Position numbers and translations under genes: made by a program. A stretch of 64,000 nucleotides of DNA from Aestuariispira insulae (GTDB lineage: Bacteria; Pseudomonadota; Alphaproteobacteria; UBA8366; Aestuariispiraceae): NCBI RefSeq assembly GCF_003385955.1, contig NZ_QRDW01000001.1:997854-1061853 (forward strand), written 5' to 3'. Below, one piece after another: positions 1-64,000 of the stretch (positions are counted from its first letter, which is position 1; every line of letters starts with the position of its first letter). The notes under the pieces are model-generated. The model was not told where the DNA came from. It saw only the letters and a list, made by a program, of their open reading frames with translations, and made no database searches.

Positions 1-1065
1 CTGGAAAATGTGGTGATGCGCTTTGGCGATTTTACCGCCGTTCACCAAACCAACCTGGAGGTCAATGCAGGCGAATTTTTCTCGGTCCTTGGACCGTCCG
101 GCTGCGGCAAGACCACTATCTTGCGCATGGTTTCCGGCTTCATGGAGCCCAGCGAAGGCCGCGTCCTGATCGGGGGCGAGGATATGACCGGCAAGGGACC
201 GAACAAACGGCCGACCGCGCTGATCTTCCAGAATCTGGCTTTGTTCCCCCTGATGTCCAACTGGGAAAATGTCGCTTTTGGCCTGGAAGCCCGTGGCATT
301 GACAAGAAAACCCGCCGGAATAAGGCCTATGAATTGCTGGCGCTCGTTGGCCTCAGCGGCCAGGAAATGAAAAAACCCTCCGAATTATCCGGTGGCCAGC
401 GCCAGCGCGTCGCCATCGCCAGGGCCTTGGCGGTGGAGCCTTCCGTGCTGCTGCTGGACGAGCCGCTATCCGCTCTGGATCTGAAGCTTCGGCAGCATAT
501 GCGCGCGGAGTTGAAGGAAATCCAGCGCAAAACCGGCGTTACTTTCATCTTCATCACCCATGACCAGGGCGAGGCCTTGACCATGTCCGACCGGATTGCG
601 GTAATGAAAAACGGCGTGATCGAACAGGTTGGACGCACCGATGACATCTATTCCAAGCCATTGACCCCATTTGTCGCCACCTTTGTCGGCGAAAACAATG
701 TCCTGCCCGGGCGTGTCACCAATGCGGATAAGGATTTTGCCCAGATCGAAACCGCCCATGGCATTTTCCGGGGCCGCAACCAGGACAGCCTGAAACCCGG
801 CAACAGCGCCATGCTATTCGTGCGCCCGGAGCGGGCCGCCATCGTCAACGGCACCACACCCGACAATGCCTTTGATGCCCGGTTTGAACGGCGTGACCTG
901 GAAGGGGCCTTCGTCAACCTGCATTTCCGCCTGGGCGACAACCCCTTCATCGTTCATGAAGCGAACCTGCGGCTGCATAACGGCTTCGATGGACCGATCC
1001 AACTGGGTTTCAATGCCGATGACGCCGTTGTCATGGCCAGTGGCGAGGTGAATGACGATGCATAG
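1..1065 (+). CDS. potA: ABC transporter ATP-binding protein, spermidine/putrescine type (5' partial)
   Basis: This is the ATPase that energises import by the two permeases encoded just downstream. The reading frame is open to the first base of the window, so the true start lies upstream; an internal GTG at 10 is not a convincing start. Visible motifs are Walker A GPSGCGKTT, the ABC signature LSGGQRQR, Walker B VLLLDEP followed by SALD, and the switch histidine in FITHD. The last third (after about residue 235) fits the TOBE-like regulatory domain of PotA-type ATPases. The stop overlaps the next gene by 14 bp, implying translational coupling. The substrate is inferred from the family only; putrescine, spermidine or another small cation are all possible, and the binding protein is outside the window. 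Confidence 0.93.
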   Translation: MENVVMRFGDFTAVHQTNLEVNAGEFFSVLGPSGCGKTTILRMVSGFMEPSEGRVLIGGEDMTGKGPNKRPTALIFQNLALFPLMSNWENVAFGLEARGIDKKTRRNKAYELLALVGLSGQEMKKPSELSGGQRQRVAIARALAVEPSVLLLDEPLSALDLKLRQHMRAELKEIQRKTGVTFIFITHDQGEALTMSDRIAVMKNGVIEQVGRTDDIYSKPLTPFVATFVGENNVLPGRVTNADKDFAQIETAHGIFRGRNQDSLKPGNSAMLFVRPERAAIVNGTTPDNAFDARFERRDLEGAFVNLHFRLGDNPFIVHEANLRLHNGFDGPIQLGFNADDAVVMASGEVNDDA

Positions 1066-2095
1066 TCTGATCCGATCCTACGGCAAGCCACTCACCAGCC
1101 TGTTCGTCTGCCTGACCGCTTTCTGGCTGTTGGTGATGATCGCGCTGCCGCAGGCCTTCATGATCGAGCATTCGCTCTGGCATATCGACCGGGATGACCA
1201 GTTGGGCATGAAGATCGACCGGGCCTATTCGGAGATGGGGCTGGTGGAATATGACCTGAAAGCCGCCAAGACCGAGAAAGTCCGTGCAGAATTCCAGACC
1301 CGCATTGACGCACTGAAAGCGCAGATCGCGGCCCTGGAAGCGCAAGAGACCGAACCGCCTAAGATCTATGGCATCCACAATTACACCAAGATGTCGGAGC
1401 TGCATTTCACCATCTTCCTGAAAAGCATCGTCTTTGCGCTGATGGTGACCGTGCTGGCGCTGGTCGTCTGCTATCCGATGGCCTTCACCATCGCCAAACT
1501 GGCCACCCCATACAAGGCCGCTCTAATGATGCTGGGCCTGATCATTCCCTATGCCATTAACGAGCTGTTGCGGGTTTATGCCTGGCTGATGATCCTCGAC
1601 TATCAAGGGGTTATCAACAGCGCGCTTGCCTGGCTGGGCCTGGTCAGTTTCGAGGCCAAGACCTGGGTTCCCTTCCTGGAAAACCCTGGATCGGTCTTTG
1701 TCGCGCTGATTTATGCCTATGTATTGTTCATGATTTTCCCGATCTACAACACGGTCGAGACGCTGGACAAAAACCAGTTGGAAGCCGCCAAAGATCTAGG
1801 TGCTTCCACCTGGAAAACCCATATGCGTATCGTGATCCCCCATGCCAAACCCGGCATTGCGGTCGGCTGCATCATGACCTTCATGCTGTCCGTCGGCTCC
1901 TATTCCGTTCCTCAGATCATGACCCGGGGCAAATCCGGTGACTGGTTCAGCCAGCTGATCTACCGGCAGTTTTTCGAGAGCCAGAATTGGAATACAGGGG
2001 CCGCCTATTCCTTCAGCCTGGTGATCGTCTGCCTGGCCTTCATTCTGATTATGATGAAGAGCTTCAAAGTCGGCATCCGCGATATTGCGAAATAA
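1052..2095 (+). CDS. potB: ABC transporter permease, PotB type, with coiled-coil insert
   Basis: Inner-membrane permease of 347 residues, the first of two in the operon. It has one N-terminal membrane segment, a hydrophilic charged stretch at about residues 45-105 rich in Lys, Glu and Ala, then five further hydrophobic segments. The EAA loop that contacts the ATPase is visible as EAAKDLGAS. The charged stretch has a coiled-coil look, is longer than in E. coli PotB (about 275-285 residues total), and accounts for the extra length. The start overlaps the ATPase stop by 14 bp. With the next permease it should form the transmembrane channel for a polyamine-like substrate. Confidence 0.9.
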   Translation: MTMHSLIRSYGKPLTSLFVCLTAFWLLVMIALPQAFMIEHSLWHIDRDDQLGMKIDRAYSEMGLVEYDLKAAKTEKVRAEFQTRIDALKAQIAALEAQETEPPKIYGIHNYTKMSELHFTIFLKSIVFALMVTVLALVVCYPMAFTIAKLATPYKAALMMLGLIIPYAINELLRVYAWLMILDYQGVINSALAWLGLVSFEAKTWVPFLENPGSVFVALIYAYVLFMIFPIYNTVETLDKNQLEAAKDLGASTWKTHMRIVIPHAKPGIAVGCIMTFMLSVGSYSVPQIMTRGKSGDWFSQLIYRQFFESQNWNTGAAYSFSLVIVCLAFILIMMKSFKVGIRDIAK

Positions 2096-2116
2096 GCGCG
2101 AGGGGAGGAGAAGAAA

Positions 2117-2926
2117 ATGACCAAATCCCGCAGCCTTTCCGACATCATTTTGAATGTCTATATCGGCTTCTTTTTCCTGTATCTCTTTGCACCTCTGCTA
2201 GTGATGTCGCTTGCCGCCTTCAACGCCTATGACTATCCCTCGGTCACCCAATGGAAGGGCTGGACGCTCAAATGGTTTGGCGAGCTGGCCAATGACGACC
2301 GCATTCTGAAGGGGATTGCAAATTCCATCATTGTGGCGTTGGGCGTGATTGTGCTGTCGCTGCCCTTGGGACTGGCCGGTGCCTTCGTCCTGACCCGATT
2401 GGAAGGGCGCTATAACAACCTGCTTTATGCCTTGCTCGTGTCGCCCTTGCTGATGCCGGGCATCATCCTGGGCATTTCCACCCTGATCTTCTGGGGTCGG
2501 TTTAACGTGCCGGGCGGCCTGTTGCTGACCATCATCGCGCAATCCAGCTTCATCGCCAGTTATTCCATGTTGATGTTCATGGCAAGATTGCAGCGCCAGG
2601 ACCGGGTCCTGGAAGAAGCCGCCCTGGATCTGGGGGCATCCAACTTCATGGTCTTCCGACGGATCACCATCCCCTTCCTGATGCCGACCATCATCACAGC
2701 GGCCGTGATCGCCTTCCTGCAATCCATTGAAAACTACAACACCACTGTCTTTGCCATTGGCGGGGACTGGACCCTGGTGACAGAGATCGGATCGCGCTTC
2801 CGCTTTGGCCTCAGCCCGGTGATCAATGTGATCGGGGTGATCTTCGTGATCTTTACAGTGATTGCTGCCAGCCTCTATGTTCTGCAAAAGGAAAAAGAGC
2901 GCCAGCGCAAGCTGGCCACCGCCTGA
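2117..2926 (+). CDS. potC: ABC transporter permease, PotC type
   Basis: Second inner-membrane permease, 269 residues, usual length for PotC. Six hydrophobic segments are visible, and the ATPase-contact EAA loop reads EEAALDLGAS. A strong ribosome-binding site (GGGAGGAG) sits just before the ATG, 21 bp after the previous stop. It pairs with the upstream permease and ATPase as a complete importer core. The substrate-binding protein is not seen here and probably precedes the ATPase outside the window. Confidence 0.9.
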   Translation: MTKSRSLSDIILNVYIGFFFLYLFAPLLVMSLAAFNAYDYPSVTQWKGWTLKWFGELANDDRILKGIANSIIVALGVIVLSLPLGLAGAFVLTRLEGRYNNLLYALLVSPLLMPGIILGISTLIFWGRFNVPGGLLLTIIAQSSFIASYSMLMFMARLQRQDRVLEEAALDLGASNFMVFRRITIPFLMPTIITAAVIAFLQSIENYNTTVFAIGGDWTLVTEIGSRFRFGLSPVINVIGVIFVIFTVIAASLYVLQKEKERQRKLATA

Positions 2927-2944
2927 TCAAAACCGGAGCCAACC

Positions 2945-3649
2945 TTGCCCCTGACCATCACTTTCCGCTGCCCCCCGGAATGGGCGGATATTTTGCCCCG
3001 TCCCCTTCCGGCCGCCAAAGGCCTGCCAGAGTGGTTGAAAGAAATGCCGGCGAACGCCAAGAGCGCGCTGATTGGGGAGGAGGTGCGCACCGTCAAACAA
3101 TGCCCGCCCTTCCTAGATGCCATGGGATCGGGCTGGTTGATGCCGCTGATGGCCGATATTGAAGTAAAAGATGGGCATTTTTCCTGGGACTGGGACTTGC
3201 CGCCAACCCGGTTTGAACAGCTGCATCGATCCCCTTTGGGGCTGCATGTCAGCGCCCAGGCCACGGGATCACCGCTGGCTCAGGATGGCGAGGCTTATCT
3301 GAAATTTTCCAACTTCTGGGCCGTGGAAGCGCCGGAGGGTTTCTCCATTCTGTTTTCCCATCCGGCCAACCGGCCGGATCTGCCCTTTCAAACCTTAACC
3401 GGGCTGGTGGATGCCGATCATTTTACCCATGGCCTGACCCATTTTCCGGCCGTCTGGAAAGACCAGGCATTTTCCGGCAAATTGCCCAAAGGCACACCGG
3501 TTGCCCATATCTGGCTGGTGCCGCGCGCCGTGGAGGCGGCATTTGGCACATTGACCGATGGAGATGCCTGCCGGTTTGAAGAGACGCTGGAAATCTTGTC
3601 ATCCGCCCCTGGCGGCTATCGTAAAAAATTCCGCGCTAAGAAACGCTGA
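2945..3649 (+). CDS. Conserved protein of unknown function (possibly DUF6065-like)
   Basis: A soluble protein of 234 residues with no signal peptide or membrane segment. It starts with TTG, preceded by GGAG at good spacing, 18 bp after the permease stop, so it is probably the last gene of the transporter operon. Aromatic and proline-rich N-terminal sequence is followed by TVKQCPPFLDAM and a glycine turn, a pattern I associate with proteins annotated DUF6065, but I am not certain of that family name. No catalytic motif is recognisable. Its 3' end overlaps the convergent TPR gene by 14 bp. A link to the transporter is inferred only from position. Confidence 0.7.
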   Translation: MPLTITFRCPPEWADILPRPLPAAKGLPEWLKEMPANAKSALIGEEVRTVKQCPPFLDAMGSGWLMPLMADIEVKDGHFSWDWDLPPTRFEQLHRSPLGLHVSAQATGSPLAQDGEAYLKFSNFWAVEAPEGFSILFSHPANRPDLPFQTLTGLVDADHFTHGLTHFPAVWKDQAFSGKLPKGTPVAHIWLVPRAVEAAFGTLTDGDACRFEETLEILSSAPGGYRKKFRAKKR

Positions 3650-4265
3650 TCCCCAGCTCGTTTGCCAGTTTTTCCTCATTCAGGGAAAAACCACCCCGCG
3701 CCCGGCGGGTGACCGCCTTCAACAGGTCACCGGCAAGGGCCGGACGGGCTTGCCCCAGCATTGTTACAAGCGAGCGGGCCTGATCCGCCCTGCCAGTCTC
3801 CAACAACGCTCGAATACGGATCAATTGCGCTTCTTCCCCAAGCCCTGTTTGACGCGCCAGATTTTCATACCCCGCCACAGAGCGCTCCCAGTCTCCGGCC
3901 TGAAAGGCGGATTGCGCAAGGCCTGCCAGGGCGTCCGGGTCCTCAGGCGATATCTCCAGCGCCTGGGAAAACAGGCCGACGGCAAGTTCGATATCACTTA
4001 GGGACAAGCGCGCAAAGCCGCTCTCAACCAACGCGCCCAGATGATCGGGGCTGGCGGTCAAAACCTTGTTGAACGCTGCAAGGGCTTCGCGGGGTTTACC
4101 GGCCTGGCGTAAGAACACACCCAGGTTATAAAGCGCCTGGGGCTGCGGTGGCTTCATGGCAGCCGCTTTCCGGAACAGGCGTTCCGCCTTGTCGGATTGC
4201 CCGGCCTGATGGGCCTCGACAGCCTGGGCCGTGACCTTCGCCAGTTTTTCCAAAGTCCCAGCCAT
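3636..4265 (-). CDS. TPR-repeat protein
   Basis: A 209-residue cytoplasmic-looking protein built of about four tetratricopeptide repeats. The typical pattern is seen in AERLFRKAAAMKP, ALYNLGVFLRQAGKPREAL and EISPEDPDALAGLAQSAF. No signal peptide or catalytic domain is present. The gene begins 5 bp after rodA ends on the same strand, so it is probably the last gene of the mre/rod operon. TPR proteins usually act as scaffolds; a role in elongation-complex assembly is plausible from position but unproven. Confidence 0.8.
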   Translation of the reverse strand: MAGTLEKLAKVTAQAVEAHQAGQSDKAERLFRKAAAMKPPQPQALYNLGVFLRQAGKPREALAAFNKVLTASPDHLGALVESGFARLSLSDIELAVGLFSQALEISPEDPDALAGLAQSAFQAGDWERSVAGYENLARQTGLGEEAQLIRIRALLETGRADQARSLVTMLGQARPALAGDLLKAVTRRARGGFSLNEEKLANELGISVS

Positions 4266-4270
4266 TGGGG

Positions 4271-5428
4271 TCAGGCCAAGGGATCCGACCAGCGGCGTGA
4301 GATTTTAACCTCACGATGAATATAGACATTCATTATCAGGCCAAAGGCAATCAGGACCGTCATCATCGCCGTACCACCGTTGGAGACCAGCGGCAGCGGC
4401 ACCCCCACCACCGGGATCACCCCCATCACCATGGCGATATTGATGAACACATAAAGCGACACCGTCGTGGTCAGCCCCAACGCCACCAGCCGCCCGTACT
4501 GGCTTCGGCTCTGCACCGCAATGGCAAGCCCGTAGACCATCAATAGAAAATAGAGGCCCATCAGCGTCACACCGCCCACAAGGCCAAACTCTTCCGCCAG
4601 CATGGTGAAGATGAAATCCGTTTGTTTTTCCGGCAGGAAACTCAAATGGCTTTGCGTGCCCTGAATGAAACCTTTGCCAAAAACCCCGCCCGATCCCATG
4701 GCAATTTTCGACTGAGTGATATGATACCCGGCTCCCAGCGGGTCTCTCTCAGGGTCCATGAATGTAAGCACGCGCTGTTTTTGATAATCGCGCAGGAATT
4801 GCCAGGCAACCGGCAGGGATCCAAGCGCCGCCGCGATCACAAGCGCAAATTTCCACCAGCGCACACCGGCCAGGAAAAATACCACACCACTGCCGATCAC
4901 CAGCATCAGGGCCGTGCCCAGATCCGGTTGGCGCAGGATCAGCAACACGGGCAGGATCACCATCAAAATGGGCATGATCAATCGGCTGGGTCGACCGATT
5001 TCCTCTTGCGCGACCCCATGGAAATAGCGCGCCAGCGCCAAAACCATGGCAATTTTCATCACTTCGGAAGGCTGAACACGGAAAACCGCGAAATCAAGCC
5101 AGCGTTTAGCCCCCATTCCCTGGGTCCCAAAAAACTCCACCCCGATCAGCAGGACAAAACCAACCGCATAAAGCAGATAGGCAAAACGCAACCAATGGCG
5201 GATATCAATCAAGGCAATGACCAGCATCAGGACCAGCCCAACGCCAAACCGCAGCATCTGACGGCTCGCCCACGGGTCCCAACTTCCATTGGCCGCGGAA
5301 TAGAGCATGCCGAAACCGACACAGGCAATCATAGTGATCAGCAGCAACAAGCCCCAATTCACCTGCCACAATTTCTGTGAGAGGGACATCTCCTGCTGTC
5401 GATAGTCGCCGAGCGAGCCAGCCATCAC
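4271..5428 (-). CDS. rodA: Rod-shape determining protein RodA (SEDS glycan polymerase)
   Basis: Integral membrane protein of 385 residues in the SEDS (RodA/FtsW/SpoVE) family, which polymerises peptidoglycan glycan strands during cell elongation together with PBP2. About ten hydrophobic segments are present. Conserved family stretches include QPSEVMKIAMVLALA and, near the C-terminus, VPLPLVSNGGTAMM. The start overlaps the mrdA stop by 4 bp (ATGA). RodA rather than FtsW is favoured by the neighbouring PBP2 and MreBCD genes. Confidence 0.95.
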   Translation of the reverse strand: MMAGSLGDYRQQEMSLSQKLWQVNWGLLLLITMIACVGFGMLYSAANGSWDPWASRQMLRFGVGLVLMLVIALIDIRHWLRFAYLLYAVGFVLLIGVEFFGTQGMGAKRWLDFAVFRVQPSEVMKIAMVLALARYFHGVAQEEIGRPSRLIMPILMVILPVLLILRQPDLGTALMLVIGSGVVFFLAGVRWWKFALVIAAALGSLPVAWQFLRDYQKQRVLTFMDPERDPLGAGYHITQSKIAMGSGGVFGKGFIQGTQSHLSFLPEKQTDFIFTMLAEEFGLVGGVTLMGLYFLLMVYGLAIAVQSRSQYGRLVALGLTTTVSLYVFINIAMVMGVIPVVGVPLPLVSNGGTAMMTVLIAFGLIMNVYIHREVKISRRWSDPLA

Positions 5429-7317
5429 CCTTCCTTCTTATTGAGATAATGCGGCCGTGGTTCTGCTTCACTGGATTGTGCGCTTCCCATCAGGCGCTGA
5501 ACTTCAACCATCACATCCTTTGCTATGGGGATGGCCGCCTTGGATCCGCCGCCATGCTCCACCACCACGGAAATCGCAAAGCGCGGATTGTCCACCGGCG
5601 CAAATCCGACAAATAAACCATGGTCGCGCAACCGCCAGGAAATATCCTCCCCTTTCAGGATGCCCGATTTCCGCTCCGCCTCGCTGATCCTGCGGACCTG
5701 GGCCGTGCCGGTTTTGCCGCCCATTTCAGTGCCGTCTTCTTTAATGGCCGCCGAATTGGCGGTGCCGCGCGGATGGTTGACCACTTCATCCATGCCGCGC
5801 AAGACGATATCAAGATGCTTCTTAGGTATGCCCAGATCTTCAAATTCAGGCACCCAGTTGGAATCGAGCAAATCCCGGCCTTCAAACTTCTGCTTGGTCA
5901 AGTGCGGCACAACCGCCTTGCCACCATTCACCATGCGGGCGGTCATGACCGCCAGCTGCAACGGTGTGGTCAGGACATAGCCCTGGCCGATGGCGGCAAT
6001 CACGGTTTCCCCGCCCTGCCAGCGTTCACCGATCGCACGCTCTTTCCACGCTTTGTCCGGGATCAAACCCGCCCGCTCACCATGCAGATCCAGACCTGTT
6101 TTATCGCCAAGCCCCAGCTTGCGGGCCATGGCCGCGATTTTTTCAATCCCGACCTTCATGCCCACTTCATAAAACCATACGTCACAGGATTCCCGGATCG
6201 CATCGGTCATATTCATCCAACCGTGGCCATGGCGTTTCCAGCAATGGAACCGATGGTTGCCAAGATCCATATGACCCGGACAGAAAACCCGATGATCCGG
6301 ACTGATGCCATGATCCAGCGCCGCCAGCGCAACCGACATCTTGAAAGTGGAACCGGGCGCATATTGGCCGGCGATGGTTTTGTTGGACAGCGGCTTATAA
6401 GGGTTATTCTGCAGCGCTTTCCATTCTTCTGTGCTCAACCCCTCACTAAAGGCGTTAGGGTTAAAGGATGGCGTTGAAACCAGGCCCAACACTTCACCAT
6501 TATGGACATCCATAACGACCACAGAGGCCGCCTTCTCGTCCGCAACCCGATTGCCGATATAATCCTGCAGGCGCATATCCAGGCTTAACCGTAGCTCATG
6601 GCCCGGCTGACCTTCATTGCGTTCCAGCTCCCGGATGACACGGCCCAAGGCATTGACCTCAACCTTGCTGGTACCGCCCTGACCGCGCAATGCCAGATCA
6701 TAATAGCGTTCCACACCGCGCTTGCCGACTTTGAATCCCGGCAGCTGCAACAGGGGGTCGTCCCGGTTGTCTTTTTCCGAAACCGCGGCAACATAGCCCA
6801 GCACATGCGCCATGGTCGGGCCATAGGGATAGTGACGTGTCTGGCCAACATCTATCGTAACACCGGGCAGCTCAGGCGTATTCACGCCAATACGGCTCAC
6901 CTCTTCCCAGGACAGGTTTTCACGCACCGTTACCGGCACAAAGGCCCGCCGGCGCTCAACCTCCTTCAGCACCCGCCGGTATTCATGATCCTCCAGATCA
7001 ATCAATTGGCCCAGCCTGGCCAGGACTTCCGGCACAGAGGAGGCATTTTCCGCCTGCTCACGTACCAGGATGATCCGGTAGTTTTGGATATTGATCGCCA
7101 GATAGTCGCCGTTCCGGTCCAGGATAAAACCGCGGGGCGGCGGCAGCAGGCGCAGATTGATCCGATTGTCATCGGCCATCATTTTGTAGCGGTCGGTTTC
7201 TATCACCTGAAGATAATACATGCGGGCCGCAAGGCCGCTCATCAGCACGAATTTCCCGCCCAGCAGCAATGCCGCCCGTCGATTAAACTGTCTGGCGCGA
7301 TCTTTTTCGCGCTTCAT
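5425..7317 (-). CDS. mrdA: Penicillin-binding protein 2, elongation-specific transpeptidase
   Basis: Class B penicillin-binding protein, about 630 residues, that cross-links peptidoglycan in the elongasome with RodA and MreBCD. An N-terminal membrane anchor (about residues 15-40) is followed by the dimerisation/pedestal domain. The transpeptidase domain shows the nucleophile motif STFK with Ser at about residue 323, SCD (ESCDVWF) and KTGTAQ. I prefer the ATG at 7317 (starting MKREKD), which has a GGTGG upstream and matches how this protein begins in related bacteria. An ATG at 7335 would overlap mreD by 8 bp and is also possible. Confidence 0.94.
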   Translation of the reverse strand: MKREKDRARQFNRRAALLLGGKFVLMSGLAARMYYLQVIETDRYKMMADDNRINLRLLPPPRGFILDRNGDYLAINIQNYRIILVREQAENASSVPEVLARLGQLIDLEDHEYRRVLKEVERRRAFVPVTVRENLSWEEVSRIGVNTPELPGVTIDVGQTRHYPYGPTMAHVLGYVAAVSEKDNRDDPLLQLPGFKVGKRGVERYYDLALRGQGGTSKVEVNALGRVIRELERNEGQPGHELRLSLDMRLQDYIGNRVADEKAASVVVMDVHNGEVLGLVSTPSFNPNAFSEGLSTEEWKALQNNPYKPLSNKTIAGQYAPGSTFKMSVALAALDHGISPDHRVFCPGHMDLGNHRFHCWKRHGHGWMNMTDAIRESCDVWFYEVGMKVGIEKIAAMARKLGLGDKTGLDLHGERAGLIPDKAWKERAIGERWQGGETVIAAIGQGYVLTTPLQLAVMTARMVNGGKAVVPHLTKQKFEGRDLLDSNWVPEFEDLGIPKKHLDIVLRGMDEVVNHPRGTANSAAIKEDGTEMGGKTGTAQVRRISEAERKSGILKGEDISWRLRDHGLFVGFAPVDNPRFAISVVVEHGGGSKAAIPIAKDVMVEVQRLMGSAQSSEAEPRPHYLNKKEG

Positions 7318-7327
7318 GATTCCACCC

Positions 7328-7852
7328 TTATCCATGGCTGGGCAGCAATCTGTGAAGCATCAGCATGGGAACGGCCAAGATCGGGAATGCCGCCATGCTG
7401 AAGAGATAGGAAAAAATCGCTGGGGATGGTGACAGGAACTGCTGCCCGATCAAACATGCCAACAGCCATTCCAGAAAGGCGATGATCGCACAGACCAGCA
7501 TGAAGCCCCACCAAACGATACCAAAGGAGTTACCCAGGAAAAAGCGGCGCTGGGAACCGACCAACGCATATCCGATCAAAAACAGGAAGGAATGCATGCC
7601 CAACGGTGAGCCCGCCAGAATGTCCTGCAGCAGCCCCAACAGGAAAACCATAATCATCGGCATCAGATCCGGTCGGTAGATCGACCAATAATATATCGAG
7701 ATCAATGCCAACATGGGCATCATGCGGTCAAAACCGGCAATATGGTTGGGCACCTGTCCCAGCACCACAAGCGTCAATGTCAGCATGAAGGGGATCAGGC
7801 TGCGCGCTATGATATCGATCCGGATCCAGAACCCATACATGTCAAAATACAA
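7328..7852 (-). CDS. mreD: Rod-shape determining protein MreD
   Basis: Small, very hydrophobic protein of 174 residues with five or six membrane segments, the usual size and character of MreD, which links cytoplasmic MreB with periplasmic MreC. Sequence conservation in MreD is low, so the call rests on size, hydrophobicity and position between mreC and mrdA on the same strand. A conserved-looking stretch is the GLLQDILAGSPLG segment with its acidic residue in the membrane. The start could be 7852 or the ATG four codons later. Confidence 0.88.
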   Translation of the reverse strand: MYFDMYGFWIRIDIIARSLIPFMLTLTLVVLGQVPNHIAGFDRMMPMLALISIYYWSIYRPDLMPMIMVFLLGLLQDILAGSPLGMHSFLFLIGYALVGSQRRFFLGNSFGIVWWGFMLVCAIIAFLEWLLACLIGQQFLSPSPAIFSYLFSMAAFPILAVPMLMLHRLLPSHG

Positions 7853-7951
7853 TCAGGAAAATGTTGTTTACTCCGGCAGGGCACGTCTGTTTTATACCAT
7901 GCCAGCCGTCTGTCCATCATACCCGGGCACCGGGGGCTGCTCAATATTCGC

Positions 7952-8809
7952 TTATTGTCCCTCGGCCGAAGATTCAAGCACCCCGCGAAGACCGAAATCC
8001 ATCAACCGGATATATTCCTGGGAATCCGCCTCGGCAAATAGCTTGACCCGCACCCCCGCATCGCCAACGGAAGCCACCACACCAACAGGGATGCCTGGCG
8101 GGAATGCGCCGCCATGGCCGGAGGTCACAATGCGCTGGCCTTCCTTAATTTCCGAATCCGCCGACAGATAAACAATTTGAGGCTGGAGGCTGTTATCACC
8201 GGCCAAAACCGCCCGCACCCGGGTTTCTTCAACAATCACAGGGATCCGGCTGTTCAGGTCCGACACCAGCAGGACCCGGGAACTGAATTTCCCGGTTTCA
8301 GCCACGCGGCCGATCAAGCCTTCACCAACCACCGCCACCTGACCGGTGCGCACCCCGTCATTGGTGCCGATATTCAACAAAACTGAGCGAACGAATGTCC
8401 CGCCAAGACCGACCACCCGGCCCGTCACATAACGCATGGCGTCCTTGCGGTCATAGGCCAGCAGTGCCTGCAACTCACGATTTTCAACATCCAGGATGCG
8501 TGCCGCCGCCTGCCATTGCAAAAGCCTGGCGTTTTCTTCACGCAGACGCTGGTTTTCTTCCCGCAGGCTCACCAGTGCCTTTACTTCCGCGACCCAGTGA
8601 TTGACGGTTGCTGTCGGCCTTGAAAGCACATCAAGGATTGGCGTGGTTGCATCCGTTACAACGGTTCTTGCCTGTTGAAACGCTTCCGGATTGGTTCGGC
8701 CCATCACCATGATCGCCGCCGCACTTCCAAGCAACAGCATGAAAGCAAAGCGTTGCAGCACCGTCCGCAGTGCCGCAATCCTTGTCATGGTTCCAGGTCG
8801 TTGTTTCAC
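7952..8809 (-). CDS. mreC: Rod-shape determining protein MreC
   Basis: Bitopic protein of 285 residues: one membrane segment at about residues 20-38, a coiled coil at about 65-105 (VKALVSLREENQRLREENA), then a periplasmic beta-rich domain with the family stretch GRVVGLGGTFVRSVLLNIG and later VTSGHGGAFPPGIPVG. MreC organises the elongation complex outside the membrane. It lies 65 bp downstream of mreB and 99 bp upstream of mreD on the same strand, the standard order. Confidence 0.93.
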   Translation of the reverse strand: MKQRPGTMTRIAALRTVLQRFAFMLLLGSAAAIMVMGRTNPEAFQQARTVVTDATTPILDVLSRPTATVNHWVAEVKALVSLREENQRLREENARLLQWQAAARILDVENRELQALLAYDRKDAMRYVTGRVVGLGGTFVRSVLLNIGTNDGVRTGQVAVVGEGLIGRVAETGKFSSRVLLVSDLNSRIPVIVEETRVRAVLAGDNSLQPQIVYLSADSEIKEGQRIVTSGHGGAFPPGIPVGVVASVGDAGVRVKLFAEADSQEYIRLMDFGLRGVLESSAEGQ

Positions 8810-8874
8810 GTCAACCCTCTTCTACATTGCCGCTGGTGCCGAAGGGATAAAGCCACCGGCACCAGCCCGCTTGA

Positions 8875-10214
<1,340 letters not shown>

Positions 10215-10292
10215 ATGCAGAAACCGACGCATGTCTTAGGGTTTACGAGTTTTAGGCCCGATCTGCAATTTCTTTTTTCCGCCACAATTTAA
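10215..10292 (+). CDS. Candidate 25-residue leader peptide
   Basis: A short frame begins with ATG at 10215, preceded by AAAGGA at 7 bp spacing, better than the spacing and match seen for the downstream acetyltransferase. It ends at a TAA (10290-10292) that falls inside a perfect 8-bp inverted repeat (10283-10304). The peptide is not notably rich in any single amino acid. This could be a translated leader controlling the gene at 10378, or chance. No homologue is recognisable. Confidence 0.25.
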   Translation: MQKPTHVLGFTSFRPDLQFLFSATI

Positions 10293-10304
10293 GTGGAAAT
10301 TGTG
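10283..10304. repeat. Perfect inverted repeat before the acetyltransferase gene
   Basis: CACAATTT and AAATTGTG are separated by 6 bp and followed by a short T-rich stretch. It could be a transcription-factor site or a weak attenuator hairpin in the leader of the gene starting at 10378. It also covers the stop codon of the small candidate leader frame. Confidence 0.4.
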
Positions 10305-10377
10305 TCTTTTGCGGACCGGCGTTCGGTGCTTTCATGGCTTTTTCTATTTTGTGGCAAAACAATTCTCCCGGCATTTC

Positions 10378-11241
10378 ATGGTGGAACAGATAACTCCGAT
10401 CACCGCCTCGGCAGCGCTTTCCGAATTCGATGCCCTGTTGCGGCAAACCGATCCTTTGGCAGCCTCTCACTCGCCTGGCATCGCTGAAGGGCGATGTTTT
10501 GGTATTTGGCGTGACAAAAAACTGACAACCGCGATTTTTCTCAATCCGGAATATGAAGGGTTGGCCGAAACCGCCTGCTATATCTGTTGCCATCCCGAAA
10601 GAGATGCAGTTTTCCCGATGGCGGAATTCAGGCGATGGCTCCAACGGATCGGCCAGGAACAATCACACCCCAACGGCTTTGTCCTCATTCTCTCCAACAG
10701 GAACGAGGGATTGATCTCGCACCTATCCGGAAAAGATTACAATCTCGGTTTCACTTTGGAAAATTACCGCATAGACCAGCAGTTTTTCTCACCTGCCGCC
10801 TGCTCAGTGACAAGAAGGCCGTTTGAAGCAGCCCATAAGTACCGGTATCTATCACTGTGGGCCCACGGCTTCGAAGCTCTAAGGCGCAGGATCGGGTTAC
10901 AACCCTTCCTTTGGGCATCGGAGTATCCGGAACAGGCCTTGGAAGAAATCACGCCATACATCGATAAGGGCAGCTTTCACGCCTATTGGCTGGATGACGA
11001 GCCTGTAGGCCTAGCCTGGCACGACAAGAATTACATCGCCAATATCGTGGTCACTCCAGCACGCCAGAACCGGGGAATAGGCGGACAGATTCTCGGCCAT
11101 CTCCTGCCCTATATCTTCACTGAAACCGGCATGGACCACGCCGTATTGGAGGTGGTTGGCGACAACCATGCCGCCCTCCGCTTTTATGAGCGATACGGTT
11201 TCCAAAAACAGAGCAGCCTTAGTCTGCTTTGGCCTATCTGA
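10378..11241 (+). CDS. GNAT-family acetyltransferase with unknown N-terminal domain
   Basis: A 287-residue soluble protein. The C-terminal third carries the GNAT fold that binds acetyl-CoA: NIVVTPARQNRGIGGQIL contains the Q/R-x-x-G-x-G/A loop, and HAALRFYERYGF is the typical last helix and strand. The first about 190 residues are a separate, probably degenerate or substrate-specific domain. The ATG at 10378 is chosen because the upstream extension (to 10300) lacks an ATG and looks non-coding, although no strong ribosome-binding site precedes 10378. The substrate is unknown. It is convergent with the binding-protein gene at 11258. Confidence 0.8.
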   Translation: MVEQITPITASAALSEFDALLRQTDPLAASHSPGIAEGRCFGIWRDKKLTTAIFLNPEYEGLAETACYICCHPERDAVFPMAEFRRWLQRIGQEQSHPNGFVLILSNRNEGLISHLSGKDYNLGFTLENYRIDQQFFSPAACSVTRRPFEAAHKYRYLSLWAHGFEALRRRIGLQPFLWASEYPEQALEEITPYIDKGSFHAYWLDDEPVGLAWHDKNYIANIVVTPARQNRGIGGQILGHLLPYIFTETGMDHAVLEVVGDNHAALRFYERYGFQKQSSLSLLWPI

Positions 11242-11257
11242 CCCCTCCCCCCCCTGA

Positions 11258-12061
11258 TCACAGCATGGCATCCTCGGATAATGCTATACTGCCATAAAGC
11301 CTGCGGTAGGCATCGGTCTTAATCAGCTTGAGAATGGCGGCATCAATCTGTTTGACCAAAGCGGGTGATACGGTTTTACGCGAATACATGAAATGAACCG
11401 GTTCCGACATCAGAATGAAGGGATGTTCCGCCAGCCGGTCTTCCACTCCCATATCGCGGGCCTGGGCCATGACAGCCGCCGGCATCTCCACCAGCGCGTC
11501 AATCCGGTTATTGACCAGCATTTTGATCCCCTGGCTAGTGTAGGTAACGTTGAAAATCACACCGTCCGCTTCCGCTTGGCTGGCAAACTCCTTGAAGGCC
11601 TCCCCCCGCCATGTGCCTCTTGTATGCCCGAGACGCATGCCAAGTGTCATCACATCATCCAATGATTTGATCCGATATTTACCCCTATCTTCGCGCCGGA
11701 TAATCAGGCCCGCCGTTTCCTTGCGGTAGGGTACCGAAAAATGCGCAAACAGTTTTCGCTCCGGCGTGACAGACGCAAACGGGATCATGTCAATCTGACC
11801 GTATTCCAGTTGGAGCACCGCCCGTTTCCAGGGCTGCAGAACCATTTTATGAGGACACCCGATTTCATCCATCACCATCTTGATGAAGGTGACATCAATG
11901 CCCGTCACCTCCTCGCCCTTCTGCATGCTGAATGGCAAGTAATCCTCAGACAGCCGGATCACCATGCTGCCGACACAGTCGGCGGCCTGTGCGCCAACGG
12001 AAGATATCAAGAAAATCAACGGGCCAAACAGCAATAAGCCCAGCTTTTTTACTCCGATCAT
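11258..12061 (-). CDS. Periplasmic solute-binding protein, family 3-like (orphan)
   Basis: Secreted protein of 267 residues. A signal peptide at about residues 1-27 ends in AQA. The mature part shows the family-3 (amino-acid-type) binding fold pattern: GIDVTFIKMVMDEIG, then TPERKLFAHFSVPYRKE and PVHFMYSRKT. The start at 12061 is preceded by a G-rich Shine-Dalgarno stretch; an upstream in-frame ATG at 12079 is less likely. No permease or ATPase gene is nearby. It shares several motifs with the protein at 13419-14246, so the two are paralogues. The ligand is unknown. Confidence 0.85.
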   Translation of the reverse strand: MIGVKKLGLLLFGPLIFLISSVGAQAADCVGSMVIRLSEDYLPFSMQKGEEVTGIDVTFIKMVMDEIGCPHKMVLQPWKRAVLQLEYGQIDMIPFASVTPERKLFAHFSVPYRKETAGLIIRREDRGKYRIKSLDDVMTLGMRLGHTRGTWRGEAFKEFASQAEADGVIFNVTYTSQGIKMLVNNRIDALVEMPAAVMAQARDMGVEDRLAEHPFILMSEPVHFMYSRKTVSPALVKQIDAAILKLIKTDAYRRLYGSIALSEDAML

Positions 12062-12140
12062 TTCGCCCCCCCACGTCATGATTAAACTTTAGAGATGCAA
12101 ACCTACCACCCTTCTTGACAGAAATCAGGCCGAAAAGAAA

Positions 12141-12164
12141 AAGCCCCGCCATATGGCGGGGCTT
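12141..12164 (-). terminator. Intrinsic terminator of ilvC
   Basis: A 10-bp perfect stem (AAGCCCCGCC/GGCGGGGCTT) with an ATAT loop, followed on the minus strand by a T-rich run. It lies 29 bp after the ilvC stop. Confidence 0.9.
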
Positions 12165-12192
12165 TCCTGATCGAGCAAGACCGGAACAAGGA

Positions 12193-13227
<1,035 letters not shown>

Positions 13228-13418
13228 TTAAAATTCAATCCCAACGGAATCTCTCAAAACCGCCGTCTTTCTATAAGGCTTGAGCCACCGGCGCAATGAC
13301 ACTTACGGCATTTTCGGCACAAAATTCGTCAAAATGCCTTTTCCGGAGGCTCACAAGCACGATTATTTCAATTTTGAGAGCGCTTTCTTGCAGAAGCATC
13401 TAAAAGCGGTGCTTTTGC

Positions 13419-14246
13419 TTACTCCAGCCCGCGCGGGCGGTATTCCAGGATCAGATCCGTATATTGCTCGGAAGACATAAATCGTGAAAGCGCCTTATTG
13501 AAACTGTCCACATCGCTACCAGACATAGTCTTCCGGCTCAGCATGAAATGAACCGGATCCGCATTAAGAGCGTGTGGCAGTTCAATGATCCGGTTTCGGG
13601 CGTCAAGCTCACCCGCATGGTAATATCCCACATAGAGATCCGCTAGAACCAGTTGAACCCGACCGGTGATCAACTGGCGGATCCGAGCGCGGGTGCTGTT
13701 ATTGAGCACCAGCGAATTTTTCGCCGCCTCGGTATCTTTCAATTCCCCATATTCCGACCCGTACCAGCCGCCGATCCCAGCTGCAACCGTCAGATTTTGA
13801 GCGAAAGCCCCTTTGAGGTCCAGAGTTTGATAATTGGGTGCATCCTCCACCCTGGCAAACATGACGATCTTTTCATCTCTATAGGGCAGGCTGAAATGGG
13901 CATATTGATGGCGTTCAGCGGTGATTGAGGCGGCTGCCATAACATCCATCTCACCTTCCCGCAGCATCAGTTGGGCCCGACGCGGAGGCAGTTTCTTCAG
14001 CTCATACCCACAGCCCATTTCCCGCATGATTCCCGCCAGGATATCGACATCCAGACCGATCAGGACACCATCCTCAGACATATATTGATAAGGTACATAG
14101 TCACCGGAATGCGCCATCAGATAGGTTCGTTCACAATGGGCGTGCGCCTCTTGTTGCCACCCAAGACCAATTGTCATCACCATCCCGGCCACAAACAGGG
14201 ATGCATGCCGAAGGAAATGGTCAAACAATCGTGGGAATTTCATCAT
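13419..14246 (-). CDS. Periplasmic solute-binding protein, family 3-like (orphan)
   Basis: Secreted protein of about 275 residues. The start is placed at the double ATG 14246/14243, which gives a normal signal peptide ending in AHA; the frame is open upstream but that extension lacks a good ribosome-binding site. The mature protein carries GLDVDILAGIMREMGCG, TAERHQYAHFSLPYRDE and PVHFMLSRKTMSG, all shared in pattern with the protein at 11258-12061. It is divergent from a third binding protein at 14425. No transporter partner is present, so it may feed a distant permease or a sensor. Ligand unknown. Confidence 0.85.
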   Translation of the reverse strand: MMKFPRLFDHFLRHASLFVAGMVMTIGLGWQQEAHAHCERTYLMAHSGDYVPYQYMSEDGVLIGLDVDILAGIMREMGCGYELKKLPPRRAQLMLREGEMDVMAAASITAERHQYAHFSLPYRDEKIVMFARVEDAPNYQTLDLKGAFAQNLTVAAGIGGWYGSEYGELKDTEAAKNSLVLNNSTRARIRQLITGRVQLVLADLYVGYYHAGELDARNRIIELPHALNADPVHFMLSRKTMSGSDVDSFNKALSRFMSSEQYTDLILEYRPRGLE

Positions 14247-14424
14247 TACTCTTTCACCCGGCATCGATAATACCAAAAAACGCGAACCGGCCAGTAACTG
14301 TAGAGCAAGGTTATTTACAATCTCTTTAAATAGATAAAATGGCAAACAGCACATCACATTTTGTTAAGGTTTCCACCTTATCGTGGTCGGACAGACCTTA
14401 AAGCCACGTTAAGATGCAGAGACA

Positions 14425-15198
14425 ATGATCCAGGACTGGACCAAAAATATTCTGTTATTTTTTGCACTCTTCCTTGGGAGCTTCTCCGCGGCATCGGGAC
14501 AGGCTGCCAAGGGCGACAATGTCATCCGCCTGGGATTTCCAAAAGTCGGTTATCCGCCTTATCTGATGCCTCAGGGGGCCGATCAACCCGGCATCATGAC
14601 AGCCATCTTGGCCCGACTTGCGGGAAAACAGGGCTATTCGGTCCAGATCGAATATATGCCGGACAACCGCGCCCTGGCCTTGCAATTGGTTGGTAACTTG
14701 GAAGCATCCGCCCAAGCCCAGGAATGGGTGAGTGGACCGGAACGTTTCCTTTGGACAGTCCCCATCATCACCGTGGCCGATCATATCATCATTCGGAAGG
14801 ATAACCCTATCGCCATCAGCCGGGTGGAGGATTTGCATGGAAAATCACTGGCCGCCATGATCGGGTATAGTTATCCCTCTTTTGATACTGGCTTTGCCAA
14901 TGGTATTATCATCCGTCGCAACACACAAAACTTCAGTTCTCTGCTCAAGATGGTGATGCTGGAACGCACGGATGGCGCCATCCTGGACCGTAATGTTGCG
15001 CTTTGGCTGTTCCGCACCAAAACCGAGCTGCAGCTGGATCAGTTCGATGTCAGCGCAAAGGGCTTTGATCCGGTCGGTTTCCGTTTTCGTTTTGCCCTAC
15101 GCGATGACCTTGTCCCTTTTGTGGAAGCCTTTGACCGCCATTTCGCTGCCTTCCAGGCATCCGGGGAATTTGACGACCTGTTGACCCAGTATCGCTGA
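14425..15198 (+). CDS. Periplasmic solute-binding protein, divergent family 3-like
   Basis: Protein of 257 residues with a signal peptide (about residues 1-27, ending ASGQA) and the two-lobed binding-protein pattern: IRLGFPKVGYPPYLMP at the first strand, GIMTAILARLAGKQGY, and VEDLHGKSLAAMIGYSYPS at the hinge. It is more distant from the two neighbouring binding proteins. It is divergently transcribed from the one at 13419-14246 with a 178-bp shared control region, and ends at a bidirectional terminator shared with ilvH. Ligand unknown. Confidence 0.8.
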   Translation: MIQDWTKNILLFFALFLGSFSAASGQAAKGDNVIRLGFPKVGYPPYLMPQGADQPGIMTAILARLAGKQGYSVQIEYMPDNRALALQLVGNLEASAQAQEWVSGPERFLWTVPIITVADHIIIRKDNPIAISRVEDLHGKSLAAMIGYSYPSFDTGFANGIIIRRNTQNFSSLLKMVMLERTDGAILDRNVALWLFRTKTELQLDQFDVSAKGFDPVGFRFRFALRDDLVPFVEAFDRHFAAFQASGEFDDLLTQYR

Positions 15199-15226
15199 AC
15201 CGTGAAGGCCTCAAATCCGCAAATAG

Positions 15227-15252
15227 AAAAGGGCCGCGATTGCGGCCCTTTT
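15227..15252. terminator. Bidirectional intrinsic terminator
   Basis: An 11-bp stem AAAAGGGCCGC/GCGGCCCTTTT with a 4-base loop has A/T runs on both sides, so it can end both the plus-strand binding-protein gene and the minus-strand ilvIH transcript. Confidence 0.9.
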
Positions 15253-15278
15253 TCATAGCATCATATATTCCGCCATGA

Positions 15279-15857
15279 TCAGACAGGTGTGATCGTGCTA
15301 CCGCGGCTGATGGCAACAACGCCGGACCGGGCCACTTCCACCTCGCCCAGCGCCCGCATCATTTCGATGAAACTGTCGACCTTTTCCGCTTCACCATCAA
15401 TCAGGAAGACAAAGCTCTCCAACGTGGTATCGGCAACCCGCGCCTTATAGATATCCGCAATTCGAAGGCTCTCGCGGCGCTGATGGTCGGTTGCTTTCAC
15501 CTTGACCAATGCCAGCTCTTTTTCAACATGCGGGCCTTCTATGGTCAAGTCATGCACGTTATGAACCGGCACGAGGCGTTCCAGCTGAGCCTTAATCTGT
15601 TCGATCACCATGGCGGTGCCGATGGTCACAATATTGATGCGACTGGTGCTTTCATCTTCGGTGACGGTGGAAACCGTCAGGCTTTCAATATTGTAACCGC
15701 GCCCGGAAAACAGGCCGATCACACGGGCCAGAACACCGGGTTCGTTATCGACGATCACCGCAAAAGTATGGCGGCGCTTGTCTTCGGTATTGCTGATAAA
15801 TTCATAAGCAGCGCCCGGCTGCTTGGCGTTTTTTTCACTCGGTCCGGAAATGGCCAT
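15279..15857 (-). CDS. ilvH: Acetolactate synthase small (regulatory) subunit
   Basis: Regulatory subunit of 192 residues that activates the catalytic subunit and confers valine feedback inhibition. The N-terminal ACT domain starts with HTFAVIVDNEPGVLARV, and GLFSGRGYNIESLTVS follows, the standard valine-binding region. The C-terminal ACT-like half includes a typical family stretch (RESLRIADIYKARVADT). The gene follows ilvI by 53 bp on the same strand. Confidence 0.96.
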   Translation of the reverse strand: MAISGPSEKNAKQPGAAYEFISNTEDKRRHTFAVIVDNEPGVLARVIGLFSGRGYNIESLTVSTVTEDESTSRINIVTIGTAMVIEQIKAQLERLVPVHNVHDLTIEGPHVEKELALVKVKATDHQRRESLRIADIYKARVADTTLESFVFLIDGEAEKVDSFIEMMRALGEVEVARSGVVAISRGSTITPV

Positions 15858-15910
15858 GATCTTTAATTCCTCTAGTCTCTTTTTCTATCGGCTCCTGTGA
15901 TCTTCATCGA

Positions 15911-17671
15911 TCAGACCAGGACCTTTCCTTTTTCATCGATGGCTTCTTCGCCTTCCTGCACCGGCCCCAGCAGCATTTCGTTATGCGCCGCGCCCGACGG
16001 GATCATCGGATAGCAGTTTTCCGACTGATCCACGGCAATTTCACAGAATACCGGCCCGTCATGGTCGATCATCTCCTGAATACCCGCATCCAGATCCGCC
16101 GGATCGGTGACACGCACCCCTTTCCAGCCATAGGCCTCGGCCAGCTTCAGGAAGTCCGGCAGAGCTTCGGAATAGCTTTCAGAATAACGGCTGCCATGCA
16201 GCAGTTCCTGCCACTGGCGCACCATGCCCATATACTGGTTATTCAAGACGAACACCTTGACCGGCAGGCGATACTGAACCGCGGTCGACATTTCCTGGAT
16301 ATTCATCAGGATCGAGGCTTCACCCGCGATATCAATGACCAGTTTCTCCGGATGGGCCAGCTGGGCACCGATGGCTGCCGGCATGCCGTAGCCCATAGTC
16401 CCCAGTCCACCCGAGGTCATCCAGCGGTTCGGTTTTTCAAACTGGAAATACTGCGCCGCCCACATCTGATGCTGGCCAACTTCCGTGGTGATCAGCGGAT
16501 CCCGGTCTTTGGTCAATTCATACAGGCGCTTGATCGCATGCTGCGGCTTAATGGTCTCGCCTTCCGGATCATAAGCCAGGCAGTCCTTGGAACGCCATTC
16601 CTCAATCTGTTTCCACCATGCGGCAAGGGCTGCTTCGGACGGTTTTTTATGCTTGGATTTCCAAACCTTGATCAGGTCTTCCATCGCATGGGCCGCGTCC
16701 GCCACGATCGGCAAATCCACCCGGACGTTTTTATTGATCGAGCTTGGATCAATATCGATATGGATCTTTTTGGAATTGGGGGCGAAAGCGTCAACCCGGC
16801 CGGTGATCCGATCGTCAAAGCGCGCGCCCAGGCACAGCATTACATCACAATCGTGCATCGCCCAGTTGGCTTCATAGGTGCCGTGCATACCCAGCATACC
16901 AAGGAATTGCGGATCCTGCGCCGGGAAAGCCCCCAGGCCCATCAGGGTCAGGGTGACCGGGAAATTGGTCATGCGGACGAAATCGGTCAGTAACTGGCTG
17001 GCTGCAGGACCGGAATTGATTACCCCGCCACCGGCATAAATGACCGGTTTCTTGGCATTCATTAAAAGCTCAACCGCTTCCTCGATCCGGGCATGGTCCG
17101 CCTTGACCTGCGGGCGGTAGGTCTTGTGATGGCCGTTGGTCTTGCCCTGATAGTCATGAGAGGCAAATTGGACATCTTTCGGAATGTCGATAACAACCGG
17201 CCCCGGGCGACCGGAGGTCGCCACATAAAAAGCCTCATGCATCGTTTTTTCAAGATCATCGACCCGTTTGACCAGATAGTTATGCTTGGTACAGGGGCGG
17301 GTGATGCCGGTGGTGTCACATTCCTGGAATGCGTCATTCCCGATCAAATGGGTCGGCACCTGGCCGGTCAGGCAGACCAGAGGGATGGAATCAAGAAGCG
17401 CATCGGTCAGACCGGTCACCGCATTGGTGGCACCGGGACCGGAAGTCACCAGAACAACACCCGGCTTGCCGGTGGAACGGGCATAGCCTTCGGCCGCGTG
17501 AACCGCGCCCTGCTCGTGCCGGACCAGAATATGGCGGATGTGGTTCTGTTTGAACAGCGCGTCATAGATCGGTAGCACCGCGCCGCCCGGATACCCGAAC
17601 ACGACATCCACACCCTGGTCCGCCAGGGCTTTGATGACGATTTCCGCTCCGCTTATGGCGTCAGTACTCAT
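15911..17671 (-). CDS. ilvI: Acetolactate synthase large (catalytic) subunit
   Basis: ThDP-dependent enzyme of 586 residues that condenses two pyruvates, or pyruvate with 2-oxobutyrate, in the first common step of branched-chain amino-acid synthesis. The catalytic glutamate region is VLVRHEQGAVHAAEGYA at about residue 50. The central FAD-binding domain and the C-terminal ThDP motif (GDG-type region around AGEASILMN, then NNQYMGMVRQWQ) are present. The start has AGGAGT upstream. The 200-bp gap to miaA presumably holds the ilvIH promoter. I could not recognise a leader peptide rich in Leu, Val or Ile. Confidence 0.97.
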   Translation of the reverse strand: MSTDAISGAEIVIKALADQGVDVVFGYPGGAVLPIYDALFKQNHIRHILVRHEQGAVHAAEGYARSTGKPGVVLVTSGPGATNAVTGLTDALLDSIPLVCLTGQVPTHLIGNDAFQECDTTGITRPCTKHNYLVKRVDDLEKTMHEAFYVATSGRPGPVVIDIPKDVQFASHDYQGKTNGHHKTYRPQVKADHARIEEAVELLMNAKKPVIYAGGGVINSGPAASQLLTDFVRMTNFPVTLTLMGLGAFPAQDPQFLGMLGMHGTYEANWAMHDCDVMLCLGARFDDRITGRVDAFAPNSKKIHIDIDPSSINKNVRVDLPIVADAAHAMEDLIKVWKSKHKKPSEAALAAWWKQIEEWRSKDCLAYDPEGETIKPQHAIKRLYELTKDRDPLITTEVGQHQMWAAQYFQFEKPNRWMTSGGLGTMGYGMPAAIGAQLAHPEKLVIDIAGEASILMNIQEMSTAVQYRLPVKVFVLNNQYMGMVRQWQELLHGSRYSESYSEALPDFLKLAEAYGWKGVRVTDPADLDAGIQEMIDHDGPVFCEIAVDQSENCYPMIPSGAAHNEMLLGPVQEGEEAIDEKGKVLV

Positions 17672-17872
17672 GACTCCTATTCCTCTTGATTTTACGACCG
17701 CACCATCGGTCTTGGTTTCAAAATGTCACGCAACATGGTTGTGGCGAGCATTCCGCATAACATGGCCACATTCCTCCCGCCAGCTTGTTTCGATGGCAAT
17801 TGTCTCTGCAAGCCAGGGTTTTCGCCACCTCCGCAGCTGTTGCACCTGCGAAAGCCGGCGCACAATAGGGGG

Positions 17873-18826
17873 CTATCTTGGGGTGGTCAAGACTGTTTGT
17901 CGAATTATTGCAAAAATTGAGGGAAGCAAACTTTCTGAATATTTCGAATGAATGGCATTTTTTGTAATTATCTGATTCGACAACCAGGTATTCTGCCTTT
18001 TGGCATAGCGCCGGGTCCCTTGTGAGGCCTGGCGCTCCGCCTCTTCCAGGTCTATCTCGCCGGCCAGATAGGCCATCAGTTCCGGCACACCGAGCGCCCG
18101 CATCACCGGCAGGCTGCGATCCAGGCCGCGTGCCGCCAGCGCCTGCACCTCTTCAATTGCGCCCTCTTCCAGCATCTTGGAAAACCGTTTGTTGCAACGG
18201 TCATAAAGTTCTTCGCGCGGCGGAATCAAAGCTATGGTCGTAAATTTCCATCCTTCCGGCGGCTCGATCACCGGCGCTTGCGTCTGCCACCAAGTGATCG
18301 ATTTACCGGTGGCACGCAAGACCTCCACCGCCCGTGCCACCCGTTGGCTGTCGCCCGGTTCCAGACGTTCGGCCGTTTCCGGGTCGCCCACCTTCAACTC
18401 TTCATGCAGGAAAGGGCTGCCCTTTTCCTCCAGGTCGGCGCGCACCCGAGCACGCACATCATCGGGAATGGCCGGCATCTCATTCAAGCCATCCGTTAGG
18501 GCCTTGATGTAAAGACCCGTGCCGCCGCAGATAATCGGCAGCCTGCCTTCGGCCAGCGTCTCCCGGATTGCCTGGACCGCCAATTCCCGCCAGCGCGCTG
18601 CCGAGCACACCTCGGAACCGTCCAGAACTCCATACAGGCGGTGCGGTACCCTGGCCTCGTCCGCTTCCGACGGCCTGGCAGACAATACCCTGAGATCAGC
18701 GTAGATCTGCATGCTGTCCGCATTGATCACACAACCGTCAAATTCCTCGGCAACGGCCATGGCCATCGCGGATTTCCCCGAGGCAGTCGGACCGGCAATG
18801 ATCAGGATTGATGCTTCTTCAGACAA
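17873..18826 (-). CDS. miaA: tRNA dimethylallyltransferase
   Basis: Adds a dimethylallyl group to A37 of tRNAs that read UNN codons. The protein has 317 residues, the usual length. The P-loop IAGPTASGKSAMAMAV is at about residues 9-24, then INADSMQIY and ICGGTGLYIKAL. The C-terminal RRYAKRQNTWL matches the family end. Located upstream of ilvI on the same strand and divergent from serB across 165 bp. Confidence 0.95.
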   Translation of the reverse strand: MSEEASILIIAGPTASGKSAMAMAVAEEFDGCVINADSMQIYADLRVLSARPSEADEARVPHRLYGVLDGSEVCSAARWRELAVQAIRETLAEGRLPIICGGTGLYIKALTDGLNEMPAIPDDVRARVRADLEEKGSPFLHEELKVGDPETAERLEPGDSQRVARAVEVLRATGKSITWWQTQAPVIEPPEGWKFTTIALIPPREELYDRCNKRFSKMLEEGAIEEVQALAARGLDRSLPVMRALGVPELMAYLAGEIDLEEAERQASQGTRRYAKRQNTWLSNQIITKNAIHSKYSESLLPSIFAIIRQTVLTTPR

Positions 18827-18991
18827 ATTGACGCTCCCTTGGCTTGTCTGCCTGTAATAGCGATGATTTCACCCCACGGCCAGCATCGATAATATATCTT
18901 ATCAGATGATTGCTAAGCCGGGGTTCACCCGATTATAAAAAGCGCGCCACCTATTTCACATTTTGCGCCGCAACAAAGATGGGAAACCTTC

Positions 18992-19882
18992 ATGCCGATC
19001 ATCCTGACCCTGGTTTCGCCAGTCGCTGACACCGGATTTGCCGACATGGTTGGCATGATCGCCGATCGCCTGCAGCAACAAGGCGGGATCGTTGGCGAGC
19101 CCAGATGGCTATCCCCCGACCGCGCCGGCGACCTGGAAATCCAGGGACTGGATCAGGCCACGGTCAGGCATCTGGCCCATGCGCAGGCCGAAGGCCTGGA
19201 TTATGCCGTCCAGACCGATCAGAACCGCCGCAAAAAACTGCTGCTGGCGGATATGGATTCGACCATGATCCAATTAGAAAGTCTGGACAGCCTGGCGGCG
19301 GAACTGGGCTTTGGACAACAGGTTGAGGAAATTACCGAGCGCGGCATGCGCGGCGAGCTGGATTTCCGGGAATCCCTGCGCACCCGCGTCGCGCTTCTGG
19401 AAGGCCAGCCCACCACCGCCATGGCAAAAGTCATGGAGAATATTCCCTATACGCCGGGCGCCGAAGTCACTGTAAAAACCATGGTCGCCCACGGCTGCCA
19501 TACCGCGTTGGTCTCCGGCGGTTTCACTTTCACCACCGACGTGGTGCATGCAAAGCTGGGTTTCCATGAACATCGTGCCAACCGGCTCGAGATTATCGAC
19601 GGGTATCTCACCGGCAAAGTGATCGAACCGATCCTGGGCCGCGACAGCAAGCGTCTGGCTCTTGAAGAACTGTCAAACCGGTTGGGCATCCCCCAGGAAC
19701 TGACCTGTGCGATCGGTGATGGCGCGAACGATCTCGACATGCTGGAAACGGCGGGCATGGGGGTCGGCTATCATGGAAAACCGATCGTGCTGGAACGCGC
19801 GCCTTTCAACATCCGCCATGGCGATATGACCACCCTGCTCTATTTCCAGGGTTATGCGGATATCGAATTCGTCAGCCTTTGA
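18992..19882 (+). CDS. serB: Phosphoserine phosphatase
   Basis: HAD-superfamily enzyme, 296 residues, catalysing the last step of serine synthesis. The nucleophile motif DMDSTMI is at about residue 88. The second motif is in ALVSGGFTF, and the Mg-binding third motif is AIGDGANDLDML. The N-terminal 80 residues form an ACT-like regulatory domain seen in longer SerB proteins. The 3' end overlaps the convergent MFS gene by 11 bp. Confidence 0.94.
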   Translation: MPIILTLVSPVADTGFADMVGMIADRLQQQGGIVGEPRWLSPDRAGDLEIQGLDQATVRHLAHAQAEGLDYAVQTDQNRRKKLLLADMDSTMIQLESLDSLAAELGFGQQVEEITERGMRGELDFRESLRTRVALLEGQPTTAMAKVMENIPYTPGAEVTVKTMVAHGCHTALVSGGFTFTTDVVHAKLGFHEHRANRLEIIDGYLTGKVIEPILGRDSKRLALEELSNRLGIPQELTCAIGDGANDLDMLETAGMGVGYHGKPIVLERAPFNIRHGDMTTLLYFQGYADIEFVSL

Positions 19883-21092
19883 CGCTGTCTTGTTTCGGCA
19901 GGGCAAACACCATGGCATTGGCCACCAGCATACCCGCCCCAAGGAAATAGAAGGCGGCAATCAGACCATATTGATCCGCCAGCCAGCCGCCGGCCACCGG
20001 CGCGATCATCGCCAGCAGGGACTGCACACCGAACATCAGGCTGGTCGCCGATCCCCCCATATGGGACGGCGCGATATCCATCAACCAGCTATGCACCACC
20101 GGGCGGATCGCAAACAATGCAAAACCCAGCACAGAAATACCCGCGACAAAAACCGGCCCGCTCTCCACGAAACTAAGGCCTGCCAGGACAAGCGTTGACA
20201 GGCTGAGCCCCGCCATCACAACCGGCCGCCGTCCGATCCGGTCGGACAGGTGGCCAGCCACCGGTGCCGCGACCATGCCGCAGATCTGGAAGGCAAACAT
20301 GGCCGCCCCCGCCGCCCAAACGGAAAAGCCGATTTCACGCAACAGATAAAAAGGCAGAAAGACCAGCAACCCCGCCTGCGCCAGATTGCGGAAACCCGAC
20401 ATCAGACACATGGCCAGCACCGCCCGATTGCCGACCAGAGACTTCAATCCGGCCAGGAAATCCGCCTTTCCGGCCTTGCCTTCCGACGCCGATACAGCCC
20501 CGCCCGCACTTGTTCGCTTCAGAAAAAACAAGAGCGCCAGCGCGGTCAGAACCGGCACAATCACCGAAATTGATGCTGATTCCCGCCAGCCAAACACCGC
20601 AATCACCAGCCCCAGCACCAGCGGTGCCACAGCATCCCCCAGGTTAGCCCCCAGCGCATGGATGGAAAGTGCCAATCCACGCCGGCCCGGATAGCGCTGA
20701 GAGAGATAGGAAATCGCCGCCGGGTGCCAGAGGTTATTAGAGGCCCCAATGGCCGACACCGCCAGCACAGCCAGCCATAAAGCCGGAGAGAAGGCAAAAA
20801 CCACAAGCCCCGCAGCGCCGATCGTCAAAGACACCACCTGCCAGAGAACCCTGCGGCCGGTCATATCCACCACCGGGCCGCTGCCCAAATTGGCCAGGAA
20901 GGACGCAATATGAAAAACCGACGCCAGGAAACCCGCCTCAACAATGCCAATGCCGGTTTCCTCGGACAGAAACGGTAGACAGAAAAGAAAGACAGCTGCC
21001 ACCCAATGGGTCGCCCCATGGCCAAGCCCAACCAGACCGGCCGGCATCATACGCGAGAATAATCCCTGTTCCTTTTCATTGGTGATCGCCAT
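19872..21092 (-). CDS. MFS transporter
   Basis: Twelve-helix major facilitator protein of 406 residues. It shows the loop 2-3 motif as GSGPVVDMTGRRVLW and its repeat as GHLSDRIGRRPVVM. The substrate cannot be read from the sequence. The general look (short termini, early GLGHGATHW) recalls fosmidomycin-resistance and related efflux members, but that is a guess. Overlaps serB tail to tail by 11 bp. Confidence 0.85.
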   Translation of the reverse strand: MAITNEKEQGLFSRMMPAGLVGLGHGATHWVAAVFLFCLPFLSEETGIGIVEAGFLASVFHIASFLANLGSGPVVDMTGRRVLWQVVSLTIGAAGLVVFAFSPALWLAVLAVSAIGASNNLWHPAAISYLSQRYPGRRGLALSIHALGANLGDAVAPLVLGLVIAVFGWRESASISVIVPVLTALALLFFLKRTSAGGAVSASEGKAGKADFLAGLKSLVGNRAVLAMCLMSGFRNLAQAGLLVFLPFYLLREIGFSVWAAGAAMFAFQICGMVAAPVAGHLSDRIGRRPVVMAGLSLSTLVLAGLSFVESGPVFVAGISVLGFALFAIRPVVHSWLMDIAPSHMGGSATSLMFGVQSLLAMIAPVAGGWLADQYGLIAAFYFLGAGMLVANAMVFALPKQDSVKG

Positions 21093-21259
21093 CTGCTTCC
21101 CGGCTCCTCTGACACAATCTGCCCGCCACTATTGTGGGATTGATGCGCCATGCCAAGGATTACATTGCCTCCAAACAATTCCCTAATCCAGATCAATGCA
21201 TATGGTTACGATCGGCATTATTCTACACACAGCTTTGTCCAATAGAACGGTGTGTTTCG

Positions 21260-21754
21260 ATGACATCCTACTATCACCAACAAACCGCCGCAGACCTGAT
21301 GACACGGGAATGCGTTACAATCAGGGAAGATGAAAACCTGGAAACTGCCGCCAGTCGGATTCTGGGGCAGGGCGTTTCCAACGTCCCGGTAATCCGTGAG
21401 GAAAGTGGTAAGAGGATCCTGCTGGGGTTTCTGTCTGAAAAAGACCTGCTGGAATGCTTTTTCGACAGCACTCTTTACCAATCGCCCGATGTCCCCATTG
21501 CCCGAAAAGCACGCATGAATCCGGTATGCGTCAGAGCTGATACCGACCTGCCGACACTTTCATGCATCTTTCTTCAACACAAATTCCGGCATATGCCAGT
21601 GGTAGAAGATGGGGAATTCCTCGGAATGGTCAGCCGACGGGATATTCTCAGGGGATTTTTAAAGCATTACCAGGAGCAGTTAAAAAAGGAACCGGCTGAA
21701 CGAAAAACACCGGAAATGGATGACACATACAATTCCCGGTTCATTGTAGGCTGA
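21260..21754 (+). CDS. CBS-domain pair protein
   Basis: A 164-residue stand-alone protein with two CBS motifs forming one Bateman module that probably binds an adenine nucleotide. First repeat: TAADLMTRECVTIREDENL to FLSEKDLLECFF. Second: ARKAR MNPVCVRADTDL to MVSRRDILRGFL. I place the start at ATG 21260, where the domain begins; the upstream in-frame extension to 21134 has no domain content. It is followed at once by an intrinsic terminator. Its partner protein is unknown. Confidence 0.85.
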   Translation: MTSYYHQQTAADLMTRECVTIREDENLETAASRILGQGVSNVPVIREESGKRILLGFLSEKDLLECFFDSTLYQSPDVPIARKARMNPVCVRADTDLPTLSCIFLQHKFRHMPVVEDGEFLGMVSRRDILRGFLKHYQEQLKKEPAERKTPEMDDTYNSRFIVG

Positions 21755-21755
21755 T

Positions 21756-21790
21756 AAAAAAAGAGGGCTGAACAAGCCAACCCTCTTTTT
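21756..21790. terminator. Bidirectional intrinsic terminator
   Basis: The sequence AAAAAAAGAGGG with its near-perfect partner CCCTCTTTTT flanks a 13-base internal segment. It can end both the plus-strand CBS gene and the minus-strand Deg protease gene, as A/T runs lie on both sides. Confidence 0.88.
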
Positions 21791-21814
21791 AATGCCACAG
21801 GCCTATCCAGGCCT

Positions 21815-23332
21815 TCAGCCTTCCTTATTGTCGAACCGAATGGCGACAAAGCTCAGCTCACCATCGATACTGACATGCAAGAGCACGCTGCGTCGTCCGT
21901 CTTCGTGGGCTTTTTCAACGCGCTGGCGCAATTCAGCAACCGATTTGACCGGCCCTTTGGCATCGCCGACAATCACCATGCCCGGGCGCAGTCGCTTGGC
22001 TTCGGCACCACTGCCCTGGCGGACATCTGTGATTACCACGCCCTGGACATCATCACGCAGGTTGAATTCCTGGCGCAGGACATCCGATACCGGGGCAATT
22101 TCCAGGCCCAGACTGTCCAGCGCCTGGGAGGTAACCGGCTTTTCCGGGACAGGATCACCACCGCTCAGGGCTGCGATATTCACTTTTTCCCGCTCTCCCA
22201 GGACCACGGTTTTGTTAATCTTGGACCCGTCGCGCCACACCACCACCGGCACTTCCGCGCCAACCGTTGTGGCCGCTACCATCCGGCGCAGCCTGGCCGA
22301 ATTATCGACCCGCCGGTCATTGAAGCTCAAGATCACATCGCGGGCTTCCAGTCCGGCCCGGCTGGCCGGGCTGTTGTCATAAACGGTCGAAACCATAGCG
22401 CCAAAGGGTTCGTCCAGGCCGACACTCTCCGCAATATCCGGCGACACATTCTGGATGGAGACCCCCAACCAGCCGCGCCGGGTCGTGCCAAATTCACGCA
22501 ACTGCTTAGCAACAGCTTTAGCCCGGTTCGATGGAATGGCAAAGCCAAGACCGATCGATCCGCCGGTGGGCGTAAAGATTGCGGTGTTTACGCCGATCAC
22601 TTCGCCTTTCATGTTAAATAGCGGTCCGCCGGAGTTGCCCTGGTTGATCGGGGTGTCTGTCTGCAGGAATTCCGTGAAGGAATCCCGGTCAATGTCACGC
22701 GCCCGGCCTGAGATGATGCCGGCGGTCACACTGCCGCCCAAGCCCCAGGGATTGCCGATAGCCAAGGTCCATTCACCGACACGCGCCTTATCGGAATCGC
22801 CGAATTTCACGGCTTTCATCTTACGGTCGGCCTTGACCTTCAAAACCGCTAGATCAACCCCTTCATCCCGGCCCAGGATCTCGGCGGGATACTCCTTGGG
22901 GTCATCATCATTGAAAATCACATAAATCTCGTCGGCATTTTCAATCACATGATTATTGGTGACGATGATGCCATCCGAATCGATAACAAAGCCGGAGCCA
23001 GCCGCCTCTCGGCGTCTCGGGCCCTGATTTCCTTCGCCATGACGTCGGAAACGCTCAAACAGATCGCCAAACGGGCTATCCGGCGGAAAAGGTGATTCCG
23101 CCTGCGGCTGATTAGGAGCATCCGCCGTCCGGGCATTTTGGATCGCCCGAATATCCACCACAGACGGCAGCAGCTCTTCTGCCAGATCGGCAAAACCGTC
23201 CGGTGTGCCACGGCCATAGGCCGGGCTGTTCAAGAGGGCGGCAATCATGGAGATCACCAGCAATGCCGGGAGGATCATGCCTTCCCGCATGGGCGTCAAA
23301 GCCCGCGCAGCAATCCTGAAGGTCTGAGTCAT
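21815..23332 (-). CDS. degP: Deg/HtrA-family periplasmic serine protease
   Basis: Envelope protein-quality protease of about 505 residues. An N-terminal hydrophobic stretch (about residues 20-42) acts as signal or anchor. The trypsin-like domain has all three catalytic residues: His in TNNHVIENAD, Asp in DLAVLKV and Ser in NQGNSGGPLFNM. Two PDZ domains follow, one around GWLGVSIQNVSPDIAES and one at the C-terminus. Start 23332 is chosen because it has GGAG 9 bp upstream; an ATG at 23350 has none. DegP versus DegQ cannot be settled by eye. The hflK-hflC-DUF2065 genes lie upstream on the same strand. Confidence 0.93.
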   Translation of the reverse strand: MTQTFRIAARALTPMREGMILPALLVISMIAALLNSPAYGRGTPDGFADLAEELLPSVVDIRAIQNARTADAPNQPQAESPFPPDSPFGDLFERFRRHGEGNQGPRRREAAGSGFVIDSDGIIVTNNHVIENADEIYVIFNDDDPKEYPAEILGRDEGVDLAVLKVKADRKMKAVKFGDSDKARVGEWTLAIGNPWGLGGSVTAGIISGRARDIDRDSFTEFLQTDTPINQGNSGGPLFNMKGEVIGVNTAIFTPTGGSIGLGFAIPSNRAKAVAKQLREFGTTRRGWLGVSIQNVSPDIAESVGLDEPFGAMVSTVYDNSPASRAGLEARDVILSFNDRRVDNSARLRRMVAATTVGAEVPVVVWRDGSKINKTVVLGEREKVNIAALSGGDPVPEKPVTSQALDSLGLEIAPVSDVLRQEFNLRDDVQGVVITDVRQGSGAEAKRLRPGMVIVGDAKGPVKSVAELRQRVEKAHEDGRRSVLLHVSIDGELSFVAIRFDNKEG

Positions 23333-23531
23333 TGAACCGTTCTCCATCAATCAGTTAACCCACGATACAAATGCGCATATTGGATTTAGGGGAGTTTACC
23401 GCTCCGTTCAACCTGCAGCCCCGCCTGGAGCGTAGAAATCACAAAATTGCCCCATTGCGCCGGTCCAATGCGACAAGTTTGCCATATCGCGCGGTTTCAT
23501 CCTACCGGACAATCAACCCTAAGCACCAAAG

Positions 23532-23563
23532 AAAAAGGCGAAAGCAACCGCTTCCGCCTTTTT
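23532..23563 (-). terminator. Intrinsic terminator of sodB
   Basis: AAAAGGCG-x-AAGC pairs with GCTT-x-CGCCTTTTT around a 4-base loop, with A residues that become a U run on the minus transcript. It lies 46 bp after the sodB stop. The rest of the 278-bp gap (23333-23609) holds the degP promoter region; I see no gene in it. Confidence 0.85.
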
Positions 23564-23609
23564 ATTTAATTCCGTCTGCATCCTTAATTCATAGGATGCG
23601 GGGCAATCC

Positions 23610-24200
23610 TTAGAGCTGGCTTGCCACGAATTCCCAGTTCACCAGGTGATCCAGGAAGGTATCGACGTAATCCGGACGACGGTTGCGGAAATCGATGTAA
23701 TAGGCATGTTCCCAAACATCGCAGGTCAGCAGGGCTTTGTTGCCATGAGCCATCGGCAGATCGGCGCCAAGGGTCTTCTGGATGGCCATTTTGCCGTCCT
23801 TCAGCACCAGCCAGCCCCAGCCGCTGCCGAACTGGGTCAGACATGCGGTTTTAAACTCTTCACGGAATTTTTCGTAGGAGCCAAAAGCATCCTCGATCAT
23901 TTCCAGAACTTTGCCTTCCGGCTTGCCGCCGCCATTCGGGGTCATGCAGTTCCAGTAGAAGGTATGGTTCCAGATCTGGGCGGCATTGTTAAACAGGCCA
24001 GCCTTGGAAGCGTCACCGGCGGAATCCATGATGATCTCTTCAAGGCTTTTGCTTGCATTCTCGGTGCCATCAACCAGGCCGTTCAGGTTCACAACATAGG
24101 TGTTGTGATGTTTGCCATGATGGAAATCCAGAGTTTCTTCGGAAATATGCGGCTCCAGAGCGTTTTTCGCGTAGGGCAGCGCCGGCAGTTCGAAAGCCAT
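23610..24200 (-). CDS. sodB: Superoxide dismutase, Fe-type
   Basis: Converts superoxide to oxygen and hydrogen peroxide. The 196-residue length is typical. Metal ligands are visible: His in the N-terminal LDFHHGKHHNTYV region, His in QIWNHTFYWNCM, and Asp and His in DVWEHAYYIDF. The Gln in AAQIWNH is the residue placement typical of the iron enzyme. No signal peptide, so cytoplasmic. It is a single-gene unit with its own terminator, sitting between degP and a caspase-like gene. Confidence 0.95.
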   Translation of the reverse strand: MAFELPALPYAKNALEPHISEETLDFHHGKHHNTYVVNLNGLVDGTENASKSLEEIIMDSAGDASKAGLFNNAAQIWNHTFYWNCMTPNGGGKPEGKVLEMIEDAFGSYEKFREEFKTACLTQFGSGWGWLVLKDGKMAIQKTLGADLPMAHGNKALLTCDVWEHAYYIDFRNRRPDYVDTFLDHLVNWEFVASQL

Positions 24201-24366
24201 GATGCGTCCTCAATCCTGATAAAATGGTTGCAATAGATATGTAATCCTGATCGTGGGCGAAATATAGTCATCCATTCCAAATTGTTAAACCCCAATTTGG
24301 AAAGAATACAAAATCAGGATCCGGTATGCCCGATTGTTTTCCGTCTCATGATCCCCCCGTAGGCCC

Positions 24367-25872
24367 TCACCGCCGGGCAAAGACCCGCAGCCCTACCTCC
24401 ATCTCGTTAACATCCCCGGCCACCCTTGCCCAAAGTTTCTTTTTGTTGACCTTGATAATGGTCAGAAAAATCATCCGCCCGTCCCGCGTCATGGTCACCA
24501 GACGGCCTCTGGGGCGAAGCGGCTGGGCACGGACATCGCCGTTGAGCGCAATGACCACATTGCCTTTCTTGAAATCCAGGCGGTTCACCTGTCCGATCTG
24601 GACCGGGTTGCGGCGGATCGGCTGTGATTGTTGCAGATCGCCCGGAATGGGACGCCAGAAATTCTCCGGTCTCGGCGGGCGCGCGGCAGCCGCGGGCGGC
24701 GGCAGGAACAGCTCTTCATCCTCCGGCACCTCTTCAATGATCGGACGCGGTGTTTCCGGACGGCCGGGCGGTTCCTGTCGCAAGAACTGGCCGAAAACGT
24801 AACCTTTCTGACCGCCCGTCAGCGACACCCTGAGCCAATCGCTATCGCCGGCGCGCGACAATACCTGCAATCGGGTATTGGGCGACAGCACCGCCAGTTT
24901 TTCGTATATCGTGCCGGGACCAGCGCGCAAATTCAGATATTCCGGTCCGACATAAAGATAGCCGCTGGCCGGGATTTCCACATGATAGCCCTCTTCATCG
25001 AGAGCTTCATCCTCTTCCGGAAAACCATCCTCGCCGGGCCGGGACAGAACCCGGGTACCATCCCCGGTCAAGCTGGCCACCTGGTCGCGCAGGAAACGCC
25101 GCCTGGCCGCGCGGGTCATTTCCGCATCCAGATAGGCCTTCACCTCTGCCGCCGTGATCTCGCCATCATCATTGCCATCGGCCTCGCCATACAGCCCCTC
25201 CATCAGGTAGCCGGTGAACAGGCCATGTTCTTCCTCTTCATCCCAGCTGGCCAGCTGGCTGCCACTGGCGGCGGTAAGAACTGTCATCTTGGCCGCCTCT
25301 TCCGGCAGGGCCACCTGCATCAGACCGGGAGAGGCCGCACGGATCAGCACGCCATTGGGACTGTCGCCGGAAAAACAGGCATCCAGAAACACTGTCACCG
25401 ACGCGGTTTCCAGCCGCCCCAGGTTCTGATACAGCAAATCAAGGGGATATCCATTGATTTCCGCCAGGTTTGGATCCGCATCCACCGGCAGCAGATATCC
25501 ACGGCCATCCCGGATGCCGGGGACCCCGTGACCGGAATAATAAATCACCACATCCGATTTCCCCGCCGGATCAAGATAGCTCCACAGCTTGCCCTGATGT
25601 GACCGCTCGGACCCGAAGACCGCCAGCATCTCCGCCTGGCTGGCATCCCGGAGGTCGATGATGTTTTCTTCCTCCATTTTCAGGACATCAACCACATAAT
25701 CCCGGAAAGCGTCCGCATCCCGGTGCGCATAGAGGACTTTCGGCACATCCGCGCCATAGCTCTTGTTGCCGATGATGATAGCCACGCCAATGTCATCCTG
25801 CGCCCTTGCAGGGGCTAGTGCTGGCAATGTCACTGCCAGAAAGATAAGACCAATGCGGAACCAATGCGGCAT
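24367..25872 (-). CDS. Caspase-like (C14) protein with EF-hand-like loop and SH3 domain
   Basis: Exported protein of 501 residues: signal peptide about residues 1-24 (ending ARA). A caspase-fold domain of about residues 27-255 has the catalytic dyad His115 in YYSGHG and Cys166 in LDACFSGD. Residues 232-243 match a canonical calcium-binding EF-hand loop (D-x-N-x-D-G-x-I-x-x-x-E). A bacterial SH3 domain follows at about 306-366 (YLNLRAGPGTIYEKL), then a proline-rich linker and an unknown basic C-terminus. It is probably a periplasmic orthocaspase-type peptidase cutting after Lys/Arg. It sits downstream of hflKC and DUF2065 on the same strand. Whether it is active or a scaffold is unknown. Confidence 0.85.
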   Translation of the reverse strand: MPHWFRIGLIFLAVTLPALAPARAQDDIGVAIIIGNKSYGADVPKVLYAHRDADAFRDYVVDVLKMEEENIIDLRDASQAEMLAVFGSERSHQGKLWSYLDPAGKSDVVIYYSGHGVPGIRDGRGYLLPVDADPNLAEINGYPLDLLYQNLGRLETASVTVFLDACFSGDSPNGVLIRAASPGLMQVALPEEAAKMTVLTAASGSQLASWDEEEEHGLFTGYLMEGLYGEADGNDDGEITAAEVKAYLDAEMTRAARRRFLRDQVASLTGDGTRVLSRPGEDGFPEEDEALDEEGYHVEIPASGYLYVGPEYLNLRAGPGTIYEKLAVLSPNTRLQVLSRAGDSDWLRVSLTGGQKGYVFGQFLRQEPPGRPETPRPIIEEVPEDEELFLPPPAAAARPPRPENFWRPIPGDLQQSQPIRRNPVQIGQVNRLDFKKGNVVIALNGDVRAQPLRPRGRLVTMTRDGRMIFLTIIKVNKKKLWARVAGDVNEMEVGLRVFARR

Positions 25873-25989
25873 TTTTCTCTTTCCCGTTCCTTAAATCCCC
25901 GCCCCTGGCGGCAAGGCACTATAACCGCTATGAAAATATCAGGAGCAAGAGTCGGGCCAGCTCCATTATATCATGCCCGATTTTTCCGG

Positions 25990-26187
25990 TCAGCCGCGTA
26001 CAAACCAGACGATGGCCGCTCCGATCACCGCCGCCACCAACCCGGCCCGGCGCAACACATCCGGCGGCACATAGGACATCTGGCTCATCATCCGTTTCAT
26101 GCCATCAGGAAACAGCGCATAGATCGCCCCTTCCAGGACCAGCACCAGCCCCACCGCCGTTATCAGCGCAATAAAAAACTCATTCAT
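25990..26187 (-). CDS. DUF2065 small membrane protein
   Basis: A 65-residue protein with two hydrophobic segments (about residues 5-27 and 45-63) joined by a short polar loop containing PDGMKRMM. This matches the DUF2065 (YjeT) family, a common neighbour of hflC in proteobacteria. Function unknown. A terminator-like hairpin lies between it and hflC, so it may have its own promoter or depend on read-through. Confidence 0.85.
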   Translation of the reverse strand: MNEFFIALITAVGLVLVLEGAIYALFPDGMKRMMSQMSYVPPDVLRRAGLVAAVIGAAIVWFVRG

Positions 26188-26262
26188 AAACTTGATGCCT
26201 CCTACCGGCAGGGCTTCAAAAGCGCAAAGAACCGGTAACAGCCTGACAAATACAGCTCTTGC

Positions 26263-26300
26263 AAAAAAACGGAGGGCAGCCGGAATGACCGACCGCCCTC
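26263..26300 (-). terminator. Intrinsic terminator downstream of hflC
   Basis: GAGGGC pairs with GCCCTC around a 17-base loop with some inner pairing, followed on the minus strand by a run of seven T. It lies 38 bp after the hflC stop. Confidence 0.75.
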
Positions 26301-26337
26301 AATCTAGTGTCTTACAACGCCAAAGGCATGGCGAAAC

Positions 26338-27210
26338 TTACTGTTTCACGCCGCCATCAGTGCTGAAATATCGGAAAAACTCACCGGACGGCGGACCGAC
26401 ATAGGTTGTTTTTTCAGAGCTTAATCCTTTTTCCAGGGCTTGCATGGAGCGCCAGAAATCAAAGAATTCCGCATCCTGGCCATAGGCATCGTTATAGATT
26501 GCCTGGGCCTGGGCGTCGCCCTCACCGCGCAGGATTTCAGCTTTCTTAGCCGCCTCTGCCTCGATGATACGTTTCTGCTTGTCGGCATCCGCCTTGATCC
26601 GACGGGAGGCTTTTTCACCTTCCGCGCGGAAGAGGCGCGCCTCTTTCTCGCGCTCGGTGGACATCCGGCGATAGATCGCCTGACTGTTGGCTTCCGGCAA
26701 ATCGATGCGTTTGATGCGGACATCAACCACTTCAACACCAAAACCTGTCGCCTGGCTTTCGACCAACTGGGTGAAATCCCGCATCATCTGGGCCCGCTTC
26801 GGGGTCAGGACGTCGGCCAACTGCACATCACCCAGCACATCACGCAGGGAATTATCGATGATCGCATCCAGACGTTGCTGGAGACTGATTTCATTATTGA
26901 CCGCAGTATAGAAACCGAGCGGATTGTTGATCCGGTACCGGGTAAAGGCATCCACGACGACCTGTTTCTGGTCGGCGGTGGGGATCTCCTTGGCGCTGGC
27001 ATCATAATCCAGCACGCGTTTATCAAAATACCGGACTTCCTGGATGAAGGGGATCTTGAAGTTCAGACCTGTTTCAACCTTCTTTTCAACCGGTTTACCC
27101 AGCTCAAACACCAAGGCCTGCTCTGTTTCACGGACCGTGAACATTGAAGAATAGGCCACAGCCGCCACAGCGATTGTGCCAATGAGAAGAAAAGTGCTGC
27201 TTTTAAACAT
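26338..27210 (-). CDS. hflC: HflC, membrane regulator of FtsH protease
   Basis: SPFH/band-7 protein of 290 residues. One N-terminal membrane segment (about 5-24) is followed by the prohibitin-like domain (TEQALVFELGKPV) and a long charged helix rich in Ala, Glu, Lys and Arg (about 180-250). HflC and HflK form a large periplasm-facing cage that controls FtsH access to membrane substrates. Gene follows hflK by 10 bp. Confidence 0.96.
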   Translation of the reverse strand: MFKSSTFLLIGTIAVAAVAYSSMFTVRETEQALVFELGKPVEKKVETGLNFKIPFIQEVRYFDKRVLDYDASAKEIPTADQKQVVVDAFTRYRINNPLGFYTAVNNEISLQQRLDAIIDNSLRDVLGDVQLADVLTPKRAQMMRDFTQLVESQATGFGVEVVDVRIKRIDLPEANSQAIYRRMSTEREKEARLFRAEGEKASRRIKADADKQKRIIEAEAAKKAEILRGEGDAQAQAIYNDAYGQDAEFFDFWRSMQALEKGLSSEKTTYVGPPSGEFFRYFSTDGGVKQ

Positions 27211-27220
27211 TAATTCGCCC

Positions 27221-28339
27221 TCAATTCTTCTTGTTGGTCAGTTCGTTAAGCGGAAGATAAGGAAGAACACCGGAACCGTTTTCCCCTTCCTCGATCAGAA
27301 CCTTGTCCATGCCACCCAGAACTTTTTCCATGGTTTCCAGATAAATACGGCGCTTGGTAATATCCTTGGCCTTCCGATATTCCTCATAAACCTGGAGGAA
27401 ACGGGAAGCATCACCGCTGGCAATAGCGATCTTTTCGCCTTTATAACCCTCTGCCGCCTGGATCAGCTGTTCTGCGCGACCCTGGGCTTTTTCGGTCACC
27501 TCGTTACGATAGGCCTGGGCCTCGTTGATTACACGCTCCTGGTCGGCACGGGCCGCCTGGACATCGCGGAATGCTTCGATAACGGCGCTCGGCGGATCCA
27601 CCTTCTGCACGTTGACATTGGTGATCTCAATACCGGCACCATAGTCATCCAGGATCGACTGGATCAGGGTTTTGGTCTGCTGCGCGATCTCTCCACGGCC
27701 GCTGGTACGGGCATATTCAAAACCGGATTTACCGATAATCTCACGCATGGCCGCCTCGGCCGCGTCCTTCACCGTGGGTTCCGGGTTTCGGATGTTAAAC
27801 ACATATTTCTGTGCATCCGCGATGCGCCAGAAAACCGCGAACTGAACATCGATGATATTCTCATCCCCTGTCAGCATCAGGCTTTCTTTGGCAAAGTTGG
27901 TGCCGGCACCACTGCGCCCAACACCAGAGCGGAAACCGACTTCCACCTGGTTTACACGGGTCACCTGCGGCTTAATCACCTCGCCAATCGGGGCCGGGAA
28001 ATTGTAATGCAGACCCGGGGATGTGCGTTCGGAAAACTTACCAAAAACCAGCTCAACACCCAGCTCTTCCGGCTGCACCCGGTAAATGCCGGTCAGCATC
28101 CAGATGGCGGCCGCGGCCAGAACCAGCACCAAAATCCCCATGCCACCCATATCACCGGGCAACATTTTCTTGATCTTTTCCTGGCCTTCGCGCACCAGTT
28201 TCTCGACGTCGGGCGGCTGTTGACCACCGCCGCCACCGCTGCCGCCGCCGGAGCCCCAAGGGCTCTGACCGCCGCCATTTCCACGATTACCGCCACCGCC
28301 CCAAGGGCCGCCGCCGCCGGAATTGCTTTGCCAAGGCAT
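27221..28339 (-). CDS. hflK: HflK, membrane regulator of FtsH protease
   Basis: SPFH/band-7 protein of 372 residues. The N-terminus (about residues 5-42) is very rich in Gly, Asn and Ser, as is typical of HflK. One membrane segment (about 68-85) precedes the SPFH domain (QPEELGVELVFGKFSE) and a long helical region (about 245-320). It partners with HflC in controlling FtsH. First gene of the hflK-hflC unit; divergent from mrp across a 279-bp gap. Confidence 0.96.
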   Translation of the reverse strand: MPWQSNSGGGGPWGGGGNRGNGGGQSPWGSGGGSGGGGGQQPPDVEKLVREGQEKIKKMLPGDMGGMGILVLVLAAAAIWMLTGIYRVQPEELGVELVFGKFSERTSPGLHYNFPAPIGEVIKPQVTRVNQVEVGFRSGVGRSGAGTNFAKESLMLTGDENIIDVQFAVFWRIADAQKYVFNIRNPEPTVKDAAEAAMREIIGKSGFEYARTSGRGEIAQQTKTLIQSILDDYGAGIEITNVNVQKVDPPSAVIEAFRDVQAARADQERVINEAQAYRNEVTEKAQGRAEQLIQAAEGYKGEKIAIASGDASRFLQVYEEYRKAKDITKRRIYLETMEKVLGGMDKVLIEEGENGSGVLPYLPLNELTNKKN

Positions 28340-28618
28340 GTATTATTTCCCGTTGTTCTCAGATTTATCTGGTTTACGTCGTTGCGTATTAAAACGCGCT
28401 TTTATCAACCCCTCAACCGAATTGCCATTCATGCCACCCGGTTATAACTGCTTCCGGGATAGCCTAATGGATGAATAAACGCAAATTTTCCTGTCCATTG
28501 CCCTTTATTCATCTTTTCGGAACGCATATTCCTCCATATATGAATGCTTCACTGATAATACCAGCCCTCGGACGGGATGGATCAGTGATTGATAAAATTA
28601 TTATCCTTGGAGACCCCC

Positions 28619-29725
28619 ATGTCAGACATCAACCGCGCCCAGATCCTGGACATCCTCGCCAGCATCAATGATCCGGTCAGCCATAAAAACCTGGTCGCCG
28701 CCGACATGATTTCCGGCCTCGCCATCAAGGATAGCATGGTCCAGTTTTCCATCGAGATCGGCGACCCGTCCCGCGCGGACCAGATGGAACCGATCCGCAA
28801 ACAGGCCGAAGAGGCCGTGCGCAACCTGCCCGGCGTCATTTCCGTGACCGCCATTTTGACCGCGGAGCGCGCCGCCCAGAAAAAACCGGCCCAGCCGCAG
28901 CCGCAAAAAAAGGAAACCGGCACCGGTGCCGCCGAAATACGCCATATCATTGCCGTTGCCAGCGGCAAGGGCGGGGTCGGCAAATCCACCACCGCGGTCA
29001 ATCTGGCCCTGGCGCTGAAATCGCTTGGCCTCGCGGTCGGCATGATGGATGCCGATGTTTTCGGCCCCAGCCAGCCGCGCATGATGGGCATTTCCGGCCG
29101 TCCCGCCAGTGACGACGGCAAAACCCTGGAGCCAATGGAGAATTTCGGCGTCAAATCCATGTCCATGGGGTTCCTGGTCGCCGAAGACCAGCCCGTTGTC
29201 TGGCGCGGCCCGATGGTCATGGGCGCTTTGCAGCAGATGCTCAATGACGTGAATTGGGGGCCGCTGGATGTGCTGGTGGTCGATATGCCGCCAGGCACTG
29301 GCGACGCACAGCTTTCCATGTCGCAAAATGTGCCGCTGGCCGGTGCTGTGATTGTTTCCACGCCTCAGGATATTGCCCTGCTGGATGCCAGGAAGGGTTT
29401 GAACATGTTTAAGAAAGTGGATGTGCCGGTCCTGGGATTGATCGAAAATATGAGCTACTTCCTCTGCCCGAAATGCGGTGAGCAGTCCGATATTTTCGGC
29501 CATGGCGGTGCCCGGGACGAAGCGGAGCGGATCGGGGCCGATTTCCTGGGCGAGATTCCACTGCATATGGATATCCGGACCACGTCCGACGGCGGCAATC
29601 CCATCGTGGTCAGCGATCCGGAAAGCGCCCATGCCAAGGCCTATATGGCCATCGCGGAAAAGGTCTGGGGCAAGCTTTCCAGCGGCGAAGGCCAGCCCGC
29701 CGGTCCGAAGATCTCTTTTTCCTGA
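28619..29725 (+). CDS. mrp: Mrp/ApbC iron-sulfur cluster carrier ATPase
   Basis: P-loop ATPase of 368 residues that carries and transfers Fe-S clusters to target proteins. The N-terminal MIP18-like domain spans about residues 1-85. A low-complexity Lys/Pro/Gln linker follows, then the deviant Walker A GKGGVGKSTTAVNLA at about residue 119. The metal-binding CxxC is in FLCPKCGEQSDIFGHGG. I start at ATG 28619, which has TTGGAGA just upstream; an in-frame upstream codon at 28589 is less likely. Ends at its own terminator. Confidence 0.93.
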   Translation: MSDINRAQILDILASINDPVSHKNLVAADMISGLAIKDSMVQFSIEIGDPSRADQMEPIRKQAEEAVRNLPGVISVTAILTAERAAQKKPAQPQPQKKETGTGAAEIRHIIAVASGKGGVGKSTTAVNLALALKSLGLAVGMMDADVFGPSQPRMMGISGRPASDDGKTLEPMENFGVKSMSMGFLVAEDQPVVWRGPMVMGALQQMLNDVNWGPLDVLVVDMPPGTGDAQLSMSQNVPLAGAVIVSTPQDIALLDARKGLNMFKKVDVPVLGLIENMSYFLCPKCGEQSDIFGHGGARDEAERIGADFLGEIPLHMDIRTTSDGGNPIVVSDPESAHAKAYMAIAEKVWGKLSSGEGQPAGPKISFS

Positions 29726-29765
29726 AAGCACCGGCTGAAACGCCTGTTCACAAAGAACTGATGAG

Positions 29766-29796
29766 AAAACCTGCTACACTCTGTGGCAGGTTTTTT
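29766..29796 (+). terminator. Intrinsic terminator of mrp
   Basis: AAAACCTGC and GCAGGTTTT form a 9-bp stem around an 11-base loop, followed by TTTTTT. It lies 41 bp after the mrp stop and 24 bp before the next gene. Confidence 0.88.
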
Positions 29797-29819
29797 CTTG
29801 AACCATCCACGACCGGAGA

Positions 29820-30716
29820 ATGCCCCATTTGAGATATCGCCCTCTAATCCTGTTATTAGGCCTATGGTCTGCGATAGTCAGCCTGGCCGGCCAGGGGCTG
29901 GCCGACCTGTCCCGAGAGACATTGGTGGATGTGAACCGCTATCGCAGCGCCCGGATCCTGCCAAACCATCAGGCAGAGCCGCGCCTGGCCCGCGCCGCCC
30001 GCAATGTGGCCCGCTATCTCGCGGAACGGGGGCCCGAATCTTACCATAGCGGCTTGATGGCGCGTGAGGTGTCCGCCGTCAGATATCCGTCGCGTGAAAC
30101 CGCGATGATTGTGGATTTCAACTACCGGAATCAGCGCGAATTTCTCAAAGCCCTGCAAAAAAGCGAGCTGGGCCGCACCTTGATGGGCACAAAAAAGGCC
30201 TATGAGATCGGCATTGCTGTGTTGGATGCCAACAGCGCAAGACTGCCCCGTAACATCCGGTCCATCTGGGTCGTGATTGCCGCCCAGCACGATACCATGG
30301 CAGATGCGGGCTGGCGCGAAGGCATTGTGAAATACGTCAATCTGTTCCGACGGCAACATGGCCTGCCCCCCCTGACGATCAATCCGGTTTTAAACCGGGC
30401 GGCGCAATATCACGCAGACGATATGGCCGTGAAGGATTACTTCGACCATACCTCTCCCTTGGGAACTGGCCCTGGTGAACGGGCAAAATCTTTCAATTAC
30501 CGGTTTTACATGGTCAGCGAAAATCTGGCAGGCGGTGCCCGGGATCCGCGGGAAACCGTTGAACAATGGAAAGCATCAAAAGACGGCCACCGGGAAGCGA
30601 TGCTGGACAAGCGGGTGAGCGAGATCGGGGTCGGCTATCGCTATCTGCCCGATGACCGCGGTCGGGTGCGTCTCAGCCATTACTGGGCCATCACCATGGG
30701 ACAACCTTATCCATAA
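29820..30716 (+). CDS. Secreted CAP-superfamily protein with duplicated domain
   Basis: A 298-residue exported protein with a signal peptide at about residues 1-28. The C-terminal half (about 165-298) is a CAP/SCP domain: VNLFRRQHGLPPL, AAQYHADDMA, YFDHTSPLG, SENLAGG and HYWAITMGQ. The N-terminal half repeats the same order in a worn form: VDVNRYRSARILPN, LARAARNVARYLAE, YEIGIAVLDAN and IWVVIAAQH. So two CAP-like modules appear in tandem, the first lacking the usual histidines. Bacterial CAP proteins are mostly of unknown function; envelope or extracellular roles are likely. Transcribed after the mrp terminator. Confidence 0.8.
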   Translation: MPHLRYRPLILLLGLWSAIVSLAGQGLADLSRETLVDVNRYRSARILPNHQAEPRLARAARNVARYLAERGPESYHSGLMAREVSAVRYPSRETAMIVDFNYRNQREFLKALQKSELGRTLMGTKKAYEIGIAVLDANSARLPRNIRSIWVVIAAQHDTMADAGWREGIVKYVNLFRRQHGLPPLTINPVLNRAAQYHADDMAVKDYFDHTSPLGTGPGERAKSFNYRFYMVSENLAGGARDPRETVEQWKASKDGHREAMLDKRVSEIGVGYRYLPDDRGRVRLSHYWAITMGQPYP

Positions 30717-30817
30717 CCAACCGGACAGGCAATCTGACGACAAACTTGCACTATGCCAGATGGCGGCTTGCAATCTGCCAGGGCAGAATGAAACTGCTGA
30801 TCAGGAAAAACCGGCGT

Positions 30818-31264
30818 TCAGACCGGGGAAATGGGTGAGGACAGAACAAAGATGGTATTGGTGGATTGCACATTGGGATGGTTCCAGAGATGCTCGCAAA
30901 TCTCCTGGATGCGTTCCGGCGTCGCCTGTTCCACCACCAGAATTAAATCTCCGTCGCCGCTGACATTATGGCATTCACGCACTTCCGGGATCTTTTTCAT
31001 CACCGCCACAATCGGCGCATATTTCATCCGCTCTTTCAGCCGGATTTCAATGAAGGCCCCTGTTGGTTTCGGTTTCTCGATGGCCGATTCGGCCAGTTCC
31101 ACACGATATCCCCGGATCATGCCATCCCGCTCCATCCGGTCGATGCGCAGTTGCACAGCCGTCCTCGACAAACCGACCCTGGCCGCCAGTTTGGTTACCG
31201 GCAGCCGGGCATTGGCGGATAGTTCCGCGATGATTTTCCGGTCGGTTCCGTCCAGTCCCGCCAT
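30818..31264 (-). CDS. Lrp/AsnC-family transcriptional regulator
   Basis: A 148-residue DNA-binding protein. The winged helix-turn-helix is at about residues 3-50 (LDGTDRKIIAELSANARLP, then LSRTAVQLRIDRMERDGMI), followed by the RAM ligand-binding domain (EVRECHNVSGDGDLILVVE). Start 31264 has GGGAGG 8 bp upstream; a longer frame to 31306 is unlikely. It is divergent from an aminotransferase gene with a 69-bp shared control region, so it most likely regulates the aminotransferase/aldolase pair in response to an amino acid. Confidence 0.92.
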   Translation of the reverse strand: MAGLDGTDRKIIAELSANARLPVTKLAARVGLSRTAVQLRIDRMERDGMIRGYRVELAESAIEKPKPTGAFIEIRLKERMKYAPIVAVMKKIPEVRECHNVSGDGDLILVVEQATPERIQEICEHLWNHPNVQSTNTIFVLSSPISPV

Positions 31265-31333
31265 GAATTTTGCCTCCCGCTTTTTCAGGATTAGTGAAAT
31301 ATTCAACCACCAGCGTCAATCAGGAATAAAACC

Positions 31334-32494
31334 ATGAATGATCAGGCCATTCGCGCGAAGATTCAGTCCATGCCCGCAAGCCGCATCCGCGAGGTCGCCG
31401 ATGCGGGCATGGGGCTTGATGGCGTGATCCCGCTTTGGTTCGGGGAATCCGACCGCCCGACACCGGCCGTGATCAAACAGGCCGCCGTCGAGGCCCTGGA
31501 CCGGGATGAAACCTTTTATGCCGCCAATGTGGGCCTGACCGGCCTGCGCGAAGCTATTCGGACTTATTCAAATAATCTCTATAGCTGCGCGCTGGATCTG
31601 GACCAGATCGCCGTGACCGGGTCCGGGATGCAGGCGGTCATGCTCTCCATCCAGATGCTGCTGGAACCGGGCGATAATATGGTGACCACTGGCCCGACCT
31701 GGCCAAACATCCCCGGAACGGTCGATATCATGGGTGCCGAGCCGCGCATTGTGCCCCTGGATGAGCATGGCGGGGTCTGGAGCCTGGATCTCGACAAGCT
31801 GATGGCCAGGGTCGATCAACATACACGAGTGATTTTCATCAATTCCCCGGGCAATCCGACCGGCTGGGTCATGCCGCGCGAACAACAGGAAACCCTATTG
31901 GCATTCGCCCGGGAACGCGGAGTCTGGCTCTTGTCCGACGATGTTTATTCCAGGATCACTTATCATGGCCGTCACGCGCCCTCCTTCCTGGAACTGGTTG
32001 AACCCGGTGATCGGTTCATTTCCATCAACAGCTTTTCCAAGGCCTGGCGCATGACCGGCTGGCGGCTGGGATGGGTGGTCGCACCGCCGGAACTATTGAA
32101 CCAATATGCCAAACTGACCGAATTCAACACCTCCTGCCAGCCACCCTTCGTTCAACATGCCGGCATCACCGCCCTAGAAAAAGGCGAAGATGCCCTGGCC
32201 GAGATGATGGCGGAACTGAAAACCAACCGGCAATTGGTCATGGATAGGCTGGGCGGATGCACCCGGCTGCGGATCAGCCCGCCGGATGCCGCCTTTTATG
32301 CCTTCTTTGCCGTTGAAGGCATGTCTGATTCCGTTGCGACCGCCAAGGATATCCTGGCCCAGACAAGGGTCGGGCTTGCGCCCGGGGCCGCCTTTGGTCC
32401 GGAAGGGGAAGGCTATCTCCGGATCTGTTTTGCCAACCGGACCGATCGGATGGCAGAGGCGCTGGACCGTCTTGCCGACTATTTTGACCGTTAG
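31334..32494 (+). CDS. Class I/II PLP-dependent aminotransferase
   Basis: Fold-type I aminotransferase of 386 residues. The PLP Schiff-base lysine is Lys236 in SINSFSKAWRMTGWRLG, and the phosphate/aspartate site is around NSPGNPTGW and LSDDVYSRI. The C-terminal arginine for the substrate carboxylate is in LRICFANRTDRM. The amino donor is not evident. It is followed 13 bp later by an HpcH/HpaI-type aldolase and preceded divergently by an Lrp regulator, which suggests a two-step route: transamination of a hydroxy amino acid, then aldol cleavage of the oxo acid. Confidence 0.92.
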   Translation: MNDQAIRAKIQSMPASRIREVADAGMGLDGVIPLWFGESDRPTPAVIKQAAVEALDRDETFYAANVGLTGLREAIRTYSNNLYSCALDLDQIAVTGSGMQAVMLSIQMLLEPGDNMVTTGPTWPNIPGTVDIMGAEPRIVPLDEHGGVWSLDLDKLMARVDQHTRVIFINSPGNPTGWVMPREQQETLLAFARERGVWLLSDDVYSRITYHGRHAPSFLELVEPGDRFISINSFSKAWRMTGWRLGWVVAPPELLNQYAKLTEFNTSCQPPFVQHAGITALEKGEDALAEMMAELKTNRQLVMDRLGGCTRLRISPPDAAFYAFFAVEGMSDSVATAKDILAQTRVGLAPGAAFGPEGEGYLRICFANRTDRMAEALDRLADYFDR

Positions 32495-32507
32495 GAAAGA
32501 GAAATAC

Positions 32508-33290
32508 ATGAAAGCGAACAAACTGCTTACTCTGTTGAAAAACGGCGGCACCGGCATCGGCCTCTTTGCCGATATCGACAGCAGCATCGTCGCCGAAGGC
32601 CTGGCCGGTCTCGGGTTCGATTTCATCTTTGTCGACCAGCAGCATGGCCTGATCGGGGACAAGGATATGCTGGGCATGATCACCGCCATCAACACCACCG
32701 AATGCACCCCGATCGTGCGGGTATCCTCCAACGAACCGGGTGCCATCATGCGCGCCCTGGATTATGGTGCACTGGGCGTGGTCTGCCCGCTGGTCAATAC
32801 CGGAGAGGAGGCCGCCCGCTTTGTCGAAGCCACCCGCTACCCCCCGGAAGGCGGCCGCAGCTGGGGACCGATGCGGCCAAACATTCATTACGGCAGTGAC
32901 TACACATTGGAAGCCAACAACCAGATCCTGGCCATTGCCCAGATTGAAACCAGAGAAGCCATCGACAATCTGGACGACATCCTGGCGACACCGCATCTGG
33001 ACGGCATCCTGGTCGGCCCCAATGACCTGGGTTTCACCTATGGCAACTGGCCCAAAGCCATGCCCGATGACAAGCAAGTGGTCGAGGCGATGAAGCGAGT
33101 GGCCAAAGCCTGCGCCGAAAAGGGGATATTTGCCGGCATTCATTGCGGCGACACCGCTATGGCACGGGAGATGTTTGACTGGGGCTATCGCTTTGCATCC
33201 GTCTCCACTGATATCGGCTATCTACTGAAGGCCGCATCCGAGACCCTGGAAACTCTTCGTGGCGGTAAAGAAAGCCTGCCTGGATACTGA
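32508..33290 (+). CDS. HpcH/HpaI-family class II aldolase
   Basis: A 260-residue TIM-barrel enzyme of the family that cleaves or forms 4-hydroxy-2-oxo acids with pyruvate as one product. Visible features are the DFIFVDQQHGLIGD strand with a catalytic His, the Arg in VRVSSNEPG, and the metal Glu/Asp in AQIETREA and ILVGPNDLG. The ATG at 32508 follows GGAAAGAG; the frame is open upstream into the aminotransferase gene but that part is only a shadow. Operon partner of the aminotransferase. The true substrate is unknown. Confidence 0.9.
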   Translation: MKANKLLTLLKNGGTGIGLFADIDSSIVAEGLAGLGFDFIFVDQQHGLIGDKDMLGMITAINTTECTPIVRVSSNEPGAIMRALDYGALGVVCPLVNTGEEAARFVEATRYPPEGGRSWGPMRPNIHYGSDYTLEANNQILAIAQIETREAIDNLDDILATPHLDGILVGPNDLGFTYGNWPKAMPDDKQVVEAMKRVAKACAEKGIFAGIHCGDTAMAREMFDWGYRFASVSTDIGYLLKAASETLETLRGGKESLPGY

Positions 33291-33305
33291 CACTCCTCGG
33301 CCTGA

Positions 33306-35234
33306 TTAGCGCGAACCATCCATCGCCGCCAGATCTTTTGCCACCCGGCTCAAGACCTGGCGCCAGGACATGTCATGATCGCGGCCATAGATTTTCAATT
33401 TTGGGAGAAATGGCAGATTCCCGGTGCCAAACTGGCTCCATTCCGGCTGGCGCAACAAGGCCCAGCAAGGGGTTCCCAAAGCACCTGCCATGGCGGCGAC
33501 GGAGGTCCCGACAGTAATCACCAAATCTAGATTGGCCATCAGCGCCAGCACATCTTCAATATCATCGCGCAGATCGAGATCCTGCCAGCGGTGCAACGTG
33601 AAACCGTGCTCTTCTTCCGCCCGTTTGATTTCCGCCTCGCGGTCGCCATGCTGGAGGTTGACCAGCTTGATCCCCTCAAGCCGGAAAATATCCGCCCAGT
33701 CAGACAGGTCCGTCAGCGCCCGATTGCGCTTGGCATTCACCAGACCGCTTCCCCAGGCAATCCCGATATTGAGCCCCTGCCCTAACGCGCCGATACGCGC
33801 GCGCCATTTTTCCGCCAATGCAGGATCAGCGGTCAGATATCCCTGATGTCTGGGGAATGACGCAGGATCTTTGCGCAGGATTCCGCAAAGGGACATGAGC
33901 GGTATCTGCGCTTGTGCCTGTTCTTCATCGAAATCGCCGCATGCAACAATTTCCGCCCAGGGATAGGCCCGTTCAAAAACCCGCTGAAGACGCCGGTCAC
34001 ATTCAATCACCACCCGTTTCGCCAGGGATCTCCCCCGCACCTCTTCATACATGGAAGCGGCGATCAATTCATCTCCGATGCCCTGTTCCGGCCAGATATG
34101 CAGACATTCCCCCGGCATGGCCTGCCCCTGCCAGCGCGGGGCCGGGTGAGTCTGGCACCGGTTCGGACTGCGCTCACCGCATTCAAACCCCGCCTCATAT
34201 AGCGGCCAGGCCTGTTCCAGATCGCCCACGATCAGTCGCTGCATGGCCAATTGAAACGTATGACGGGGGTTTTGGGGGTGTATTTCTATGGCCTTGCGAT
34301 AGCTTTGCTCGGCGTCTTCCAGACGGTTGGTTACCTTCAGCAAGTTCGCCAGATTGCCATGGGCATCCGCATTGCCGGGGTCCAGGTTCAGAGCCTTGCG
34401 AAAGGCGCATTCCGCATCGCCAAACTGTTCCAGCGCAGATTGCGCATTCCCCAGGTTGTTCCAGGCTTCTGCCAGGTTGGGGGCCTGTTTGACAGCACGG
34501 GCGGCCGCATCCGCCGCCTGTTCCATCCGGTTGGTTTCATAGTAGATCGACGCCAGATTGGCCAGCGCGCCCGGATTTTCCGGAAGTGCCTCCAGGACAC
34601 CCAATTGCGCCGCTTCGGCATCGTCCAGCCGCTTTAGTTTCTTGAGCGCGACCCCGTAGCTGATCAGTAGCTCCGGATGACCGGGTTCATGCGCCAACCC
34701 CTGCTCAAAGACCGGCAGGGACTGGTCAAATTGTCCCGCATTCATCAGGGTCACGGCAAGGTTATAGATCGCCTGCATATAGCCGGCCTGGATATCAACC
34801 GCCCGGCCAAAGGCCTTGATCGCCTCCTCCACCCGGCCGCAGGCGGACAGAAAAGTCCCGTAGTTATTCCAGGCTTCCGCATGATCCGGGGCAAATTTCA
34901 CCGCCTTGGCATAGGCGCTTTCCGCCGCTTTTCGATTGCCGACCTTTTCTTCGACCACCGCCAGGCTGGACCAGAAGATCCCTTCTTTCGGTGCCAGTTT
35001 GATCGCCCGTTTGATAAATTTCCGGGCGTTATCCGGCTGACCGGCCTGGAAATAAAGATTTCCGCGCAGATGCCACCCATCCCGGCTTTTTGGAAAAGCC
35101 TCCACCACGCGCTTGTAGATCTGCTCGGCTTCTGCCAGTCGACCGGCCTGATGCAGATGAGCCGCCTGTTGAAGCCAGGCCCCTTCCTGTGCCGGTGAAA
35201 CCGCTGCAGCGCCCGTGGAATGTTTCCGGCTCAT
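33306..35234 (-). CDS. TPR protein with C-terminal glycosyltransferase-like domain
   Basis: A 642-residue protein. Roughly residues 15-335 are about nine tetratricopeptide repeats (for example [20 protein letters not shown] and [20 protein letters not shown]). The last about 270 residues resemble GT9/GT41-like glycosyltransferases: [33 protein letters not shown] and [19 protein letters not shown]. No signal peptide, so cytoplasmic. Such proteins are common in Rhodospirillales, and protein O-glycosylation or polysaccharide roles are proposed for relatives. It overlaps msrB by 4 bp (35231-35234), an operon-type junction. Confidence 0.8.
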
Positions 35235-35629
35235 GTATCCTGGTCGTGCTTAATGGAAAGCGAATTGATACAATAACGCTGGCCCGTTGGAGCCGGCCCA
35301 TCGGGAAAGACATGTCCCAGATGACAGCCGCATTTATGACAGGTGACCTCGACCCGGCGCATGCCGAAACTGAGATCCTCATGCTCGTCAACGACCCCGT
35401 CCTTCAATGGCGCATTGAAACTGGGCCAACCGCAGCCTGCGTCAAATTTGGTCTCCGCATCAAACAGCGGCTCGCCACACCCGGTGCAATGATACTGGCC
35501 CGGTTCCCAGTGATCCCAATAGGCCCCGGTGAAGGCCCGCTCCGTGCCTTTTTCCCGGCAGACATGATATTCATCCGCCGTCATCTGCTCGCGCCATTGC
35601 GCATCGGTTTTTGTAACCTTGTCAGACAT
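35231..35629 (-). CDS. msrB: Peptide-methionine (R)-S-oxide reductase
   Basis: Repairs oxidised methionine. The protein has 132 residues. Zinc-binding CxxC pairs are in HCTGCGEPL and CHKCGCHLG; the catalytic Cys is in [10 protein letters not shown] near the C-terminus. [11 protein letters not shown] is the family signature. Start 35629 has a long AGGAGGAGG upstream and overlaps the ChaC gene by 8 bp. Repair of methionine oxidation fits the neighbouring thiol and quinone genes. Confidence 0.95.
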
Positions 35630-36320
35630 GGGCGGTTCCTCCTCCTGACTTTTTCTGCAAATTTTCCACTCGTTCCCATAAACGATGCATGGGGCCGTCA
35701 GCAATGCCCAGCTGATCAAGCGCGATCACAGTTTGTTCAAGATAGTCGGAACATTTGCCAAGCGGCCCTTCCGCGGTCGCGATCAGCCGGGCGGTTTCCG
35801 CCTCACCAAGCCCGCGCACATAGCGTTCATAATCCCGGTTCATCAAGAAGGTCAGCGCGGTAAGCGGCCCCTTATCGGATGCCAGCGTAACCCAGGCCGG
35901 TCGATAGGCACCAGTCACCATTTCCCGGGACCAAACCACATCCAGTTCTTCTTCAACATTTTCAGGATCAACCTTCAAGGCCAGTCCCAGGCAGGATCCG
36001 CCATGTTCCAGCCCTAGCAACAGTCCCGGGTAATCCATGGTGCCGCGTCCGATCACCGCCTTAAGGCAGAAAGCGCGATGATAACCGAACAGTTTGGCCC
36101 GGCAGCTGTCCACATGATGAAAGGCTGGGTTCCACATCAAGGAACCATAGGCAAAAACCCAGATATCCCGGACATGGTCCGGTTTGCGGGCCAGGGTTGC
36201 CTCCCGACTGGCCACCCGCTCTTCCACGGAGAGGCGCTTGACCAGGCCAAGCCGCTCTCCCTCTTCAGCGATTTTCTGTACGAAGCCGTTTTTGATACTG
36301 TCTCGATTGAGGACCGACAT
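35622..36320 (-). CDS. ChaC-type gamma-glutamylcyclotransferase
   Basis: A 232-residue enzyme that degrades glutathione to 5-oxoproline and Cys-Gly. The diagnostic loop is [14 protein letters not shown] at about residues 50-63, and the later [16 protein letters not shown] stretch matches the family. Cytoplasmic. Overlaps msrB by 8 bp. Its company (methionine sulfoxide reductase, glutathionyl-hydroquinone reductase) suggests a glutathione-linked stress role. Confidence 0.9.
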
Positions 36321-36373
36321 CTTTCACCGGGTGGTTTGTTACCCGTTCACTATCCCAACGGAGAAAGCGCCGG

Positions 36374-37153
36374 TCAATCAAAGATAAACCCCTTCATCGA
36401 GAGGATGCGGTAGGCATAGCTCTCCGAAAAGGACCGCCCCGGACCGCCGGACGTGCCCGCTGCCACAAGAAGCGGCAGGATATGTTCCACCGTTGGATGA
36501 TTGCGCCGATAGTCCGGGGCATAGTCCAGATGCATCAGGCAATCCCAGCTGGCCGCTTCAACCTTTTCTGTCACCCAGTCTTCGAAACGTTGAACATAAT
36601 CAAGCGGCGGCCCATCCCTGTCGTGCTGATAGTGCCTGAAATCCGCCAGATTATGGGTCAATGCACCGGACGCCAGAATCAAAGTTCCCTGTTGGCGCAA
36701 AGGTGCCAGGATCCGCCCTAGGGTGAAATGATGGTCCAGGCCAAGCGCCGGCTGGACCGAAAGCTGGGCCACCGGAATATCCGCGTCGGGAAACATCTGC
36801 ATCAAGGGCACCCAGGCGCCGTGATCCACCCCCCGGTCCTGGTCAACAGCAACATCCAAACCACCACCGTCGATCAGGTCCCGGACCCTTCCGGCCAGGT
36901 CGGGTGCCCCTGGTGCTGGATAGTCCATTTCATACATGGCAGCAGGAAAGCCGTAAAAATCGTGAATGGTCTCCGGCTTTTCCGTGATTGAGACCGTCGG
37001 CCTTTCCGCTTCCCAATGGGCAGAGATGACCAAGATGCCTTCGGGTTTGGGAAAACCGCCGGCAACCGCCCGCCAGTTTTCACCAACAATACCAGGGTCC
37101 AATGCCAATGTGGGCGCGCCATGGGATACAAACAGCGATGGTATCCGTTTCAT
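36374..37153 (-). CDS. DODA-type extradiol aromatic ring-opening dioxygenase (YgiD-like)
   Basis: A 259-residue class III extradiol dioxygenase-fold protein. The metal-binding histidines expected for the family appear in FVSHGAPTLAL (about residue 10), VISAHWEAERPTVS (about 46) and DRGVDHGAWVPLMQMF. Relatives open the ring of catechol-type compounds such as DOPA. It begins 6 bp downstream of the glutathionyl-hydroquinone reductase gene on the same strand, so the pair may act together on quinones and catechols. Real substrate unknown. Confidence 0.88.
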   Translation of the reverse strand: MKRIPSLFVSHGAPTLALDPGIVGENWRAVAGGFPKPEGILVISAHWEAERPTVSITEKPETIHDFYGFPAAMYEMDYPAPGAPDLAGRVRDLIDGGGLDVAVDQDRGVDHGAWVPLMQMFPDADIPVAQLSVQPALGLDHHFTLGRILAPLRQQGTLILASGALTHNLADFRHYQHDRDGPPLDYVQRFEDWVTEKVEAASWDCLMHLDYAPDYRRNHPTVEHILPLLVAAGTSGGPGRSFSESYAYRILSMKGFIFD

Positions 37154-37159
37154 GTTTCG

Positions 37160-38131
37160 TTACCTCCGACCATGCGGTGCCCAGAGATCGATTTCCGGGC
37201 CGACCGGCACGATGCCGGTTGGATTGATGCCCCCATGGCTTTCATAATAATGGCGCTTGATATGCTCCATATTCACTGTCCCGGCCACACCCGGCACCTG
37301 ATACAGCTCACGCAGATACCCCATCAGGTTAGGATAATCCGCAATCCGGCGGATATTGCATTTGAAATGGCCCACATAAACCGGATCGAAGCGGATCAAT
37401 GTGGTAAACAGCCGCCAATCGGCCTCCGTGATCCGATCCCCTGCCAGATAGCGGTTGGTCTCCAGATGTTTTTCCAGCCGGTCCAACTCGGCAAAAAGAT
37501 CGGTAACCGCCGTTTCATAGGCCTCTTGCGTGGTGGCAAAGCCCGCCTTATAGACCCCATTATTCACATGGTCATAAATGGGCTGATTGATCGCATCGAT
37601 TTCCTCACGCAAATCAAGAGGATAGAAATCCCCTTCCCGGGCGCCCACCTGGTCAAATGCCTGATTGAACATACGGATAATCTCAGCAGACTCATTGGAA
37701 ACGATGGTGTTTCGTTCCTTGTCCCAGAGCACCGGCACCGTGACCCGGCCGGAATAATGGGAATCGGCGGCCGTATAGATTTCATGCATCCGGGTCATGC
37801 CGTTAACGTGGTCGGGTATGACATCCTCACCCGCAGCAAAATGCCAGCCTTCCGGTCCCATATGCCAGTGGACCACCGAGATATCGATCATTTCCTCCAA
37901 CCCTTTGAGCACCCGGAAAATCAGGGTCCGGTGCGCCCAGGGACAGGCATAGGAAACATAAAGGTGATAGCGGCCCGGCTCCGCCTTGAAACCCGCGTCA
38001 CCACTGGGGCCTGCCGCCCCGTCCGCCGTTACCCAGTTTCGGAAATGGGACTGTTTCCGGACAAATTTTCCTCCGGTTTTGGCCGTGTCATACCATTCAT
38101 CGACCCATTTGCCGTCAACCAATTTGCCCAT
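37160..38131 (-). CDS. yqjG: Glutathionyl-hydroquinone reductase (Xi-class GST)
   Basis: A 323-residue glutathione transferase-like enzyme that removes glutathione from glutathionyl-hydroquinones. The active-site Cys is in YACPWAHRTLIF, the CPWA motif of this class. The C-terminal helical domain has the family Tyr-rich region and ends with GINPTGIVPVGPEID. I place the start at 38131, where the protein begins MGKLVDGKWVDEW and a GGGAAGGA stands upstream; the frame is open to 38206 but would run into the azoreductase gene start region. Sits between the dioxygenase and azoreductase genes. Confidence 0.92.
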   Translation of the reverse strand: MGKLVDGKWVDEWYDTAKTGGKFVRKQSHFRNWVTADGAAGPSGDAGFKAEPGRYHLYVSYACPWAHRTLIFRVLKGLEEMIDISVVHWHMGPEGWHFAAGEDVIPDHVNGMTRMHEIYTAADSHYSGRVTVPVLWDKERNTIVSNESAEIIRMFNQAFDQVGAREGDFYPLDLREEIDAINQPIYDHVNNGVYKAGFATTQEAYETAVTDLFAELDRLEKHLETNRYLAGDRITEADWRLFTTLIRFDPVYVGHFKCNIRRIADYPNLMGYLRELYQVPGVAGTVNMEHIKRHYYESHGGINPTGIVPVGPEIDLWAPHGRR

Positions 38132-38174
38132 GTCCCAATTCCTTCCCAAATACTCGTTCACTATGGATGATAAC

Positions 38175-38801
38175 TTATGCCGCCAGGTCGGATACCGCTG
38201 TTTCAATGGCCGTGCTGGCAGATTGGATCGCCTGTTCGCGCACCTCGTCCCCCATATTCAGGCCCTGGCTGTGGATGAAGGTCACATCAGTCAGACCGAT
38301 GAAGCCCAGAACCGTGCGGATATAGGGGGCCTGGATATCCATCGGTGCCGCCGGCGCGCCTTCCGCGTAATTGCCGCCGCGCGCGGTGATCACAAAAACC
38401 TTCTTATTCTTCAACAGGCCTTCCGGGCCGTTTTCCGTATAGCGGAAGGTTTCCCCCACACGGGCCACATGGTCGAACCAGGTTTTCAGCGAAGAGGGGC
38501 TGCCAAAGTTATGCATCGGCGCGCCGATCACGATCACATCAGCCTCACGCAACTCCGCAATCAAAGTCTCCGACAGGGCAATCGCCAATTTCTGTTCGGC
38601 AGAGCGCTGTTCCGGCATCGTATAGAAGCTGCCGATGGTCGCCTGATCCAGATGCGGCGGCGGGTTTTGTCCGATATCGCGATGAACCACCTTCGGGTCG
38701 TCAATTTTCGATGTCCAGGCCTCCACGAATTCCGCTGTCAGGCCACGGGTGACGGATTGTTCCGGGTTCGGGCTGCTATTCACAATTAAAAGATTTCTCA
38801 T
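38175..38801 (-). CDS. azoR: FMN-dependent NADH-azoreductase
   Basis: A 208-residue flavodoxin-fold quinone/azo reductase. The FMN-binding loop is in IVNSSPNPEQSVTRGLT at the N-terminus; APMHNFGSPSSLKTWFDHV and FVITARGGNYAEG are classic family stretches. Start 38801 has GGAG 6 bp upstream. It is divergent from a LysR regulator, which is the usual arrangement for quinone-inducible reductases. Two-electron quinone reduction is the likely physiological role. Confidence 0.95.
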   Translation of the reverse strand: MRNLLIVNSSPNPEQSVTRGLTAEFVEAWTSKIDDPKVVHRDIGQNPPPHLDQATIGSFYTMPEQRSAEQKLAIALSETLIAELREADVIVIGAPMHNFGSPSSLKTWFDHVARVGETFRYTENGPEGLLKNKKVFVITARGGNYAEGAPAAPMDIQAPYIRTVLGFIGLTDVTFIHSQGLNMGDEVREQAIQSASTAIETAVSDLAA

Positions 38802-38896
38802 GTCAGTCTCCTTAAGCGCTACAGGCCAGAGCCTGGTTTTGAATTCTTGCGTTACGGAGAAGATATATTGTAGACGATTGATGCATAAACCCATAT

Positions 38897-38919
38897 ATTG
38901 GAAATTGATTGTTTCCAAT
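38897..38919. promoter_or_regulatory. Candidate LysR-type operator between azoR and the lysR gene
   Basis: ATTGGAAA and TTTCCAAT form perfect 8-bp arms around 7 bases in the 146-bp intergenic region. A dyad with a T...A core in this place fits autoregulation and azoR control by the adjacent LysR protein. Confidence 0.6.
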
Positions 38920-38947
38920 TTTAAACCAATAGAGAAGCACCCTTCCC

Positions 38948-39844
38948 ATGGATATCCTGAATGGCATGGCTGTTTTTGCCGCCGTCGTGGAGGCGGGCAG
39001 CTTCACCGCCGCCGCCCAGAATCTTGGCCAGTCCAAATCCTCGATCAGCAAGCAGATCACCAAACTGGAGGACCGGCTGGGCGCGAGGCTGCTGAACCGG
39101 ACCACCCGCAAGCTGAAACTGACCGATGTGGGCCAGGATTATTACGAGCGTTGCCGTCGGATCGTCGAAGAAGCGGAGGAAGCGGAGCTGGCGGTCACCA
39201 CCATGCAGGACAGTCCGCGCGGGCTTCTCAAGATCAGCACCTCTCACAGTTTCGGGAGCCGTCATATCGCCCCGCTCTTGCCTGAATTCATGAAGAAATA
39301 TGGCGATATTTCACTGGAAATTCACTTGTCCGGGCAAATGGTTGATTTGGTGGAGCAAGGGTTCGATCTGGCGATCCGGGTCGGCAACCTGCGTGATTCC
39401 AGCCTGATTGCACGCAAACTGGCCGATGTGCATTTTGCCGTCGCCGCCAGTCCGGAATATTGGGACCGGCATGGCCGACCGGAACATCCCCGGGAACTGA
39501 GCCAGCATAACTGTTTCACCTATGCCTATGCCCCCTCACCCAGAAGCTGGCAGTTTCAGGATAAAAACGGCCGGGATCTTTGGGTGCCGGTCCAGGGCAA
39601 CCTGCATGGCAACAGCGGTGATTTCGCCCTGAAGGCGGCCCTGGACGGGCTTGGGGTTGCGGCCCTACCCACCTTCTTTGCGCCCGACGCTTATGAAGAT
39701 GGCCGGCTGGAAACGGTGCTGGATGACTTTAACCGCCCGCCATCAGGGGTTTATGCGGTCTATCCCCATTCCCGGCATCTCTCCACCAAGGTTCGGGTCT
39801 TTGTGGATTTCCTGGTAGAGCGGTTGAAACATGCCAGCTTTTAG
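38948..39844 (+). CDS. LysR-family transcriptional regulator
   Basis: A 298-residue regulator. The winged helix-turn-helix occupies about residues 1-60 (AVVEAGSFTAAAQNLGQSK, then LLNRTTRKLKLTDVG), followed by the periplasmic-binding-like effector domain. Divergent from azoR with a dyad between them, so azoR is the likely target. The inducer is probably a quinone-like or azo compound, by analogy with related regulators. Confidence 0.93.
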   Translation: MDILNGMAVFAAVVEAGSFTAAAQNLGQSKSSISKQITKLEDRLGARLLNRTTRKLKLTDVGQDYYERCRRIVEEAEEAELAVTTMQDSPRGLLKISTSHSFGSRHIAPLLPEFMKKYGDISLEIHLSGQMVDLVEQGFDLAIRVGNLRDSSLIARKLADVHFAVAASPEYWDRHGRPEHPRELSQHNCFTYAYAPSPRSWQFQDKNGRDLWVPVQGNLHGNSGDFALKAALDGLGVAALPTFFAPDAYEDGRLETVLDDFNRPPSGVYAVYPHSRHLSTKVRVFVDFLVERLKHASF

Positions 39845-39935
39845 CCGCCTGTTTTCACAATGGCACAAGATCTTTTCCTGAAAGACACTTCCGCAATCCT
39901 GATCATGCGGTTAATCTCTTTCTTCTGATATATTG

Positions 39936-40919
39936 ATGGGCCCGTCCGATCCTGGACGCAATCCCAGAAAATTCGAAAGCCGGAACATGACAGGAATGAC
40001 CAGCCAGGCGGTGCAAGACCCGCGGGATACCTTGCGTGGCATGGCCCATATGATGGCCAGCATGCTGACCTTTGCCGTGATGGATGCCCTGATCAAGCAT
40101 CTGGGGCATGATTACCCGGTCACCCAGATTGTTTTCTTTCGCTGCCTGGCCGCCATGATCCCGGTCGGTATTCTGCTCTATCGGGCGGGTGGCCTGAAAA
40201 TCCTGAAAACCGAGCAGCCGGGCCTGCATCTGCTGCGCGCGCTTTTTGGCATGACGGCCATGTATTGTGTGTTCACCTCCTTCACCCTGATGCCGCTGGC
40301 CGATGCGATCGCGATTAATTTCTCCGCGCCGCTTTTCATGACCCTGCTCTCCATCCCGTTACTGGGCGAAAAAGTTGGGCTGCACCGGCTTGGCGCGGTC
40401 CTGGCTGGCTTTGCCGGTGTGGTGATCATCATGGCCCCCGGTGCAGAGGTGATCGGCGATGGCACCTGGATCGCCCTGACAGGTGCCTTTTTCATCGCCC
40501 TTGCCATGATCACCGTACGCAAGCTTTCGCGCAAAGATCATGTGGTCGCCATCACCACCTATTTCACCTTGGCGGGGATAATTGTCGGGGCCATCGGCGT
40601 TGGCATCCAGGGCTGGCGCACCCCGCCGCTGGAGGATTTCATCCTGCTGATGATGGTCGGGATCCTGGGCGGCATTGCGCAATTTTCCATGACCAGCGCC
40701 TTCCGTCTGGCCGAATTGAGCGTGGTCGCCCCCTTTGAATACACCCAGATCCTCTGGGGAGCGATCATCGCCTATCTCTTCTGGCAGGAAGCCCCCGATA
40801 CCAGGCTTTATGCCGGCGCGGTATTCATCGCCGCCAGCGGCCTTTACATCATGCATCGTGAAACCCGCAACTACGCGCCGGGCCAGCGCCGCAAATGGCC
40901 GCGCCTCTGGCCAAAATAA
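39936..40919 (+). CDS. EamA/DMT-family transporter
   Basis: Ten-helix membrane protein of about 327 residues in the drug/metabolite transporter superfamily, with two EamA repeats. Family features include the early HMMASMLTFAVMDALIKH and the end-of-repeat MPLADAIAINFSAPLF, and VVAPFEYTQILWGAIIAYL in the second half. The substrate cannot be predicted; relatives export amino acids or metabolites. The start is uncertain: ATG 39936 or 39987, neither with a strong ribosome-binding site. Confidence 0.85.
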   Translation: MGPSDPGRNPRKFESRNMTGMTSQAVQDPRDTLRGMAHMMASMLTFAVMDALIKHLGHDYPVTQIVFFRCLAAMIPVGILLYRAGGLKILKTEQPGLHLLRALFGMTAMYCVFTSFTLMPLADAIAINFSAPLFMTLLSIPLLGEKVGLHRLGAVLAGFAGVVIIMAPGAEVIGDGTWIALTGAFFIALAMITVRKLSRKDHVVAITTYFTLAGIIVGAIGVGIQGWRTPPLEDFILLMMVGILGGIAQFSMTSAFRLAELSVVAPFEYTQILWGAIIAYLFWQEAPDTRLYAGAVFIAASGLYIMHRETRNYAPGQRRKWPRLWPK

Positions 40920-40984
40920 ATCCCACACAGATTTGTGCATGACCGTGATTGGTGGATCGCCCCGGCCTGGTCCATAAATCGGCC

Positions 40985-41500
40985 ATGAAAAAGCTCACCT
41001 TCCTATTGGCTATTCTTCTACTTCCACTGCATCCCGCGCAGGCGGGCCCCACGCTGGATGCGGACGGCTACAGCTACCTGCAAAACCTCAGCCCCATTGG
41101 GGACAGTGACATTCGGCCCTTGTCCGGCAAACCGCTGGTGGTGGCTTTTTTTGCCAGCTGGTGCCCACCCTGCACAGCCGAATTTCGGGAACTGAACCGA
41201 TTGCAGGCTAAACGGGGCCCGCAGGAGGTGAACATCCTGGCGATAAATCTGTTTGAGGATTTTTTCCCCGACCCTGCGGGCAAACGCCTCGCGCGTTTCC
41301 TGGCCCGTACCAAGCCACAATTCCCGCTGTTTTCATCATCGGGAAAACCTGGCCTGACAGCGCTCTTCGGGAAAATAGAGCGCATTCCCTCCGTTCTTAT
41401 TTTCGATCAAACCGGCAAGAATGTTTATCGCTTTATCCATGAGGAAGGCGCTGCCAAACAACATTCCAACATGGAAGAAATGTTGAACAATCTCCGATGA
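40985..41500 (+). CDS. TlpA/ResA-like periplasmic thioredoxin
   Basis: Exported thiol-disulfide protein of about 171 residues. A signal peptide (MKKLTFLLAILLLPLHPAQA) precedes the thioredoxin fold, whose active site is FFASWCPPCTAEF. RIPSVLIFDQTG includes the cis-proline turn. Probably reduces or oxidises periplasmic cysteines, for example in cytochrome maturation. Start 40985 is chosen because the signal peptide begins there. Stands alone between the exporter and the dehydratase genes. Confidence 0.88.
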   Translation: MKKLTFLLAILLLPLHPAQAGPTLDADGYSYLQNLSPIGDSDIRPLSGKPLVVAFFASWCPPCTAEFRELNRLQAKRGPQEVNILAINLFEDFFPDPAGKRLARFLARTKPQFPLFSSSGKPGLTALFGKIERIPSVLIFDQTGKNVYRFIHEEGAAKQHSNMEEMLNNLR

Positions 41501-41569
41501 CACGCTTGCCAATTCGCTGGGCCTTTATATCCTCGCAGTCCACATCATTTCTTTCCACAGGTATCAGAC

Positions 41570-42565
41570 ATGACAGACAGGCAGGGCCCCTCCATCCAGG
41601 CGATCCGGGACGCCGCAGAGCAATTGCGCGGTCGTATTATTGAAACCCCGGTCACTATGCTGGCCTCTGATCGCATCAAACCTTATCTGCCGGAAAGTGC
41701 CGAGGTATCGATTAAGTTGGAACTTTTCCAGCATGCCGGCTCCTTCAAAGCCCGTGGCGCGCTCTTGAATGTCTCCGCCCTTACAGATGAGGAACGCAAA
41801 CGCGGTGTGACCACCGTCAGCGCCGGCAATCATGCGCTCGCACTGTCCTGGGCCGCAGCCCAGGAAAAGGTGCATGCCAAAGTCGTCATGCCCGAAGCCA
41901 GTGATCCCGTCCGGGTGGAGGGCTGCCGTAAAATGGGGGCGGAGGTTATCTTGACCCGTGATGTCCATGCCGCCTTTGCCGAGATGGAACGGATTCGCGA
42001 TGATGAGGGCCGAACCGTCGTCCATCCGTTCGAGGGCCCGCGAACAACCCTTGGCACTGCGACCTGTGGCCTGGAATTCGCAACCGCTGTCCCGGATCTG
42101 GATGCAGTCATCATTCCGGTCGGCGGCGGCGGATTGATTTCCGGCATGGCCTGTGCCTTCCGCCAAATGAACCCGAATATCGAGATTATCGGCGTGGAAC
42201 CGTTTGGTGCCGACAGCATGTATCGCAGTTTCGAGACCGGCCAGCCGGAAAAGCTGGAAAAGGTCCATACCATCGCTGACAGCCTGGGCTCTCCTCTTGC
42301 CATGCCCTACAGCTTTGCCGTAACCAAAGACAATGTGGACCGGATCATCCGGGTCGAGGATGACAGCCTGAGAAAATACATGGCACTGTTGTTTGATGCG
42401 CTGAAAATTGCCGTGGAACCGGCAGGCGCTGCCTCCACTGCCGCCCTAGGCACTGTCCTTCGGGAAGAAATGCGGGGCAGGAAGGTCGGTGTGATCGCCT
42501 GCGGCTCCAACATCAGTGAAGAAAAATTCGGGAAACTCGCCGGTGAAGGCCGCGCCCTCTTCTAG
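41570..42565 (+). CDS. Threonine/serine dehydratase, catabolic-type (no ACT domain)
   Basis: PLP enzyme of 331 residues, fold type II. The Schiff-base lysine is Lys60 in LFQHAGSFKARGA; the PLP phosphate loop is PVGGGGLISGMA. No C-terminal regulatory ACT domain, so it is of the TdcB/serine-racemase-like short type. It deaminates threonine to 2-oxobutyrate, which would feed ilvI, though the two loci are far apart here. The gene symbol is left open because ilvA, tdcB and eutB-like members cannot be separated by eye. Overlaps the convergent GNAT gene by 4 bp. Confidence 0.88.
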   Translation: MTDRQGPSIQAIRDAAEQLRGRIIETPVTMLASDRIKPYLPESAEVSIKLELFQHAGSFKARGALLNVSALTDEERKRGVTTVSAGNHALALSWAAAQEKVHAKVVMPEASDPVRVEGCRKMGAEVILTRDVHAAFAEMERIRDDEGRTVVHPFEGPRTTLGTATCGLEFATAVPDLDAVIIPVGGGGLISGMACAFRQMNPNIEIIGVEPFGADSMYRSFETGQPEKLEKVHTIADSLGSPLAMPYSFAVTKDNVDRIIRVEDDSLRKYMALLFDALKIAVEPAGAASTAALGTVLREEMRGRKVGVIACGSNISEEKFGKLAGEGRALF

Positions 42566-43056
42566 AGCGAATATTCCATCCGGATAAAGGTCTCTTCGTC
42601 ATAGCCTTCATGGCAATGGCGGGAGACCTCGCGGAAACCGGCGGATTGGAACAAACGCTGGTTATCGACCAAGGGAATGCGCACATTCAGCGCAACAAAT
42701 TCCCGGCCTTCGACCCTCGCCTGGTCCACCACATGGGCAATCAGGCGTTTCGCAACACCTTTGCCCTGATGAAAGGGGCTGACTGCCAGACGGTATAGAT
42801 AAAGACCGTTGCCATCGGGTTTGAAAAAGACACAGCCGACAATGGTTTCACCCAGGACACAGACTGCAATACCAACCCGACCGAAGGATTTGGACAGGCT
42901 TTCCACCGTTTGTGATTTTGCACTGGTCGGGGGATCGATCCGCCCTTCCAACTGTTCAAACGCCTTTTGATAGACCTCAAAGATCTCAGCCGCCTCCCAG
43001 AGCACAGCCGGTCGTACAATGAATGGATCCGCCAGAGATGCGCTGTGATCAGGCAT
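42562..43056 (-). CDS. GNAT-family acetyltransferase
   Basis: A 164-residue single-domain acetyltransferase. The acetyl-CoA loop is in RLAVSPFHQGKGVAKRLIAHV at about residues 90-110, and the C-terminal LVDNQRLFQSAGF is the usual final segment. Substrate unknown. Convergent with the dehydratase gene; starts 1 bp after the DUF1289 gene ends, so these two are probably one transcript. Confidence 0.88.
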   Translation of the reverse strand: MPDHSASLADPFIVRPAVLWEAAEIFEVYQKAFEQLEGRIDPPTSAKSQTVESLSKSFGRVGIAVCVLGETIVGCVFFKPDGNGLYLYRLAVSPFHQGKGVAKRLIAHVVDQARVEGREFVALNVRIPLVDNQRLFQSAGFREVSRHCHEGYDEETFIRMEYSL

Positions 43057-43057
43057 G

Positions 43058-43285
43058 TCAGCCCCGGCGGCGGCGGCGCGGGCGCAGGTCGCTCTCGCTG
43101 ATGCGGCCCGCGGCCATGCGACGCTTTTTCAGTTCCTGAAGGATCGCCAGCCTCGCCTCATTATCCGATTTGCCCCAGATGCGGATTTCATCCCGGCTGC
43201 GCAAGCAGCCTTTGCACAGCCCGCTTTGTTTATCCAGCGTGCATACCCCAGTGCAAGGGGATGGAATATCCGGCAATGACGACAT
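43058..43285 (-). CDS. DUF1289 cysteine-rich small protein
   Basis: A 75-residue protein with four cysteines in the pattern C-x3-C ... C-x2-C (PCTGVCTLDKQSGLCKGCLRS), as in the DUF1289 family, followed by a helical segment and an Arg-rich tail (RPRRRRRG). The cysteines probably bind zinc or an Fe-S cluster. Function unknown. Upstream partner of the GNAT gene. Confidence 0.88.
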   Translation of the reverse strand: MSSLPDIPSPCTGVCTLDKQSGLCKGCLRSRDEIRIWGKSDNEARLAILQELKKRRMAAGRISESDLRPRRRRRG

Positions 43286-43377
43286 CAGGCAATCGCCCCT
43301 TAGATTTCATTTATCTCCTTCGCAATTAGGTCAGATTGCTCAGGCTTTCAAGCGCCGGATGCGACATATTCTGTCCA

Positions 43378-43410
43378 AACTATTATTTCGATAATTCTAG
43401 TATTATAGTT
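43378..43410. promoter_or_regulatory. Operator-like dyad upstream of the arsR-type gene
   Basis: AACTAT (43378-43383) and ATAGTT (43405-43410) form outer arms of an A/T-rich dyad. Inside lies ATTTCGATAATTCTAG (43385-43400), a 16-bp word repeated exactly at 43812-43827. Its position 34-66 bp before the ArsR start fits an autoregulatory operator. Confidence 0.65.
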
Positions 43411-43443
43411 GACAATTCACTTTTGCGACCTCATATTGCTGGC

Positions 43444-43743
43444 ATGATTGAATTGGACCTCGCCGCAAACCGCCTGGATGCTCTGGGCAATCCAACCCGC
43501 CTCGCGCTGTATCGCTATCTTGTGCGCGCAGGGGGAGATGGTCGCCCCGTGGGCAAGATTCAAGAGGCGCTGGATATCCCGGCAAGCACACTGACCCACC
43601 ATCTGAAACATCTGGAACAGGTCGGGTTGGTGAAGCGGGAAAAACACGGCACCACCCATACCTGCCGTGCAGACTATCATGCGATGGATGCGCTGCTGGT
43701 CTTTTTGACGGAAAACTGCTGTCAGGACGCAAATTGCGGCTGA
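43444..43743 (+). CDS. arsR: ArsR-family repressor with C-terminal Cys-Cys-x4-Cys site
   Basis: A 99-residue metalloregulator. The winged helix-turn-helix covers about residues 5-85 (LDALGNPTRLALYRYLV, ASTLTHHLKHLEQVGLV). Near the C-terminus are Cys92, Cys93 and Cys98 (ENCCQDANCG), resembling the As(III)/Sb(III) site of Acidithiobacillus-type ArsR proteins rather than the classic CxC in the DNA helix. The start is set at ATG 43444, where the domain begins. An ArsP-like permease follows 28 bp later, so this is likely an arsenical-responsive repressor. Organic arsenical sensing is inferred from the partner. Confidence 0.88.
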   Translation: MIELDLAANRLDALGNPTRLALYRYLVRAGGDGRPVGKIQEALDIPASTLTHHLKHLEQVGLVKREKHGTTHTCRADYHAMDALLVFLTENCCQDANCG

Positions 43744-43771
43744 CATAACCCCAGACTGTAAGGATCGGGCC

Positions 43772-44851
43772 ATGAGCACGGAAAGCACCACTGGATCTTG
43801 CTCGGATAGTAATTTCGATAATTCTAGAAATTACAGAATTATGACAAAATTGAAGAAGGTCGATCGGGTCTTGATCGCATTCCTGCTGATCCTGGCCGCG
43901 CTTTTTGTGCTGAGCCCTGATCGGTTGATGCCCAATCTGGCCTTTGTCGGCGGCAATATCCTGGAGATCGCCATTTTCTTGGGCCTCTCAGTACTGTTGG
44001 CTGCCAGCATTAAAGCCAGCGGCGCGGACCGGTTGATCGGCGCCGCCTTCAGGAGCCACGCGGGCAAAGCCGTTCTGGTGGCATCCCTGCTCGGGGCTTT
44101 TTCGCCCTTTTGTTCCTGCGGCGTCATCCCCTTGATCGCGGCCCTGCTGGCGGCTGGCGTGCCGCTGGCGCCGGTAATGGCTTTCTGGCTGGCCTCCCCG
44201 GTGATTGATCCTGAAATGATGATCCTGACCGGCGCGGCATTGGGGACGGAATTTGCTATCGCAAAAACCTTCTCCGCCATAGCGCTAGGGCTTATGGGCG
44301 GCGGCCTGGTCATGCTGATCCAGAAAGCCGGGGGCTTTTCCGATCCTTTGAAAAATCACGCTATTTCCACCTGTGGCGCCGGTGCCATCACTAGGGATGA
44401 AAAACCGGTCTGGCGTTTTTGGCTCCAGGCCGAACGCCGTGTCGCTTTTCTGCGCGAAATACGTTCCAACGGCTGGTTCCTGTTGAAATGGCTGTCGCTC
44501 GCTTTCCTGCTGGAGGCAATCATGCTGGATCACGCCCCCATGGAAGCCATCGGCGAATGGTTGACCACCATCGGTTTCTGGTCGGTGCCGCTGGCGGCCG
44601 TTGTTGGCGTCCCCGCCTATCTCAACGGTTATGCCGCAATTCCACTGGCTGACATGCTGATCACCATGGGCCTGTCGCCCGCGGCCGCCCTTAGTTTCAT
44701 GGTGGCAGGCGGCGTGACCAGCATTCCCGCCGCCATCGCGGTCCAGGCCCTGGCGCGCTGGCCGGTTTTCCTGACCTATTTGGCGGTCTCCCTGCTCGGA
44801 TCCATGGCGGTAGGATTCGCCTATCTTGGCTGGATCACCCAACTTTCCTGA
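43772..44851 (+). CDS. arsP: ArsP-like permease (DUF318), probable organoarsenical exporter
   Basis: Inner-membrane protein of 359 residues with about eight hydrophobic segments. The family mark is FSPFCSCGVIPLIAAL, whose cysteine pair is needed for trivalent methylarsenical export in studied ArsP proteins; the repeat-like GYAAIPLADMLITMGLS lies in the second half. ATG 43772 has AAGGAT upstream and is preferred. ATG 43841, just before the first membrane segment, is an alternative and would leave the second copy of the 16-bp operator word in the leader instead of codons 14-19. Cotranscribed with the ArsR gene. Confidence 0.85.
   Translation: MSTESTTGSCSDSNFDNSRNYRIMTKLKKVDRVLIAFLLILAALFVLSPDRLMPNLAFVGGNILEIAIFLGLSVLLAASIKASGADRLIGAAFRSHAGKAVLVASLLGAFSPFCSCGVIPLIAALLAAGVPLAPVMAFWLASPVIDPEMMILTGAALGTEFAIAKTFSAIALGLMGGGLVMLIQKAGGFSDPLKNHAISTCGAGAITRDEKPVWRFWLQAERRVAFLREIRSNGWFLLKWLSLAFLLEAIMLDHAPMEAIGEWLTTIGFWSVPLAAVVGVPAYLNGYAAIPLADMLITMGLSPAAALSFMVAGGVTSIPAAIAVQALARWPVFLTYLAVSLLGSMAVGFAYLGWITQLS
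43810..43842. promoter_or_regulatory. Second operator-like nested dyad at the permease 5' end
   Basis: TAATTTC (43810-43816) pairs with GAAATTA (43827-43833), and interleaved ATAATTCT (43818-43825) pairs with AGAATTAT (43835-43842). It contains the 16-bp word shared with the arsR upstream dyad. Two overlapping palindromes in coding DNA point to a protein-binding site. Confidence 0.6.
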
Positions 44852-44935
44852 ACATACATTCAAAAACGGGTTTGAAATTCCGGGCGCGCAAAACCATATT
44901 TGCTGGAGAGTTTAACAGATAGCTACCGGACAATA

Positions 44936-45517
44936 ATGGCGCGCCCCAAGGCATTCGATCCCGATCAAGTACTGGACAAGGCAATGGAGATGTTCTGGTC
45001 CAGGGGATATAAAAACACATCCATGCAGGATCTGGTCGATTGCATGTGCATCAACCGGGGCAGTCTCTATGACACGTTCGGTGACAAACATGCGCTCTAT
45101 CTGAAGGCCCTGAATCGCTATATGGAAAAAAACTCGATCCGGATGCTCGCCGCCGATGACGACGGCCATCCGGCACGGGAGGTGATCCGCGGCCTGCTCT
45201 ATCATCTGGCAGAGGAAAAAAACTGCGATTCCGATCAACGGGGCTGTTTCATCACCAACACCATCTGCGAGCTTTGTTCCTGTGATTCCGATGTCGCACA
45301 AACCATGCAACAGGGCCTGGCCCGCATGCAGGGCGCGTTGGAGGAAATTCTGGAAGGTGGCCGACGGTCGGGCGAATTTGCCGCCGATCTGGATTGTCAT
45401 GCGGCCGCCGGCTTCTTCCTCAATACCATTCATGGCATGCAGGTCATGCGCAAGGTCCAGCCCGACCCAGCCATTTTGAAATCCATTGCCGATCAGGCGG
45501 TCGGGATCTTGCGCTAA
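44936..45517 (+). CDS. TetR/AcrR-family transcriptional regulator
   Basis: A 193-residue repressor. The N-terminal helix-turn-helix is at about residues 10-55 (VLDKAMEMFWSRGYKNTSM, then INRGSLYDTFGDKHALY). The C-terminal ligand domain has several cysteines (ICELCSCDSD) around residues 110-120, which might be redox or metal responsive. No divergent target is adjacent; it follows the permease by 84 bp. Start 44936 is where the conserved domain begins. Confidence 0.88.
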   Translation: MARPKAFDPDQVLDKAMEMFWSRGYKNTSMQDLVDCMCINRGSLYDTFGDKHALYLKALNRYMEKNSIRMLAADDDGHPAREVIRGLLYHLAEEKNCDSDQRGCFITNTICELCSCDSDVAQTMQQGLARMQGALEEILEGGRRSGEFAADLDCHAAAGFFLNTIHGMQVMRKVQPDPAILKSIADQAVGILR

Positions 45518-45541
45518 TTCTCAAAACACGCTTTCATTAAG

Positions 45542-45573
45542 TTAACCGATATGTTATTTAATTAATAGGTTAA
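45542..45573. promoter_or_regulatory. Dyad upstream of the ArsR/SRPBCC pair
   Basis: TTAACC and GGTTAA flank 20 bp of A/T-rich DNA, 19 bp before the ArsR-type start. It could be the operator of that regulator. The A/T-rich centre also resembles promoter DNA. Confidence 0.4.
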
Positions 45574-45591
45574 TTTTATGTTAGAGATATC

Positions 45592-45918
45592 ATGGACCCA
45601 TTAAGCGCGACATTTTCCGCCCTGGCCGACCCGACCCGGCGTGCCATTCTGGCCCGCCTGGCGGAAGGCAGCGCCACCGTCAATGAGCTGGCCGAACCGT
45701 TTGACATTTCCCTGCCTGCTGTTTCACGGCATTTGAAAGTTCTGGAAAGCGCCAACCTGATACGGCGTGAAGTGGAAAAACAGAAACGCCGCTGCTTCCT
45801 GCAGCCGCAAGCCCTCAAGACCGCCTCTGACTGGGTTGATCTCTATAGCCGCATGTGGACCGAAAGCCTGGATGGGCTGGAAAAATACCTGGATGATTTG
45901 AAACAAGCCAAGGATTGA
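45592..45918 (+). CDS. ArsR-family regulator (SdpR-like, no metal site)
   Basis: A 108-residue winged-helix protein: FSALADPTRRAILARLAEGS and LPAVSRHLKVLESANLI are the recognition segments. It lacks a metal-binding cysteine cluster, which fits the non-metal ArsR group commonly paired with an SRPBCC/AHSA1 protein. That partner follows 4 bp downstream. Confidence 0.9.
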   Translation: MDPLSATFSALADPTRRAILARLAEGSATVNELAEPFDISLPAVSRHLKVLESANLIRREVEKQKRRCFLQPQALKTASDWVDLYSRMWTESLDGLEKYLDDLKQAKD

Positions 45919-45922
45919 TGCC

Positions 45923-46384
45923 ATGAGTGATGCCGCCCTTGAAACAGACCAGGCGCCGCTGAGCCTGACCATAGAACGCAATTTCAAACATCCGGTTGAA
46001 GCTGTTTTCCGCGCCTGGACAGAAACCGATGCGCTTCGCCAATGGATGGGCCCGACCGGGTACAGCTGCGAGGATGCCGAGATGGAAGCCAGGGCCGGTG
46101 GTCGTTACGCCTTCCCGATCAAGGATCCCGAAGGCTCCATCCATACCGCCCAGGGCGAGGTGCTGGCCATTGTCCCGAACGAATTGCTGCATATCAGCTG
46201 GTCCTGGAAACAGGATGATGGATCACAAGGCCAACAGATGGATGTGCGGCTGGAATTTCATCCGACCCCGAATGGCACAAGGCTTGTCCTCACCCACAGC
46301 AACTTCATTGATGAAGCCGCACGGGACAATCATATGGGCGGCTGGTCCGGTTGCCTGGCCTCGCTGGAGGAATTCCTCGGCTGA
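45923..46384 (+). CDS. SRPBCC/AHSA1-domain protein
   Basis: A 153-residue protein of the START-like hydrophobic-ligand fold: IERNFKHPVEAVFRAWTETD at the first strand and helix, and NHMGGWSGCLASLEEFL at the C-terminal helix. Partner of the ArsR-type regulator immediately upstream; in such pairs the ligand and role are generally unknown. Ends at a strong shared terminator. Confidence 0.88.
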   Translation: MSDAALETDQAPLSLTIERNFKHPVEAVFRAWTETDALRQWMGPTGYSCEDAEMEARAGGRYAFPIKDPEGSIHTAQGEVLAIVPNELLHISWSWKQDDGSQGQQMDVRLEFHPTPNGTRLVLTHSNFIDEAARDNHMGGWSGCLASLEEFLG

Positions 46385-46404
46385 GCCTTTTCCCAATGGC
46401 AATG

Positions 46405-46432
46405 AAAAGCCCCGGCGTCCGCCGGGGCTTTT
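46405..46432. terminator. Bidirectional intrinsic terminator
   Basis: A perfect 12-bp stem AAAAGCCCCGGC/GCCGGGGCTTTT with a 4-base loop lies between convergent genes (SRPBCC on plus, Rieske protein on minus) and can serve both. Confidence 0.9.
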
Positions 46433-46437
46433 CTGCT

Positions 46438-48042
46438 TCAGCCTTCCGCCCGGACAAAATTCAGTGACTGTTTCGCGGTGCGCAAGGCATGCCGCCGCTT
46501 CATGGGCGAATGCAGATAGCGGTTCACCGCCGCAAAGGCCAATTGGACCCAATCCGCCCCGGGATTGTGTTCATATTCGGCCCGCAATGCCGCTGTCACT
46601 TTGACCTTGTGGCAGGAGATGATGAATTCAAATTCCCCATGGTCGAACAACCCTTCTTCCTCAAGGCGCAAGAAGGCATCCGGGTCATTCACCAACCAGG
46701 GTTCGGCATTAAAATCCTTATCCAGATAAGCGGCATTGCGTCCGGCGAAGCAGGCCATCTGCAACAGGCCCTGGGGCCAGAGTTCCGGATAGCGCCCACA
46801 AATCCCGCGTACCGCATTGGCAAAGGTAAGACCATGGGTGAAATCCAGCCAGTTCACATTATAGGTCACGGATTTTTCCGTCTGTATGCCAAGAGATTCG
46901 TCAAAATACAGCATATTCCATGACAGCACGCCCAGCAGTGCGTCATATAGAGCGGCGACATTGCTGGATGCCTGATTACATTGATCAAGCGCCCGGTTGA
47001 CCGAAAGACCGACAAAATCCTGCCAATGGGCACGTTCCACCCCCTTTCCGTCCCAGGCTTTCAGCGCAGGTGCATAGCCCCGGAATTCCGGAATCAGATC
47101 CTCCCGGCTGCTGTAAACCAGAAGGCGGGTCAGGGAGAGCAGCAAAGGTTCCAGCACCCCGCCTCCCAATTGCGCCACCAATTGCCCGACCTTCATGACA
47201 TAGATCGCCGCATGGCCAAAACCGGCATAATGGGCCAGCGCGGCCCGGGCCAATGGAGCCTCGAACGCATCCCAACCAAGGCCGTGCGCCAGACCGCCAC
47301 GGACAATGGCAATGGCAGCCTTTTCGTCTTCTTCCTCGATGGCCTCAACCAAAGCCTCGGCATCAAAGGGACGCACTTCATTGGGATAGGGATAAGCCGG
47401 ATGGCGCAGGCCGTCCCAGGCCATATGGCCCACCGGTTCCAAAACCGAGACCAGCCCAAAGGCCGGATCAACCCCGCCATAGCGGGTCCGCAGATCAATC
47501 CAGTCCGCCGTCGCCGCATAGGCGTGGCCCATGCCATATTCCAGATGATCATGGGTCCAATGGATCGACCGGCGGACTGCTTCCAGCGGATCACCGCCGG
47601 ATTTCTCAAGCCGGGCAATTTCGCGGGCCATGCGGTCATATTGATGCAGCCGGAAACTGTCTTTCAAATTTGTCAGCGCTTTTTCAATGCCTTCCTCCGC
47701 CGGTGGATCAGTCAGATCCAGCAAAATGGCATCGCCATCCAGCTTTACGGGATAGCGGCGAAGACTGTCCCCACCGACCAGGGTATCGCCGCTTTCCAGA
47801 TCAAATTTCCAATTGTGCCAATTGCAGGTCAGCACACAATGCCCGGTGTCATGATCTTCCGAGATCTTTCCCTCCACCAGAGGATAACCTTCATGGGGAC
47901 AGCGATTGTTGCAGGCATGGACACCCTGCTCCCCCTTGAACAGGACGATCTGCTTGCCATCAAGCTTCACCACCATTCGCCCACGCGTTTCAAGCTCACT
48001 CAAGCTCGCGACTTTCTGAAACCGAACCCGCTCCATGTCCAC
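46438..48042 (-). CDS. Large Rieske [2Fe-2S] protein with unknown helical C-terminal region
   Basis: A 534-residue soluble protein. An N-terminal Rieske domain (about residues 5-110) binds a [2Fe-2S] cluster through Cys48-x-His50 (RCPHEGYPL) and Cys73-x2-His76 (CNWHNWKF). The remaining about 420 residues are Ala- and Leu-rich, largely helical by eye, with many His (LAHYAGFGHAA, RHPAYPYPNE, HDHLEYGMGH). I do not recognise a standard ring-hydroxylase alpha-subunit iron site. It may be an oxygenase-like or electron-transfer protein. It is divergent from a TetR gene with two palindromes between them, so it is probably that regulator's target. Confidence 0.82.
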   Translation of the reverse strand: MDMERVRFQKVASLSELETRGRMVVKLDGKQIVLFKGEQGVHACNNRCPHEGYPLVEGKISEDHDTGHCVLTCNWHNWKFDLESGDTLVGGDSLRRYPVKLDGDAILLDLTDPPAEEGIEKALTNLKDSFRLHQYDRMAREIARLEKSGGDPLEAVRRSIHWTHDHLEYGMGHAYAATADWIDLRTRYGGVDPAFGLVSVLEPVGHMAWDGLRHPAYPYPNEVRPFDAEALVEAIEEEDEKAAIAIVRGGLAHGLGWDAFEAPLARAALAHYAGFGHAAIYVMKVGQLVAQLGGGVLEPLLLSLTRLLVYSSREDLIPEFRGYAPALKAWDGKGVERAHWQDFVGLSVNRALDQCNQASSNVAALYDALLGVLSWNMLYFDESLGIQTEKSVTYNVNWLDFTHGLTFANAVRGICGRYPELWPQGLLQMACFAGRNAAYLDKDFNAEPWLVNDPDAFLRLEEEGLFDHGEFEFIISCHKVKVTAALRAEYEHNPGADWVQLAFAAVNRYLHSPMKRRHALRTAKQSLNFVRAEG

Positions 48043-48134
48043 TTCCTTTTATAAATTAATTTCTTTAGAAACCATGCGCCCGGCGACCCATTTAATCAAG
48101 TTTTTTCTTTATTAAATAATTTCCCTTGAATGAT

Positions 48135-48178
48135 TAGGGCAAATGTCCTAATTACATTTTTATAGGACAATTGTCCTA
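48135..48178. promoter_or_regulatory. Two TetR-type operator palindromes
   Basis: Site 2, TAGGACAATTGTCCTA (48163-48178), is a perfect 16-bp palindrome. Site 1, TAGGGCAAATGTCCTA (48135-48150), matches it at 14 of 16 positions. Their centres are 28 bp apart. They lie between the divergent Rieske and TetR genes. Confidence 0.85.
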
Positions 48179-48201
48179 CTCCTATCACAAGAGGTGTCAC
48201 T

Positions 48202-48807
48202 GTGGAAAAGCCCGATACACGTTCCATTATCATCGGAGAGGCGGACAGGCTGTTTTACCAGCAAGGATTCGAACCGACCTCCTTTTCCGACATTGCCAGC
48301 TCGGTCGGCATCTCGCGTGGAAATTTCTATTACCATTTCAAAACCAAGGATGAGATCTTGGAAGCGGTCATCGATCTGCGCTTGCGCAATACTGTCGGCA
48401 TGCTGGCGGCTTGGGAAAAACAAGGGGAAACACCGGCAGATCGGCTGAAATGCTTCATCAAGATCCTGATCCGGAACCAGGCCAAGATCATGGCCTATGG
48501 CTGCCCGGTCGGCACGCTCTCCAACGAGCTTTCTAAGCTGGACCATCCTTCCAAAGCTGATGCTGCCCGGATCTTCTCCCTTTTCAAGGACTGGCTTGCC
48601 CGCCAGTTCAAGGCCATGGGGCGCAAAACAGATGCCGAAACACTGGCGCTGCATATCCTGGGCCGCAGCCAGGGGGTGGCGTCATTGGCCACCGCCTTCA
48701 AGGATAAAGACTATGTTCACTCGGAGGTGGACCAGATTTGCCGATGGATCGACAGCATCGAACACGCCAGGGACTCAAACAGCGAATATTCAAACAGGGG
48801 AAGTTAA
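48202..48807 (+). CDS. TetR-family transcriptional regulator
   Basis: A 201-residue repressor starting at GTG 48202. The helix-turn-helix is in ADRLFYQQGFEPTSFSDIA and VGISRGNFYYHFKTKDEIL. Two matching palindromes lie 24-67 bp upstream, between it and the divergent Rieske gene, so it probably represses both itself and that gene. Its stop shares one base with the start of the YCII gene (TAATG), and tag follows, forming a three-gene operon. Inducer unknown. Confidence 0.92.
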   Translation: MEKPDTRSIIIGEADRLFYQQGFEPTSFSDIASSVGISRGNFYYHFKTKDEILEAVIDLRLRNTVGMLAAWEKQGETPADRLKCFIKILIRNQAKIMAYGCPVGTLSNELSKLDHPSKADAARIFSLFKDWLARQFKAMGRKTDAETLALHILGRSQGVASLATAFKDKDYVHSEVDQICRWIDSIEHARDSNSEYSNRGS

Positions 48808-49094
48808 TGTTCATTATTCTGCTTAAATTCTCGGCCAACCGGGAGAATGCCGGCACCTATATGGAGGCCCATAAAGCCTGGCTGAAACAGGGATTTGACG
48901 ACGGGGTTTTCCTGCTTGCGGGCAGTTTGCAGCCGGGCCTCGGCGGCGGCATCCTGGCGCAGGCGGGATCCCTGGACGATATTGCCGCCCGGGTGAAAGA
49001 AGACCCCTTTGTCGAAGAAGATGTGGTTAAACCCGAGATAATCGAAATGACTCCGGCCCTGGCCGGTGAGCGGCTGAAATTTTTGGTTGGTTGA
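48807..49094 (+). CDS. YCII-domain protein
   Basis: A 95-residue protein with the ferredoxin-like YCII fold: FIILLKFSANRENAGTYM at the N-terminus, HKAWLKQGFDDGVFLLAG in the middle, and a DPFVEEDVV turn near the end. Family members are mostly uncharacterised. The start codon overlaps the TetR stop, so it is translationally coupled. Confidence 0.88.
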   Translation: MFIILLKFSANRENAGTYMEAHKAWLKQGFDDGVFLLAGSLQPGLGGGILAQAGSLDDIAARVKEDPFVEEDVVKPEIIEMTPALAGERLKFLVG

Positions 49095-49112
49095 AACAAG
49101 GATAATAATGAG

Positions 49113-49727
49113 ATGCCCAAAACCGTTGAGGGGCCGGATGGCCGCCCCCGCTGTGGCTGGTGCGCCGCTGCACCTGAATTCTTCGCCTATCACGACCGTG
49201 AATGGGGTTTTCCTGTCGATGATGACCGGCGGCTGTTTGAAAAAATCTGCCTGGAAAGCTTCCAATCAGGCCTGAGCTGGCGCACGATCCTGGCCAAGCG
49301 GGATAATTTCCGCGCCGCTTTTGATAATTTCGATTTCCGCAAAGTCGCCAACTACACGCAAGCTGATGTCGAACGTCTGCTCGCCGACCCGGGCATTGTC
49401 CGTCACCGCGGCAAGATTGAAGCCGTGATCAACAATGCCAAACGCGCCAAAGAGCTGGTGGCGGAAGCAGGCTCGATCGCCGCCTTTGTCTGGTCTTACG
49501 AACCGGATGAGAAGGAATTGGCGGAACCCCAAACCGCCTCAACCTCAGAGGCCTCAATCCAGCTATCAAAGGATCTGAAAAAACGGGGCTGGAAATTTGT
49601 CGGCCCGACCACCGTCTATGCCTTCATGCAGGCCATGGGTCTGATCAATGACCACGCGGCGGGCTGCGCGATGCGCATAGAGGCAGCAAAGGCCAGAGCG
49701 GCATTTACCCGCCCTCAGATAGTTTAA
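49113..49727 (+). CDS. tag: DNA-3-methyladenine glycosylase I
   Basis: Base-excision repair enzyme of 204 residues that removes 3-methyladenine from alkylated DNA. Signature stretches are YHDREWGFPVDDDRRLFE and LESFQSGLSWRTILAKRDNF near the N-terminus, followed by ADPGIVRHRGKIEAVINNAK. The zinc-binding Cys/His set typical of Tag (N-terminal CGWC and C-terminal HAAGC) is present. Third gene after TetR and YCII on the same strand. Confidence 0.94.
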   Translation: MPKTVEGPDGRPRCGWCAAAPEFFAYHDREWGFPVDDDRRLFEKICLESFQSGLSWRTILAKRDNFRAAFDNFDFRKVANYTQADVERLLADPGIVRHRGKIEAVINNAKRAKELVAEAGSIAAFVWSYEPDEKELAEPQTASTSEASIQLSKDLKKRGWKFVGPTTVYAFMQAMGLINDHAAGCAMRIEAAKARAAFTRPQIV

Positions 49728-49744
49728 AAAGAAGTTGTTAATCC

Positions 49745-49833
49745 CCCTGGATCCCGACCCGTGCGTCAGAATCCAGGGCTGTAAACGCCAACGGTATAGG
49801 GCCCGACTCCGGATCCCCGATCACATTGGGGAT
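49745..49833. repeat. Palindromic intergenic repeat element
   Basis: CCCTGGAT (49745-49752) pairs with ATCCAGGG (49771-49778), and ATCCCC (49813-49818) pairs with GGGGAT (49828-49833). Compound palindromes of this type, ending in a GGGGATGAC-like motif, recur between genes in many alphaproteobacteria. Only this copy is in the window, so its being a repeated family is inferred. It may also act as the tag transcript end. Confidence 0.5.
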
Positions 49834-49892
49834 GACAAAACGATAAGAAACGTATCTTGATTTTCTAAATTTTTCTCTTTAGTAATTTTGAC

Positions 49893-50576
49893 ATGAGCAA
49901 AGAAACAGTCCGTGACCGGGATGTCCGCAGCCGTCGGCGCATCCAGCAGATTCTCAAGACCGAAGGCCCGAAGGAAGCCGCCGAGTTGGGTGAGACGCTG
50001 GGCGTTTCCGCCATGGCGGTGCGCCAGCATCTTTATGCCCTGGAAGCAGAAAAACTGGTCACATACGAACTGGAGCCACGTCCGAAAGGACGGCCGGCCA
50101 AACTTTGGCAGCTGACCGAGGCGGCCAACAGCCTGTTCCCGGATGCCCATGCCGAGCTCACCATCTCCCTGATCGACGCCATGGCCGAAAGCTTTGGCGA
50201 TGATGGTGTGCAAAAGCTGTTGGGCATCCGGGCAACAAAGCAGAGTGCGGATTATTGTGCACGGTTGTCCGATTACAAAAGCTTGGAAGACCGATTGAAA
50301 GGCCTGATGGCACTGCGCACGGCGGAAGGCTATATGGCAGCGCTGGAAAAATCTCCGGAAGGTGATTTTCTGTTGGTGGAAAACCATTGTCCAATCTGTG
50401 TTGCCGCCAAAAGCTGCAGCGGACTATGCGCTCTGGAATTATCCGTTTTCCAGGAGGTGATCGGCGATCTGGCAACCGTTGAGCGCACCGATCACATCCT
50501 GGCGGGTGCGCGACGCTGCGCCTATCGGGTGACCCCTCCGCCACCTGATACCTCCACAAAACCAAATACGCCATAA
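49893..50576 (+). CDS. SufR-like transcriptional regulator with Fe-S-type cysteines
   Basis: A 227-residue regulator. The N-terminal helix-turn-helix is in AAELGETLGVSAMAVRQHLY at about residues 29-48. The C-terminal region holds the cysteine set NHCPICVAAKSCSGLC followed by RRCAYR, the arrangement expected for the [4Fe-4S]-sensing SufR group (DeoR/ArsR-like). No suf genes lie in the window, so the target is unknown. The final codons read into a 17-bp tandem repeat that supplies the stop. It precedes the queuosine operon by 137 bp. Confidence 0.85.
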   Translation: MSKETVRDRDVRSRRRIQQILKTEGPKEAAELGETLGVSAMAVRQHLYALEAEKLVTYELEPRPKGRPAKLWQLTEAANSLFPDAHAELTISLIDAMAESFGDDGVQKLLGIRATKQSADYCARLSDYKSLEDRLKGLMALRTAEGYMAALEKSPEGDFLLVENHCPICVAAKSCSGLCALELSVFQEVIGDLATVERTDHILAGARRCAYRVTPPPPDTSTKPNTP

Positions 50577-50612
50577 AGCCAAATACCCCATAAAGCCAAA
50601 TACCCCATAAAG
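50562..50612 (+). repeat. Three tandem copies of a 17-bp repeat
   Basis: Units at 50562-50578, 50579-50595 and 50596-50612 read CCAAATACSCCATAAAG; the last two are identical, the first differs by one base. Each unit contains a TAA. The stop of the SufR-like gene is in the first copy. Confidence 0.9.
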
Positions 50613-50613
50613 A

Positions 50614-50641
50614 TTGACGATTCGGTCAAAATCCGTATAAC
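50614..50641 (+). promoter_or_regulatory. Sigma-70-like promoter for the queuosine operon
   Basis: A TTGACG (-35, 50614-50619) and TATAAC (-10, 50636-50641) are separated by 16 bp. A start near A50648 would give a leader of about 65 nt before the transporter ATG. It begins 2 bp after the tandem repeat. Confidence 0.6.
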
Positions 50642-50647
50642 CCGCCC

Positions 50648-50712
50648 ATTCGGTTTTTGGGGGCAGGTCTATTATGCCTGCTTACGTACGCCCTTTAACA
50701 AAGGACATGATA
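50648..50712 (+). promoter_or_regulatory. Structured leader with alternative hairpins, candidate translational switch
   Basis: CCTTT (50692-50696) can pair with AAAGG (50700-50704), which is the Shine-Dalgarno region for ATG 50713. Upstream GGGC (50661-50664) can instead pair with GCCC (50690-50693), freeing it. GCAGG (50663-50667)/CCTGC (50677-50681) is a third hairpin competing with the latter. I cannot match it to the class I preQ1 consensus. Confidence 0.35.
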
Positions 50713-51363
50713 ATGACTTTCCTGACCCAGCCGGTCATCCGGCTGATACTGCCCGTGTTCGCTATGGGCGCTGTTATCCTCAGCTCCAATGAATTGGTTC
50801 AACATCCGGTCGAAATGACCGTTGGCGGCATTGATCTGGCAGATCTTCTGACCTGGGGCGCCTTCACCTATCCCATCGCCTTCCTGGTGACCGACACCAC
50901 CAACCGCCTGTTTGGTGCCCACAAAGCCCGTTTGGTGGTTTATATCGGCTTTGCGCTGGGTGTCTTCCTGACCGGTGTCGCCGCCCTTGGCCTGGCCACC
51001 ACCGCTGCGGTTGCCAAAAATTCAGACATCCTGACCATGCTGATGGAGGATGAAGAGGCTTTTGCCATGCTGCGTACGGCTGTCGCATCCGGCACCGCCT
51101 TCCTGATCGCGCAGTTGCTTGATATCGCCATTTTTGATCGCCTGCGCCGCTTGACCTGGTGGAAAGCGCCGATCTTTTCTTCTTTCGCAGGCTCTATGAT
51201 CGATACCGCAATCTTCTTTTCCATCGCCTTCGCAGGAACCGGACTGCCCTGGATGAGCTGGGCGGCAGGCGATTTCTGCGCCAAACTGGTGATGATCGCA
51301 TTGCTGCTTTATCCGTTCAAACTGCTGGTCGCTCTGTACCCATCCAATTTGCGCGAAGCGTGA
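50713..51363 (+). CDS. yhhQ: Queuosine precursor transporter (VUT/YhhQ family)
   Basis: Integral membrane protein of about 216 residues with six hydrophobic segments, matching the VUT family that imports preQ0/preQ1 or related bases. The early GGIDLADLLTWGAFTYPIAF and LVTDTTNRLFG are family stretches. The start is set at ATG 50713, which has AAAGGA with 7-bp spacing; an in-frame ATG at 50674 would begin inside a predicted hairpin. It precedes queA, tgt and queG on the same strand. No genes for making preQ0 (folE, queD, queE, queC) are in the window, so salvage is likely but not proven. Confidence 0.88.
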   Translation: MTFLTQPVIRLILPVFAMGAVILSSNELVQHPVEMTVGGIDLADLLTWGAFTYPIAFLVTDTTNRLFGAHKARLVVYIGFALGVFLTGVAALGLATTAAVAKNSDILTMLMEDEEAFAMLRTAVASGTAFLIAQLLDIAIFDRLRRLTWWKAPIFSSFAGSMIDTAIFFSIAFAGTGLPWMSWAAGDFCAKLVMIALLLYPFKLLVALYPSNLREA

Positions 51364-51384
51364 TTTTTAGAGGAAACTGTACCC

Positions 51385-53560
<2,176 letters not shown>

Positions 53561-53569
53561 AGAGTATCC

Positions 53570-54676
53570 ATGACGGACCTGAAGGCCGCCATCATTGAAA
53601 AAGCGAAGGAAGCGGGATTTGATTCCGTTTCCTTCGCGCCCGTCACCATCCCCCAGCGCAATCTGGATCGCTACCAGGAATTCCTGGAAGCCGGCCAATA
53701 TGGCGACATGGACTGGATGCAGGAAAAAAATGACTGGCGCAGGGGCCCGAATTCACTCTGGGAAGAGTGTCGCACCGTCATTGTGCTGGGCATGAATTAC
53801 GGCCCCAATCAGGACCCGATGCTGAAATTACAGTTTCAGGAACGGGCCAATATCTCTGTCTATGCCCAGAATAAAGACTATCATGACCTGGTGAAGAAGA
53901 AGCTGAAGCAGGTGGCGCGCTGGCTTGTGGAGACACATTCCGGCCAGGTGAAGGTCTTTGTCGACACCGCTCCGGTGATGGAAAAGGCGGTTGCCGCCCA
54001 AAGCGGCCTTGGCTGGCAGGGCAAACATACCAATCTGGTCAGCCGGGACTTCGGCTCCTGGCTGTTTCTTGGTGAGATTTTCACCACCCTTGAGATCGCA
54101 CCGGACAAGGCGGTGAAAGACAGCTGCGGCAATTGCCAGGCCTGCCTTGATATCTGCCCGACCCAGGCCATGCCGGGACCCTACAAACTGGATGCCAGCC
54201 GTTGTATCTCCTATCTCACCATCGAACATAAAAGCCATATCCCCGTTGAATTTCGCAACCCCATGGGCAACCGGATTTATGGCTGTGACGATTGCCTGGC
54301 CGTCTGCCCCTGGAACAAATTCGCGCAAATGTCCGACAAGATGGATTTCTGGCCACGCGCCGAGCTTTCGGCGCCGCGCCTGGTGGATTTCCTGGACCTG
54401 GATGATGCAGGCTTCCGCAAGTTTTTTTCCAGCTCACCAATCAAGCGGATCGGACGCAACAAATTCCTGCGCAATGTGTTGATCGCGCTGGGCAACGCCC
54501 GAAATCCGGACCTTGCGGAAAAGATCATTCCCAGCCTACGAGATGAGTCGCCCCTGGTTCGCGCCATGGCGGTCTGGGCGTTGGGCCAACTGCTCGACAG
54601 CTCAACGTTCCAAGCCCTAAGACAGCAGTATCTTCCTCATGAGGCCGACACTGACGTTGCCCGGGAATGGGGATGA
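53570..54676 (+). CDS. queG: Epoxyqueuosine reductase
   Basis: Cobalamin-dependent Fe-S enzyme that reduces epoxyqueuosine to queuosine, the last step of the pathway. The 368-residue protein has two [4Fe-4S] ferredoxin motifs: CGNCQACLDICPTQAM with the paired Cys in ASRCISYL, and GCDDCLAVCPWNKFA. The C-terminus has HEAT-like helices (SLRDESPLVRAMAVWAL). It requires B12, so the organism must make or import it. Last gene of the operon, ending 11 bp before a convergent response-regulator gene. Confidence 0.96.
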   Translation: MTDLKAAIIEKAKEAGFDSVSFAPVTIPQRNLDRYQEFLEAGQYGDMDWMQEKNDWRRGPNSLWEECRTVIVLGMNYGPNQDPMLKLQFQERANISVYAQNKDYHDLVKKKLKQVARWLVETHSGQVKVFVDTAPVMEKAVAAQSGLGWQGKHTNLVSRDFGSWLFLGEIFTTLEIAPDKAVKDSCGNCQACLDICPTQAMPGPYKLDASRCISYLTIEHKSHIPVEFRNPMGNRIYGCDDCLAVCPWNKFAQMSDKMDFWPRAELSAPRLVDFLDLDDAGFRKFFSSSPIKRIGRNKFLRNVLIALGNARNPDLAEKIIPSLRDESPLVRAMAVWALGQLLDSSTFQALRQQYLPHEADTDVAREWG

Positions 54677-54686
54677 CATCCGCGGT

Positions 54687-55355
54687 TCAGGACGGATCGA
54701 TCGAAAAATCCTTGGAAGCCCTCACAAGAGCCTGAGTGGTTGAAGCATAGCCATAGGCTTCACGTGCCTCAATGATGTAATGACGCACGGTACGCGCACT
54801 GATCCCCAGAATAATCGATATCTCTTCGTAGGTCTTTCCCTTGATTGCCCATTTCAAACAATCTAGCTGCCGTCCTTTCACGCCCACTTCTGCTTCTTCC
54901 GAGGGACTGGCAGCCGTTTCATCAGTGCCCTCAAGCATTCTTTTATAGACCTGCTCCAGAAGCGCGCGTTCCTTCATCCGGCTATCATAAAGATCAATCG
55001 CTTCCTCAATCGTCGTCATAAGCAATTCCATGGAACATGGCTTGTTGAGGAATCGGAATATATTACCCCGGTTAACCGCATCAACCGCCGTCTTCTGTTC
55101 CTCGCTGCCCGTCAGCATAATTCGAACTGCGTAGGGGGAGCATTCAATGGTTTTTTCAAGGAATTCCACCCCATTGAGACCCGGCATCATCATATCGGTG
55201 ATAATCACCGACACATCCTTATGCCGCTCCAATACGGTCAGTCCCTCTGTCGCATCATTGGCAGACAGAACGTTAAAGCTATCCTTGAATTTTCTGACAA
55301 ATGCCGACTGGAAAAGCTTGTCATCCTCAACAAGCAAAATGGTATTTGGCATCAT
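54687..55355 (-). CDS. Response regulator with LuxR-type HTH output
   Basis: A 222-residue two-domain protein: a receiver (about residues 4-125, phosphorylated Asp54 in IITDMMMPG, Lys in FLNKPC) and a LuxR-type helix-turn-helix near the C-terminus (YEEISIILGISARTVRHYI). The intervening segment (about 125-160) is charged and probably helical. It is downstream of a peroxiredoxin and a lone receiver on the same strand, opposite a hybrid kinase at 56775. It could be the transcriptional output of that phosphorelay. Confidence 0.9.
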   Translation of the reverse strand: MMPNTILLVEDDKLFQSAFVRKFKDSFNVLSANDATEGLTVLERHKDVSVIITDMMMPGLNGVEFLEKTIECSPYAVRIMLTGSEEQKTAVDAVNRGNIFRFLNKPCSMELLMTTIEEAIDLYDSRMKERALLEQVYKRMLEGTDETAASPSEEAEVGVKGRQLDCLKWAIKGKTYEEISIILGISARTVRHYIIEAREAYGYASTTQALVRASKDFSIDPS

Positions 55356-55548
55356 TCCCTCTGTTCGATTCAGATTATGCGATGCAGAGGCACGTCTGGT
55401 GGCACCGAAAACTGCTCATGCTTGTTCCATGGGCATTTGAACGGAACCATGTTTCAGTGTGCTGGCCCCTGACAACAATTATTACATTAGAATTTAGTAG
55501 GATACATGTCGAGTGTTCAATCCAAATGTCTAGGATCGCAATATCTCA

Positions 55549-56049
55549 TCATCCCGAAATGAGCAGTTTATGAACCGTTTCACCACTGGTTTCCTCGACA
55601 CTATTGGGGCTTGCTTCAACATTCAAGATATCGATCACACCATCACGGGCAAACATCACATATCGGTTGGATCGTTTGCCAAGCCCCATTTCCGACAGGT
55701 CAATGGCAAGCCCTAACTTCTCGGCGAATGCCGCATTCACATCCGTCAGCATCCTGATCTCCCCCTTGGGATCCATCTCCCGAGACCAGGCCCGCATGAC
55801 AAACGGATCGACCGCCGAAACGCAAACAACTTCATCTGTCAGTCCCAGTTCCCTCAGTTCACTCTGGTAAGGCATGAAATCCGGCAGATGTTTTTGTGTG
55901 CAGACAGGCGTAAAAGCCCCCACCACACCGATCAGCAGAACATTTCGTCCGGAAAACAATGTCTCTGTAGTGACCGTTTCCACCCCTTCCGGCCCGATGA
56001 ATTTGAACGCACCTGAAGGTACGGGATCGCCAACTTTCAAGTTAGACAT
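55549..56049 (-). CDS. Peroxiredoxin, Prx5/redoxin type
   Basis: Thiol peroxidase of 166 residues that reduces hydrogen peroxide or organic peroxides. The peroxidatic Cys is in GAFTPVCTQKHLPDF, the Prx5-type context; the ARSN-like catalytic Arg is near the C-terminal half (KRSNRYVMFARDG). Start 56049 begins at the conserved MSNLKVGDPVP and overlaps the upstream receiver gene by 8 bp, so the two are translationally coupled. The frame is open to 56085 but that part is the shadow of the receiver gene. Its place inside a signalling locus is unusual. Confidence 0.9.
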   Translation of the reverse strand: MSNLKVGDPVPSGAFKFIGPEGVETVTTETLFSGRNVLLIGVVGAFTPVCTQKHLPDFMPYQSELRELGLTDEVVCVSAVDPFVMRAWSREMDPKGEIRMLTDVNAAFAEKLGLAIDLSEMGLGKRSNRYVMFARDGVIDILNVEASPNSVEETSGETVHKLLISG

Positions 56050-56476
56050 TACCGCTCTCCCTGACGATCGGTTGCACCTCTTCAAATTGGGAAAACAATC
56101 CGTCGATCGTTGAGACCACCTCAGCCAGTCGGAACGGTTTCTTGATATAGTCCTGAATTTCCAATTTTTTCAAAAAAGAAGTATCCTGCATCTCCGTATC
56201 ATCAACAATTGCAAGAAGTTTGGCGCTGCATCGGTTTTTCAGCCGAACCAGACGGGAGACGGTACCATCCAGCTCCCCTTGCAGCATGTTGACATCCACG
56301 AGAACAATTTCAGGATTTAGGGTGTCTATCATATCAAGACCGCCCCCCACCGTTTCCGAGCGGTGCAACTCACAACGATCAATGCGCCTGGCGATCATCT
56401 CCATAAGAACGCCATTCACAACAACGTCTTCAATATAGACAATGACTTTTTTTTCGCGAGAACCAGCTACCATCAT
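56042..56476 (-). CDS. Single-domain response regulator (receiver only)
   Basis: A 144-residue receiver domain without output: acidic pair in VYIEDVVVNGVLMEM, phosphoacceptor Asp61 in VLVDVNML, Thr/Ser region near AIVDDTE, and Lys in YIKKPF. Such proteins often shuttle phosphate between kinase and phosphotransferase. It is divergent from the hybrid kinase gene (298-bp gap) and coupled to the peroxiredoxin by an 8-bp overlap. Probable intermediate in the same phosphorelay. Confidence 0.88.
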   Translation of the reverse strand: MMVAGSREKKVIVYIEDVVVNGVLMEMIARRIDRCELHRSETVGGGLDMIDTLNPEIVLVDVNMLQGELDGTVSRLVRLKNRCSAKLLAIVDDTEMQDTSFLKKLEIQDYIKKPFRLAEVVSTIDGLFSQFEEVQPIVRESGNV

Positions 56477-56774
56477 CCGAGCGACCCTTCAGCGTCTATT
56501 TTTTGCCTCCGCCCCAGATTACCGGCATAGTTACAAGAGTATACTACTCTGATACTAAACGCTCCTCTCCTATCTGGAAAGAAATGCAATAACCAGGTTC
56601 GCACGCCTTTGTACGTGCGTTCTTTCATTTGTATTATATTACGCACAATCACGAAATGCACGAAAAGGTAATTGACAGATCTGACAACTTGACCATCACA
56701 GAGCAGGTCAGCGACACTGAGCAGGAGAGAAACCGGGTTTCCCGGCCTTTCGAGATGAGCAGGAAAAACCAGCA

Positions 56775-59700
56775 TTGCAGCAGAAGCAGCATCCTTCGAA
56801 TAACAGGTCCCTATCATCGGCTGTTGGCCAATGGTGGCAGTCCATTCGTCCGGTTTTCCGCTCCCGCATCGCAAAAAAAGTAACCACTGCGGTTTTCCTG
56901 ACCATCCTGGTCGTCGAAGCCGCAATTCTATTACCATCCTACATCAAGCGGGAAAAAGACCTGATCAGTGCGCTCCGGCGGGAAGGAGAAAGCTGGATCC
57001 TGGCCGCTGCCACGACGCATCAACTGAATAGCAGCGGATCCGGCCAGGAAGGGAACGGCAAAAAACACAATTACATGTCTGAGCTGATCGGCAAACAGGG
57101 CAAGATTGTTGGGTTTGCTTTTGTTGATGATGACGGTGTTCATCTGGCTGCGCGCGGCGAAAGCTTATCCTCAGGTCACAGTGACCTCATTCACCCCGTA
57201 TCCACCGGCATGTATGACCGGTCGGAAAACCGTTTGGAAATAGGCCTTCATCGCGGAGAGACCAATCTCAACCACCATGTCCTTTTGCGCATGGACACCA
57301 CTGAAGTTACCGAGGAACTAGCCGCATTCGTGTTGCGGATCAGCGGCCTGGTGCTGCTGATCGCCGGTCTGCTGACCCTGACGACTATGATAACCATCAG
57401 TCAAGTGGTGCTGCGCCCTCTCGTCCGGATGCGTGAAAATCTTGTTGATCGTGATATTGAGGAATGGGGCCGCCTTAACTTCCTGGAACTATCCCGCACA
57501 GATGAAATTGGGGAATTGTCCCGGGCCATGTCCGATGTCTTTAAACAAGCTTTTGATGCCCATTATAAATTGGAGACACGGGTTGCGGAGCGCACTGAGG
57601 AACTGCAGGACGCAAACATCAGGATCAGTGTCAGTGAGAAAAAATTCCAGGATTTTGCTGCCTCCAGCGCAGATTGGTTCTGGGAGATGGACCGTAACCT
57701 CCATTTCTGTTTCTTCTCCCACCGCTTTCATGAAATGCTGAATATCGATTCCCGGATTTTGATCGGGAAGGATTTGCGGGAGGCGGAACAGGTCGGTTTC
57801 CGCCCTGTCGCCCATGGACATATTGGCGAAACACTCTCCAATCACCAATCTTTCCGGAATTTCATCTGCACCTACCAGCAGGAGAATGGCGACACCCTCT
57901 ATCTCTCAATTAACGGCACGCCCCATTTTGATGAGGTCGGAAATTTCCAGGGCTATCGCGGCACCGGCAGGGACATCACGGAAAAATGGAAGATTGAAGA
58001 CCGGGTTCACCAGCAGCAGGCCATCACCCAGGCGGTCCTGAAAGTGATTGATCAAGGAATCACCATGATCAGTTCTGAGGGCCGTTACATTTTGCATAAT
58101 AAGAAATTTTGCGAATTGTCCGGTATTCCAGAGGATTTGCTGCTCACCCAGCCCGATCACCAGCAGTTGTTGGACTACCAGAAAATACATGGGGATTTCG
58201 AGCATTCGATAGAAACCGACCGTGTCACCTTTCATCAGCAAATGCCGTTGCTTTCAGAGTTAAAGGAGACCTTTGGTTACCAGGTTAAAACCACCACCGG
58301 CGCCTATCTGGATGTCCGGAACTACCCGACAACCAACGGAGCCTGGGTTCGTGTTCTCACCGATATTTCACAGCAGAAAATTTCGGAAGATGAGCAGAAT
58401 GACCGCATGAATCAGTTGGAGCTCACCCTGGAGAATATGGGACAGGGCCTGACGGTCTATGATTCATACTGGCGTCTTGTTTCTTACAATCATCGATACC
58501 AGGACCAATTCGACCTGCCCCAGGAAATGATGCAGAGCCATCCCACATTCGACGAATTGATGGACTATGTTTTCGAGCGGGATTTCGGCGAAGACTGGCT
58601 GCAACAGAAGCAAAATGTTTTCAGGTCCATTAAGGATCAGCAGATCTGGCGCCGGGCCATCATCCGCCCCAATGGCCATGGCATCGACATGTTGAGTGTA
58701 CCCATCCCCTCAGGTGGGCACGTGGTGACGACCACTGACATCACAGCCAGCCTCCAATCCGCTGATGAATTGCGCAAGGCAAAGGAAAACGCCGAGCGAT
58801 TACTGAAATCGAAAGGCGATTTTGTCGCTGTCGTCAGTCATGAAGTGCGGACACCCATGAACGGAGTCCTGGGGATGGCCAGCCTGTTGCAGTCCATGGA
58901 GCTGGATGGCGAAGCTGCGGAATATGTCAATAATATCGTTATCTCCGGCCAGGCTCTCCTGACAATCGTTGACGATCTCTTAGATATTTCCAAGCTGGAA
59001 GCAGGTCGGCTTCAATTGGAGAATATTTCCTTCAATATTCAGGATATTGTCGAAAATACCCTCGCGACAATGGCATCCAGAGCCGATGAAAAAGGACTGG
59101 AATTAACGAGCCAGTGCTCGGACAAACTACCCGAAGTTGTGATTGGAGATTCTTTGCGCCTTCGTCAGGTTTTGCTGAACCTGCTGAGCAACGCCATCAA
59201 ATTCACCAATAGCGGCCGGGTAACCCTTGAGACATCACTGGAAGCCCGCAAGAATAACCGTGTCCGCCTGGGCTTTAAGGTGACCGACACCGGCCAGGGC
59301 ATATCACAATCTGTTCAAGACAGACTGTTCAATGCTTATTCTCAAGGGGATGTGGAGACCGCCCGAAAATATGGCGGAACAGGCCTGGGCCTCTCCATCT
59401 GCAAAAGCCTCGTGGAAATGATGGGTGGAAAAATCTCGGTGGAAAGCCGTCCAGGGGAAGGCAGCTGCTTCAGTTTCACCATCTGCTGTGAGGAAGATCT
59501 CGAAACAACACTCGAAGATCTGCGCCTTGAGCAACAGCCCGTCACGTTGAAAAAGCCCGTCCGAAAACTGAAAGTCCTGCATGTTGATGATAATGAGATC
59601 AACCTGGAGGTTATTGAAAAAATGCTATCGCGTGCCGGCCACGAAGTCATCAATGCCATGAATGGGGTCGATGCCATCAAACAGGTACAGTCCCAGCCTT

Positions 59701-60794
59701 TCGACATCGTCCTCATGGACCGTCATATGCCGGGTATGGATGGCATTGAAGCCACCCACCGCCTAAGAGAGATGCCACCCGAAATCTTCAAAGGGCCTAT
59801 CTTGGGACTGACTGCCGGTGCCACACAGACCGAGCTTGACGAATGCCGACAGGCCGGGATGGATGACGTCCTGACGAAACCGATCAATGAAGCTGTGCTG
59901 CTCAATCGGATGGAGGACCTGACACGTCCGGGCGCGCAGCGTGCCAACCTGGAAGACCGCCCCCGGATCCTGGTTGTGGATGACACGCACATGAATTTGA
60001 TTGTTGCGGAAAAACTTCTGACAACCCTTCACTACCAATGCGAAACCCTCTCCGACCCCATTCATGCATTGGACAGAGTGAAGAGAAATGAATTCGCAGC
60101 TATTTTGGTCGATGTCCAGATGCCAGAGTTGGACGGGCTGGAATTCACCCGCCAGCTTAGGCTGTGGGAACGGGAAACCCGACGCAAAAGACCCAATTTT
60201 ATCATAGGGGTATCCGGAAGGGTCGGCCAACAGGACCGCCGTGCCGGTGCCGAGGCCGGCATGGATGAATATCTCCCCAAACCTCTGGTCTTGGATCATT
60301 TGAATGCTGTGTTATCCGCCCATTTCAATTCCCTGGACAGCCTGGGGAGCGCAACTCTTCATAATTTCGATTTCCTGGATGAAGAAGATTGGTTCACCGG
60401 CAATGTCCCTGCGGAAGAAAAAAAGAGACCTGAGCCAACGAACGCGCCAGATCCGGACCCCCCCCCCTGCATAGATCCCGACATGCTGAATGACATCGCC
60501 GGAACGCAAGCCGAGGACCAAAAAGCCCATCTCTCTCTTTTCCTGGAGATTTTCCCGGAATTGCTGGATGAACTGGAGGCGGCTATCAACATGAAAGAGG
60601 ATCGCCGGATCGAAACCTCCGCCCACGCCGCCAAAAGCGCCGCCGGATCAGCGGCCGCCATGCCGATGTGGCATTGCCTGAATGATCTTGAGGATTTGGC
60701 ACGCGGTGATGGTGTGGGGGATTCGGGCGGTCAGTACCTCACCCGGGTCCGAAGCGAACTCAGTCGAATAACTGAGTTCAATCAATCTATCTGA
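56775..60794 (+). CDS. Hybrid sensor histidine kinase with PAS, two receivers and Hpt
   Basis: A 1339-residue membrane kinase. Order by eye: TM1 about 36-58, periplasmic sensor about 58-185, TM2 about 190-213, HAMP-like linker, three PAS-like domains (about 285-405, 415-535 and 545-660), HisKA with His689 in VVSHEVRTPMNG, ATPase domain about 790-910, receiver 1 with Asp982, receiver 2 with Asp1113, and a C-terminal Hpt with His1284 in SAHAAKSAAGSA. It can run an internal His-Asp-His relay. TTG 56775 is the only start between the upstream in-frame stop and the first membrane segment, with AGGA before it. Followed by a response regulator 20 bp on. Confidence 0.92.
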   Translation: MQQKQHPSNNRSLSSAVGQWWQSIRPVFRSRIAKKVTTAVFLTILVVEAAILLPSYIKREKDLISALRREGESWILAAATTHQLNSSGSGQEGNGKKHNYMSELIGKQGKIVGFAFVDDDGVHLAARGESLSSGHSDLIHPVSTGMYDRSENRLEIGLHRGETNLNHHVLLRMDTTEVTEELAAFVLRISGLVLLIAGLLTLTTMITISQVVLRPLVRMRENLVDRDIEEWGRLNFLELSRTDEIGELSRAMSDVFKQAFDAHYKLETRVAERTEELQDANIRISVSEKKFQDFAASSADWFWEMDRNLHFCFFSHRFHEMLNIDSRILIGKDLREAEQVGFRPVAHGHIGETLSNHQSFRNFICTYQQENGDTLYLSINGTPHFDEVGNFQGYRGTGRDITEKWKIEDRVHQQQAITQAVLKVIDQGITMISSEGRYILHNKKFCELSGIPEDLLLTQPDHQQLLDYQKIHGDFEHSIETDRVTFHQQMPLLSELKETFGYQVKTTTGAYLDVRNYPTTNGAWVRVLTDISQQKISEDEQNDRMNQLELTLENMGQGLTVYDSYWRLVSYNHRYQDQFDLPQEMMQSHPTFDELMDYVFERDFGEDWLQQKQNVFRSIKDQQIWRRAIIRPNGHGIDMLSVPIPSGGHVVTTTDITASLQSADELRKAKENAERLLKSKGDFVAVVSHEVRTPMNGVLGMASLLQSMELDGEAAEYVNNIVISGQALLTIVDDLLDISKLEAGRLQLENISFNIQDIVENTLATMASRADEKGLELTSQCSDKLPEVVIGDSLRLRQVLLNLLSNAIKFTNSGRVTLETSLEARKNNRVRLGFKVTDTGQGISQSVQDRLFNAYSQGDVETARKYGGTGLGLSICKSLVEMMGGKISVESRPGEGSCFSFTICCEEDLETTLEDLRLEQQPVTLKKPVRKLKVLHVDDNEINLEVIEKMLSRAGHEVINAMNGVDAIKQVQSQPFDIVLMDRHMPGMDGIEATHRLREMPPEIFKGPILGLTAGATQTELDECRQAGMDDVLTKPINEAVLLNRMEDLTRPGAQRANLEDRPRILVVDDTHMNLIVAEKLLTTLHYQCETLSDPIHALDRVKRNEFAAILVDVQMPELDGLEFTRQLRLWERETRRKRPNFIIGVSGRVGQQDRRAGAEAGMDEYLPKPLVLDHLNAVLSAHFNSLDSLGSATLHNFDFLDEEDWFTGNVPAEEKKRPEPTNAPDPDPPPCIDPDMLNDIAGTQAEDQKAHLSLFLEIFPELLDELEAAINMKEDRRIETSAHAAKSAAGSAAAMPMWHCLNDLEDLARGDGVGDSGGQYLTRVRSELSRITEFNQSI

Positions 60795-60814
60795 TCACTG
60801 TCACAGGAGCCACC

Positions 60815-61810
60815 ATGTCATTGGATCTATCAAATCACGCCATTCTGATTGCTGATGACGAAAAATTCACCTTACAGACCGTGATGCGGATGCTGGAGGA
60901 TCTCAACGGTCCCGAAATCACAGCCGTCGAAAACGGCGCCGTTGCTCTTGCCCATATGCGCTCCACGGACAAATTGATTGACCTGATTATCTCCGATTTC
61001 GACATGCCGGAGACAAACGGCCTAGAGCTTCTAAAAGCGGTCAGGTCCGGTGCGGCAGGTATTGACCGGGCGACCCCCTTTGCCATGCTGACAGGCAAGG
61101 CCGATCAGGATCTTGTGGACGACGCCCTGGCACTTGATGTCAGCGCCTTCCTGATTAAGCCGATCACGTCATCCAAACTGCAATCGAGGCTCCAGCGGAT
61201 ATTGGATACACGCGATGATACCGGCTGGCTGCTGCCCGGACCAGTTTATGATGCCATCGGACTAGGATCTTCTGTCAGCTCATCATTTCCTTTGGAGCTT
61301 GCCCCTCAGGGCGGCGATTTCCTGACGGATCTCGATAAGAGCGATAGCACCGAAACCTTATGTGCTTTCCACACCATTCCCGATAACGCGGTTTTGGCCA
61401 GGGATTTGAAAACCAAGGACGGCGCAATCTTCATCAAAAAAGGCATAACCATCACCCATTTAATCGCTCTGGTGCTGTCCTACCTTTATAAAGACAATAT
61501 CCTGCTTCCCCATCGGGACCATCAAGGCAATTACGGCTTGTTTGTGCGAGCACCGGGCTCGGACAAACCGGATGCGGGGATTGCCTCCAGCAATGAGGAG
61601 GTCTTTGAAAAGGCTCCAGAGGAAAAAGAGACAGATATCTATTCGGTTTCCGAGGGCAACATCATCAGTCGGGATATCATGACCAACCGGGGGCGCCTCT
61701 ATCTCGGCGAAGGCACCGAGCTCAGCCCCAAGATGATCACCATGCTGCGTGACCTGCACAAAGTCGGGAAAATTGAGGAGAGTCTCTGGGTCCGGGCTTC
61801 GGGGGATTGA
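60815..61810 (+). CDS. Response regulator with duplicated unknown C-terminal module
   Basis: A 331-residue protein: receiver (about residues 8-128; Asp61 in IISDFDMPETNG, Lys in FLIKPITSS), then a region with two copies of a short motif. Copy 1 is around AVLARDLKTKDGAIFIKKG, copy 2 around IISRDIMTNRGRLYLGEG, each followed by a helix (LIALVLSYLYK, MITMLRDLHK). This motif resembles the segment found just before HD-GYP domains in c-di-GMP proteins, but no HD-GYP is present here. Transcribed 20 bp after the hybrid kinase. Output role unknown. Confidence 0.85.
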   Translation: MSLDLSNHAILIADDEKFTLQTVMRMLEDLNGPEITAVENGAVALAHMRSTDKLIDLIISDFDMPETNGLELLKAVRSGAAGIDRATPFAMLTGKADQDLVDDALALDVSAFLIKPITSSKLQSRLQRILDTRDDTGWLLPGPVYDAIGLGSSVSSSFPLELAPQGGDFLTDLDKSDSTETLCAFHTIPDNAVLARDLKTKDGAIFIKKGITITHLIALVLSYLYKDNILLPHRDHQGNYGLFVRAPGSDKPDAGIASSNEEVFEKAPEEKETDIYSVSEGNIISRDIMTNRGRLYLGEGTELSPKMITMLRDLHKVGKIEESLWVRASGD

Positions 61811-61933
61811 AGTCCCGAACAGGGCGTAACACCGGCGATAGCGAGCGAAAGTGAAGAATAGGTCTCTTGCCCCCGCCTTGCGACAGACAGCAAGAATGCA
61901 ACCGCCCGCCCGTTGTAGACTTTGGTGATATGC

Positions 61934-61966
61934 CAAAAAGAAAAGGCCCGCTACAATCAGCGGGCC
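61934..61966 (-). terminator. Intrinsic terminator of rpmB
   Basis: An 8-bp perfect stem GGCCCGCT/AGCGGGCC with a 6-base loop, followed on the minus strand by TTTTCTTTTTG. It lies about 40 bp after the rpmB stop. Confidence 0.9.
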
Positions 61967-62006
61967 CAGTCGAATCATTTAAATTCTTAAATCTTCTTAG
62001 AAATTC

Positions 62007-62300
62007 TTATTCAGCAGCCGCAGCAGCTTTCTTCTGGATGCGGCGCTTCAGACGGCGCGCTTCCTCAGGCAGCTTGCGGTTCGGGGTGGAAAGCAGGAAG
62101 CCGTCCAGGCCGCCTTTTACTTCCACGGTGCGCAGCGCGCGGGTGGACAGACGCAGGCGAACCGGCTCACCCAGGATGTCGCTGATCAGGCGGGTGGTCT
62201 GCAGGTTCGGCAGGAACCGACGACGGGTGCGGTTCACAGCGTGGGAAACGTTGTTACCGGTGCGGACACCCTTACCGGTGAGCATGCATACGCGAGACAT
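62007..62300 (-). CDS. rpmB: 50S ribosomal protein L28
   Basis: A 97-residue ribosomal protein with the L28 start [18 protein letters not shown] followed by [16 protein letters not shown]. Only one cysteine is present, so it is not the zinc-ribbon C+ form. The acidic/alanine tail is normal for alphaproteobacteria. Single-gene unit with its own terminator. Confidence 0.97.
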
Positions 62301-62426
62301 AATCTCTAATCCTTATGTTTCGGCATCTTTTGACGCCTTTTCTTGCTTAAAAATAAAGGGCTTAGCGCCCTACCCCTGTCCAGATGACTATCAAATATCA
62401 CTGGGCAGGCGCGCTCTTTTATGCGT

Positions 62427-62444
62427 TTGACGGCCTCCCGTCAA
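62427..62444. repeat. Inverted repeat upstream of rpmB
   Basis: TTGACGG and CCGTCAA flank 4 bp; the stem extends outward by three more pairs, one of them G-T. It lies 127 bp upstream of rpmB and 213 bp before the PagL-like start. It may be an operator or hairpin; no T run follows on either strand. Confidence 0.4.
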
Positions 62445-62512
62445 GCGAAAAAGCCAAGAAAACCGCCATTTCCAGACTTTTCCCGCCCATAGTATGTTGC
62501 ACAAATATCACA

Positions 62513-62562
62513 AAAATGTGGCAGAGCACCTTGTGACCGCAATCACAGCTTTGCCACATTTT
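62513..62562. promoter_or_regulatory. Nested palindrome with a perfect CRP-like site
   Basis: Inner TGTGA-N6-TCACA (62532-62547) matches the CRP consensus exactly. Outer arms AAAATGTGGCA (62513-62523) and TGCCACATTTT (62552-62562) are a perfect 11-bp repeat around it. It lies 95-144 bp upstream of the PagL-like start, in the 356-bp gap with rpmB. Confidence 0.7.
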
Positions 62563-62656
62563 GAATCCCCTCTATAAACGGGGGCGAAGTCGCAGCAAAT
62601 GCATATGTCGCGTTGCCTGCGAGAGGGGAATATCTAGAACTGGGGTAATATCCGAA

Positions 62657-63154
62657 ATGAACCGGATCATCTTTGTAATGGTTGCCATGGTCATGGCAAT
62701 GGGGTCTCAAATCGCAAGAGCGGAAGAAGACCCGGCCTATTTGCGCGTTGGTGCAGGCTATTATGACCTGAATGACGACAAAGATGCCGGCGAGTTTCAT
62801 GTGGAATATATCTCGGATTCAAAATGGTGGGTTTTCAAGCCGTTTGGCGGTGTGATGGCGACAACCGACTCGGCCTTTTATGGCTATGCCGGCATTCGCC
62901 TGGACATTTATCTCGGTGACCGCTGGGTTTTCACCCCGCAGTTTGCACCGGGCCTTTACCACGATGGGGATGGTAAAGACCTGGGACATGCCATTGAATT
63001 CCGCAGCGCACTGGAATTGGCATACCGATTTGATGACCGCTCCCGCCTGGGTGTATCCATCTACCATCTGTCAAACGCTTCCATCTCGGACAACAACCCG
63101 GGCACGGAAGTCCTGACGGTCCACTATTCCTATCCGTTCAACAAGCTGTTCTAA
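62657..63154 (+). CDS. PagL-like lipid A 3-O-deacylase (acyloxyacyl hydrolase)
   Basis: Outer-membrane beta-barrel of 165 residues. A signal peptide at about residues 1-22 (ending ARA) leads to a protein rich in alternating aromatic and polar strands that ends in Phe, as outer-membrane proteins do. The PagL triad is present with the exact Pseudomonas spacing: His137 and Ser139 in YHLSNAS and Glu151 twelve residues later. It probably removes the 3-O acyl chain of lipid A, changing membrane permeability or host recognition. Start 62657 is where the signal peptide begins. Confidence 0.85.
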   Translation: MNRIIFVMVAMVMAMGSQIARAEEDPAYLRVGAGYYDLNDDKDAGEFHVEYISDSKWWVFKPFGGVMATTDSAFYGYAGIRLDIYLGDRWVFTPQFAPGLYHDGDGKDLGHAIEFRSALELAYRFDDRSRLGVSIYHLSNASISDNNPGTEVLTVHYSYPFNKLF

Positions 63155-63183
63155 TTTGCAGTGACAACGGGTAGAGGTCATTG

Positions 63184-63210
63184 AAAAGCGGGGGGCGACC
63201 TCCGCTTTTT
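63184..63210 (+). terminator. Intrinsic terminator of the PagL-like gene
   Basis: AAAAGCGG pairs with CCGCTTTT around an 11-base internal part with G/C pairs, followed by T. It lies 30 bp after the stop. Confidence 0.8.
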
Positions 63211-63317
63211 CATTTGTGGGTCGTCTCATCCCCCATGTGGCCTGCTTCTGCCTCTGGATAATCGGACCGCAGCTGTTAAAGTGACGGCCTGACAGATAAC
63301 TAACAGGGTCGTACAGC

Positions 63318-64000
63318 ATGCAAGAAAACGGGATGACAGAAGATGTCAGGCGCAGTTGGGGCGAGTCTCTGCGAGCCTTCTTTCACCCCCGCGTGATTAC
63401 CATGCTGTTTCTCGGTTTTTCAGCCGGTATCCCAATTCTGCTGGTTTTTTCCACCCTATCGGTCTGGTTGCGGGAAGCCGGTGTGGAACGGGCTGCAATC
63501 GGCTTCTTCAGCTGGGCGGCACTGGGCTACGGTTTCAAATTTGTTTGGGCCCCGATCATCGACAAAATGCCGCTCCCGCTAATAACCGCTTTGATGGGGC
63601 AACGGCGATCCTGGCTCTTATTGTCGCAACTTTCCGTTATTGCCGCATTGGCGTTGATGGCCATGATTGATCCGGTTGAGAACCTTGTCGGCATGGCTGT
63701 CGCAGCCGTCGCGCTCGGTTTTGCATCCGCCACACAGGATATCGTGATCGACGCCTATCGAATTGATTCTGCCGATGAAGACCTACAGGGCATGATGTCA
63801 GCCACATACATCGCAGGTTACCGGATCGGCATGTTGGTTGCCGGTGCCGGTGCGCTTGAATTGGCCGGCATGATCGATGTGATTGAAGGATATGATTACG
63901 GTGCCTGGCAGATAACCTATTTTTCAATGGCGGCAGTCATGGTCGCAGGCATCATCACAACCTTTCTGATACCCGAACCAAACCGCCCGGATGGTAAATC
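63318..64000 (+). CDS. ampG: AmpG-like muropeptide permease, MFS family (3' partial)
   Basis: The frame starts at ATG 63318 and stays open to the end of the window (227 codons). It shows the AmpG pattern: FLGFSAGIPILLVFSTLSVW at the first helix, then GYGFKFVWAPIIDKM and FASATQDIVIDAYRID, the most conserved part of this family. AmpG brings cell-wall muropeptides into the cytoplasm for recycling. At least six membrane segments are seen; the rest is outside the window. Confidence 0.9.
   Translation, partial: MQENGMTEDVRRSWGESLRAFFHPRVITMLFLGFSAGIPILLVFSTLSVWLREAGVERAAIGFFSWAALGYGFKFVWAPIIDKMPLPLITALMGQRRSWLLLSQLSVIAALALMAMIDPVENLVGMAVAAVALGFASATQDIVIDAYRIDSADEDLQGMMSATYIAGYRIGMLVAGAGALELAGMIDVIEGYDYGAWQITYFSMAAVMVAGIITTFLIPEPNRPDGK

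What the first reader, a model, noticed from the sequence alone, without database searches (positions are those of the whole stretch)
43378..44851. ArsR/ArsP pair with a 16-bp word repeated upstream of each gene
ATTTCGATAATTCTAG occurs exactly at 43385-43400 and 43812-43827, each inside A/T-rich palindromes, the second a pair of interleaved dyads in or just before the permease start. The repressor has a C-terminal Cys-Cys-x4-Cys, as in trivalent-arsenical sensors, and the permease has the CSCG site of ArsP. This suggests an organoarsenical-responsive unit with a second, internal operator.
Basis: partly seen in the sequence, partly recalled or inferred. Interest (0 to 1): 0.65.

Follow-up and report, generated by a model that had tools for sequence, protein, structure and literature searches.

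The report
Second ArsR operator inside permease gene
A likely arsenic-sensing repressor gene and its efflux pump gene carry two copies of the same DNA switch, one in front of the repressor gene and one written into the first codons of the pump gene, probably so that the repressor can also stop leaky transcription from reaching the pump.

Summary
The 16-bp word is exact at both places and has no other exact copy in the 4.82-Mb assembly. The second copy is not upstream of the permease: it starts at base 41 of the permease ORF.

In the window's family, site O1 before arsR is found in 14 of 14 genomes and site O2 inside the permease N-terminus in 12 of 14. O2 is held as DNA: its codons end in A/T 59 of 72 times against 15.8 expected from the genes' own usage. 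An operator model from other families' O1 sites scores the 12 O2 sites at 25-36 bits, against a maximum of 8 in 11,523 permease-body 21-mers.

O1 abuts the -35 box of a probably leaderless arsR promoter; O2 has no such box. I read O2 as an auxiliary ArsR operator that blocks elongating RNA polymerase, like the second ArsR site engineers insert downstream of arsR to cut background (PMC3918153, passages). This is inferred; no binding was tested.

The organoarsenical part is only plausible: CSCG is general to the permease family and the third cysteine is private to this protein.

In other Alphaproteobacteria O2 often lies 6-12 nt after a T-run near the arsR stop.

The parts
43385..43405 (+). O1: ArsR operator upstream of arsR (contains the first 16-bp word, 43385-43400)
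   Evidence: exact word; O1-type site before arsR in 14 of 14 family genomes; 21-mer at -58 to -60 from the arsR start in 13 of 14
43409..43414 (+). -35 box TTGACA of the arsR promoter
   Evidence: hexamer TTGA[CA]N or TTTACA at -34 to -36 from the arsR start codon in 13 of 14 family genomes
43432..43437 (+). putative -10 box CATATT, 17 bp after the -35 box; predicted start of transcription at the arsR ATG (leaderless)
   Evidence: read from the sequence; conserved -35-to-ATG distance; inferred
43444..43743 (+). arsR: 99-aa ArsR/SmtB repressor with C-terminal CC-x4-C
   Evidence: NF033788 metalloregulator 63.4 bits over cut-off 55; PF12840, PF01022; PDB 6j05 E 1.1e-13. These three calls used 43447-43740, one codon short of the ATG
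43758..43766 (+). Shine-Dalgarno region of the permease (GTAAGGATC)
   Evidence: AAGGA 7 nt before ATG 43772; purine-rich stretches before the corresponding ATG in relatives
43772..44851 (+). PF03773 (ArsP_1) permease, 359 aa
   Evidence: PF03773 106.3 bits, E 2.2e-30; only PF03773 match at E <= 0.001 in the assembly
43812..43832 (+). O2: second ArsR operator, inside the permease coding sequence (contains the second 16-bp word, 43812-43827); codons 14-20 read N-F-D-N-S-R-N
   Evidence: 12 of 14 family genomes; A/T-ending codons 59 of 72 vs 15.8 expected; 35.0 bits by an operator model from other families' O1 sites

Best explanation
The pair is an autoregulated arsR-permease operon with two ArsR operators. 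O1 abuts the -35 box and controls initiation at the arsR promoter. O2 is a copy of the same operator written into codons 14-20 of the permease, about 370 nt downstream of the predicted transcription start. With no inducer, ArsR at O1 keeps initiation low. The leak needed to make ArsR still transcribes arsR, but polymerases that escape meet a second ArsR dimer on O2 and stall or terminate, so the permease stays more tightly off than its regulator. A trivalent arsenical (most likely methylarsenite, possibly also arsenite) binds the C-terminal cysteines, ArsR leaves both sites and the whole operon is read. Shown here: the sequence, its conservation, DNA-level constraint on O2, and absence of an O1-like -35 box at O2. 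Inferred: ArsR binding, roadblocking, ligand.
For: O2 matches O1 and lies in the permease N-terminus in 12 of 14 family genomes (5 of 7 genera). O2 is a DNA constraint: Ser is TCT in 12 of 12, although TCT is 8 of 222 Ser codons in the rest of these genes; one gene with 5% A/T-ending codons uses TTC GAT AAT TCT AGA AAA there. Synonymous recoding reaches the observed match with P 5e-5 (the floor of the test) to 1.2e-3 per gene under gene codon usage and 1e-4 to 0.029 under 5'-end usage. A model from 24 O1 sites of other families scores O2 at 25.0-36.4 bits; the maximum in 11,523 permease-body 21-mers is 8.0. Those 24 sites were themselves picked with the family's O1 model, so the two models are not fully independent. 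A -35-like box follows O1 in 13 of 14; GTTGAC follows O1 in 11 of 14 and O2 in 0 of 12 (my count). No run of five T lies in the 50 nt at the arsR stop in 14 of 14, so O2 probably lies in a readable operon. Outside the family (order and class) a second site of at least 12 bits follows arsR in 17 of 52 loci with a permease and 8 of 46 without, against 3 of 919 control windows. A second ArsR site inserted downstream of arsR lowers background in E. coli reporters (PMC3918153, passages), and ArsR is listed among roadblock proteins (PMC10310618, passages).
Against: No binding or expression data exist. Two of 14 family genomes lack O2: G002, which instead has two sites upstream of arsR, and G005. Of 16 loci from the other three families of the order, one (L025) has a site between arsR and permease, and two (L023, L024) have one 157-164 nt before the permease match with no ArsR found by phmmer. 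The 12 genomes share ancestry and are not 12 independent events. The 5' ends of these genes are A/T-richer in general (local A/T3 0.39), which weakens the codon test for some genes (P up to 0.029). By the O1-trained model O2 scores lower than O1 in 11 of 12 genomes and by the other-family model in 10 of 12, which may mean weaker binding; the window itself is an exception in both. ArsR dimers need not be strong roadblocks; many DNA-binding proteins are not (PMC10310618, passages).
Confidence: 0.6

Rival explanations
1. O1 and O2 act together by DNA looping: ArsR dimers on both sites associate and trap the promoter, as with lac repressor.
For: Two good sites 427-560 bp apart in 12 genomes; loops can also strengthen roadblocks (PMC10310618, passages).
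Against: O1-O2 spacing is not clearly held to a helical phase (R 0.43, p about 0.11 at 10.5 bp; 0.06 at 10.4; 0.20 at 10.6; 0.60 at 11.0). ArsR/SmtB proteins are dimers and are not known to me to tetramerise (recalled).
Confidence: 0.15
2. A separate permease promoter lies in the 3' part of arsR, and O2 is its own downstream operator acting on initiation or promoter escape.
For: In some other Alphaproteobacteria a strong site lies only in front of the permease, with no O1 of 12 bits within 200 nt before arsR (L050, L054, L073, L081, L082). O2 sits at a constant distance from the permease ATG: 35 nt in 9 and 41 nt in 3 of 12 (for L017 I use the Shine-Dalgarno-backed ATG seen, while the script printed a nearer ATG at 11 nt).
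Against: No O1-like -35 box accompanies O2 in the 12 family genomes; by inspection I saw no conserved promoter-like element before the permease ATG, but I ran no promoter search there. Shared descent explains the constant distance.
Confidence: 0.12
3. O2 is a relic or sponge: it binds ArsR but contributes little to permease control, kept by descent from an intergenic operator that was later overrun by an upstream start codon.
For: In other families O2 lies before the likely permease start (L055, L058, L062, L067); two family members lack it in the permease.
Against: A relic under ordinary codon selection would have drifted; the rare codons are kept in 12 genomes of 5 genera, even in a gene with 91% GC3.
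Confidence: 0.1
4. The conservation is for the peptide FD[IN]S[RG]N or for an mRNA element, not for a DNA operator.
For: The motif is in the same reading frame in all 12 genomes; the O2 RNA can form an 8-bp stem.
Against: Synonymous positions are held far beyond codon usage. The same sequence occurs at O1, upstream of the -35 box and so outside the predicted transcript. The fold of the region is not better than shuffles (z 0.33).
Confidence: 0.03

Closest known systems
Engineered E. coli arsenic reporter pPR-arsR-ABS-egfp (second ArsR binding site downstream of arsR; PMC3918153, passages)
   Same: Autoregulated arsR first, second copy of the ArsR operator downstream of arsR and ahead of most of the controlled gene; lowers background in the engineered case
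   Different: Engineered, with an E. coli-type ArsR (R773) and its operator; the site there is placed ahead of the reporter gene. Here it is natural and part of the permease coding sequence
PurR/GalR/LacI-type roadblocks at operators downstream of the promoter (PMC10310618 and PMC4132739, passages; lac O2 within lacZ recalled)
   Same: Repressor operator inside the transcribed region, proposed to block elongating RNA polymerase
   Different: Other repressor families; roadblocking is tested there, only inferred here
Type 2 ArsR: AfArsR (Cys95, Cys96, Cys102) and SpArsR (lacks the third Cys, responds to MAs(III) only) (PMC11868830, passages)
   Same: C-terminal Cys pair; PDB 6j05 (its identity as AfArsR is recalled) is the best sequence match among solved structures
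   Different: Spacing CC-x4-C here versus CC-x5-C in AfArsR; 13 of 14 family members lack the third Cys
ArsP methylarsenite permease (PF03773; Chen et al. 2015 seen only as a reference-list entry)
   Same: PF03773 membership and CSCG
   Different: No ArsP-specific model was hit; substrate untested; CSCG is general in the family

Membership tests
ArsR/SmtB metalloregulators | ArsR-type winged-helix domain | tested here: met
   NF033788 63.4 bits (cut-off 55), PF12840 59.2, PF01022 28.6
Type 2 ArsR (AfArsR-like) | C-terminal Cys pair plus third Cys as in Cys95/96/102 | tested here: inconclusive
   CC present; third Cys at x4 instead of x5; third Cys 3-7 residues after CC in 1 of 14 family members
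Type 2 ArsR (AfArsR-like) | Release from DNA by As(III) or MAs(III) | not testable with these tools
   needs protein
ArsP | PF03773 permease family | tested here: met
   106.3 bits, cut-off 32.3
ArsP | CSCG site | tested here: met
   Present, but CSC[GE] is in 65 of 66 linked PF03773 permeases, so not diagnostic
SO_0444 Cu/Zn exporter or SaoE (PF03773 equivalogs in NCBIfam) | score over the curated cut-off | tested here: not met
   81.2 of 300 bits and 73.6 of 325 bits
ArsP | Efflux of methylarsenite or other trivalent organoarsenicals | not testable with these tools
   needs resistance or transport assay
Auxiliary roadblock operator | Second copy of the repressor's operator, in the transcribed region | tested here: met
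   sequence copy. That ArsR binds it and that the region is transcribed from the arsR promoter is inferred from the layout and the absence of a T-run at the arsR stop
Auxiliary roadblock operator | Constraint on DNA rather than peptide | tested here: met
Auxiliary roadblock operator | Bound repressor lowers downstream transcription | not testable with these tools
   needs reporter or transcript assay
Two-operator DNA loop | Spacing held to the helical repeat | tested here: inconclusive
   R 0.21-0.49, p 0.06-0.60 depending on the assumed repeat

The most novel reading that the evidence does not exclude
ArsR at O2 is an elongation gate that, in other Alphaproteobacteria, works as a repressor-assisted terminator. 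Near the arsR stop codon stands a T-run, often behind a short hairpin, and the ArsR operator begins 6-12 nt after the T-run (8 nt in 7 of 13 loci). A polymerase stopped by bound ArsR would have its active site about over that T-run (the stalling distance of roughly 14-18 bp is recalled), so binding would convert a weak terminator into a strong one, and the inducer would release it. The window's family would be a derived form in which the T-run is gone and the operator has been absorbed into the permease coding sequence. T-runs occur in 13 of 25 loci with O2 against 7 of 73 without (Fisher p 2.7e-5). The loci are not all independent. A hairpin of -3 kcal/mol or better ends at the T-run in 9 of these 13, against 0.228 of control positions; 4 of the 13 have none.
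Probability: 0.2. Interest if true: 0.72.

Novelty: new variant of a known kind. Interest (0 to 1): 0.52.

Why it matters
If right, bacteria have long used the trick that bioengineers introduced by hand to silence leaky arsenic sensors: a second ArsR site downstream of arsR. It separates the regulation of repressor and pump within one operon. It also shows an operator conserved inside a coding sequence, where the peptide follows from the operator rather than the reverse, which is easy to miss in promoter-only motif searches. Annotation consequence: the first codons of these permeases are partly regulatory DNA.

Tried and rejected
Rejected: chance repeat. Rejected: the permease starting at the later ATG 43841 behind O2 (no visible Shine-Dalgarno sequence; not conserved, by inspection). 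Rejected: a regulon of many sites; with up to 3 mismatches to the 19-mer only one further place was found in the assembly, equal to the backwards-pattern control. Rejected: CSCG as an ArsP marker. Not supported: strict helical phasing. Considered for other families and doubted: the T-run as a -35 box of a permease promoter with the operator as spacer. On the loci the hexamer 17 nt later does not look like a -10 box, and such a start would fall at or past the Shine-Dalgarno sequence; this is my reading by eye, not a computed test. Led nowhere: named relatives (one search gave 4 loci; only Pacificispira spongiicola, L035, is in the family, and it equals G013); solved structures of the permease (none at E 0.01); papers on natural double ArsR operators (searches in open PMC papers only; others returned nothing, of the others I saw listings and some passages; this is no proof of absence). 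No structure prediction and no promoter scan was run.

Rows dropped before counts: the class-wide table used 112 of 128 loci held. Left out: L001-L004 and L035-L038 (other searches), L039-L042 and L044 (duplicates of family loci), and L023, L024, L029 (no ArsR found by phmmer at E 1e-5). One search matched 133 of 385 class genomes, its list of places being cut; I examined the 30 loci it returned (5 of them the duplicates above) plus 60 further places that I picked from its listing, roughly from the top, not all. The -35 pattern (TTGA[CA]N or TTTACA) was written after seeing these sequences.

Full report
WHAT IS THERE. The 16-bp word stands exactly at 43385-43400 and 43812-43827, and these are the only exact copies in the assembly of 4.82 Mb. 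The first copy (site O1) lies upstream of arsR. arsR starts at ATG 43444: TTGACA 43409-43414, 17 bp, CATATT 43432-43437, 6 bp, then the ATG, so the predicted transcript starts at the start codon. The second copy (site O2) lies inside the permease ORF 43772-44851, whose ATG follows AAGGA.

PROTEINS. The repressor is an ArsR/SmtB metalloregulator (NF033788 over cut-off), closest among solved structures to 6j05 (that 6j05 is AfArsR is recalled). The permease is PF03773 and the only such match in the assembly. The two NCBIfam models that match the permease stay far below their cut-offs, and no solved structure matched.

RELATIVES IN THE FAMILY. A search of 43 genomes of the order found the permease in 32; 14 of them (G000-G013, 7 genera) form the window's family. 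In all 14, an O1-type site stands before arsR. In 12 of 14 a second site stands inside the permease N-terminus, in one reading frame. The exceptions are G005 (one site only) and G002, where both sites lie upstream of arsR. The O2 19-mer starts 35 nt (9 genomes) or 41 nt (3 genomes) after the Shine-Dalgarno-backed ATG. For L017 the script printed a nearer ATG at 11 nt; I use the ATG behind AAAAGGA seen. The O1-O2 spacing varies from 427 to 560 bp.

DNA, NOT PEPTIDE. Codons 1-6 of O2 end in A or T in 59 of 72 cases against 15.8 expected from each gene's own usage. Ser is TCT in 12 of 12, while TCT is 8 of 222 Ser codons in the gene bodies and 7 of 39 near the 5' end. Because 5' ends are A/T-richer in general (0.39), I repeated the recoding test with 5'-end codon usage: P stays between 1e-4 and 0.029 per gene. 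An operator model from 24 O1 sites of other families scores the 12 O2 sites at 25.0-36.4 bits and the 12 O1 sites of the same genomes at 27.8-39.0; the best of 11,523 permease-body 21-mers reaches 8.0. The 24 sites had been found with the family's own O1 model, so this model is separate but not fully independent. The genomes share ancestry, so these are not 12 independent tests.

PROMOTER CONTEXT. A -35-like hexamer lies at -34 to -36 from the arsR start in 13 of 14 genomes, 3 bp after the O1 21-mer in the window. In the flanks printed I count GTTGAC after O1 in 11 of 14 and after O2 in 0 of 12. No T-run of five or more lies in the 50 nt that begin 5 nt before the end of arsR in 14 of 14. So O2 looks like a bare operator in a read-through operon. 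That favours blocking of elongation over control of a second promoter, but does not exclude a weak promoter inside arsR.

OUTSIDE THE FAMILY. Of 385 class genomes searched with ArsR, 133 matched. In 98 non-family loci that I examined (13 from the order, 85 from the class), a site of at least 12 bits follows the arsR stop in 17 of 52 with a downstream permease and 8 of 46 without, against 3 of 919 control windows; at 18 bits the numbers are 11, 5 and 1. In the 17 permease loci printed the second site mostly lies ahead of the likely permease start and its Shine-Dalgarno sequence, though the frame is open through it in some (L055, L063). T-runs near the arsR stop are found in 13 of 25 loci with O2 and 7 of 73 without (p 2.7e-5); 98 of 3,340 control 50-nt windows have one. 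The gap from T-run to operator is 6-12 nt, 8 nt in 7 of 13. A hairpin of -3 kcal/mol or better ends at the T-run in 9 of 20 cases, all nine with O2, against 0.228 of control positions; at -5 it is 5 of 20 against 0.116. In several loci (L050, L054, L073, L081, L082) O2 is strong and no O1 of 12 bits was found within 200 nt before arsR, so the layouts are diverse.

HOW IT LIKELY WORKS. ArsR at O1 limits initiation; ArsR at O2 stops most polymerases that leak through, so ArsR itself is made at a low level while the pump stays off; a trivalent arsenical frees both sites. LacI roadblocks stopped 73-96% of polymerases with an ideal operator 102 bp from the promoter, best for weak promoters (PMC4132739, passages), which fits a repressed, leaky promoter. 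ArsR is listed among roadblock proteins and used so in an engineered sensor (PMC10310618, passages), and a second ArsR site placed downstream of arsR reduced background in E. coli (PMC3918153, passages). Binding, roadblocking and ligand are inferred here. In the natural ArsR systems whose passages I read, the operator described is at the promoter: over the -35 element (PMC11868830), over the -10 box (PMC7994332), or upstream of the promoter (R773, PMC3918153).

LIGAND. AfArsR uses three cysteines; [quoted passage not shown] A third Cys 3-7 residues after CC is present in 9 of 66 permease-linked ArsRs and 36 of 46 others. Permease-linked ArsRs are thus mostly of the two-cysteine kind, which suggests methylarsenite. 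The window's own protein is an exception with CC-x4-C and might also take arsenite. The assembly has an ACR3 above cut-off, no match to the ArsM model above cut-off and none to the ArsH model, so any methylarsenite would come from outside or from an enzyme these models miss.

VERDICT. A real, conserved feature. The auxiliary operator itself I hold at about 0.9, the roadblock mechanism at about 0.6, the organoarsenical ligand at about 0.5. It is a new variant of a known kind: auxiliary operators and ArsR roadblocks are known, but I found no description of a natural ArsR operator inside a coding sequence in the searches, which cover open PMC papers only.

Noticed in passing
43409-43446: arsR is probably translated from a leaderless mRNA: a -35-like hexamer lies 34-36 nt before the start codon in 13 of 14 family genomes.
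   Followed up: partly
L025, L049, L052, L053, L055, L058, L061, L062, L063, L067, L069, L083, L086, after the arsR stop: A T-run, in 9 of 13 behind a short hairpin, ends 6-12 nt before the second ArsR operator (mode 8 nt); possible repressor-assisted terminator.
   Followed up: partly
L045, L047, L051, L052, L053, L059, L061, L069: Eight of 46 ArsR loci without a PF03773 permease downstream also carry a second site of 12 bits or more after arsR; L046 and L048 fall just short. In L046, L048, L051 and L060 the next ORF looks like an FAD-dependent monooxygenase (my reading of translations).
   Followed up: no
112 ArsR loci: A third Cys 3-7 residues after the CC pair is found in 9 of 66 permease-linked ArsRs and 36 of 46 others: a possible sequence marker for methylarsenite versus arsenite sensing.
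   Followed up: partly
L007 (G002), about 520 and 478 nt upstream of the permease match: This family member lacks O2 in the permease but has two operators upstream of arsR, the second between the -35 box and the arsR start.
   Followed up: partly
L006 (G001), about 430 nt upstream of the permease match: A third, weaker dyad overlaps the arsR start codon.
   Followed up: no
L023 and L024, 157-164 nt upstream of the permease match: A strong O1-type site with a TTGAC box stands before the permease although no ArsR was found in these stretches.
   Followed up: no
43058-43285 (-): A DUF1289 gene is divergent from arsR; ORFs that look alike by eye stand there in L009 and L010.
   Followed up: no
44936-45517 and 45592-46384: A TetR-type regulator follows the permease, then a second ArsR-type regulator (without CC) next to an ORF that looks like an SRPBCC/AHSA1 protein (the last by eye).
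   Followed up: no
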